Source: an uncultured Bacilli bacterium (lineage in GTDB: Bacteria; Bacillota_I; Bacilli_A; RF39; UBA660). Taken from it: a stretch of DNA of 34,912 bases. The position numbers were made by a program, and so were the translations under genes. Below, in pieces: positions 1-34,912 of this stretch (its first letter is position 1; every line of letters begins with the position of its first letter). The notes beneath the pieces are model-generated. The model ran no database searches. It was not told the origin of the DNA and worked only from the letters and a program-made list of their open reading frames with translations. The stretch is from NCBI GenBank assembly GCA_944358145.1, contig CALVQO010000004.1, positions 1-34,912 of the forward strand, read 5' to 3'.

Positions 1-263
1 AAATTTTCTCTTCGAAAATCTGCTAACTCTTCTTCTTTTAATGTTGTAATATCTATCCCATCTAAGTAAATATTTCCACTTGTAACGGTATCAATCGTTG
101 ATATGGTATTTAAAAGTGTTGTTTTACCACTACCACTTGCACCCATGATAGCAACAAACTCTCCTTCTAAAACATCAAAGCTAATACCATCAACAGCCTT
201 GGTAATGTTTCCATGACTACCATAATATTTCTTCAAATTTTTAACTTCTAAAATTCTTTTCAA
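1..263 (-). CDS. BceA/YxdL-type ABC transporter ATP-binding protein (N-terminal part, cut by window edge)
   Basis: The first 87 codons of an ABC ATPase are present; the rest lies outside the window. The Walker A motif GASGSGKTTLL is clear, followed by NTISTIDTVTSG and YLDGIDI. That wording is characteristic of the BceA/YxdL group, which drives export or sensing of antimicrobial peptides (bacitracin-type resistance) together with a large FtsX-like permease. The cognate permease and two-component system would be expected to the left but cannot be seen. The start is a TTG at 261-263 preceded by GGTGAT (270-275), the only start with a ribosome site: the nearby ATG at 271 meets a stop after three codons. 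Family assignment to ABC ATPases is secure; the peptide-resistance subgroup is inferred from motif wording. Confidence 0.85.
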   Translation of the reverse strand, partial: MKRILEVKNLKKYYGSHGNITKAVDGISFDVLEGEFVAIMGASGSGKTTLLNTISTIDTVTSGNIYLDGIDITTLKEEELADFRREN

Positions 264-281
264 TTTTTCATCACCACTAAC

Positions 282-287
282 ATTATA
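282..287 (-). promoter_or_regulatory. Candidate -10 box for the ABC transporter gene
   Basis: TATAAT on the minus strand, 18 bases before the GGTGAT ribosome site. No convincing -35 is present: the position 17 bases upstream reads TACTTT, inside the palindrome at 295-320. The leader would be very short. Confidence 0.4.
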
Positions 288-292
288 ACAAA

Positions 293-320
293 CAAAAACT
301 GTAAAAAGTATTACAGTTTT
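293..320 (-). terminator. Terminator-like palindrome after the FkbM gene
   Basis: Perfect 10-bp inverted repeat (AAAACTGTAA, loop of 6, TTACAGTTTT) directly after the FkbM stop codon, followed on the minus strand by a short T run. It also occupies the -35 position of the ABC transporter promoter, so an operator role is an alternative. The stem is AT-rich and weak as a terminator. Confidence 0.5.
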
Positions 321-321
321 G

Positions 322-1245
322 TTATATTGCAATGAGAGTAATCTCGGTAGGATAAACATTACCACCATGATATCTTAAATAAAATTTATAAGTAGGATCC
401 ATCTCTTTAATCATTTTTGGTATTTTCCACAAATCTTCATTCTTATGATAAACAGAAATTAATAATTTTGGATGATCGTTTTTAATATGATTAATTGCAC
501 CCTTTAATGCCTCTTGTTCAAAGCCTTCAATATCCGCTTTAATGATAGTAATCTTCTCACCTATATCTTCATCTAAAGTTACCATAGGAATGGTGCCATC
601 ATCACTCATAAACACCGTATTCGCTGAAGCATCAACAGAACTATTAACAACCGAGAAAGAACCTTTCGTATCGCCCACTCCCTTTAAATAACAAACAACA
701 TTCGGATAATCACTCAAATTAGATACTAATACTTGATATGTTTCAGGAGTAATTTCATAGGCATAAATCTTCTGATAAGAATCCCCGTAATTACGTAAAA
801 AAGAAATCGTAGAATCTCCAGTATAAGCACCCAAATCAACAAATACTTCATTATTACATGATGGAATCAAATCCAAATCAAAATAATCATCATAACATTT
901 ATCAATTACTTCACTTAAAGTTGTAAAATCATAATGAACCCAATTATTTAGAATCGCATAAAGTAATTTTTTAGAACGATAATCTTCTAAATTTAAATAT
1001 AATTCTTCAAAATCACTCAAATGTTCTTTTAATTCTTGAACTTTCAATTCAATTTCTTCATAATTATTATTTTCTATATCCATACTCCCCCAATAAAGAA
1101 ATTGATTAAAAAATTTCATCATATTTCTCTTAGTAATATCTGAAATATTTTCAAAAGAAGAACGTATTTGATGATATAATTCTTCCTTGCTTAAACTTCG
1201 AATTTCATTTAATAACATTGCAAACTTTAAATCTATTTGATTCAT
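322..1245 (-). CDS. FkbM-family SAM-dependent methyltransferase
   Basis: 307 residues. The C-terminal two thirds carry an FkbM-type methyltransferase domain: the SAM-binding motif I reads FVDLGAYTGDS, followed by IYAYEITPETYQVL, and a later acidic motif IIKADIEGFEQEALKG with HPKLLISVYHK after it, all standard for this family. FkbM proteins O-methylate sugars or small-molecule hydroxyls. In Firmicutes they often modify cell-surface glycans, but the substrate here is unknown. The first 120 residues are helical and not recognised. The ATG at 1245 has a strong GGAGG site nine bases upstream. It is probably transcribed alone: inverted repeats lie on both sides, and neither neighbour is functionally linked. 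Confidence 0.85.
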   Translation of the reverse strand: MNQIDLKFAMLLNEIRSLSKEELYHQIRSSFENISDITKRNMMKFFNQFLYWGSMDIENNNYEEIELKVQELKEHLSDFEELYLNLEDYRSKKLLYAILNNWVHYDFTTLSEVIDKCYDDYFDLDLIPSCNNEVFVDLGAYTGDSTISFLRNYGDSYQKIYAYEITPETYQVLVSNLSDYPNVVCYLKGVGDTKGSFSVVNSSVDASANTVFMSDDGTIPMVTLDEDIGEKITIIKADIEGFEQEALKGAINHIKNDHPKLLISVYHKNEDLWKIPKMIKEMDPTYKFYLRYHGGNVYPTEITLIAI

Positions 1246-1279
1246 ATATTTAAATCCTCCGATTAAATATATGAAAAAG

Positions 1280-1300
1280 AAAATAATATATTATTATTTT
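1280..1300 (-). terminator. Weak AT-only inverted repeat over the stop of the HATPase gene
   Basis: Nine-base arms AAAATAATA and TATTATTTT separated by three bases, covering the stop codon of the upstream gene and followed on the minus strand by CTTTTTC. It contains only A-T pairs, so termination here would be inefficient. Confidence 0.3.
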
Positions 1301-2740
1301 TTAAATTTGTATCTTGTCGGATCTGTTGGTTCAATTAAATCACTTGTAAGCATAAGTGAAATAATTTCAGAAGCACGTGATTTTTTTAAATGAAATAACA
1401 CCTCTATATCCTCTCTCTTAAAATCATATTGATAAGTATACTTATTAAACAATTGCTGAATTTGATTATAAGTATTTCTTCTTATACTATTAGGAAGATT
1501 TTTATACATCCTAATCATAAAATAGTCTTCATCATTTACAAAATTTCCGGTCATAACCGGACTTTTTTCTTCAATAACCGGACTTTTTTTTATATATCCT
1601 TTATTAGGAAAAGAAACTGTAAAGGAAGAAACATCAGAACTAAACGCTGGTTTTACACTACAGTCATTATAAGATTCAACTATTCTAACAAGTCCACTTC
1701 CTCTTCTTTCCATAAAATGTAATCTATTAAAAATATCAGAGATTACTCTATTTCTACGCATAGAAGAAATTTTAGTTATATCAGCATTTTGAATAAAACT
1801 ACCATCAAGCATTCCTCCAGGTGATGTTATCTCTAGCCTATTATCAAACATATCAACATGAATCTCAGATCCAACAATCTGATAATCTCGATGAATAATA
1901 GCATTAACTAAAGCTTCTCTTATAGCCCGTATGGGATAGTCTTCAACTTCAACTCTTGTCATTCCAACAATTTGCCAACTTGTTTTTGAGTTGTTTTTTA
2001 TAAACATTTCAGCATTTTCTAATAACGAAATAATACTGCCTGTATATTCTTTATCATCTATGGCATCACCATCAACAGTACCCTTAACTAACCCTTTCCA
2101 TCTTGTACAAAATATTCTTGACTGAGTAAGCAAACCTTGATCAGATAACAATAATCCAGCATTCGTAACTTTATTTTCATTTGTCATTAGTTCTAAAGAA
2201 ATATAATCTTTATTCTGATTAATCTCTTTCCCCAGTTTCACGCTTTAAAGTAGCATTTAAAAGAGTAAAACTCACATCCGTTAAGCCATATATACTTGGC
2301 AATTCATCAAAAGTAGTATTTTGACCTTTCAAAATCAAATTATACAAAATATGCTTAGGCGCAGGAATTGATTCATTGCCTGCTCTAATATATGCCTCCT
2401 TTCTGCCATCAGAAATAAAATAATATGGAGTTCTAGGTCCATCTCCAATTTTTATTTCCAAAAAATCTAAATTATTCTTTTTAAAACTTTTTAACTCATA
2501 TCTTGGAAGCGGTGTAATTTTAGCATTTATTAATTCAGATACTTTTTCTGAATCTTTCTCCACATTCACAAGACCAACTTCCTTTTTATCATTATCTCTA
2601 ATACCAAATAGCAAAATGCCTCCATTAGTGTTAGCAAATGCTGAAACTGATTTTAGCCAACTTTTCGGCTTTTGATATTCTACTTTTTCCTTAAAATCTA
2701 TATTTGTATTTTCTACATTTAAATTCTGATTCAAATCCAT
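1294..2740 (-). pseudogene. AlbA_2/HATPase_c_4 ATP-binding regulator (COG2865-like), split by a frameshift
   Basis: Two overlapping reading frames form one gene. The first (2219-2740, 173 aa) is an AlbA_2 (Schlafen AAA_4-like) domain with WLKSVSAFANTNGGILLFGI. The second (1294-2241) contains a GHKL-like ATPase segment (REALVNAIIHRDY, then LEITSPGGM) and a C-terminal winged-helix region with KKSRASEIISLML. In intact relatives these are one protein of about 480 residues. The frames join if one base is removed from the four-C run at 2230-2233 (GGGGAAAG on the minus strand). The apparent GTG start of the second part lies inside conserved sequence, so it is not a real start. The linker contains KSPVIEEKSPVM, a short tandem repeat. 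The gene is either inactive or shows an indel error in the assembly. Its ATG at 2740 has an AGGGGG site. Confidence 0.8.
1555..1590. repeat. Tandem AACCGGACTTTTTT repeat inside the HATPase gene
   Basis: Two copies of AACCGGACTTTTTT, 21 bases apart, encode the KSPVIEEKSPV linker on the minus strand. The same 32-base arrangement recurs in the gene's upstream region (2873-2904) with one extra T. Confidence 0.8.
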
Positions 2741-2765
2741 TATTCTAATCCCCCTGACTATTAAT

Positions 2766-2771
2766 ATTATA
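2766..2771 (-). promoter_or_regulatory. Candidate -10 box for the AlbA_2/HATPase gene
   Basis: TATAAT on the minus strand, 25 bases before the start codon. The matching -35 position reads TGGCTA, a poor fit. Confidence 0.4.
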
Positions 2772-2826
2772 CTATATACAGCAATTATTAGCCACTTAAA
2801 ATTACACCAAATAATTAATTCAAATT

Positions 2827-2905
2827 AACCGGACTTTTTTTTAATAATTCTCAAAAAAGTCCGGTTATAAGCGGACTTTTTTTCTTCAATAACCGGACTT
2901 TTTTC
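2827..2905. repeat. Cluster of four AACCGGACTTTTTT repeats in alternating orientation
   Basis: Copies lie at 2827-2840 (+), 2853-2866 (inverted), 2871-2883 (+) and 2891-2905 (+). The first two form a perfect 14-bp inverted repeat. The second and third form an 11-bp hairpin (2853-2882). The last two copy the coding repeat at 1555-1590. The intergenic stretch between the HATPase gene and the tnpB right end holds this cluster and no gene. Confidence 0.8.
2853..2883. terminator. Bidirectional terminator hairpin within the repeat cluster
   Basis: AAAAAAGTCCG, eight-base loop, CGGACTTTTTT. The GC core with an A run before and a T run after would act on both strands. It would shield the HATPase gene from transcription leaving tnpB. 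Confidence 0.6.
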
Positions 2906-2959
2906 TCATCTTTAAAACGTTTATTTAATAACAGCTTTAATATTTCTATAATAACTAAG

Positions 2960-3096
2960 CGAACATAAGAATTAACTTACGTTAATTCGCCGAACCTCAC
3001 GATTCGTTTTTTCTGCTGTAATTTCTTACATAACAGACATTAACTCCGAGAGTCGCTCCCGTACTTCTTTTATTTATTTTATATTCCTATTTTAAT
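2960..3096 (-). ncRNA. Putative omega-RNA / right end of the IS605-type tnpB element
   Basis: Just downstream of tnpB on the minus strand are consecutive hairpins closed by GNRA-type tetraloops: TGTAA-GAAA-TTACA (3017-3030, with outer CTG/CAG pairs), CGAATC-GTGA-GGTTCG (2991-3006) and GAATTAAC-GTAA-GTTAATTC (2969-2988). A short GGGAG/CTCTC hairpin precedes them near 3045-3062. TnpB nucleases use an RNA made from the tnpB 3' end and the transposon right end, with the guide taken from flanking DNA. The position and the dense structure fit that. The exact element end (probably near 2955-2965) and the guide are not determined. Covariation is untested. Confidence 0.55.
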
Positions 3097-4233
3097 TTAA
3101 TTGTTGTAACATTTCAACCCCTCATGTAATATGTTTAAGCTTGCATTGTAATCTCGCTCTATTTCTAATCCACATTTACTACAATAATACTACCTTATTC
3201 TTATATTTTTCATTAATTCATTCTTATTTCCACATCTACTACATATCTGTGATGATGCATAATATGGATTTACTTGTATAAATATCTTATTTAACCAGTT
3301 GCACTTATATTTGAGTATTCTTATAATTTCACTGAATGTTGCACTTGCGATTTCTTTTCGCAAATGTTTGTGATTATTTTTATTTTCTAACATTTTCTTT
3401 ACTTGGAGCTTTTCTGCAATTATAATATCATGATGAGCGGTTATTTGTTTCACTATTTTCTCTACTGTCTTTTTTCTAGCGTTTTTTAGTTTTCGATATA
3501 CTTCTTCTAATTTTTTCTTACTCTTAATATAATTCTTACTTCCTTTTATTTTTCTAGATAATTCTTGTTGTAATCTTTTTATCTTTCTTTCATATTTATC
3601 TAAATATCTAGGATTGCCATAATATTCTTTATTACTGGTAACAACTAAGTTTTTTACTCCTATATCTATTCCTACAGCTTTATTCGTTGTTTTTTCTGGT
3701 AACTTTATTTCTTCTTCTACACATACAGACACATAAAAGCGTATTCCAATTTCTTTAATGGTTGCATTTAATATTCTTCCTGGTAACTTATCTAAATTAC
3801 GATATCCTCTTATTTTAACCTCCTTTAATTTAGGTAATTCTATTACTCTTCTTTTTAAATCTACTTTTATATTTTCGTAAACTGTACCTTTATAACTGCT
3901 TGTAACAAAGCTAGTGCGAAAGCTTTCTTTCACTCCTTTTTTCTTAAATTTCGGATACCCTCCAAAACCTTTTTCAAACAATCCAAAACCCACCATTAAA
4001 TCAGTAATGGCATTTTGTAGTGAACAACTATCTACTTCTTTTAAAAATGAATAGTCTTTTTTTAATCCTGGTAATTCTTTTATTAAATCAAATTTTGTTA
4101 AATATTTATTATTTCTTTTTAAATCCAAACAATAATTATAAACAAACCTCGTACATCCAAATGTTTTATGAATTAACGCTATTTGTTCTTCATTTGGATA
4201 CAAACGAAATTGATATGCTTTATGTATTTTCAT
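3097..4233 (-). pseudogene. tnpB: IS200/IS605-family TnpB (OrfB) with premature stop
   Basis: RNA-guided nuclease/transposon accessory protein. The N-terminal HTH starts MKIHKAYQFRLYPNEEQ. RuvC motif I is KAVGIDIGVKNLVV and motif II is IIIAEKLQV. A zinc finger begins with CSRCG. A TAG at 3190-3192 then cuts the protein, but the same frame continues for 30 more codons with YYCSKCG (second half of the finger) and ERDYNASLNI (third catalytic Asp of RuvC), ending with TAA at 3097. So this is a nonsense mutation, and the truncated product lacks an essential catalytic residue. The ATG at 4233 is chosen over the upstream start: it matches family N-termini, has GGGGTGA before it, and lies after the promoter. 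No tnpA is present, so the element is not autonomous. Confidence 0.85.
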
Positions 4234-4255
4234 TATCTTCACCCCTGATAATAAA

Positions 4256-4284
4256 ATTATACAACAAATACATATGTTCGTCAA
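4256..4284 (-). promoter_or_regulatory. Promoter of tnpB
   Basis: TTGACG (4279-4284), 17-base spacer, TATAAT (4256-4261) on the minus strand: a near-consensus sigma-A promoter. It lies just upstream of the ATG at 4233 and supports that start. Confidence 0.75.
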
Positions 4285-4300
4285 TAATAAATTTTAAAAA

Positions 4301-4320
4301 TACACGTATTTTGAAGTGTA
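4301..4320 (-). repeat. Candidate left-end hairpin of the IS605-type element
   Basis: TACAC and GTGTA arms around a ten-base loop, with an overlapping inverted repeat AAAATAC-AC-GTATTTT at 4297-4312. It lies between the nrdG terminator and the tnpB promoter, where the left-end hairpin recognised by TnpA would be expected. The exact boundary is not resolved. Confidence 0.4.
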
Positions 4321-4329
4321 CTTTCCTAT

Positions 4330-4370
4330 AAGATAAAAAAAGAAAAACATATTCTAAATATAAATATGTT
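4330..4370 (-). terminator. Terminator of the nrdD operon
   Basis: AACATATT and AATATGTT arms (4346-4353 and 4363-4370) with the nrdG stop codon in the loop, followed on the minus strand by TTTCTTTTTTT. Confidence 0.65.
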
Positions 4371-4905
4371 CTTCTCTTCTTTTTGGCGCTTCATAATTAA
4401 TTGGATCTTTATATTTTTCTACTAAACAAACTTTATCTTCTGCTAAGCTCTTAGCAACATCAATAACCCTTTGATTTCTAGAACCCTTAAAATATAAAGA
4501 AAGACTTTTCTCTTTTAAAATAAACTTTCCATCTACTAAAACATCAATATAATTTAAGAATTCTCTTCGGTCTTTATCCTCTAACATATCTTCATATAAA
4601 AATCCCGTATAACACCATACATTAAGACCAATACTTTTGGCATACTTTGCAATAACAGCACATTCTTTTGATTGATAAACAGGATCTCCTCCCGAAAATG
4701 TAATACCATCCTGTCCTTCTAATTCATCTAACGCAAGAAGAACATCCTCAATATCAACAAGCATTCCCTTATTAAAATCCCAAGTAGATGGATTTTGGCA
4801 ACCAGGACAGTGATGACCACAGCCTTGGGTCCATAACACAGCCCTGATACCTTCACCATCTACAATCGAATCTCTTTGGATATCGCTAGCTAAACGAATT
4901 TGCAT
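4354..4905 (-). CDS. nrdG: Anaerobic ribonucleoside-triphosphate reductase activating enzyme (radical SAM)
   Basis: 183 residues. NrdG binds a [4Fe-4S] cluster and S-adenosylmethionine and generates the glycyl radical on class III ribonucleotide reductase. The radical-SAM cysteines are CGHHCPGC (Cys29, Cys33, Cys36) after the family start QIRLASDIQRDSIVDGEGIR, and the GGDPVYQ segment (TFSGGDP) follows. Length is normal for NrdG. The ATG overlaps the stop of the upstream 56-residue ORF as TAATG, so translation is coupled. It is the last gene of the nrdD operon and ends in a TAG embedded in a terminator hairpin. Confidence 0.95.
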   Translation of the reverse strand: MQIRLASDIQRDSIVDGEGIRAVLWTQGCGHHCPGCQNPSTWDFNKGMLVDIEDVLLALDELEGQDGITFSGGDPVYQSKECAVIAKYAKSIGLNVWCYTGFLYEDMLEDKDRREFLNYIDVLVDGKFILKEKSLSLYFKGSRNQRVIDVAKSLAEDKVCLVEKYKDPINYEAPKRREEHIYI

Positions 4906-5075
4906 TATGCTCTCTTTTCGTTTAAAATACCTTGAACAGAATGTTTTACACGATCTCTTTCTTCTGCTTTTTTACCATTATTGAATCTGTCTGTTGTACC
5001 AACCAAATAACCAGTTATTCTTCTGATTCTTTCAAATTTAACCCCTTCGCCAACAATTCTTTCACTATCTTTCAT
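4905..5075 (-). CDS. Separate glycyl-radical segment of class III ribonucleotide reductase (56 aa)
   Basis: The short ORF encodes 56 residues containing FERIRRITGYLVG, a near match to the glycyl-radical signature (RxxGY), then DRFNNGKKAEERDRVKH. In most class III reductases this segment is the C-terminus of NrdD itself. Here NrdD ends just before it, and this ORF starts 15 bases later with its own GGAAGGA site and ATG at 5075. It is in the same frame as nrdD, separated by the nrdD TAG and five codons. Its TAA overlaps the nrdG ATG. The likely role is to supply the radical glycine as a second subunit, by analogy with the GrcA/YfiD spare-part proteins of pyruvate formate-lyase. Short annotated reductase fragments of this type exist in some Firmicutes. 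Function as a separate subunit is inference. Confidence 0.8.
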   Translation of the reverse strand: MKDSERIVGEGVKFERIRRITGYLVGTTDRFNNGKKAEERDRVKHSVQGILNEKRA

Positions 5076-5090
5076 ATTTATCCTTCCCTT

Positions 5091-7373
5091 CTAATTTCCA
5101 TAATAAGATAGACTTGCATTTTTAACTCTCTCAACCGTTACACCCTCTGCTTCATGTCTACCACAGCCTGGGCAAACATCATTAATAACTCCTGTATATC
5201 CACAAACTGGATCACGATCGACTGGATGATTAATTGCTCCATATCCAATATCATTATCATGCATTAAACGTACAATTGCTTCAAATGCTTCTAAGTTATT
5301 CGCTGTATCTCCATCAAGTTCAATATAACTGATATGACCTCCATTTGTATATTTATGATATTTACCTTCAATTTTAAGTTTATCTGCAACACTAATATCA
5401 TAATATACTGGAACATGGAATGAATTTGTATAATACTCTCTATCCGTTATCCCTGGAATAATACCATAAATAGACTGATCAATTCTTGTAAATCTACCAC
5501 TCAAACCTTCCGCAGGGGTAGCAATAAGTGAGAAATTAAGTTTATATTCTTCAACATACTCATCACACTTATTTCTCATAAATTTAATGATTTCAAGTCC
5601 TAATTTTTGAGCTTTCTCATCTTCTCCATGATGATGACCACATAAAGCCTTCAAACATTCAGCAAGACCAATAAAACCTATTGTAAGTGTTCCATTTTTA
5701 AGAACAGGCTTTAATCTTGAATTTGGTTTTAATCCTTTTGAATCAATCCATACACCTTGACCAAGCAAGAATGGAAAATTATAAACCTTTTTACTACATT
5801 GAAGTTCAAATCTTTCTAATAATTGATCTTTAACCATATCCATGATACTTTCAAGTTCTTCGTAGAACCCTTTCATATCCACTTTTTTACCATCCAAAAT
5901 TCCATGCTTAATACCAAGTCTTGGTAGATTAATCGTTGTAAAGGATAGATTTCCTCTTCCTGGAACCACTTCATTATCCGGATTCGCTGGATTAGCCATT
6001 ACCCTCGTACGGCATCCCATATAAGCAATTTCCGTTTTATAATCTCCAGGTTTATAATATGGTAAATTAAATGACGCATCAATAAATGAGAAATTTGGAA
6101 ATAATCTTTTCGCAGAAACCTTACAAGATAACTGAAACAAATCATAGTTAGGTTCACCAGGATTATAATTAAGTCCTTCTTTAACCTTAAAGATTGAAAT
6201 TGGGAATATTGGTGTTTCACCCTTTCCTAACCCAGCATCAGCGGCAAGCAAATAATTTTTCGTAACCATTCTTCCTTCTGGAGAAACATCTGTACCAAAG
6301 TTAATAGATGAAAATGGTACTTGTGCACCTGCTCTAGAATGCATCGTATTTAAATTATGAATAAATGCTTCCATTGCTTGATAAGTCATTCTATTTGTCT
6401 TAGCTATAGCCTTATCATAAGAAACTCTAAATATTCTTTCCACTTCACTACTATCTTTATAATATTCTTCAAAATCACTGATATCAAATTCAATAGACTT
6501 TAATTTGTCAATATCTTTAACAATATGATCCCATTTAATCAAATTAACAAATCCCATTAAATCAAAGTAATCATATAAAGTTTGTTTAAATTGTTTCTTA
6601 AATGTTTTTAAAACGCCAGGTGCTAAGAAATAATCAAAAGCTGGAATACTTTGTCCACCATGTTGATCATTTTGATTCGATTGAATTGCTATTGCTGCTA
6701 GTGCAGAATAACTCATAATATCTTGTGGACAACGTAAGAATCCATGTCCAGTTGAAAAGCCATCTTTAAACAACTCTAATAAATCAATTTGACAACAAGT
6801 AGTAGTACCCATTGGTAAGAAATCCATATCATGAATATGAATCGTTCCATTATCATGTGCCTCTGCAAATTTTGGATCCATCATATATGATTTAGCAAAT
6901 TCTTTTGATAAATTACTTCCATATTGAAGCATCGTACCCATTGCAGAATTTCCATCAATGTTACCATTTTCTCTTTTATTATCATCTTCTAAAGCTGTCT
7001 TCAAAGATAAAGATTCAACAATTTTCATTAATTTATGATATCTTTTTTGAAAAACATCTCTTGATTCCGCTCTTCTTTTACGATAACTTGAAAATGATTT
7101 TAATACATCATCATAACCAAGTTCTGAAAGTTTAGATTCAATTAAATCTTGAATATCCTCAATTTTAATAATTTCTAAACCAGCATATTTTTCTTTAATA
7201 GTATCAATAACACTATTAAAAACTTTATTACTGTCTTCCGGATTATAGTTTTCATTTAATGCACTATCAAATCCTTTTTTAACAGCAATAGCAATCTTTT
7301 CTTCATTAAATGCAACTTTCTTCCCATCTCTTTTAATAACTTTTAATGAATCTAACTTCGCATCTGTTTTCAT
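5091..7373 (-). CDS. nrdD: Anaerobic (class III) ribonucleoside-triphosphate reductase, large subunit
   Basis: 760 residues. It reduces ribonucleoside triphosphates to deoxyribonucleotides without oxygen. An N-terminal ATP-cone (residues about 10-100, KVIKRDGKKVAFNEEKI) gives allosteric control. The catalytic barrel follows, with GTTTCCQIDL, NDQHGGQSIPAFDY and NTMHSRAGAQVPFSS. The C-terminus has a cysteine motif CGYTGVINDVCPGCGR, normally the zinc site that precedes the radical loop. The expected RxxGY glycine loop is absent: the chain ends VERVKNASLSYYGN at a TAG, and the loop sits on the next ORF. It is the first gene of nrdD > radical ORF > nrdG. The ATG at 7373 has a GGAGGG site and a good promoter upstream. 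Confidence 0.95.
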   Translation of the reverse strand: MKTDAKLDSLKVIKRDGKKVAFNEEKIAIAVKKGFDSALNENYNPEDSNKVFNSVIDTIKEKYAGLEIIKIEDIQDLIESKLSELGYDDVLKSFSSYRKRRAESRDVFQKRYHKLMKIVESLSLKTALEDDNKRENGNIDGNSAMGTMLQYGSNLSKEFAKSYMMDPKFAEAHDNGTIHIHDMDFLPMGTTTCCQIDLLELFKDGFSTGHGFLRCPQDIMSYSALAAIAIQSNQNDQHGGQSIPAFDYFLAPGVLKTFKKQFKQTLYDYFDLMGFVNLIKWDHIVKDIDKLKSIEFDISDFEEYYKDSSEVERIFRVSYDKAIAKTNRMTYQAMEAFIHNLNTMHSRAGAQVPFSSINFGTDVSPEGRMVTKNYLLAADAGLGKGETPIFPISIFKVKEGLNYNPGEPNYDLFQLSCKVSAKRLFPNFSFIDASFNLPYYKPGDYKTEIAYMGCRTRVMANPANPDNEVVPGRGNLSFTTINLPRLGIKHGILDGKKVDMKGFYEELESIMDMVKDQLLERFELQCSKKVYNFPFLLGQGVWIDSKGLKPNSRLKPVLKNGTLTIGFIGLAECLKALCGHHHGEDEKAQKLGLEIIKFMRNKCDEYVEEYKLNFSLIATPAEGLSGRFTRIDQSIYGIIPGITDREYYTNSFHVPVYYDISVADKLKIEGKYHKYTNGGHISYIELDGDTANNLEAFEAIVRLMHDNDIGYGAINHPVDRDPVCGYTGVINDVCPGCGRHEAEGVTVERVKNASLSYYGN

Positions 7374-7411
7374 AAACTTCCCTCCACTTTATACATCTAC
7401 GATACAACTTG

Positions 7412-7440
7412 ATTATAAATTCATATATAGAAAAAAACAA
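7412..7440 (-). promoter_or_regulatory. Promoter of the nrdD operon
   Basis: TTGTTT (7435-7440), 17-base spacer, TATAAT (7412-7417) on the minus strand, 38 bases before the nrdD ATG. No convincing NrdR box pair was seen, although TATATATGAATTTATA-like sequence lies in the spacer. Confidence 0.65.
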
Positions 7441-7758
7441 GTCATTTTTTAGACAAATTTTTGCCATTTTTTATAGATGCCCGTAAACACTGGGAAGGAT
7501 TAAAAATTTTTTTTGTTCGCTTTACGACAATTGACACAAATTTAACAAAATTAAGGTTAGAGTTTTTTAAAAAAACAAGAAAGTCAATTTTTAAGAAATT
7601 AAAAAAGTTTGTTTTTCCCTAAAATAAGCCAAAAAGCAAAATGCTTTTTTTAAAAAAATGAAGATTAAGCTATTTTAAAAAAAGTCAAACCTCAATTTTT
7701 AGCTAAAAATTATCAACACAAAAAAAATTAAGAAACAAGTGATAACACCACAAAATAC
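7441..7758. other. AT-rich non-coding stretch upstream of nrdD
   Basis: No ORF of note on either strand. The one clear structure is AAAAAGCA-AAA-TGCTTTTT (7631-7649), which could terminate in either direction but has no gene leading into it. A CCCGTAAACACTGGG motif (7490-7504) is the only GC-richer patch. I see no riboswitch I can name. Confidence 0.5.
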
Positions 7759-7787
7759 TTGCAAGATAAATAAATATTTTATATAAT
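7759..7787 (+). promoter_or_regulatory. Promoter of tRNA-Arg
   Basis: TTGCAA (7759-7764), 17-base spacer, TATAAT (7782-7787), 13 bases before the tRNA 5' end. Confidence 0.75.
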
Positions 7788-7800
7788 CTATATATCAAAT

Positions 7801-7877
<77 letters not shown>

Positions 7878-7946
7878 TTTTATTTGACATATATTTTCGT
7901 AAGGATTAAAATAGACATTTTCCAAAGATTAATTTTTAAACACATT

Positions 7947-7972
7947 AAAACTTGCAAAAATTTGCAAGTTTT
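7947..7972. terminator. Bidirectional terminator between tRNA-Arg and the leftward operon
   Basis: AAAACTTGCAAA and TTTGCAAGTTTT form a perfect 12-bp palindrome with a two-base centre. It serves the tRNA on one strand and the long operon ending at 7981 on the other. Confidence 0.7.
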
Positions 7973-7980
7973 ATAATTTA

Positions 7981-8841
7981 TTAATTACAAGAAGTACTAC
8001 AAGCAACATCGCCATAACTAGTCGACTTGCACACGGTACAACATTTCCTACCACTATCGGTAACATAGCAATTACTACTACCACCCGAAGATCCCCCACC
8101 ATCGCCATTAGCATTAGCAATAATTGCTATAACGAAGAAAGCTATAATTCCTATGACAACCCAAGAACTTCCAGACTTTTTATTATTTATAGATTTTTGA
8201 GAATACGAATCTACAGTATTTTTAATATCTACCTTTAGTTGATCAATACTAATATTAGTAAAAATATTATTAAAAACATCTCTATCTCGAAATGGTAACC
8301 CATAAAAATATTGTTGTATTTTATATAATTCTGTTAAATTTTTAGATGATGATTCTTTTTTTAAGGTCTCAAATAAAGCAAGTTTATTATGAAAGCCATT
8401 AAGCAAATGAAAAAGATAAACCCGCTTTTTATAAATCAAATCTTGAAAAGTAGGATTTTCTAAGACTTTGATTAAATACTCTTTCTCATCATTTGGTAAA
8501 TTAAAATAAACAGTAAATTCTTCTTCTTTCTTTTTATATGACAAGAAAAAAACCCGTAATGTCTCTCGACCATCAATCGATATAACTTCTTTATAGTTAA
8601 TATAAATACCATAATACAATCCATCGCACCAATATAAATAAATAGGTTCATACATAACAAGTCCACTCTTTTCATGTAAATAAATGGGATCATAATAATC
8701 AAGTTTAACTCTTACTCGATGCTTTTTAATATCTACACTAGACGGAACAACTTCTTTAAAATTCTTTTCTTCATTTACTTTTGGATTTTTAATTCCATAT
8801 TTTTTTATTAATTCTTCCATAGAATAAGGATCATTACTCAT
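7981..8841 (-). CDS. Membrane protein with Cys-rich C-terminal tail, unknown function
   Basis: 286 residues, not recognised. About 220 soluble residues without a signal peptide come first. One membrane segment follows at roughly 227-245 (WVVIGIIAFFVIAIIANA), then a Gly/Ser linker and a 30-residue tail with six cysteines (SNCYVTDSGRKCCTVCKS, then ACSTSCN). The expected topology is N-terminus inside and Cys-rich tail outside. The tail cysteines suggest disulfides or metal binding; no known motif fits. The soluble part is rich in Tyr, Lys and Leu. GGGGTGG precedes the ATG. It is the last gene of the long leftward operon and ends at a strong terminator. Confidence 0.75.
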   Translation of the reverse strand: MSNDPYSMEELIKKYGIKNPKVNEEKNFKEVVPSSVDIKKHRVRVKLDYYDPIYLHEKSGLVMYEPIYLYWCDGLYYGIYINYKEVISIDGRETLRVFFLSYKKKEEEFTVYFNLPNDEKEYLIKVLENPTFQDLIYKKRVYLFHLLNGFHNKLALFETLKKESSSKNLTELYKIQQYFYGLPFRDRDVFNNIFTNISIDQLKVDIKNTVDSYSQKSINNKKSGSSWVVIGIIAFFVIAIIANANGDGGGSSGGSSNCYVTDSGRKCCTVCKSTSYGDVACSTSCN

Positions 8842-8872
8842 AAAACCACCCCATATGAATATTCATAAGAAA

Positions 8873-9448
8873 TTAAAGTAAATTTTGTAAAAGAGAATAA
8901 AAGCCCCATATTCCTATTCCACCAAAAACAATAGAAAGAATAGCTAACAATTTTTCTTTATTCTTAAATTTAATAAAAGTAATAGCCAAACTAATTACAA
9001 AGCCAATAACTAATCCCCAAAAAGTCCAGATAGAATAAAGCAATAAAGTTAAGTTGAGCGAAAATGCTAAAATAGCAAAATCTTCACTAAATTTCTTTTT
9101 CTTAATCTGACAAAAAAGAGAAAAAATAGCAAAAATAATCCCGATCACAATAAAAATCAATGGTAACCAAAAAACTTGAAAATATAATCGATCATAATAT
9201 AAATAAGATAAGTAAGGATCATCATAATATACTTTTCCATTATACATAGCAATCACTAATTTAGCAAGAACAATTTCAATACCATGATAAAGGTAAAAAG
9301 CAACAAAGCCCATGATAAAAACTCCTAAAAGATGAACCGTGGAAACACAAAATGAAAACTTTTTATGAACAGGAAATCCACAATTAGGACAAGTTTTTAA
9401 AATATCATCAACTTGTTTATTACATTCTTGACAAATGATTTCTGCCAT
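8873..9448 (-). CDS. Zinc-ribbon membrane protein, unknown function
   Basis: 191 residues. The N-terminal zinc ribbon has CQECNKQVDDILKTCPNCGF (two CxxC knuckles, residues 6-25). Four or five membrane helices follow, for example STVHLLGVFIMGFVAFYLY and LPLIFIVIGIIFAIFSLF. Small zinc-ribbon/TM proteins of this layout are common in low-GC Firmicutes and have no assigned function. The start ATG overlaps the stop of the upstream gene as TAATG, so translation is coupled. It is the third zinc-ribbon protein in a row in this operon, and its ribbon is the most diverged of the three. Confidence 0.75.
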   Translation of the reverse strand: MAEIICQECNKQVDDILKTCPNCGFPVHKKFSFCVSTVHLLGVFIMGFVAFYLYHGIEIVLAKLVIAMYNGKVYYDDPYLSYLYYDRLYFQVFWLPLIFIVIGIIFAIFSLFCQIKKKKFSEDFAILAFSLNLTLLLYSIWTFWGLVIGFVISLAITFIKFKNKEKLLAILSIVFGGIGIWGFYSLLQNLL

Positions 9449-9816
9449 TATTTATCCCTCGTCATAATAAAATAGCCACCCGTAAGAATTAAAACCGACC
9501 CAACAATGGTAATAAATATTTGCATTCCAGAAACCAAAGTGTTGCCTAAATCTTCAACATTATTAGCAACGGTCACTATGGAATTTTGAATTCCTGTATA
9601 AGCATCACCACCATAAGTTCGATCATATTCCGAAATACCACGATAATGAATATTTAAAGCAAGAATAATGGATAAAACCCCAACAATACACAAACAAATA
9701 CCAAATCCAAATTTTTTGCTACGATACTGTTGTTTGAATTCTTTCCCACATTTAGGACAATATTTTGCTTGATCACTAATTTCATGACCACATTCTCTAC
9801 ACTTATATAACGCCAT
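9448..9816 (-). CDS. Zinc-ribbon protein with two membrane segments
   Basis: 122 residues. The zinc ribbon MALYKCRECGHEISDQAKYC continues PKCGKEF, giving two CxxC knuckles. A membrane segment (about 34-55, FGFGICLCIVGVLSIILAL), a 45-residue loop that is probably external, and a second membrane segment (MQIFITIVGSVLILTGGYFI) follow. The ribbon is almost the same as that of the gene at 9829-10350 (MALIKCSECGQEISDQATIC), so the two are recent relatives with different bodies. AGGTGTG precedes the ATG. Function unknown; the fixed ribbon with changing membrane and external parts suggests a shared cytoplasmic partner. Confidence 0.75.
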   Translation of the reverse strand: MALYKCRECGHEISDQAKYCPKCGKEFKQQYRSKKFGFGICLCIVGVLSIILALNIHYRGISEYDRTYGGDAYTGIQNSIVTVANNVEDLGNTLVSGMQIFITIVGSVLILTGGYFIMTRDK

Positions 9817-9828
9817 TTCTACACACCT

Positions 9829-10350
9829 CTATCTTTCTTTTTCATAAATAAATCCACTGTCATCCTCTAAATGATCCCCAACGATATCAAAATTCCGGAA
9901 GAACTTGCCATTAGTGCCATAAGTTCTAATTAAATCCCCGTCTTTTCGATAAGTTATGGAAGCATCAATCGTATCTCCATCATATACCATTTTAACATAC
10001 CCAGTTTGATCTTTATATAACTCAATGGTAACAACAGCATCATATTCAGGATCTCGATAAACATAGGTTCCTTCAATTCCTGTAAACCGTAAGGAAATAA
10101 CAACAACAATTAAAATAACGGCTAAAATAATAGAAATCCACCAATAATTTTTCAAAATTGTTTTAAAACCCTTCTTTTTCTTTGGCAAAACAACATGAAA
10201 CCCACATTCTGGACACACAGAATTTTCCTCGGATAAAATACAACCACATTCTGGACACTTTATTTCCAAACACGATTTTCCACATTTGGGACAAATTGTA
10301 GCTTGATCACTTATTTCTTGACCACACTCACTACACTTAATCAATGCCAT
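9829..10350 (-). CDS. Double zinc-ribbon, single-TM protein with external beta domain
   Basis: 173 residues. Two consecutive zinc ribbons (residues 6-25 and 31-52) have eight cysteines in CxxC pairs. A lysine-rich turn and a membrane segment (about 70-88, WWISIILAVILIVVVISL) follow, then an 80-residue domain beginning FTGIEGTYVYRD with alternating beta-strand pattern. That domain resembles the small lipocalin-like domains often seen after a TM in Firmicute surface proteins, but no family is assigned. The ATG at 10350 lies inside the end of the upstream Cys-rich gene (10-base overlap) with GGTGA before it, so the two are translationally coupled. Confidence 0.75.
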   Translation of the reverse strand: MALIKCSECGQEISDQATICPKCGKSCLEIKCPECGCILSEENSVCPECGFHVVLPKKKKGFKTILKNYWWISIILAVILIVVVISLRFTGIEGTYVYRDPEYDAVVTIELYKDQTGYVKMVYDGDTIDASITYRKDGDLIRTYGTNGKFFRNFDIVGDHLEDDSGFIYEKER

Positions 10351-11485
10351 ACTACTTCACCTTTCCTTTCAATTTTTTTTTTATAGCATTTATCCTTAAT
10401 GTTGCGATAACCACTAGGACAAGTATATCTTTGATAAGCACTTCGAACGGTTCTCTTAACACATAACCCTGTTTCTTTATCCGTCACTGGATATTCATAG
10501 GTACAGGTTGTTCCTACAAAAGTCTCTTTTCCAGTATAATCCCATCGACAAGTTGATCCTACTAAAGAATAGCCTCTAGGACAGACACGTTTAAAATTAA
10601 GCACTCCCTTTCGACAGCCATAATATGGAGCAACACCAATTTCGTATAAAGAGTCATAATCTCCTCCAACACATTCTGCCACAATCGTTGGCTCTGTATC
10701 TTCTCGATCTTCGCCAATGCATTTATTGCCATCCTCTGATAAATAATAACCAAATCCGCATTCCTCTTTTTCTGAAACAATATCACTATAAACCGTTTTC
10801 ACGCAAGTATCCCCATCTAATTTATAACTGCTCGAACAATAGTATTCAAGGGTAGCAGCAATAATCTCATCATCACTTTTTTCTTCTTGCGATTGATCAC
10901 TAGACTGGTTATTATCTGGAACGGAAGACTCCTGATCAGATGGATAAACTTCTTGATCCTCTTCATCTTGGAGCCTATCTTGTTCGTTATCGGACTTCCA
11001 AGAATTTGCATCTTCACCCAAAGAAGTATCAGAATAATCATGATCAATTTGACCATCGTCTTCCTCCAAAATAACTTCTCCACTTTCCTGAGCGGGCAAT
11101 AACTCAATATATTCATTTTCGCCACTTTTACCAGCAATATAACCTTTTATACCATTACTTGTTTCGATGAAATACCAATCAAAATCACCATCGATACTGT
11201 ATAGATTTCATCCTGATAAACTTTTCCTAAAATATCAGCATTTACACTAGCTTCTCTCCGAATATTAATATAATCCGTAATGACTTTTATTTGTAAAACC
11301 GATTCATCCCGAAGATTTGTCTGAATTACTAATTCTTCTTCCGTATTTTCAATTTGCGTATCTTCTTTTGGATTCCGATCGAAAACTAAAACCTGTATAA
11401 TACCAATACTAACAACAATTGCCAATAAACCGAATACAAGAAGAATTCCTTTATAATATTTTTTAATAAAAACGATTTTAATCAC
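10341..11485 (-). pseudogene. Membrane-anchored SH3b and Cys-rich repeat protein, interrupted by a frameshift
   Basis: Two frames belong to one gene of about 380 codons. The first frame (11147-11485) has an N-terminal membrane anchor and the start of an SH3b domain (VITDYINIRREASVNADILG). The other frame supplies the rest of that domain (DGDFDWYFIETSNGIKGYIA), an acidic linker, then about six CxxGY-type Cys repeats such as YCSSSYKLDGDTC, VCPRGYSLVGSTC and TCPSGYRNIKDKC. Restoring one base at 11193-11194, between GTA and GAT on the minus strand, joins them. The first ORF starts with GTG at 11485; the second has no genuine start of its own. SH3b domains usually bind peptidoglycan or cell-wall peptides. 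The lesion is real decay or an assembly deletion. Confidence 0.75.
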
Positions 11486-11511
11486 TTCCTTTTAATGATG
11501 AACGAACCTTC

Positions 11512-11985
11512 TTAGGAATTTAATTTTTCGTTAATAAAACGAATTTCTTCATCGCTAAGAAATAAACTTTCGCCAGTTCCACCAGCCTCGAGATCATCTA
11601 AACTATCTTGTAAACAATCTCTATAATTTGTCACTAACGATTTTAAATAAGTAAGATGATCGGAATCTTGAATAGGATTGGAAATCGAATAAACCACTCC
11701 ATCAACAATTAAAAATTCTTCACTTCCACTAGAACGCTCCATCGTAATCGACCATGTATTACGACAAACAGCCACTTTCGTTAAAGTACCATTCGTAAAA
11801 TGATCGGAAAGAAGGTCATAAAGTTCCATGGCTTCATCACTGAAATTTGTTGATTGATCAGCTAAAACATCTCCTGATTCATCATTACTATTTTCCTGAA
11901 GGTCATTACTATTTTGATAAATTAATAAAAATACAAGTCCCACCGTAAAACCAATGATAACCATCGCTAAAATAATTTTTTTCAC
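11512..11985 (-). CDS. Membrane-anchored extracytoplasmic protein, unknown function
   Basis: 157 residues. The signal-anchor at residues 4-23 (IILAMVIIGFTVGLVFLLIY) is followed by an Asn/Asp/Ser-rich spacer and a compact domain with two cysteines (AVCRNTW, YRDCLQD) that may pair. The C-terminus LSDEEIRFINEKLN resembles that of the next upstream gene product (LSTDQIRRINRALR), suggesting a shared C-terminal helix. GTG start at 11985 with GAGGTG upstream. Not recognised; the operon position and anchor suggest an envelope role. Confidence 0.7.
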   Translation of the reverse strand: MKKIILAMVIIGFTVGLVFLLIYQNSNDLQENSNDESGDVLADQSTNFSDEAMELYDLLSDHFTNGTLTKVAVCRNTWSITMERSSGSEEFLIVDGVVYSISNPIQDSDHLTYLKSLVTNYRDCLQDSLDDLEAGGTGESLFLSDEEIRFINEKLNS

Positions 11986-11995
11986 CCTAACACCT

Positions 11996-12541
11996 CTACA
12001 ATCCTAAATCAATCCAATGTTGTCTTAAAGCTCTATTAATGCGTCTTATTTGATCTGTCGATAATTGCTCATATCGAGCACCATTTTGATAAATATCATC
12101 ACAATCTTCATCTCGAAAAACCCAATCTTCAAAAGCATCATTATAATAAGACCAATAGCAAGTATTAATAGTTCCTCCAACCATATTGGTTCCCACAACT
12201 TTAAAAAAGTAAAATTGAATATCTTCGGTATAGCTGCGATTAAAATCATCATATTCATATCCGACAACAGCCTCTAATAACCGAACTTCTTGAGGATTCA
12301 AAAACTCTTCATCTTCAATTAAAGCAATCGTCTGATTTACAACTTGTGATTCTACATACGATAAATGATGATTCCAAAAGAATGCCACAATAACTATCAC
12401 TATACCATAAACCAAAATTGGTAAAGCACATAAAAGCTTTTTCTTCCAAGTTTTATGTTTTACACATTTCTGATAAAAAAGAATACTACCAAAAAGAATA
12501 ATAACCAAAAGACTAACAAATAGAATATATACCCACAACAT
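11996..12541 (-). CDS. Two-TM membrane protein, unknown function
   Basis: 181 residues with membrane segments at about 4-23 and 36-55 separated by a short basic loop, then an external domain of about 120 residues. This domain is acidic and aromatic, with cysteines in NTCYWSYY and DEDCDDI. It ends LSTDQIRRINRALRQHW, matching in pattern the C-terminus of the neighbouring 157-residue protein. ATG at 12541 with an AGAGG site; ten bases separate it from the next gene. Not recognised. Confidence 0.7.
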   Translation of the reverse strand: MLWVYILFVSLLVIILFGSILFYQKCVKHKTWKKKLLCALPILVYGIVIVIVAFFWNHHLSYVESQVVNQTIALIEDEEFLNPQEVRLLEAVVGYEYDDFNRSYTEDIQFYFFKVVGTNMVGGTINTCYWSYYNDAFEDWVFRDEDCDDIYQNGARYEQLSTDQIRRINRALRQHWIDLGL

Positions 12542-12551
12542 AGAAAACCTC

Positions 12552-13487
12552 TTAACTCGTTTTTGTCAAAATATAAGTCGTACCTTCTATACGAATTCGA
12601 ATTTGATCTTCAGAAACAATCTCAATATCAAGCACATCATTAAAAGGAGTACCATCTGAACTTTGAAATTCTCTTAACTCGATTTCATGATCATTAAACA
12701 TTCTGGCATCCCAACTATCACTAACCGTGTTAATATTTAAACACCCATATGGAGCCACACAATTCCAATAACTTACAAATATCCAATCCTCTGTATAATC
12801 ACTTCCAGCATGATATTTAAAGGTAATATGAATATTTCTTCCGGTCATATTGATACTACCCTCAGGATAATTCTGATACTCAAACTCATGATCCACCAAA
12901 TAAAATCTCTTGTCACTTAATATCTCGTCTTCGTCTTTATAATCAACCACTTGCTCTAAATGTTCCTTAGCAGCACCTAAATTTCCTCTTTCAAGCGCAG
13001 CAACACCCAAATTATAATGATACTCATTTAATACGAGTTGATTATCATTTAACAATCCTTCTCTAGCAAAATAATACATAATGGTATCTCTATCAGCTTC
13101 AGATTCACAAATACCAGTAATATCTTCAGAATTCTTTAATACTTCCAAATACAAAGTACAATTACCATTAAAAACGCCGAATTTTTCATAGACATAATCC
13201 ATTTCTTCTGATGTAGCATTCGTAACATTAATCGTCGTATAAGTAATCCCTTGTTCTTTTAAATCATGATCAAGAACATCTTTTACTGTCGAACTGACAG
13301 GATCATTATCTCTTTGTAAAAAAATAACTTCAACTTGATTGGTATGTAATAAACGATCTACTTGAGCTTTAATACTTTCCCCTTTAAAAGACAAAAAGAC
13401 AAATATTCCGACAACAGCAATCAAAACAATAAATAAAGTAATAAAACAAATTTTCTTTTTTGAGCTTTTCCTCTTATGATCTTCCAT
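12552..13487 (-). CDS. Membrane-anchored protein with thioredoxin-like fold and TPR-like helix pair
   Basis: 311 residues. A basic N-terminus and one membrane segment (about 13-33, ICFITLFIVLIAVVGIFVFL) come first. Residues 50-145 (VEVIFLQRDNDPVSSTVKDV onward) have the beta-alpha-beta order of a thioredoxin-like domain but no CxxC. Residues about 155-180 (YHYNLGVAALERGNLGAAKE) look like a single TPR hairpin. The last 110 residues form a beta-rich domain with a Cys pair in WNCVAPYGC. Fold assignments are pattern-based inference. GGAG precedes the ATG. An external sensor or scaffold role would fit, but no function is claimed. Confidence 0.7.
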   Translation of the reverse strand: MEDHKRKSSKKKICFITLFIVLIAVVGIFVFLSFKGESIKAQVDRLLHTNQVEVIFLQRDNDPVSSTVKDVLDHDLKEQGITYTTINVTNATSEEMDYVYEKFGVFNGNCTLYLEVLKNSEDITGICESEADRDTIMYYFAREGLLNDNQLVLNEYHYNLGVAALERGNLGAAKEHLEQVVDYKDEDEILSDKRFYLVDHEFEYQNYPEGSINMTGRNIHITFKYHAGSDYTEDWIFVSYWNCVAPYGCLNINTVSDSWDARMFNDHEIELREFQSSDGTPFNDVLDIEIVSEDQIRIRIEGTTYILTKTS

Positions 13488-13512
13488 AAACTACTCCTTT
13501 CCCCACGAACAT

Positions 13513-14136
13513 TTACCAATTCAACTGTAATGGATTATCTCCAAAGCAAATATTAATGGTTAAACTAGAATCTTTTATCTCAGAAGAAACTTCCGTAAAC
13601 AAATAAAGATGCTTTGTTTCTAAAGGATCAATTCCATTAAAATAATCTAAATCATATTCACCGTCACTATCTCGAGATATTTCAGTAGTAGATATCCCCG
13701 TATAAGTATATCCTCCATCAAAGGTAAAAGTAGGAGTACATGTATCCGATAAAAATCCTCTTAACACATAATCACTAAAATACTCAGTTCCTGTATTTTT
13801 AATCGTGATATCAATAACTTCATAAACACTTCCTTCTTCAGCTGCATAATAACTATAAAAACTCTGAGTTGGCTGTGGTGGAGTAATTTCATCGGTGTAA
13901 AAAACATCGTTTAAAGTAATTTCCGCCTTTATTTCATCATCACGATACATACCAACAATTTCCTCAGTTTCTCCTTGATGAATCGTAATTGTATCTACAT
14001 CAACGTCTTCCGATACCGATCCATGATTATTTCCTTCATTAACAGTTTCTCCCCCATTTTCGTTTAAAGATGAATTGGTATTACCACACCCAGTAATAAC
14101 TCCAATCATCAAAGCTAAGAATATAATTTTTTTCAT
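13513..14136 (-). CDS. Lipoprotein with DUF4352-like domain
   Basis: 207 residues from the chosen start. MKKIIFLALMIGVITGC is a lipoprotein signal peptide with the lipobox ITGC; the mature protein begins at the Cys. An Asn/Glu-rich linker follows, then a beta-rich domain from about residue 65 (GMYRDDEIKAEITLNDV, then YEVIDITIKNTG). This resembles the DUF4352/telokin-like domains of secreted Firmicute lipoproteins. An in-frame start 12 codons upstream was rejected because it lacks signal-peptide features and overlaps the preceding gene. The chosen ATG lies one base after that gene's TAG, with AAGGAAAAG upstream. Probably part of the envelope module encoded by this operon. Confidence 0.75.
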   Translation of the reverse strand: MKKIIFLALMIGVITGCGNTNSSLNENGGETVNEGNNHGSVSEDVDVDTITIHQGETEEIVGMYRDDEIKAEITLNDVFYTDEITPPQPTQSFYSYYAAEEGSVYEVIDITIKNTGTEYFSDYVLRGFLSDTCTPTFTFDGGYTYTGISTTEISRDSDGEYDLDYFNGIDPLETKHLYLFTEVSSEIKDSSLTINICFGDNPLQLNW

Positions 14137-14137
14137 A

Positions 14138-14560
14138 CTACTTTTCCTTTCTTTCTTTATTCTTATAAACATTTCGAACTAACCGATCTTTTCCCATTTT
14201 ATCAAAAATAACTAACGAGGATTTGCCACTTTCCCAAGTGATTTCGACATAAATTTTATCGTTTCCAGTAGCCCTCCTGCCAGAAGAATCTACACTAACA
14301 ACTTCATATTTTTTAATATCTTGAAAAGGAAACTGTTGCAAATCTACTTTCCCTTGAGCAAGAAACACAGTCGTTAGCGGTTGATAGGTTACTAAAGAGT
14401 ATCCTTTAAAAATACCATCAATTACTTGACCACAAGGATATCTTGTTCCATACTTTTTTTCATTTTCTGTTTTTTTCATACTTTCCATACTATTGGCAAT
14501 ACTGCCCATACACTTAAAAATAATCAAAATTCCGATTATAGTTCCAATAACTGTCGCCAT
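14138..14560 (-). CDS. Small membrane-anchored protein, first gene of the long operon
   Basis: 140 residues from the ATG at 14560, preceded by AGGTGGTG; a GTG nine bases earlier is part of that ribosome site and was rejected. One membrane segment (residues about 3-21, TVIGTIIGILIIFKCMGSI) is followed by a cytoplasmic or external domain with beta-strand pattern (IFKGYSLVTYQPLTTVFL, IYVEITWESGKSSLVIFD). The second part resembles small PH-like or signalling-modulator domains, but no family is assigned. Its TAG is one base from the lipoprotein ATG. The promoter is not clear: TATAAT occurs at about 14651-14656 on this strand without a good -35. Confidence 0.7.
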   Translation of the reverse strand: MATVIGTIIGILIIFKCMGSIANSMESMKKTENEKKYGTRYPCGQVIDGIFKGYSLVTYQPLTTVFLAQGKVDLQQFPFQDIKKYEVVSVDSSGRRATGNDKIYVEITWESGKSSLVIFDKMGKDRLVRNVYKNKERKEK

Positions 14561-14798
14561 ACTCACCACCTAAATATACCTTTTTACAAGTATTTTTCTA
14601 GCTTTTTACCTTACCATAATCTCCAAATAATCCGAATTAAGTCAGTATATAATTATAGGAATGGTAAAAACTTATAAATTCAAAACTCCTTTCTGTCATC
14701 AATTATATCACAAAAAAAGAGAAACCTCAACGAATAAGTGAGACGTTTTTGAGTAAACTAATGAGAAAATATATAAATGAAAGGTGGTGCTCTTATCG

Positions 14799-15044
14799 AT
14801 GAACAAAAAAGACGAAAACTACATCTACTATCTTGTCGCATATAACCTAAAAAGACTAAGGAAGAAAAAAGGATTAACTCAAAGTGAATTCGCTGAAAAA
14901 TGTTCTTATAGCAACGGGTTCATCATGAATATCGAAAGTGAAAAGTACCACCAAACTTTTAGTTTAGGAACTCTTTGGACATTTTCAAAAGTTTTGAATG
15001 TTGATATAAGAGAACTATTTACACCGATAGAAGAAGAAAAATAA
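14799..15044 (+). CDS. XRE-family HTH transcriptional regulator
   Basis: 81 residues consisting of one Cro/C1-type helix-turn-helix: LKRLRKKKGLTQSEFAEKCS, then NGFIMNIESEKYHQTFSL, then LNVDIRELF. The ATG at 14799 has AAGGTGGTG nine bases upstream. A GTG at 14784 is in frame but is itself within that site. It is divergent from the long leftward operon with a shared upstream region of about 240 bases, so it is the obvious candidate regulator of that operon and of itself. Followed by a clear terminator. Confidence 0.85.
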   Translation: MNKKDENYIYYLVAYNLKRLRKKKGLTQSEFAEKCSYSNGFIMNIESEKYHQTFSLGTLWTFSKVLNVDIRELFTPIEEEK

Positions 15045-15066
15045 TGATACTTTACTAACATGAAAT

Positions 15067-15094
15067 TCTTGTAATTATTTTACAAGATTTTTTC
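15067..15094 (+). terminator. Terminator of the XRE regulator gene
   Basis: TCTTGTAA and TTACAAGA arms (15067-15074, 15080-15087) with a five-base loop, followed by TTTTTTTC. Confidence 0.75.
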
Positions 15095-15099
15095 TTTAT

Positions 15100-15128
15100 T
15101 TTACATGACTTCATTTTTATGTTACAAT
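15100..15128 (+). promoter_or_regulatory. Promoter of the coiled-coil membrane protein gene
   Basis: TTTACA (15100-15105), 17-base spacer ending TGT, then TACAAT (15123-15128): an extended -10 promoter. The leader is about ten bases and includes the GGTGA ribosome site. Confidence 0.65.
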
Positions 15129-15145
15129 TCTTTTGGTGAATTAGC

Positions 15146-17068
15146 ATGAAACTAATAAAAAAAATAAAAAAGTTTGTAAAATGGTTATTCCGTTGGCTAA
15201 AATATATTGTTTTAATCATCATCTGTTTTATTGCATATCTTTTTAGTGGCAAAAAATCATCGAAACTAGAAACTAAAAAAGAAGAAATAAAAAAAGGAAA
15301 GAGTAAAAAGAATACCCCTAACAATATAACAACCAATATAGATACCAATAAACCCTTAGTAAAAGATTCTATTCTAAAACTATCAAAAGAAGAATTAAGA
15401 GTAGAGATCATCAATTTTTATTGTCAAGAACTAGAACAAAAAGAACTTTACTTAACAAAAGAAGATTTTGAAATTATCGACATCCTAGAAGAAAAAATAG
15501 CTCTCGTAATAGAAAGTGAACTAACGAGATTGCATTTTAAAAACTTAGAAGAAGTAAAAGAAAAAATAGAAGAAATAGGAAAAATCGAATTAGCAAGTAT
15601 TTTAGATGAGAAAATATTAAAAGAACCAATAATAACAGAAAATCCTAAAAAAGAAGATATCATTCAAAAATATACAACTTATAAAAAAATGGAAGAAAAA
15701 AAGATTGAAAAAGGAGTTTCTAAAAAAGAGGATAACTCTCCAATCATTTTTCAAAGCAATCCTTCTTTAACAGAAGAAAGTGTACTCGAAAAAAAGAATT
15801 CTTATCAAAAAGAAGTACCTCCCACCCCAAATATTTCTCAAGAACTTTTAGAAGAAGACAAACCAGATTTAACTTTTCAAACACCCAAATTAGAGCCTGA
15901 AATTGTTTTCACGTCACCTATTCCAGATTTATCAGATTTAGTAGTAAAAGAAGCAGCCATACAACCAGATTCAATTGAAATATTAGAAAGAGAAAAAGTT
16001 AGTGATGCTCCTACTCCCTCTAAACCCGTCATAGAAAAATTCGATGACACAGAACAAGAACGAAAAGAATTTACTATTGAAGAAGAAAAACTAGTAGAAA
16101 CTAAACCAGATACTCAAAAAGAAAGAGAAAAAATAGAAGAGCCAAAAGGGAAAGATAAACAAAAAGAGGAGAAAAAGCAAGAATATATAACAATCAACTT
16201 ATCTATACTTGAAACCCAAATAGCAGAATTAGAACACACAAAAAATAAAGAGCTTGAAAAAACCGATTTAGAAGATAAAAATTATGACTCCCTTTTGATA
16301 AAAGTGGATACCATATTAAAAGAAGTAAAAGAGAAACAAAAAATGAATTTAAATGCAAAAGACAAACAGAAATTAAAAGAACAGGAATTAAAACTAGAAA
16401 ACCTGAAAAGTAACATTGAAAACAATTTAGAAAATGATTTAACCGAAGAAGAAATGCAGTTACAAGAAGATCTAACTGAACAAGAGCTAACGACTCTCGA
16501 ACAAGAACTTAAAAACATACACCTGGAATATCAAATAGACTTAAACCAAAAATTACTTACGAAAGTAGAGGATTTAGAATATTTAAGTAAAGATCGTTTA
16601 AGTATTGTAGAAAAAGAACTAATCAAACAAAGACTGAACAAAATCTGCAAAGTTATTGAACTTCCTTCAATCCTTCTTCTCCCCTTCTTTCGTAATCGCT
16701 ACTTTTTCTTTTTTACCACTGGTATTTTTATAAACAAACATTTCAATCTTTTAAACTCTATTTTAAAACATCAAACAATAGAATATCAAGATCCTGTTTT
16801 AGACCATATTAAAAAAGGCAGTGATGCCCTAGATGAAGCGTTAAAACTAACGACAACTAACATTTCTTATTTAAATAACTTAGAGCAAGATATTTTAAGA
16901 AAATACCCCGAATTATCATTAGATCAAGAATACTTATCTTATATTAATAATCTAAAATATTCTTTAATGAAAAACGAAGAAAAAATGTTAAAGAAAAAGA
17001 AAATGATTGAAAAGTATAATTTGAAATATAAAGGAAAAGCGCGGAAATTAAAAAAGAAAGTTGCTTAA
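15146..17068 (+). CDS. Large coiled-coil membrane protein, unknown function
   Basis: 640 residues. A basic N-terminus and one membrane segment (about 19-34, [14 protein letters not shown]) lead into a very charged Lys/Glu-rich region to about residue 490. It has an alpha-helical domain near 75-155, a disordered Pro/Thr/Glu stretch, then long heptad coiled coils (about 340-490). A second hydrophobic stretch (about 503-530, including [20 protein letters not shown]) precedes a C-terminal helical domain with a basic tail ending LKKKVA. A membrane-tethered scaffold or division/envelope organiser is possible, but no family is recognised. Start ATG with GGTGA. Its TAA overlaps the valS stop codon on the opposite strand. 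Confidence 0.75.
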
Positions 17069-19587
17069 TCCTCAAGCTTACACAACTTTTCTTCTTCTTG
17101 TGATAACTTTACACGTTCTTGTTCGACCAACTCTTTTGGAGCCCTACTAACAAAATTCTCGTTAGCAAGTAACCCTTTTCTTTTATCTATACTAGCCTTT
17201 AATGCTTCAATTTCCTTTTGAATCATTGCTTTATCCTCTTCAGTGATAACACTTTCAAAATAGATAGTAACATCATATTCACCAAAATGAACGGGATAAG
17301 CATTTTTATCAAGAGAAGCATTAACAACATTTTCAATCTTTAACATCTTCTTAACTAAATCGTAATCCGTGTCATTATTAAATTGTACTTGAACAGACTT
17401 ATTCATATGATTTTCTTGATAAGTTTTCCGGTAAAGTTTCATAAACTCAATCATATGCTCTACCTTTAATGCTTCATCCTTAAATATTTCCTTTTTATTA
17501 AACTTAGGATAATCGCTAATCATGATGTTTTTGCTTACTCCCGGTATCATCGAATAGATTTCATCCGTTACATAAGGCATAAATGGATGTAACATTTTAA
17601 GTATTCCCTTGAGTACTTTTATAAGTACTTTTTTAGTTGTATCTTTTTGCATAGAAAACTTAGCAAATTCAATATAATGATCACAAAAATCATTATAAAT
17701 AAAGTTGTAAATAGCATCTCCTGCATTATTTAATTCAAACTTATCCATATACTTGGTTACATTCCGAGTGGTTTCATTATACTTGGTTAATATCCACTGA
17801 TCCGTAAGAGATAAATCATCCAACTTTTCGTTACTTTCAAATCCATCGACATTCATAAGAACAAAGCGAGATGCATTCCATAGTTTATTAATAAAGTTCC
17901 ATGTTGATTTTAAGGCATCTTCATCAAACTTCATATCTAGTCCATTAGATACTGCCGTTGTTAAGTAATAGCGTAACGCATCTGCCCCGTACTTATCGAT
18001 CATATCCATTGGATCAATTCCGTTACCTAAACTCTTAGACATCTTTCTTCCTTCTTTATCACGGATAAGTCCATGAATTAAACAATATTCAAATGGTCTT
18101 TCTCCTAAAAATTCTAAACCTTGAAAAGTCATCCTGTTAACCCAAAAAGGAATAATATCATAGCCTGTAACTAAAACAGAATTCGGATAATATCTTTTTA
18201 AGTCTTCGGTATCACTCGGCCATCCTAAAGTAGAAAATGGCCATAAAGCACTAGAAAACCAAGTATCGAGTACATCCGGATCTTGTACCCAACCTTCACC
18301 AATTGGTGCTTCCATACCTACGTATACTTCCCCATCTTTATACCAAGCTGGAATTCTATGTCCCCACCAAAGTTGTCTAGAAATACACCAATCATAAGTA
18401 ATCTCCATCCAATGATTCATAATTTTCTCAAACCGTTTTGGCACAAAATTAACTTTTTTATTTTTATCCTTTTGTGTTTTTAATACTTGATCAGCCAATG
18501 GACGCATTTTAACAAACCATTGTTTTGATAAGTAAGGTTCAATCAAAGCTCCACTTCTCTCACTAAATGGTGCATTATGCATAATTTCTTCTACTCGAAG
18601 TAATAAATCTTGTTCTTTCAAATCACCAATTAATTTTTCTCTGGCAAGGAAACGATCCAAACCTTCATAACCGAAAGCATTTTCATTCATCGTTCCATTT
18701 GGATTAATACAAACAATTCTTTCTAAATCATGACGCAAACCTACTTCAAAGTCATTTGGATCATGTGCTGGCGTAATTTTTACACAACCGGTGCCTTTTT
18801 CCATATCGGCATGTTCGTCACCAATAATCGGAATCTCTCTTCCAACTATAGGCAAAATAACTTTTTTACCAATTAAATCTTTATATCGTTTATCTTCCGG
18901 ATTAACTGCTACCGCTGTATCTCCAAAAAGTGTTTCAGGACGAGTTGTTGCAACATCCAAATATTCTTCACTATCTACAAGCTTATATTTTAAATGATAA
19001 AATGCTCCAGGAATATCTTTATAAATAACTTCTTCATTGGATAAAGCAGTCATTGCTACTGGATCCCAGTTAATAATCTTCTCTCCTTGATAGATTAATC
19101 CTTTCTGATACAAATCTACAAATACTTTCCTGACAGCTTTTGATAAACCTTCATCTAAAGTAAATCTTTCTTTAGAGTAAGCTAAAGAAAGTCCTAATTT
19201 AGCCCACTGTTTGTGGATATTCTCAGCATATTCATCTTTCCAAGACCAAGCATGTTTAAGCCATTCTTCACGTGTTAAACTTCTTGGATTAATGCCCATA
19301 TCTTTTAACTTTTTATCCACCTTTGCTTGTGTTGCTATACCCGCATGATCCATTCCTGGAATCCATAAAGCATCAAAACCCTGCATTCTTTTATAACGAA
19401 TAAGCGTATCTTGGATAGATGTATCCCAAGCATGACCAATATGAAGCTTACCCGTAACATTAGGAGGAGGTATTACAATACAAAAAGGCTCTCTACTTTT
19501 ATCTACTGATTCAAAATACCCAGCATTTTTCCAATTATCATATTTCCCTTCTTCTACCTTTAAATGATCATATTTTTTATCTAACAT
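17065..19587 (-). CDS. valS: Valyl-tRNA synthetase
   Basis: 840 residues. It charges tRNA-Val and edits mischarged threonine. The class I signatures are [15 protein letters not shown] (HIGH at 49-52) and [16 protein letters not shown] (KMSKS). The editing domain includes [17 protein letters not shown]. The anticodon-binding domain follows, and the C-terminal coiled-coil arm (about residues 770-840) is typical of ValS. Length is normal though slightly short for Bacilli. The ATG overlaps the end of the Nudix gene by seven bases, so both are made from the T-box-controlled transcript. The 3' end overlaps the convergent coiled-coil gene by four bases and no terminator is visible. Confidence 0.98.
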
Positions 19588-20105
19588 AATTTATCCTCTT
19601 TTCTATATTTTTCAAATTCTTCCAAACATATTTTTAATTCAACATCAGTAAATCTTTTATATTCATTTTCATTTTTATTATTTAATAAATCTTGAATTTC
19701 CTTAAAATTACAATTCATTAGATGAAAATGATAATGTTTTTCATAATTCGTAAGCTGGACTCGCTCTGGCTTTATTTCTTTTGGATTTACCACCCAAAAC
19801 AAATCTACATTATTTTCCCGATTAACACTTCCCTTTTCACCAGGAAAATCTTTATGCCAAAAAGTAATATTTCCAATATACTGAATCTCTTTTTTAGCTA
19901 CGCGAATTCCCAGTTCTTCTGCGATCTCTCTTATCAAAGCATCTTTTAAATTCTCATTTGCTTCCACTCGTCCACCAGGAAGATTATAAGAATAATCCAT
20001 ATTGGTAATATAAACTTTTCCTTCATCATTCATTATAATTGCTCTTACTTTATGAACTTTTGAATTAATTTCTTTCTTTTCTAAATGTTCTTCATTAATT
20101 AACAT
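19581..20105 (-). CDS. Nudix hydrolase, cotranscribed with valS
   Basis: 174 residues. It hydrolyses a nucleoside-diphosphate-linked compound; the substrate is unknown. The full Nudix box is present: [23 protein letters not shown]. It is preceded by LPGG and by an N-terminal [17 protein letters not shown] strand. The start is the ATG at 20105, eight bases after GGAG. Longer in-frame versions run back into the T-box leader and are not translated. The ATG at 20111 is too close to GGAG. The gene lies between the T-box and valS and overlaps valS by seven bases, so valine limitation should raise this enzyme as well. Confidence 0.88.
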
Positions 20106-20120
20106 ATGCATCACTCCAAT

Positions 20121-20316
20121 AAAAAAAGATAGCACCAAAGGGTGAAGAAACTTCACGGTACCACCTTTTATTTCACTTATTTTGATAACGTCTTTTAAAA
20201 CGGGCATAAAATGCCAGCTCCCAAGCAACCTTCAAATCATTCCCCTACTTATTTCCACCAACCATAAGCTCTCTATTAAAGTCCAGATTCTACTCCTCTT
20301 GTTCATCACTTTTAAT
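20121..20316 (-). promoter_or_regulatory. T-box riboswitch (valine) controlling Nudix-valS
   Basis: The leader has the hallmark T-box order on the minus strand: AGTA in the specifier loop, AGAGAGC, GGTTGGTGGAAA, GGGAGC, the conserved AAGGTGGTACCGTG antiterminator sequence (20155-20168), and a terminator. The terminator pairs GGTGGTACC with GGTGCTATC around GTGAAG-TTT-CTTCAC and ends in TTTTTTT (20121-20127). Uncharged tRNA stabilises the antiterminator and allows transcription. The CAAG/CTTG helix and the GAATC/GATTT helix bracket a specifier loop whose 3' strand reads GAAGGTTG. GTT (valine) followed by a purine is the likely specifier codon, in agreement with valS downstream; the alternative reading GGT (glycine) does not fit the gene. 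Confidence 0.93.
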
Positions 20317-20322
20317 AAATGT

Positions 20323-20351
20323 ATTTTATCAAATTTTAATTTATTTTTCAA
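20323..20351 (-). promoter_or_regulatory. Promoter of the T-box/Nudix/valS operon
   Basis: TTGAAA (20346-20351), 17-base spacer ending TGA, TAAAAT (20323-20328) on the minus strand, an extended -10. The -35 overlaps the stop codon of the upstream 729-residue gene. Confidence 0.7.
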
Positions 20352-22537
20352 CCACTAACTTGAATTAAACCATTACGATCAAAAGTATAAGTAGTATTTG
20401 TACTCTTAATCGTGATAACAAATCCTCCATTAGACTCCGTAACTGTATAACTTCCTTCATAATTAGTTGTACCAACATCAATAGGTTGTGACAAAGCAAA
20501 TTCTGGATCAGTATATTTATGAATATTAAGTTTATTACTAGAATCAATAACTACATAATAATTATTTTGTAAATCTACATAACGATAAGCTTCTTTTCTT
20601 AATTCCTGTCCTTCAAAATCATATACATGATATTCATCATCATCAACAACCTTTAAATAAGTACCAACATAATCAACAATACGATAACCATAAGGCTTAG
20701 TAACCTCTAAACCAACATTACTAAATAACTGATATGTACCACTAGAAGACTTCACCTCATAATAATCTCCAATTTTTTCAATAGAATCATAATCAAAACC
20801 AATAGTACCAGATACATTATCACTAATTCGAATTAATCCATAATCTCCATCACTTTTTACTTGAGCCATAATATAAGTAGCATTAGTATTAACAAAAGTA
20901 ATTTCCTTCTTACCTGTATAAGCCCCACTATCTACCGAAGAATACTTAGCAAGAGCTTTCTTATCTTTCAAGTCATAAAGAACAATAGTAGGATTATTTA
21001 AATCGATAGTATCTAAAATAAATACATAACGATTATTATAAATAGGAATCCAACCTACTGAACTTGAACGATCCTCTTCTACCTCATTATGACTATAGAA
21101 TGAATCCGTTGCTACTACACAATTAGTTAAATCTGATGAATTTTCATTAGAACACTCATAAGTACCGAGGATATTTGTTTTCTCTTCATCAGAATAAAAA
21201 TACAATATTCCATCAAAATAACCAATATAATTATAATTAGCACTCATTCTACCATCTTGTAAATCAATAGACTCAGTTCTTTCTCGATTATCTTTAGTAA
21301 ATGTTACATCAAGCATATCCTCATTAATACTAATCTCATAAGCCCTTCTTGTCTCAACAAATACTTTATCTTCACTATAAACATTTAAAGGATTATAATA
21401 AGTTGAAGAAAGTTCTATTCCAACTTCATTATACTTATGATTTTGATAATCTCTAATATATAAAGAATTACCTTCAATAAGCACTGCATAATCATCTAAA
21501 AGTTCAATAAAATCATAAGCATCATCATAAATCAAATTACCCTCATAATCATAAACATAATAGCCATTATTATTTACCACAATATATTCTTCATTATAAC
21601 TTTTAACTTCATAACGAATTCCTTGACTCAAATTCTTACCATCAACCCCATAAATATAATATCTATCATTAGTTCTAACAACAACATTAGCATCACTACT
21701 CATTCTACCTAAATAATCATAAGAAAAAGCAAATACTTCATTAATACCATTACTACTTAACTCTAAAGCTCCATATTTATTATCTGTATCTTTAACAATA
21801 ACAAAATTACTATCACTAAATCCTTTAACAAGAGTATATGTACCCTCTACTTCTTGTGCCTCAATATTATACAAAATGATTTCTTGATTTTCTAAAGACT
21901 CTTGATCAAAAATAAAAACATAATTATTTTGATAAATTTGAGATACTCTTTCAACTAAAGTTTCATCTTCATAAACATTCTTTGGTCCATCAAATGTATC
22001 TTCGTCACTATAATTAGGAACAAAGCACAATTCTTCAGACTGATTAGCACATTCATAAGTACCAATTTCATCACCATTTTGATTCAAGAAAACAAGAGTA
22101 CCATCCCGATAAATATAATTATCTTTCTCAACAATTACCTCTGGCTCTTCAGGTTTTTCTACTTCTTCTTCCTTATCTCTTAAAACAAAGAATAAAATTA
22201 AACCAACAATAAGAAGCAATATTAAAACACTACAAACAATAACAATAATTTTTTTCTTTTTAGACCAACTAGCCCATATTTCTTTTAATTTTCGCTTAGG
22301 CTTTTTTTCTTTCTTTTTCTTTTCATTCTTATCATCTAGATTAGCTTCCTCTAACTGTTCAATTTCTTCTTTTTGAGGTTCAACAGCATCTTCCCCACTT
22401 AAACCAAAAGTAAGATCACCCTCTACATTTTCTTTACTAACTCCCTCAACATTAATATCATCAATCACACTAGGCACATCATCTTCCGGTATATCAAACA
22501 AATCTCTTGTCTTTTCTAAATCATCATTATACTTCAT
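20348..22537 (-). CDS. Single-TM repeat protein with large external domain, unknown function
   Basis: 729 residues. The first 95 residues are acidic then Lys-rich and cytoplasmic, followed by one membrane segment (97-119). The outside part of about 600 residues is beta-rich with many Tyr-Asp-Gly repeats (GYYVYDYEGNLIYDDAYDFI, then YHVYDFEGQELRKEAYRYVD), suggesting WG-repeat or beta-propeller-like blades. A whole module is duplicated: GTYECANQSEEL near residue 150 and GTYECSNENSSD near 450. Each is preceded by strands ending in Gly, followed by a second Cys, and then by NNYVFIFD or NNRYVFILD and ILYNIEAQE or VLYDLKDKK. Not recognised by family. It has its own promoter and ends with a TGA next to the T-box promoter. 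Confidence 0.8.
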   Translation of the reverse strand: MKYNDDLEKTRDLFDIPEDDVPSVIDDINVEGVSKENVEGDLTFGLSGEDAVEPQKEEIEQLEEANLDDKNEKKKKEKKPKRKLKEIWASWSKKKKIIVIVCSVLILLLIVGLILFFVLRDKEEEVEKPEEPEVIVEKDNYIYRDGTLVFLNQNGDEIGTYECANQSEELCFVPNYSDEDTFDGPKNVYEDETLVERVSQIYQNNYVFIFDQESLENQEIILYNIEAQEVEGTYTLVKGFSDSNFVIVKDTDNKYGALELSSNGINEVFAFSYDYLGRMSSDANVVVRTNDRYYIYGVDGKNLSQGIRYEVKSYNEEYIVVNNNGYYVYDYEGNLIYDDAYDFIELLDDYAVLIEGNSLYIRDYQNHKYNEVGIELSSTYYNPLNVYSEDKVFVETRRAYEISINEDMLDVTFTKDNRERTESIDLQDGRMSANYNYIGYFDGILYFYSDEEKTNILGTYECSNENSSDLTNCVVATDSFYSHNEVEEDRSSSVGWIPIYNNRYVFILDTIDLNNPTIVLYDLKDKKALAKYSSVDSGAYTGKKEITFVNTNATYIMAQVKSDGDYGLIRISDNVSGTIGFDYDSIEKIGDYYEVKSSSGTYQLFSNVGLEVTKPYGYRIVDYVGTYLKVVDDDEYHVYDFEGQELRKEAYRYVDLQNNYYVVIDSSNKLNIHKYTDPEFALSQPIDVGTTNYEGSYTVTESNGGFVITIKSTNTTYTFDRNGLIQVSG

Positions 22538-22564
22538 CCTAAGACACTCCTTTATGATAAATCC

Positions 22565-22593
22565 AGTATATCATATTTTTATAAACTTGACTA
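22565..22593 (-). promoter_or_regulatory. Promoter of the 729-residue surface protein gene
   Basis: TAGTCA (22588-22593), 17-base spacer ending TGA, TATACT (22565-22570) on the minus strand. The -10 is extended and the -35 is weak. An AGGAGTG-type site precedes the ATG. Confidence 0.5.
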
Positions 22594-22608
22594 GAGTTTT
22601 AAAGCAAG

Positions 22609-22632
22609 AAAAAAATTAGATTTCTCTAATTT
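22609..22632 (-). terminator. Terminator downstream of the orphan gene tail
   Basis: AAATTAGA-GAAA-TCTAATTT (22613-22632) followed on the minus strand by a seven-T tract. Confidence 0.7.
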
Positions 22633-22731
22633 ATCTTACAACCAAATCACTAGGGATACCAAATGTTTGATTTAATTTCAATTCACTAGCTTCTCTCAAC
22701 AAAACTCTAGCACATTCATTATCAAAAAAAA
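22633..22731 (-). pseudogene. Orphan C-terminal gene fragment, about 30 codons
   Basis: Between two terminators, one minus-strand frame reads FDNECARVLLREASELKLNQ and then TFGIPSDLVVR before a TAA. It has a natural protein-like composition and no start codon or ribosome site. The frame closes upstream inside the rpmF terminator. It looks like the surviving tail of a deleted gene whose terminator (22609-22632) was retained. I do not recognise the family. Confidence 0.35.
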
Positions 22732-22748
22732 GTTAGATATCATCTAAC
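22724..22748 (-). terminator. Terminator of yceD-rpmF
   Basis: GTTAGAT-GAT-ATCTAAC followed on the minus strand by eight T. It begins at the rpmF stop codon. Confidence 0.85.
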
Positions 22749-22939
22749 TATTCAGCATCTTTATCTTGAACTTCAAGTACTTGTTCATTTTTATAGTATC
22801 CACACTTAGTACATGCACGATGAGGTCTAATAGTTGCCCCACACTTAGGACACTTAGTTAATGCTCCAACCTCTTTTTTTAAGTGAGTACGACGCATTCT
22901 TTTTTTAGTTTTACTTGTTCTTCTAAAAGGAACTGCCAT
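22748..22939 (-). CDS. rpmF: 50S ribosomal protein L32
   Basis: 63 residues from the ATG at 22939, beginning MAVPFRRTSKTKKRMRRTH, the standard L32 N-terminus. A zinc-binding type is indicated by CPKCG and CTKCG. A longer in-frame start ten codons upstream was rejected: it is not conserved, and GGAGTG lies just before the chosen ATG. Only four bases separate it from yceD. Confidence 0.97.
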   Translation of the reverse strand: MAVPFRRTSKTKKRMRRTHLKKEVGALTKCPKCGATIRPHRACTKCGYYKNEQVLEVQDKDAE

Positions 22940-22943
22940 GTTT

Positions 22944-23429
22944 TCACTCCTTCCTATCCAAAAGCTCACTTAACTTAGCAAGTCTTGGATCAATATTATC
23001 TTCATTATTTTTATCTTCACCCAAACTCCAACCATCACCAGATAGGTGTGCATCTTCAGTCGCAGTAAATCTCATGGGTACTTCCAGAACAATATTTTCC
23101 CACAAAATCTTCATAATATCAAGTATATTTTGCGTTTTTTGATAATATTCTAAGAAATTTTCATCATTTATATCAAATTCTTCATCGATTTTACTAGTAA
23201 ATGGATAATCAATAGGTTCAGTTGTTACACTATCAGGAATAACCATAATACCCGTAATCGTAAGATGAATAACTATCATAGAAGCCGAATTTAAATAAAT
23301 ATTACCTTCTACATGCAAATCTTTCAAATCAAGTATGCCAACACTTTGATAAAGATTAGAATCTATACTAAAATCTTGATTATATTCTACTACCTCACCA
23401 TTACTAAGTTGAGCCAAATTAAGTTCCAT
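22944..23429 (-). CDS. yceD: YceD/DUF177 family protein
   Basis: 161 residues. The DUF177 domain is required for normal 23S rRNA accumulation in studied bacteria and is regularly encoded just before rpmF. The C-terminal signature DPRLAKLSELLDRK and the acidic region before it are typical. The ATG at 23429 has GGGTGAT upstream. It is first in a two-gene operon with its own promoter. Confidence 0.9.
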   Translation of the reverse strand: MELNLAQLSNGEVVEYNQDFSIDSNLYQSVGILDLKDLHVEGNIYLNSASMIVIHLTITGIMVIPDSVTTEPIDYPFTSKIDEEFDINDENFLEYYQKTQNILDIMKILWENIVLEVPMRFTATEDAHLSGDGWSLGEDKNNEDNIDPRLAKLSELLDRKE

Positions 23430-23446
23430 CTAAATCACCCAAAACC

Positions 23447-23475
23447 ATTATATAATAAATTAAATCTTTTAACAA
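23447..23475 (-). promoter_or_regulatory. Promoter of yceD-rpmF
   Basis: TTGTTA (23470-23475), 17-base spacer, TATAAT (23447-23452) on the minus strand, 18 bases before the start codon. Confidence 0.75.
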
Positions 23476-23517
23476 GTAAATCGATCAGTATTAACAAGAA
23501 AACTATAATGATACACA

Positions 23518-24009
23518 CTATCTTCTAAAGGTAATGGTACCTACTGAAACATCTCTCAAATAATTATTTTCTCCTTCTCTAATAAAGAAACTAACACTTT
23601 CATCCTCTGTTGCTGCAACTGGATGACCTATAGAATTTGTATAAGTAATATTTCTAAAGTTCAGAACAAGTCTCTCATATGCTTTTAAACCATCAGAAAT
23701 TTTAATTTTTAAAGTACCAATTAAATCTTGATTTCCAACTCCATCTGCAAAAGAAAGAGAAATGCCATCTTGATTACTCTCTAAAATTTGATAATCAGAA
23801 GTAAAATCCAAAAAAGAAACTTCTTCTGAAAAATCAAAATCAACTTCTAAACTTAAAATATTCTCATCTAAAGCAACATAAATTGGTATTTCTATCTCAT
23901 CACCATTATAGTAATAAGACCGTGCAGAATATCTCAAAACATCAGCAGAAGCATGGATTTGAAAGCCAAAAAACAACAAAAACAAGAAAACAAAATATCA
24001 TTTTTTCAT
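23518..24009 (-). pseudogene. Small secreted protein (cohesin-like fold?) with a stop at codon 4
   Basis: Starting from the ATG at 24009 the frame reads M K K stop (TGA at 23998-24000), then YFVFLFLLFFGFQIHASA, a complete signal peptide with an ASA cleavage site, and about 140 mature residues. The mature part has the alternating strands of cohesin or adhesin-type domains (GDEIEIPIYVALDENILSLE, then LIGTLKIKISDG). The only other starts in frame are TTG codons inside the signal peptide with no ribosome site. GGAG lies about 13 bases before the ATG. So a TGA has replaced a sense codon, perhaps TGG. The domain call is inference. It has its own promoter. Confidence 0.6.
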
Positions 24010-24037
24010 ATCATATCAAGACTCCTATACTAATAAA

Positions 24038-24066
24038 AGTATAAAATAAATGAAAGAAAAATGCAA
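24038..24066 (-). promoter_or_regulatory. Promoter of the small secreted protein gene
   Basis: TTGCAT (24061-24066), 17-base spacer, TATACT (24038-24043) on the minus strand, about 30 bases before the ATG. Confidence 0.6.
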
Positions 24067-24150
24067 TAATCAAATTAACTTTCATCGATAACACCCTTTA
24101 AAAAAGTTTTTATTAAATTTTATCCCTGATATTAGAAAGAACCAACGTAA

Positions 24151-24408
24151 GATTATCCCTTTTATTATTATCGGTATGCTACTTCTGAGTCTTATGTTGC
24201 TCATCTTTTGATGACTATTTTAGGAGCTGATTATGTAAAAAAAACAAGAGTATATAAAAATGTTAAAATTAAAACTCATAAAACAGATAAAGGCAAGAAA
24301 ATCAGAATCATGTCTTTATTTAACACTGGTTTAACTCTATTTCATCTTGCTTATCAATCATCTAAATATATTAGAATACCTTATAAATTCATCTTATATG
24401 ACATATAA
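24151..24408 (+). pseudogene. C-terminal remnant of a transposase (family uncertain)
   Basis: A plus-strand frame without a start codon reads DYPFYYYRYATSESYVAHLL, continues through ILGADYVKKTRVYKNVKIKT and IRIMSLFNTGLTLFHLAYQS, and ends KFILYDI. It has the basic, Tyr-rich wording of transposase C-termini that I associate with Firmicute insertion sequences, but I cannot name the IS family. A stop lies immediately upstream and no N-terminal part is present. No inverted repeats bounding it were found. It fills most of the gap between the secreted-protein promoter and the DUF6273-like gene. Confidence 0.4.
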
Positions 24409-24429
24409 TTATTTAACTTTATTACATCT

Positions 24430-24452
24430 AAAAAGCACAGAATACTCTGTGC
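24430..24452 (-). terminator. Terminator of the DUF6273-like gene
   Basis: GCACAGA-GTAT-TCTGTGC followed on the minus strand by TTTTT. It lies about 170 bases after the stop codon of the gene at 24623; I see no supported gene in between. Confidence 0.6.
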
Positions 24453-24622
24453 CATTTTGGCGTGTAATAAATATTATATTTTTAAATAAATTTGCAGATA
24501 AGATCTTCACCAATATACATTTATGCTCTTCGTTATACCATTTGCTTAAAATCATACACTTTTGGTCGCACTTTTTACAGCATTTAGCCCAGGTTCCACC
24601 GTACTTTTTTCAAAACTGTCAG

Positions 24623-25966
24623 TTAGTCAGGGTTTACAATATAAGGATCTGCTATAACTCCACTTCCTGTTATGGTTACATCAGATGAGATATTAATTAC
24701 AGGACGTACGCCAAAAGGATAACCCACATATGCACCCTTTGGTGATAAAGAACGACTACCAAAAAATAGGGATCCCCCTGATGAAGTAGCAATAGATGGG
24801 GTCATTGTCCAAATATTATTTGGCGCATCTCCAACGTAAAGATAATAACCACTATTATAATCTCTGCCTTTTCCTCCAGCATACATCACTTCATCTGCAG
24901 TAATTAATCCAATTTTAGTTTGATATAAATCATTGGTATTACTACATTCAAAAGTAGGTTGATTATTCACATATAATCTTTCATAGGCTGCATAATGTAT
25001 TTCGCTACTTGGCTTACTACTCCATTCATACCCACTTGCCATTTCCCGATCATTACAAAATCCTGGTGTACTTACGATCATACTATCATATGCCTGTAAA
25101 TTATTACTATACCATGTATCTAAGCTTTTTTTCATATTACTTAAATCTCCACTATTCGGATTACTTGGCCGTTGACTTCCCTCTGTATAAGTAAATCCTA
25201 CATATTCACTTTTTCCAGACTTTCCATATCCAACAAAAGAAGTAAATAAATAATTTGTACTACTATCATCATACCCATTGGCTAATACTGTTTCTTTTCC
25301 AGCTGCGTCTACTGTTGATTTTTCACCACTATAAATAACTCTTATACTTCCATCTTCATTAATCCGGATAATTCTCCAGTACTTATCTGCGAATACTAAA
25401 TAATTATCTTCTACATCTCCTCTATAGTAATAGGTTATTCCTTTACTTGTGGTTTCTTCATATAAGCCTACTGTTTGTTCTCCACAATTACCTCCATTAT
25501 TGCTTCCATTAGTACAACTGGTTTTACTAAAATCTGGTGTATCCAAATTTACTTCTACTTCACCTAATGGCGTATCTACTATTTTGGTTGTTGCTGTTGC
25601 AAAATCCAAATAACACTTTGTTCCTTTGGTTGTAAATGGTGTTACTGTTAATTTTTGTGTTTCCATATCATAAGAAAGTTTTATGCTATCGTCTTGTTCT
25701 CCATCTATCGTACAATAGCTTTCACTTGTTAACTCATAATTACCTTCAGGTATGGTATCAACACTTTCTCCATCTACAGTAATTGCCACTACATTTAAAT
25801 CTGCCAAACTATAATTAATCGTACCACTCGCTATAGGTATATCTGCTGTTGTTCTGTATTTTGCTCTCGTAAAATTAAGGATTATTGCACTGATCAGTAG
25901 TACTGCAAAACTTCCAATAATAATATTTCTTTTAATATGTCCTCTTTTTAATACCTCAAATTCCAT
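24623..25966 (-). CDS. Surface protein with N-terminal anchor and DUF6273-like domain
   Basis: 447 residues. A basic start and membrane segment (about 14-31, NIIIGSFAVLLISAIILNF) are followed by FTRAKYRTTADIPIASGTIN, a pattern shared by secreted TasA/camelysin-like and pilin-like proteins of Firmicutes. The C-terminal 280 residues match DUF6273-type domains (C-type-lectin/formylglycine-enzyme-like fold): YWRIIRINEDGSIRVIYSG early and GVRPVINISSDVTI late, ending GSGVIADPYIV. Such domains are expanded in uncultivated gut Bacilli and presumably bind ligands. AAGGAG precedes the ATG. No reverse transcriptase or template repeat is present in the window to suggest diversification. Domain naming is from memory of motif wording. 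Confidence 0.75.
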   Translation of the reverse strand: MEFEVLKRGHIKRNIIIGSFAVLLISAIILNFTRAKYRTTADIPIASGTINYSLADLNVVAITVDGESVDTIPEGNYELTSESYCTIDGEQDDSIKLSYDMETQKLTVTPFTTKGTKCYLDFATATTKIVDTPLGEVEVNLDTPDFSKTSCTNGSNNGGNCGEQTVGLYEETTSKGITYYYRGDVEDNYLVFADKYWRIIRINEDGSIRVIYSGEKSTVDAAGKETVLANGYDDSSTNYLFTSFVGYGKSGKSEYVGFTYTEGSQRPSNPNSGDLSNMKKSLDTWYSNNLQAYDSMIVSTPGFCNDREMASGYEWSSKPSSEIHYAAYERLYVNNQPTFECSNTNDLYQTKIGLITADEVMYAGGKGRDYNSGYYLYVGDAPNNIWTMTPSIATSSGGSLFFGSRSLSPKGAYVGYPFGVRPVINISSDVTITGSGVIADPYIVNPD

Positions 25967-26028
25967 AACTACTCTCCTTAACGAAAGCTATGATGAGTTT
26001 CCTAGCTTACATATTAATTATAAACTTG

Positions 26029-26057
26029 GGTATATTAAAAGCTAAGAAAAATATCAA
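26029..26057 (-). promoter_or_regulatory. Candidate promoter of the DUF6273-like gene
   Basis: TTGATA (26052-26057), 17-base spacer, TATACC (26029-26034) on the minus strand. A second -10-like TATAAT lies at 26017-26022. The leader contains an AAGCTA/TAGCTT inverted repeat (25985-26008) of unknown role. Confidence 0.45.
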
Positions 26058-26117
26058 TATTATCCTAGTTAAGACAAATGCAAAGTTTATCATGAGAAAA
26101 TTAAATCGGTGATTTAA

Positions 26118-26573
26118 ATGATATATAGTGAAAGATTAAAATATTTAAGAGAAGAAAAAGAATTAACCCAAAAAGATTTAAGTGATTTAATCCAAGTTCA
26201 TCCTGCGACCTACAGTCAATTTGAAAGAGAGTCAAGTATTATTCCCATAAAAAGATTAAATGAATTTGCTAATTTTTTTCACGTCTCTTTAGATTATTTA
26301 TTCAGCTTTACGAACATTAGACAATATAATCATTCAAATGAAAAAATTAATCTAGAATTATCAGGTACTAGATTAAAAGAATTTAGAAAAGAATACAAAA
26401 TTACTCAAGTAAATTTATCGAAATTTTTAAACACAACCCAGTCTAATTTTGTTGGTTATGAACAAGGAAAATTTATTATAGCAACTCCCTATTTATATAT
26501 GATTTGTAAAAAATACAATATCTCTGCTGATTATCTCTTAGGTAAAATAGATGAACCTAAATATTTAAAATAG
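26118..26573 (+). CDS. Transcriptional regulator with two tandem XRE HTH domains
   Basis: 151 residues with two Cro/C1-type domains in one chain. The first is at about 3-62 (LKYLREEKELTQKDLSDLIQ, then FHVSLDYLF) and the second at about 82-142 (LKEFRKEYKITQVNLSKFLN, then YNISADYLLG). The duplication suggests binding to a single asymmetric or extended operator without dimerisation, which is inference. The ATG has GGTGAT upstream. It is divergent from the DUF6273-like gene (about 150 bases shared), so it is a candidate regulator of it. Confidence 0.85.
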   Translation: MIYSERLKYLREEKELTQKDLSDLIQVHPATYSQFERESSIIPIKRLNEFANFFHVSLDYLFSFTNIRQYNHSNEKINLELSGTRLKEFRKEYKITQVNLSKFLNTTQSNFVGYEQGKFIIATPYLYMICKKYNISADYLLGKIDEPKYLK

Positions 26574-26669
26574 ATTCTTTTTTATTTTCGACATAGCTGT
26601 CAAAAAACCTCGAACGCTTTTTCTTGCTTTTTAATTATTATCACTCATAATATTAACCAAGCATTGGGA

Positions 26670-26895
26670 CTGGTGTCTACTAAACTAGACAAATTTCTAT
26701 TGCCTTACCTCCTTGTAGGGTTTTGGATTGAGGATGTGTAGAGATTAGTTAGTGAAGAAAGCATTTTTTAAACTTATAAATTAGTTTAAACCAAAAAAGA
26801 CATCAACCATCATCCTAGTTTGCAACAACATGACGGTTAATGTCGCTTTAAACAAGTAGGCATTTAGACCTAATGCTCTACTAATTTAGTATAAT
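26670..26895. other. Hairpin-rich non-coding region
   Basis: The 445-base gap between the tandem-HTH gene and tmcAL has no gene but several inverted repeats: TGTCTA-CTAAAC-TAGACA (26674-26691); TAAACT/AGTTTA (26769-26788); a 15-bp stem GACATCAACCATCAT with ATGACGGTTAATGTC (26799-26813, 26830-26844), flanked by GTTTAAA/TTTAAAC; and AGTAGGCATT with AATGCTCTACT (26855-26882, one bulge). The two mismatches in the long stem are G-U compatible if transcribed. A structured RNA or the remains of a palindromic mobile element are both possible. Confidence 0.5.
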
Positions 26896-26917
26896 CTATT
26901 TATAAAAAAAAATACAA

Positions 26918-26945
26918 TTGACACTTCATTTACAACAGATAAAAT
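26918..26945 (+). promoter_or_regulatory. Candidate promoter of tmcAL
   Basis: TTGACA (26918-26923), 16-base spacer, TAAAAT (26940-26945). A TATACT nearer the gene (26996-27001) lacks a -35. Confidence 0.5.
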
Positions 26946-27018
26946 GATAAAAAGAAAATTAATTTTATTAAATATTCAAAACACTATTTTTTTGGTATAC
27001 TTAAAAAGGTGATATAAA

Positions 27019-28134
27019 GTGGAAGCAGTAGGAATCATTTGTGAATATAATCCTTTACACAATGGTCATATTTATCATATCAAACAAGTAAAAAAATTAT
27101 TTCCAGGTAAAACAATTATTTTAGTATTAAACGGCTATTTTTTAGAACGTGGAGAAATTAGTATTTTATCTAAAGAAAATAAAACTAAACTTGCTCTCAT
27201 TTATGGAGTAGATTTAGTAGTAGAACTCCCCTTTATTTTTGGAAGTCAAAGTGCTGATATTTTTGCTGATGCAGCCATAAAAATATTAGGATATTTGGGC
27301 TGTTCATATTTAGTATTTGGAAGTGAATCTAATCAAGTTGAAATACTAGAGCAAGTTGCAATAACTCAAGATACTGCCGCATACAATGAAAAAGTACGTG
27401 AATTATTATCTACAGGGATAAATTACCCCACTGCTTTAGCTAAAGCTCTAAACCTTGATATTGATATATTTAATCCTAATGATTTACTTGGTATATCTTA
27501 TATAAAGGCAATAAAGAAAAATAATTTAAAGATAAAACCAATAACAATTAAAAGAACAAGTGATTATCATAGTACTAAAGAAGAAAGCAATATCATTAGT
27601 GCAAGTAATATAAGAAATAAATTAAAACATCAAGAAGACATTTCAAACTATGTACCTAGAAAAGCCTTAAAGTTAATAGAAAATATTTCTCTAGAAGATT
27701 TATTTCCATTCATTAAATATAAAATATTAACCGATCCTAATTTAAATAAATATTTAACTGTAGATGAAGGAATAGAAAATAGATTAAAAGAAAAAATAAT
27801 TGATGCCAAAAATCTTGAAGAATTAATCATAAATATAAAAACCAAAAGATACACTTATAATAAAATAACCAGAATGTTAATTCATATTTTAATTAGTGTT
27901 CCTAAAGAAATCAATAAATTAGCAAGTATTGAATATATTAAAATATTAGGATTTAATAAAAAAGGAAGAGCTTATTTGCATGATTTAAAAGAAGATTTAG
28001 AAATTTCTTTAATCCCAATACCAAATTCATTACAATACAAATATGAATTAACAGCAGCTCAAGTTTACAGTTTAATTAGTAACAACAAAATTTTAGCTTA
28101 TGAAAAAAGCAATAAACCTATTTTTTTCGAATAG
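27019..28134 (+). CDS. tmcAL: tRNA(Met) cytidine acetate ligase
   Basis: 371 residues, TmcAL (YlbM) family: an ATP-dependent enzyme that acetylates the wobble cytidine of elongator tRNA-Met using acetate. The nucleotidyltransferase start is VGIICEYNPLHNGHIYHI, with the HxGH motif at residues 14-17, followed by VVELPFIFGSQSADIFA and the later ISASNIRNKLK. It is somewhat shorter than the Bacillus protein (about 415). The start is a GTG with GGTGAT upstream, as no ATG fits. It converges on mutM, the two stop codons being separated by one base, with no terminator between. Confidence 0.92.
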   Translation: MEAVGIICEYNPLHNGHIYHIKQVKKLFPGKTIILVLNGYFLERGEISILSKENKTKLALIYGVDLVVELPFIFGSQSADIFADAAIKILGYLGCSYLVFGSESNQVEILEQVAITQDTAAYNEKVRELLSTGINYPTALAKALNLDIDIFNPNDLLGISYIKAIKKNNLKIKPITIKRTSDYHSTKEESNIISASNIRNKLKHQEDISNYVPRKALKLIENISLEDLFPFIKYKILTDPNLNKYLTVDEGIENRLKEKIIDAKNLEELIINIKTKRYTYNKITRMLIHILISVPKEINKLASIEYIKILGFNKKGRAYLHDLKEDLEISLIPIPNSLQYKYELTAAQVYSLISNNKILAYEKSNKPIFFE

Positions 28135-28135
28135 T

Positions 28136-28963
28136 TTATTGCTTTTCTTTTTGACACTTAGGACAATAATAAGTACTTCTACCACCAACTTTAATATTTT
28201 CAATTAAAGTATTACAAACTAAACATTTTTCTCCTTCTCTTTTATGTACCTTTAAATTTTGCTGAAAACGACCAGTAACTCCAAGACTAGAAGTATAACT
28301 CCTTATAGTAGTACCACCCATTTCTATCGCTTCCCGAATAATCTCATCAGCACCTTGAACAATTAACTCACATTCTTGAACATTAAGATCTTGAGCTGGT
28401 TTTAAAGGATAAACTTTTGCATAAAACAAAACTTCATTTACATAAATATTACCTAGCCCACTAATAATTGTTTGATCAAGTAATGCTGTTTTAATTGGAA
28501 TATGTTTATTTTTAAATTTTTGGAGTAGATAATCTGCTGTTAAATATTTATCACCAGGTTCTAATCCTTGTTTTTGAATACATTCTGTATTTTCTAAATC
28601 CTTTTTTAAAATCAAATTCATTCTTCCAAACTTACGAGTATCAGCATATCTTAAAGTAATATTATCTTTAAAAGTAAAAATTACATGTTCATGTTTTTCT
28701 TTTACTTCATCTTTACCTTTAATAAAATACTTACCTTCCATTCTAAGATGAGAAAGCAAATAGTATTTTTCCGTCTCAAAAATAAGCCATTTACCTCTTC
28801 TTTTAATATCTTTAAAACTTTGTCCAATTAAATGATGTTTAAACTCTTCTAAATTATTTTCAACAATAGGTTCATAATAAACATCTACATCTTTAATTTC
28901 TTTATTTAATATTCTTGTCTTTAATGTATTACGAACTGTCTCTACTTCTGCTATTTCTGGCAT
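28136..28963 (-). CDS. mutM: Formamidopyrimidine-DNA glycosylase
   Basis: 275 residues. It excises oxidised purines (8-oxoguanine, Fapy) and cuts the abasic strand. The catalytic Pro2-Glu3 is kept in MPEIAEVETV (the usual form is PELPEVET). RRGKWLIFE contains the conserved Lys, and RYADTRKFGRM and LLDQTIISGLGNIYVNEVL are typical. The C-terminal zinc finger has CLVCN and CPKC. It is the last gene of polA > putative protease > mutM, with one base between it and the protease stop. Confidence 0.96.
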   Translation of the reverse strand: MPEIAEVETVRNTLKTRILNKEIKDVDVYYEPIVENNLEEFKHHLIGQSFKDIKRRGKWLIFETEKYYLLSHLRMEGKYFIKGKDEVKEKHEHVIFTFKDNITLRYADTRKFGRMNLILKKDLENTECIQKQGLEPGDKYLTADYLLQKFKNKHIPIKTALLDQTIISGLGNIYVNEVLFYAKVYPLKPAQDLNVQECELIVQGADEIIREAIEMGGTTIRSYTSSLGVTGRFQQNLKVHKREGEKCLVCNTLIENIKVGGRSTYYCPKCQKEKQ

Positions 28964-28964
28964 T

Positions 28965-29861
28965 CTACAACCCTCTGTTTCTTTTTTCCTTCATTTTATT
29001 ATATAAAGCCAAATAATCTTTAAAAATAAGTTCATTTCTTTGCTTAACAATTTGTTCATAAACTTCTTTATTCATCATATTTTTAATTAATCCCAAATCA
29101 CATTCATAAATACGATCAAATATAGAACTCAAATCCTTTAATTCCTCATCCTCCATCAAACGAAGAAATATACTAAAATCTTTTTCTAAATCAGCTTCTA
29201 TAAGCTCTTCTTTCATTCCCAATTTATCTAACATTTGTGCTACTGATATTCTTATACCACCATAACCTAATGCCTCATAATGAGAATCAAAATACTTCTT
29301 CATAAATTCTTCTTCAAAGTAACTATTAAAGCCCTCTTCTAATCCTGTATTTTCTTTAGCAATTAAAGTTCTTTTTACTTCTCCCTTATCTTCTTTTAAC
29401 TGATACGTCTCAACCATAAAGCCACTTCTTTTTTTAAGAATATCTCCATCAAGTTCATATTCTTGATAATATCCCTTAATTAAATGACCTAACTCATGAA
29501 TAAATGTACCCACAGAAGAAGAATGATTTTGATCAAAACTCTTAACAACAACAATACGTTTAACCTGCTGTATTTGATACTCTCCATTTATAAAAGATAT
29601 ACTAGGCAAAGATTCATATACACCACTACTTCTTTGTAAATCTCCATAACTAATCATATCATTAACTTCCAACATATCTTCATCCGTTAGAGCATCTACT
29701 ACACTTTTATTAAAAACAAATTTTGTATTTAAAATAGCCTCATAAATAACTCTTTCATGCTCTTTTCCCAAATAATCAACTAATCCATCATAAACTTTCT
29801 TTAAAAAAGGAATAAAATCCTTTGGATATAACCATCGATCAACAATCTTCTGAAAATCCAT
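28965..29861 (-). CDS. Putative zinc metalloprotease-like protein (HExxH)
   Basis: 298 residues, no signal peptide or membrane segment. The zinc-protease motif HELGH lies in SSVGTFIHELGHLIKGYYQE (near residue 125). A downstream GLEEGFNSYFEEEF could give the third zinc ligand as in gluzincins. The rest is helical and not recognised. Its ATG overlaps the polA stop as TAATG, and one base separates it from mutM, so all three are translated together. A role beside DNA repair is suggested by context only. Confidence 0.7.
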   Translation of the reverse strand: MDFQKIVDRWLYPKDFIPFLKKVYDGLVDYLGKEHERVIYEAILNTKFVFNKSVVDALTDEDMLEVNDMISYGDLQRSSGVYESLPSISFINGEYQIQQVKRIVVVKSFDQNHSSSVGTFIHELGHLIKGYYQEYELDGDILKKRSGFMVETYQLKEDKGEVKRTLIAKENTGLEEGFNSYFEEEFMKKYFDSHYEALGYGGIRISVAQMLDKLGMKEELIEADLEKDFSIFLRLMEDEELKDLSSIFDRIYECDLGLIKNMMNKEVYEQIVKQRNELIFKDYLALYNKMKEKRNRGL

Positions 29862-32437
29862 TATTTAGCCTCATATAAGTCTTTACCTTTAGCAATACCA
29901 ACCTTTAATGGTACATCAAGTTTAATAACATTTTCCATAACATCTTTGACAATTTTGGTTACTTTTTCTTCTTCTTCTTTAATTGTATCAATAATTAATT
30001 CATCATGAATCTGTAAAACCATCTTACTTCGAATATTTTGCTTTTTAAATTCATCAAATACCAAAACCATCGCTTTCTTAATAATATCAGCACTAGTTCC
30101 TTGAATTGGCGTATTAAGAGCTATCCTTTCTCCACTAGAACGAATCATATAATTACGATTATTTAACTCTTCAATTGTTCTTTTACGATTAAAAAGAGTA
30201 CGAACTGAACCAGTCTCATAAGCTTCCTTAATAATATTATCCATATAATTCTTTACTCCTGGATATAACTCATAATATTTCTTAATAAACTCACTAGCTT
30301 CTTTACTACTAATATTAAGATTCTCTCCTAATCCAAAACCACTAATTCCATAAACAATACCAAATATTACTGCTTTTGCAGTAGATCTCATTAATTTTGT
30401 AACTTGTGATTCATCTACTCCATAAATATCTGCAGCAACTTTAGTATGAATATCTTGATTATTTCTAAATGCTTCAATTAACTCTTTAGATCCTGATATA
30501 TGAGCCAAAATACGAAGTTCAATTTGAGAATAATCAATACTTAAAAATAAATCATTCGTAGGAATAAATGCTCTTCTTACCTTTCTGCCTTCTTCTCCTC
30601 TTACTGGTATGTTTTGTAAATTAGGCTCAACACTAGATAATCTTCCCGTTCTAGTAAGTGTTTGTTTAAATATAGTATGTATCTTTCCATCAGAAAACTT
30701 GGCATTTTCTAAACTTACCGTATAAGTAGAAACAATTTTACTATAATTGCGATATTCTAAAATAAGATCAATAATAGGATGTTTACCCCGAAGTTTTTGT
30801 AAAGTTGCCGCATCTGTTTTATAACCCTTTTGTGTTTTTTTACCAATAGCTAACCCCAAATGATCAAATAACACCTCACCAAGTTGTTTAGAACTAGCAA
30901 TATTAAATTCTTTCCCTGCTAAATCATAAATTTCTTTAGACAAAACTGCCAACTTAGCTTCTGCTTCCTTTTTTATTTCTTCTAAAACATCACTATCTAC
31001 TTTAACCCCAAAATACTCCATATCTGCTAAAACATAAATCAAAGGCATTTCAATATCTTTAAATAAAGAATACATATCTTCTGTTTTTAACTCATTAATA
31101 TATCGATCCCTCGTATCATAAATAAAACGAGATTTCAAAACAAGATCCTTCTTTAACCTTACTGTATCACTAAAACCTTGTTTTTTAACATCTTCATAAA
31201 AAGCTACATTAATATGTTCTGGATGCATCAAATAAGCAATATCATCTTTAGTAAACCCATTTAATAAATAAAGAGCAATCATTAAATCATAATTTACTGG
31301 ATCTAACTCCACTTGATTTCTCTTTAAAATAATAGCTAAAGCTTTAGCATGATAAGTATAAACAACCTTTCCTTCTAAAATTTGTTTTAAATCCCCAATA
31401 TGATCAGAAGTTAAATAATAATTATGTTCTTTATCACTTAAAGCAATACCTAATACTTCTGCTTTATGATAATTTTCTTGATCAAGTTCTACATAGACAC
31501 TAACTTCATCACCAAGTTTTAAAGAAGATACATCTTCTATTTCTATAAAATCAATATCATCTTTAACTATTTCTTTACGCTCAAAATTCTTAAGCAAAGA
31601 ATAAAACTCCAAAGATTCAAAAATATCAGCCAATTCTTGTTCATTTGTTCCTTTATATAAAATATCATCAAAACTAATATTTAAAGGAACTTCTTTATAA
31701 ATCGTAGCAATTTCTTTACTCATAAAAGCATTATCTTTATCACTCTCTAACTTTTCTTTTGTTTTTCCTTTAATCGAATCAATATTCTCATAAATTCCTT
31801 CTAAAGAGTCATATTCTTGTAGCAACTTTAATGCTGTTTTCTCACCAATTCCTTTTACTCCAGGAATATTATCAGAAGCATCTCCTGCTAGAGCTTTTAA
31901 ATCAATAATTTTAATTGGTAAAATTCCATAATCAGCCTGAAAAGTTTCCATATTATATTTAATATATCCCGTTTGTTTCAAAAGTTTAACATCTACAACC
32001 GGACTAATTAACTGTAACAAATCACGATCACTAGAAATAATTGTAGCATCATATTCTATATTACTTTCTGCCATTTGAGCAAGTGTACCAATAATATCAT
32101 CTGCTTCATAAGGCTCTAACTCTAAATATTTAATTCCCATTGCATCTAATATCTTCCTAGCAATAGGCATTTGTTTAATCAAATCATCTGGAGTTGCTTG
32201 TCTACCCTCTTTATAAAAAGAATATTTTTGTTTCCGAAAATTCTTACCAACATCAAAAGCAACAGCAATATATTCTGGCTTTTCCTCATTAATAATTTTA
32301 TTAATCATTGTCGTAAAACCATATAAAGCATTAGTAGGAAAACCCTTACTATTTCTCATAATATTCCCTGTATAAGCAGTCGCATAAAAACTACGAAACA
32401 TTAAATTATTACCATCAACTAAAATTACTCTCTTCAT
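29861..32437 (-). CDS. polA: DNA polymerase I
   Basis: 858 residues. The N-terminal 5'-3' exonuclease domain (about 1-290) opens LVDGNNLMFRSFYA and contains ALAGDASDNIPGVKGIGEKT. The middle 3'-5' exonuclease-like domain has lost the metal-binding DxE (VYVELDQEN), so proofreading is probably absent, as in Bacillus Pol I. The polymerase domain has motif A DYSQIELRILAHIS, motif B with KAVIFGIVYG, and motif C QIHDELI. Acts in Okazaki-fragment processing and repair. GAGGTG precedes the ATG. First gene of the polA > protease > mutM unit. Confidence 0.98.
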   Translation of the reverse strand: MKRVILVDGNNLMFRSFYATAYTGNIMRNSKGFPTNALYGFTTMINKIINEEKPEYIAVAFDVGKNFRKQKYSFYKEGRQATPDDLIKQMPIARKILDAMGIKYLELEPYEADDIIGTLAQMAESNIEYDATIISSDRDLLQLISPVVDVKLLKQTGYIKYNMETFQADYGILPIKIIDLKALAGDASDNIPGVKGIGEKTALKLLQEYDSLEGIYENIDSIKGKTKEKLESDKDNAFMSKEIATIYKEVPLNISFDDILYKGTNEQELADIFESLEFYSLLKNFERKEIVKDDIDFIEIEDVSSLKLGDEVSVYVELDQENYHKAEVLGIALSDKEHNYYLTSDHIGDLKQILEGKVVYTYHAKALAIILKRNQVELDPVNYDLMIALYLLNGFTKDDIAYLMHPEHINVAFYEDVKKQGFSDTVRLKKDLVLKSRFIYDTRDRYINELKTEDMYSLFKDIEMPLIYVLADMEYFGVKVDSDVLEEIKKEAEAKLAVLSKEIYDLAGKEFNIASSKQLGEVLFDHLGLAIGKKTQKGYKTDAATLQKLRGKHPIIDLILEYRNYSKIVSTYTVSLENAKFSDGKIHTIFKQTLTRTGRLSSVEPNLQNIPVRGEEGRKVRRAFIPTNDLFLSIDYSQIELRILAHISGSKELIEAFRNNQDIHTKVAADIYGVDESQVTKLMRSTAKAVIFGIVYGISGFGLGENLNISSKEASEFIKKYYELYPGVKNYMDNIIKEAYETGSVRTLFNRKRTIEELNNRNYMIRSSGERIALNTPIQGTSADIIKKAMVLVFDEFKKQNIRSKMVLQIHDELIIDTIKEEEEKVTKIVKDVMENVIKLDVPLKVGIAKGKDLYEAK

Positions 32438-32463
32438 TTTACACCTCTAAACTATCTAAAAAG

Positions 32464-32469
32464 ATTATA
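32464..32469 (-). promoter_or_regulatory. Extended -10 promoter of polA
   Basis: TATAAT preceded by TGT on the minus strand (extended -10), about 27 bases before the polA ATG. The -35 region is only T-rich. It lies directly after the upstream terminator. Confidence 0.55.
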
Positions 32470-32482
32470 ACATTTTTCCAAA

Positions 32483-32505
32483 GAAAAAAGAAGCATTATC
32501 TTCTT
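32483..32505 (-). terminator. Terminator after the small conserved ORF
   Basis: AAGAAG and CTTCTT arms (32500-32505, 32488-32493) with the ORF stop codon in the loop, followed on the minus strand by TTTTTTC. Confidence 0.55.
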
Positions 32506-32726
32506 CTTCCCTGATTCAAATAACTTTTAAATACTTCATTAAATCGATAAGCAAATAACAAATCATTTTTCATTTGTTCATCAATTCGCATTTTAAATAA
32601 AGTGTCCATACAATATTTTTCCCAAATAGCACTTCGAGCTTCAGGATGTAACACAATAAACTCAAAATCAAGAATACTTAAATTAGGATTTCTAAGTCTA
32701 TCTTCATAAGTGGGAACACCCTTCAT
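32496..32726 (-). CDS. Small hypothetical protein (76 aa)
   Basis: 76 residues, soluble and helical, starting MKGVPTYEDRLRNPNLSILD and ending with three arginines. Not recognised. A strong GAGGTGAGG site precedes the ATG, and the composition matches neighbouring real genes. It lies 31 bases after the AI-2E transporter gene and before a terminator, so it is probably cotranscribed with the transporter. No membrane segment or known motif is visible. Confidence 0.65.
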   Translation of the reverse strand: MKGVPTYEDRLRNPNLSILDFEFIVLHPEARSAIWEKYCMDTLFKMRIDEQMKNDLLFAYRFNEVFKSYLNQGRRR

Positions 32727-32757
32727 TTACCTCACCTCAAATCAAGTAGCTATTTTA

Positions 32758-33900
32758 TCATGAAACTTTCTTTTTGGCTACCGTTTTCTTACTATTTTTA
32801 GCATGAATTCGATAATTTACATCTGTAGCCAAAACACTATAAAGAATAGATGCTACCGGAACACTAATTAACATACCTAATATACCTGCTAAACTAGCTC
32901 CAATAGTAACGGCCACAAAAACCCATATTCCAGGTAAACCAACTGATTTACCAACCACTTTTGGATAAATAAGATTACCTTCAAATTGTTGTAAAATAAG
33001 AATAAAGATAACAAATATTAAAGCTTTAATTGGACTAACCATAAAGATGAGAAAAGCCCCAAATATTGTACCAATAAAAGCACCATATACAGGAACTAAA
33101 GCAGTAACTCCAATTAACACTGATATTGTGGCAGCATAAGGAATACCAAGAACAAGCATACCAATAAAGCAAAGAACCCCAATAATTACCGCTTCTAAAC
33201 ACTGACCACTAACAAAGCTAGCACAAACTCGATTAGAAAGTTTAGCAATATCTTTAATTTTACTTACCCTTTTTTCTGGTAAATAAGCATCAAGCACTTT
33301 ATTTAATTGATGCAACAATTTTTCTTTTTGAGCAAGCAAATATATAGCGAATACTAAAGCAATAACTAAGTTAACTAAAACACTAATAACATTACTAGCA
33401 ACACCCAAGGTAATATCCCAAATTTGATCTCGATTATCCTTAATAAAATCTAATGCTACTGTACCAAAATTTTTAATTCCTTCTTCTATTTGATTAATAA
33501 TATCAGGATCAATATTAAACCGTTCCAACAACATTTTAACATTTTCTTCATACATCGGCATATTATCAACAAATAAATTAACGGCATTTTTAAGTTGAGG
33601 AATAATAATTAATAATAAAATAATAATAAAAGTAAAAACTATAGCAAAAGATAAAACTAAACTAATAGTTCTCTTACTTTTACCTTTCATCTTAGCTTTA
33701 TCTAATAATTTATTTTCAATTAAATTAACTAAAATATTTAAAACAAAAGCAATAACAATACCTAAAATAAATGGCATAACTAACTGAACTAAAAATTTTA
33801 AAAACTCCCAAATCTCTTTAATATGAATAGAAGCAAAAATTAAAACTATTGCCAAAACAACTAATTTTAACAATTCTTTTTTATTTTCTTTTGTAATCAT
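32758..33900 (-). CDS. AI-2E family transporter (PerM/YtvI-like)
   Basis: 380 residues with about eight membrane helices in the family arrangement: an N-terminal pair (LKLVVLAIVLIFASIHIKEI, then LVMPFILGIVIAFVLNILVN), a third helix (LVLSFAIVFTFIIILLLIII), a soluble loop, then further helices including LGIPYAATISVLIGVTALVP and the conserved PVYGAFIG and LIYPKVVGKSVGLPGIWV. The family is named for quorum-signal export, but many members are ion antiporters or of unknown substrate. GGTGGT precedes the ATG. Confidence 0.92.
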   Translation of the reverse strand: MITKENKKELLKLVVLAIVLIFASIHIKEIWEFLKFLVQLVMPFILGIVIAFVLNILVNLIENKLLDKAKMKGKSKRTISLVLSFAIVFTFIIILLLIIIPQLKNAVNLFVDNMPMYEENVKMLLERFNIDPDIINQIEEGIKNFGTVALDFIKDNRDQIWDITLGVASNVISVLVNLVIALVFAIYLLAQKEKLLHQLNKVLDAYLPEKRVSKIKDIAKLSNRVCASFVSGQCLEAVIIGVLCFIGMLVLGIPYAATISVLIGVTALVPVYGAFIGTIFGAFLIFMVSPIKALIFVIFILILQQFEGNLIYPKVVGKSVGLPGIWVFVAVTIGASLAGILGMLISVPVASILYSVLATDVNYRIHAKNSKKTVAKKKVS

Positions 33901-33952
33901 TTTACCACCACTATAATTATAATATATTCATTGCAAAAAAGAAACAAGAAAA

Positions 33953-33979
33953 AGAAAAAATAGATCATTTCGATCTATT
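33953..33979 (-). terminator. Terminator of sepF-divIVA
   Basis: AATAGATC-GAAAT-GATCTATT (33959-33979) followed on the minus strand by TTTTTTC. It begins at the divIVA stop codon. Confidence 0.8.
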
Positions 33980-34403
33980 AATAATCTTCATTTATACTAT
34001 CAATAAACTCAATTTGTTCATCCACAACACTTTTAAGTCTTCTCTTAAAAATAACAACTCTTCTTTTTAATGTCTCAGCATCTTGCTCTATTTTATCAGC
34101 TTTAAGTAAAGCATCATTAACTATTCTTGAAGCATTTCTCTTAGCATCTTCAATTACTCCCTTAGCTTCATCCCTAGCTACTCTCTTGATCTGATTAGAA
34201 GCATCTTCAGCAACCACCAAAGCTCGATTAAGAGTATTTTCCATATTTTGATATTTAACTAATTCTTTTTTTAAATTTTCTATTTCTTGATCTTGCTGTT
34301 TTAATTTTGCTAACATAGACTCATACTCGGAAGTAACTTCATTAACAAAATTATTTACTTCTAACTTATTATACCCATTTAAACTCGTATTAAACTTTCT
34401 CAA
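33978..34403 (-). CDS. divIVA: DivIVA-domain cell division / polar protein
   Basis: 141 residues. The N-terminal DivIVA signature is KFNTSLNGYNKLEVNNFVNE, followed by long heptad coiled coils to the C-terminus. It recognises curved membrane and recruits division or wall-growth factors. The start is TTG at 34403, chosen because GAGGTGAGG lies just upstream and the family N-terminus begins there; no ATG or GTG is suitably placed. Shorter than Bacillus DivIVA (164) because the C-terminal tail is reduced. 36 bases downstream of sepF and cotranscribed with it. Confidence 0.92.
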   Translation of the reverse strand: MRKFNTSLNGYNKLEVNNFVNEVTSEYESMLAKLKQQDQEIENLKKELVKYQNMENTLNRALVVAEDASNQIKRVARDEAKGVIEDAKRNASRIVNDALLKADKIEQDAETLKRRVVIFKRRLKSVVDEQIEFIDSINEDY

Positions 34404-34439
34404 AAGAGCCTCACCTCGACATATTTACCACTATCTATT

Positions 34440-34847
34440 TTACCATTCTTCTTCTACATCTGCTTTATTTTTTTCAGATTCATCACTAATTTTTCCTTGA
34501 ACATTAACATTTTTAGGTGTACAAAGATATATTCCAACTCCAATTTTTTGCATATTACCACCTATAGCATATATACAACCACTTAAAAAATCAATAATTC
34601 TTTTTGCTTGGTCAGAAGTAACTCTTTTCAAATTAACTACTACGCTATTTCTATTTTTTAAATGATCAGCAATTTGTTGTGACTCTGAATAAGCACGAGG
34701 TTCAAGTAGAATCATCTTATTTCCTGATTTATCAGCTTCTGCTAAAGCATCTGCTTCACTAATATTATAAAATTCATCTTCAGTACCAGTTAAAGTATCT
34801 TCATCATCTACATCTTTAAAAAGATTCTTAAATTTACCTAGAGCCAT
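34440..34847 (-). CDS. sepF: Cell division protein SepF
   Basis: 135 residues. SepF anchors FtsZ to the membrane and bundles it. The N-terminal amphipathic stretch MALGKFKNLFK is followed by an acidic linker and the SepF core: ILLEPRAYSESQQIADHLKN, VVVNLKRV, AKRIIDFLSGCIYAIGGNMQ and KIGVGIYLCTP. ATG with AGGAGGAG upstream. First gene of sepF-divIVA with a clear promoter. Its presence implies FtsZ-based division and, most likely, a walled cell. Confidence 0.96.
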   Translation of the reverse strand: MALGKFKNLFKDVDDEDTLTGTEDEFYNISEADALAEADKSGNKMILLEPRAYSESQQIADHLKNRNSVVVNLKRVTSDQAKRIIDFLSGCIYAIGGNMQKIGVGIYLCTPKNVNVQGKISDESEKNKADVEEEW

Positions 34848-34881
34848 TATGCACTCCTCCTATTATTTAAATTACTCTTTT

Positions 34882-34910
34882 ATTCTATCAAATATTTAAA
34901 AAGAATGCAA
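34882..34910 (-). promoter_or_regulatory. Promoter of sepF-divIVA
   Basis: TTGCAT (34905-34910), 17-base spacer ending TGA, TAGAAT (34882-34887) on the minus strand: an extended -10 sigma-A promoter, about 35 bases before the sepF ATG. Confidence 0.7.
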
Positions 34911-34912
34911 GA

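Follow-up and report, generated by a model that had tools for sequence, protein, structure and literature searches.

The ten genes that run leftward from a divergent XRE gene in this DNA of an uncultured Bacilli bacterium are, in our judgment, probably the cargo of a tRNA-Arg-linked accessory cassette, in which a conserved XRE/operator/promoter switch precedes an exchangeable operon of membrane proteins that would probably alter the cell surface. We analyzed a stretch of 34,912 nucleotides (hereafter, the window), and our survey of XRE genes and their cargo covered 36 genomes of the genus and 60 further loci. Because the switch is common to dozens of species while the cargo behind it changes, we think it likelier that the ten proteins serve as accessory surface cargo than that they are parts of a fixed machine. 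What had been a ten-gene puzzle can now be tested as a unit, in which membrane cargo that can be exchanged lies behind a regulator and operator found conserved in dozens of uncultured gut Bacilli.

A tight operon of membrane-anchored proteins

The initial annotation described a leftward set of ten tightly spaced genes between 7981 and 14569, with a divergent XRE gene at 14799, and the gene coordinates confirm both (Table 1). On the minus strand, from 14569 down to 7981, successive genes from g10 to g1 are spaced by 1, 25, 10, 10, 26, -10, 12, -1 and 31 nt, so the longest gap is 31 nt and two pairs overlap. By sequence, all ten products carry a membrane segment or a lipobox, compared with the nine or more first claimed. 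A related zinc ribbon of the CxxC-CxxC type opens each of the products of g2, g3 and g4, and phmmer comparisons bear out the likeness first noticed among them (g3/g4, 9.7e-15; g3/g2, 5e-6); Pfam Zn_Ribbon_1 or _3 scores above its cut-off in g3 and g4.

Table 1. Coordinates of the operon, its regulator and the borders of the island in the window.
Feature	Position	Strand	Description
tRNA-Arg(CCT)	7801..7877	+	ARAGORN; left border of island
Insertion relative to empty site of G005, about 7.2 kb	7878..15083		blastn of L082 against the window
Hairpin, bidirectional, terminator-like	7946..7973		between operon end and tRNA-Arg
g1	7981..8841	-	cytoplasmic domain, one TM, short Cys-rich tail; relative in G029, 30% identical
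g2	8873..9448	-	zinc ribbon and about four TM segments
g3	9448..9816	-	zinc ribbon and two TM; relatives in G009 and in the G085 element (L188:5684-6058)
g4	9829..10350	-	double zinc ribbon, one TM, external beta-type domain; relatives in both G017 loci
g5	10341..11485	-	TM, SH3b, CxxGY repeats; frame broken inside SH3b
g6	11512..11985	-	one TM, external domain with paired Cys
g7	11996..12541	-	two TM, external alpha/beta domain with paired Cys; conserved partner of g8
g8	12552..13487	-	one TM, thioredoxin-like domain without CxxC, TPR-like helices, beta domain
g9	13513..14136	-	lipoprotein, lipobox ITGC; 68% identical to the gene after valS in G029
g10	14138..14569	-	one TM and small domain; start at 14569 (GTG) or 14560 (ATG)
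Promoter-like site of operon, TTGAGG-17-TATAAT	14702..14730	-	consensus match, overlaps operator
Operator O1, CTCAACGAATAAGTGAG	14726..14742	+	conserved palindrome; predicted site
XRE regulator	14799..15044	+	about 81 aa, divergent from operon

Searches with Pfam, NCBIfam, PHROGs and PADLOC gave no function beyond zinc ribbons, SH3-like domains and weak TPR matches, in line with the earlier impression that the operon holds no recognizable enzyme, transporter or secretion family. PADLOC profiles of known anti-phage defense systems gave only weak partial matches, none of them convincing. We also predicted structures for two of the products. The model of g8 (pLDDT 75) has a thioredoxin-like part, a TPR-like part and a beta domain, and its Foldseek matches are weak (best E 2.8e-3); as the thioredoxin-like part has no CxxC, thiol-disulfide activity of the predicted protein is unlikely. 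The model of g7 (pLDDT 83) has no convincing fold match.

One gene, g5, had been read as a single gene with an SH3b domain and CxxGY repeats. Both features are present, but the gene is not intact: the frame is lost inside the SH3b domain, so that g5 reads as two ORFs in different frames (11147-11485 and 10341-11099). In G003, a relative (L043:5474-6523) is unbroken and reads through in a single frame. The broken g5 is either a pseudogene or an assembly error; a programmed frameshift was rejected, as by eye there is neither a slippery sequence nor a homopolymer at the break. Terminator-like hairpins in the region number three, close to the 2.3 expected by chance.

The operon lies in an island at tRNA-Arg(CCT)

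tRNA-Arg(CCT) borders the island on one side, and on the other lies a coiled-coil gene that neighbors valS. The site is empty in three sister species (G005, G024 and G027): there the coiled-coil gene comes directly after nrdD, and in G005 and G024 nothing but tRNA-Arg separates the two. In a fourth relative, G017, the same tRNA-Arg(CCT) is occupied and split by an element that encodes a tyrosine integrase and an excisionase: the displaced 3' half of the native tRNA is found at the right end of the element (L042), and the 3' half of the left tRNA copy comes from the element itself. This element also has an XRE gene, from which three genes for zinc-ribbon membrane proteins diverge. In G008, the coiled-coil gene and valS are neighbored by an XRE gene with divergent zinc-ribbon/SH3b genes, and two further such genes adjoin tRNA-Arg on another contig. 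An insertion adjacent to a tRNA gene, empty in sister species and with the same tRNA targeted in a relative, makes this a tRNA-linked genomic island.

The ORFs of the window include no integrase and no backbone protein of such elements, and the window has no flanking att repeat that copies the 3' end of the tRNA. The backbone protein of about 375 aa is likewise not found in G000, a 78% complete assembly; the assemblies are drafts, and contigs end at several of the islands. As integrase and att repeat are lacking here, we infer rather than observe descent from an element of the G017 type. The copy in the window, having no mobility gene, is a resident or decayed form of the cassette.

A conserved regulator and operator precede the cargo

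The small XRE gene had been named as the likely switch of the operon. Its subfamily occurs at 60 further loci in gut Bacilli of dozens of species, and a palindromic operator, CTCAMCGAATRAGTGAG, usually doubled at a distance of 22-23 nt, is conserved upstream of these genes. In the window, the second copy is degenerate, ends in AAACTAATGAG and lies 22-23 nt nearer the XRE gene. Allowing up to two mismatches, the core GAATAAGTGAG is present upstream of 45 of the 58 XRE genes tested, usually near position -68 or -45; among the 28 closest genes, 26 have it and 20 have two copies spaced by 22-23 nt. Shuffled sequences give a chance expectation of about 0.02 per sequence. A scan of the 36 genus genomes for the full palindrome, tolerating one mismatch, finds three loci, each beside this XRE gene, and the control reading has none. 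Together, these counts yield a prediction of the exact DNA target of a small XRE regulator.

The gene that faces the regulator is also often of one kind. The nearest divergent gene encodes a zinc-ribbon protein with a TM segment at 15 of the 23 close XRE loci, compared with 1 of 596 other ORFs (Fisher test, 1.6e-23, with related species counted as independent, as in all our survey statistics). Any TM segment is found in this gene at 22 of 23 loci and in 188 of the 596 other ORFs, zinc ribbons and membrane proteins being called in these counts by simple hydropathy and motif rules.

Promoter-like sites of the TTGAGG-17-TATAAT kind occur in the region at a frequency near chance, and this one is the best that points leftward. 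As the operator overlaps it, the XRE protein most likely represses its own cassette. Thus, the view that the gene is the switch of one operon of envelope-located products is supported by a conserved operator that lies between the two and overlaps the predicted promoter.

The closest XRE protein, 94% identical, is in G033, where it faces two different zinc-ribbon genes after tRNA-Arg(TCT). DNA common to the window and G033 (83.5% identity) spans the XRE gene and the promoter and stops at the leader. By eye, the leader in the window retains a ribosome-binding sequence with no start codon after it, and in G033 the same sequence directly precedes the first cargo gene. This suggests that the first cargo gene of the window may have been lost or exchanged.

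The cargo is exchanged behind the switch

The initial annotation proposed that all ten products form one undescribed envelope assembly or sensing complex, and named scattered relatives in a gene-neighborhood search as the finding that would count against it. Several features speak for such joint work: the genes lie on one strand with short gaps or overlaps under a single switch, every product reaches the membrane, and the g8-g7 pair is kept in three genera. However, the full set is found in only one of the 36 genus genomes. Elsewhere in the genus, relatives of g9 (68% identical), g1, g3, g4 and g5 occur singly or in other mixtures (in G029, G003, G009 and G017). A search of 385 genomes of the order finds g8 and g7 paired again in G184 and G274, where a divergent XRE gene precedes them at both loci. 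No other pair is kept together in other genera, and this is the only one whose conservation predicts that its two products make contact.

The cargo behind the XRE switch differs almost everywhere, and what is exchanged may be smaller than a gene. In G110, the external domain of g7 is fused to a double zinc ribbon and several membrane segments, and g6, g7 and one protein of G017 have similar ends; from these sequence likenesses, domains appear to have been exchanged between anchors. Since the parts are so freely exchanged, with the same switch facing quite different cargo at most loci and with g5 frameshifted in the window, a single complex of all ten products is not upheld, and we regard it as highly improbable.

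Comparison with phage exclusion genes and resident envelope operons

Surface proteins beside a Cro/CI-type regulator are also familiar from temperate phages. Relatives of the zinc-ribbon/DUF4352 proteins in this cargo lie between repressor and integrase in phages of Ruminococcus, Brochothrix and Lactobacillus, and two of them are annotated, by annotation only, as superinfection exclusion proteins. That place can hold true exclusion genes, as shown by Ltp, a surface lipoprotein that is made in the prophage state and blocks DNA injection (PMC3952083). Moreover, g9 matches phrog_806 over nearly its full length. The operon might accordingly be read as the remnant of a prophage or phage-like island, of which surface genes of the lysogeny module survive and act in exclusion in the manner of Ltp or Sie. 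Small surface-anchored proteins next to such a regulator, with a lipobox (g9) or a membrane anchor (the others) and an external domain, are shared with the Ltp/Sie genes. However, those genes adjoin the integrase, sit between it and the repressor in the prophage and number one or few, whereas the window has ten genes and no such placement. By eye, its ORFs include no phage structural, packaging or lysis gene. Phage genes of this type run with the repressor, whereas the cargo in the window runs away from the XRE gene. Searches for the XRE subfamily in IMG/VR, for the element backbone in IMG/VR, PLSDB and INPHARED, and for g9 in phage records by tblastn returned no match. On our analysis, then, a phage remnant seems unlikely. 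A viral origin was also considered by way of g4 and set aside, since the sole IMG/VR match of g4 is confined to the zinc ribbon of a phage protein that is otherwise unrelated.

Alternatively, this could be a resident envelope operon with a fast turnover and an effect on wall integrity like that of TcaA or Llmg_0524-0525-0526. The latter is a small, tight operon of Lactococcus lactis that encodes CX2CX10CX2C membrane proteins and binds zinc; it is transiently expressed and affects resistance to lysozyme and cumene hydroperoxide (PMC4628341). Tightly packed genes for membrane proteins with a CX2C-CX2C zinc motif are common to both, but the L. lactis operon has three genes, and the passages drawn on here mention no divergent XRE gene, tRNA gene or mobile element. 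The SH3b domain of g5 fits a role at the wall, and mobility genes are absent from the surroundings of most clade A cassettes. The resemblance to the TcaA/YvbJ type extends to a cytoplasmic zinc ribbon, a TM segment and an external domain (in g4, and in part in g3); the external domains differ, however, and g3 scores 15.1 bits against a curated NCBIfam TcaA cut-off of 550. Against a resident operon, too, the genes are missing from most sister species and cassettes of the sister clades are carried on elements, and we hold this reading to be doubtful. Because of the company these genes keep, our analysis would somewhat favor exclusion or surface conversion over pure envelope maintenance.

A model for the cassette

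We therefore return to an accessory cassette with a conserved switch and exchangeable cargo. In this model, an XRE dimer would most likely bind both operators, cover the -35 region and shut off the cargo promoter, and the protein would also limit its own synthesis. Loss of the XRE protein, or entry of the cassette into a cell that has none, would turn the cargo on. Zinc-ribbon-anchored, lipid-anchored and SH3b-bearing domains would then be displayed on the cell surface, a change that would probably benefit the host or a resident element by excluding phages or rival elements or by modifying the envelope. If the cargo does exclude phages or other elements, it would amount to an envelope-based defense in a little-known group of bacteria.

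Related integrative elements of the order

Elements of about 10 kb related to that of G017 are found in G274, G110, G085, G328, G229, G183 and G367 as well, and we defined the family from L042, L186-L188 and L196-L199. They have in common proteins of about 375 and 240 aa without a Pfam family. A Rep-like protein is encoded by most, and several have a CPTCMYNA-type motif in a small protein; wherever the contig extends far enough, there is also a recombinase of the serine or tyrosine type. Where an element is seen in full, its cargo slot runs divergently from the XRE gene and is mostly filled by genes for proteins with a zinc ribbon, a membrane segment or a lipid anchor.

The window resembles these elements in its XRE gene divergent from variable membrane-protein cargo, and homologs of g8-g7, g3 and g4 occur in their cargo slots. 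It differs in having no recombinase, att sites, Rep-like protein or backbone genes, and in its XRE clade and operator. The XRE proteins of most elements form two supported sister clades, B and C, with other palindromes at the same position, and most members of these clades lie in elements. Among clade A cassettes, by comparison, a recombinase of these types is nearby at only 2 of 59 loci, and there is no enrichment at tRNA genes (2 of 59 within 1.5 kb, against 1.6 expected); the tRNA link may thus be peculiar to the window and G033.

These observations point to small integrative elements, apparently unreported, whose cargo slot gathers surface proteins; a literature search for RF39 integrative elements or zinc-ribbon exclusion proteins found nothing on point, and the family in this order is so far apparently undescribed. 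The related cassettes, with their other XRE clades and operators, would then be the cargo slots of elements of about 10 kb in the same order. Broader still would be a widespread, undescribed class of XRE-gated cassettes in gut Bacilli, found in small integrative elements and resident islands alike, in which external domains, swapped between anchors of the zinc-ribbon, lipid and plain TM kinds behind a fixed operator, form an exchangeable defense of the surface against phages and rival elements; we think this rather improbable. The family itself is not uniform: the cargo slot of the G229 element holds other small genes, and the XRE protein of G183 stands apart from clades B and C.

A second XRE pair and related elements

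The XRE switch of the ten-gene operon is paralleled within the window by a second divergent pair, in which a double-HTH XRE gene faces the gene for a signal-anchored protein. This pairing is found again in relatives, at loci L041, L043, L046, L086 and L095.

The integrative element of the relative G017 itself supplies the 3' half of the tRNA-Arg gene; thus, its insertion swaps tRNA sequence, with the crossover point appearing to be the anticodon loop. G017 also carries a second module, adjoining a tRNA-Leu gene, that closely resembles its counterpart at tRNA-Arg. In G183, an ABC-transporter substrate-binding protein gene seems to be interrupted by an element of the same family. This element contains a DnaB-like helicase gene, and its cargo includes a thioredoxin-like lipoprotein.

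Left of the operon, the ATP-binding regulator-like gene may represent another frameshift in the window, and the TnpB-like ORF is seemingly truncated.

Coordinates of features in the window and in compared genomes
Feature	Location	Strand	Remarks
Double-HTH XRE gene	window 26118-26573	+	second divergent pair
447-aa signal-anchored protein gene	window 24623-25966	-	divergent from double-HTH XRE gene
ATP-binding regulator-like gene	window 1294-2740		appears as ORFs 1294-2241 and 2219-2740, which overlap and differ in frame
TnpB-like ORF	window 3190-4284		transposon-associated
Second G017 module	L041 (G017:C4) 6606-11188		second Rep-like protein, zinc-ribbon cargo, XRE
tRNA-Arg, G017 element	L042 6453-6529 and about 15995-16050		3' half from element
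G183 element	L198 5523-16149		G017-type integrative family
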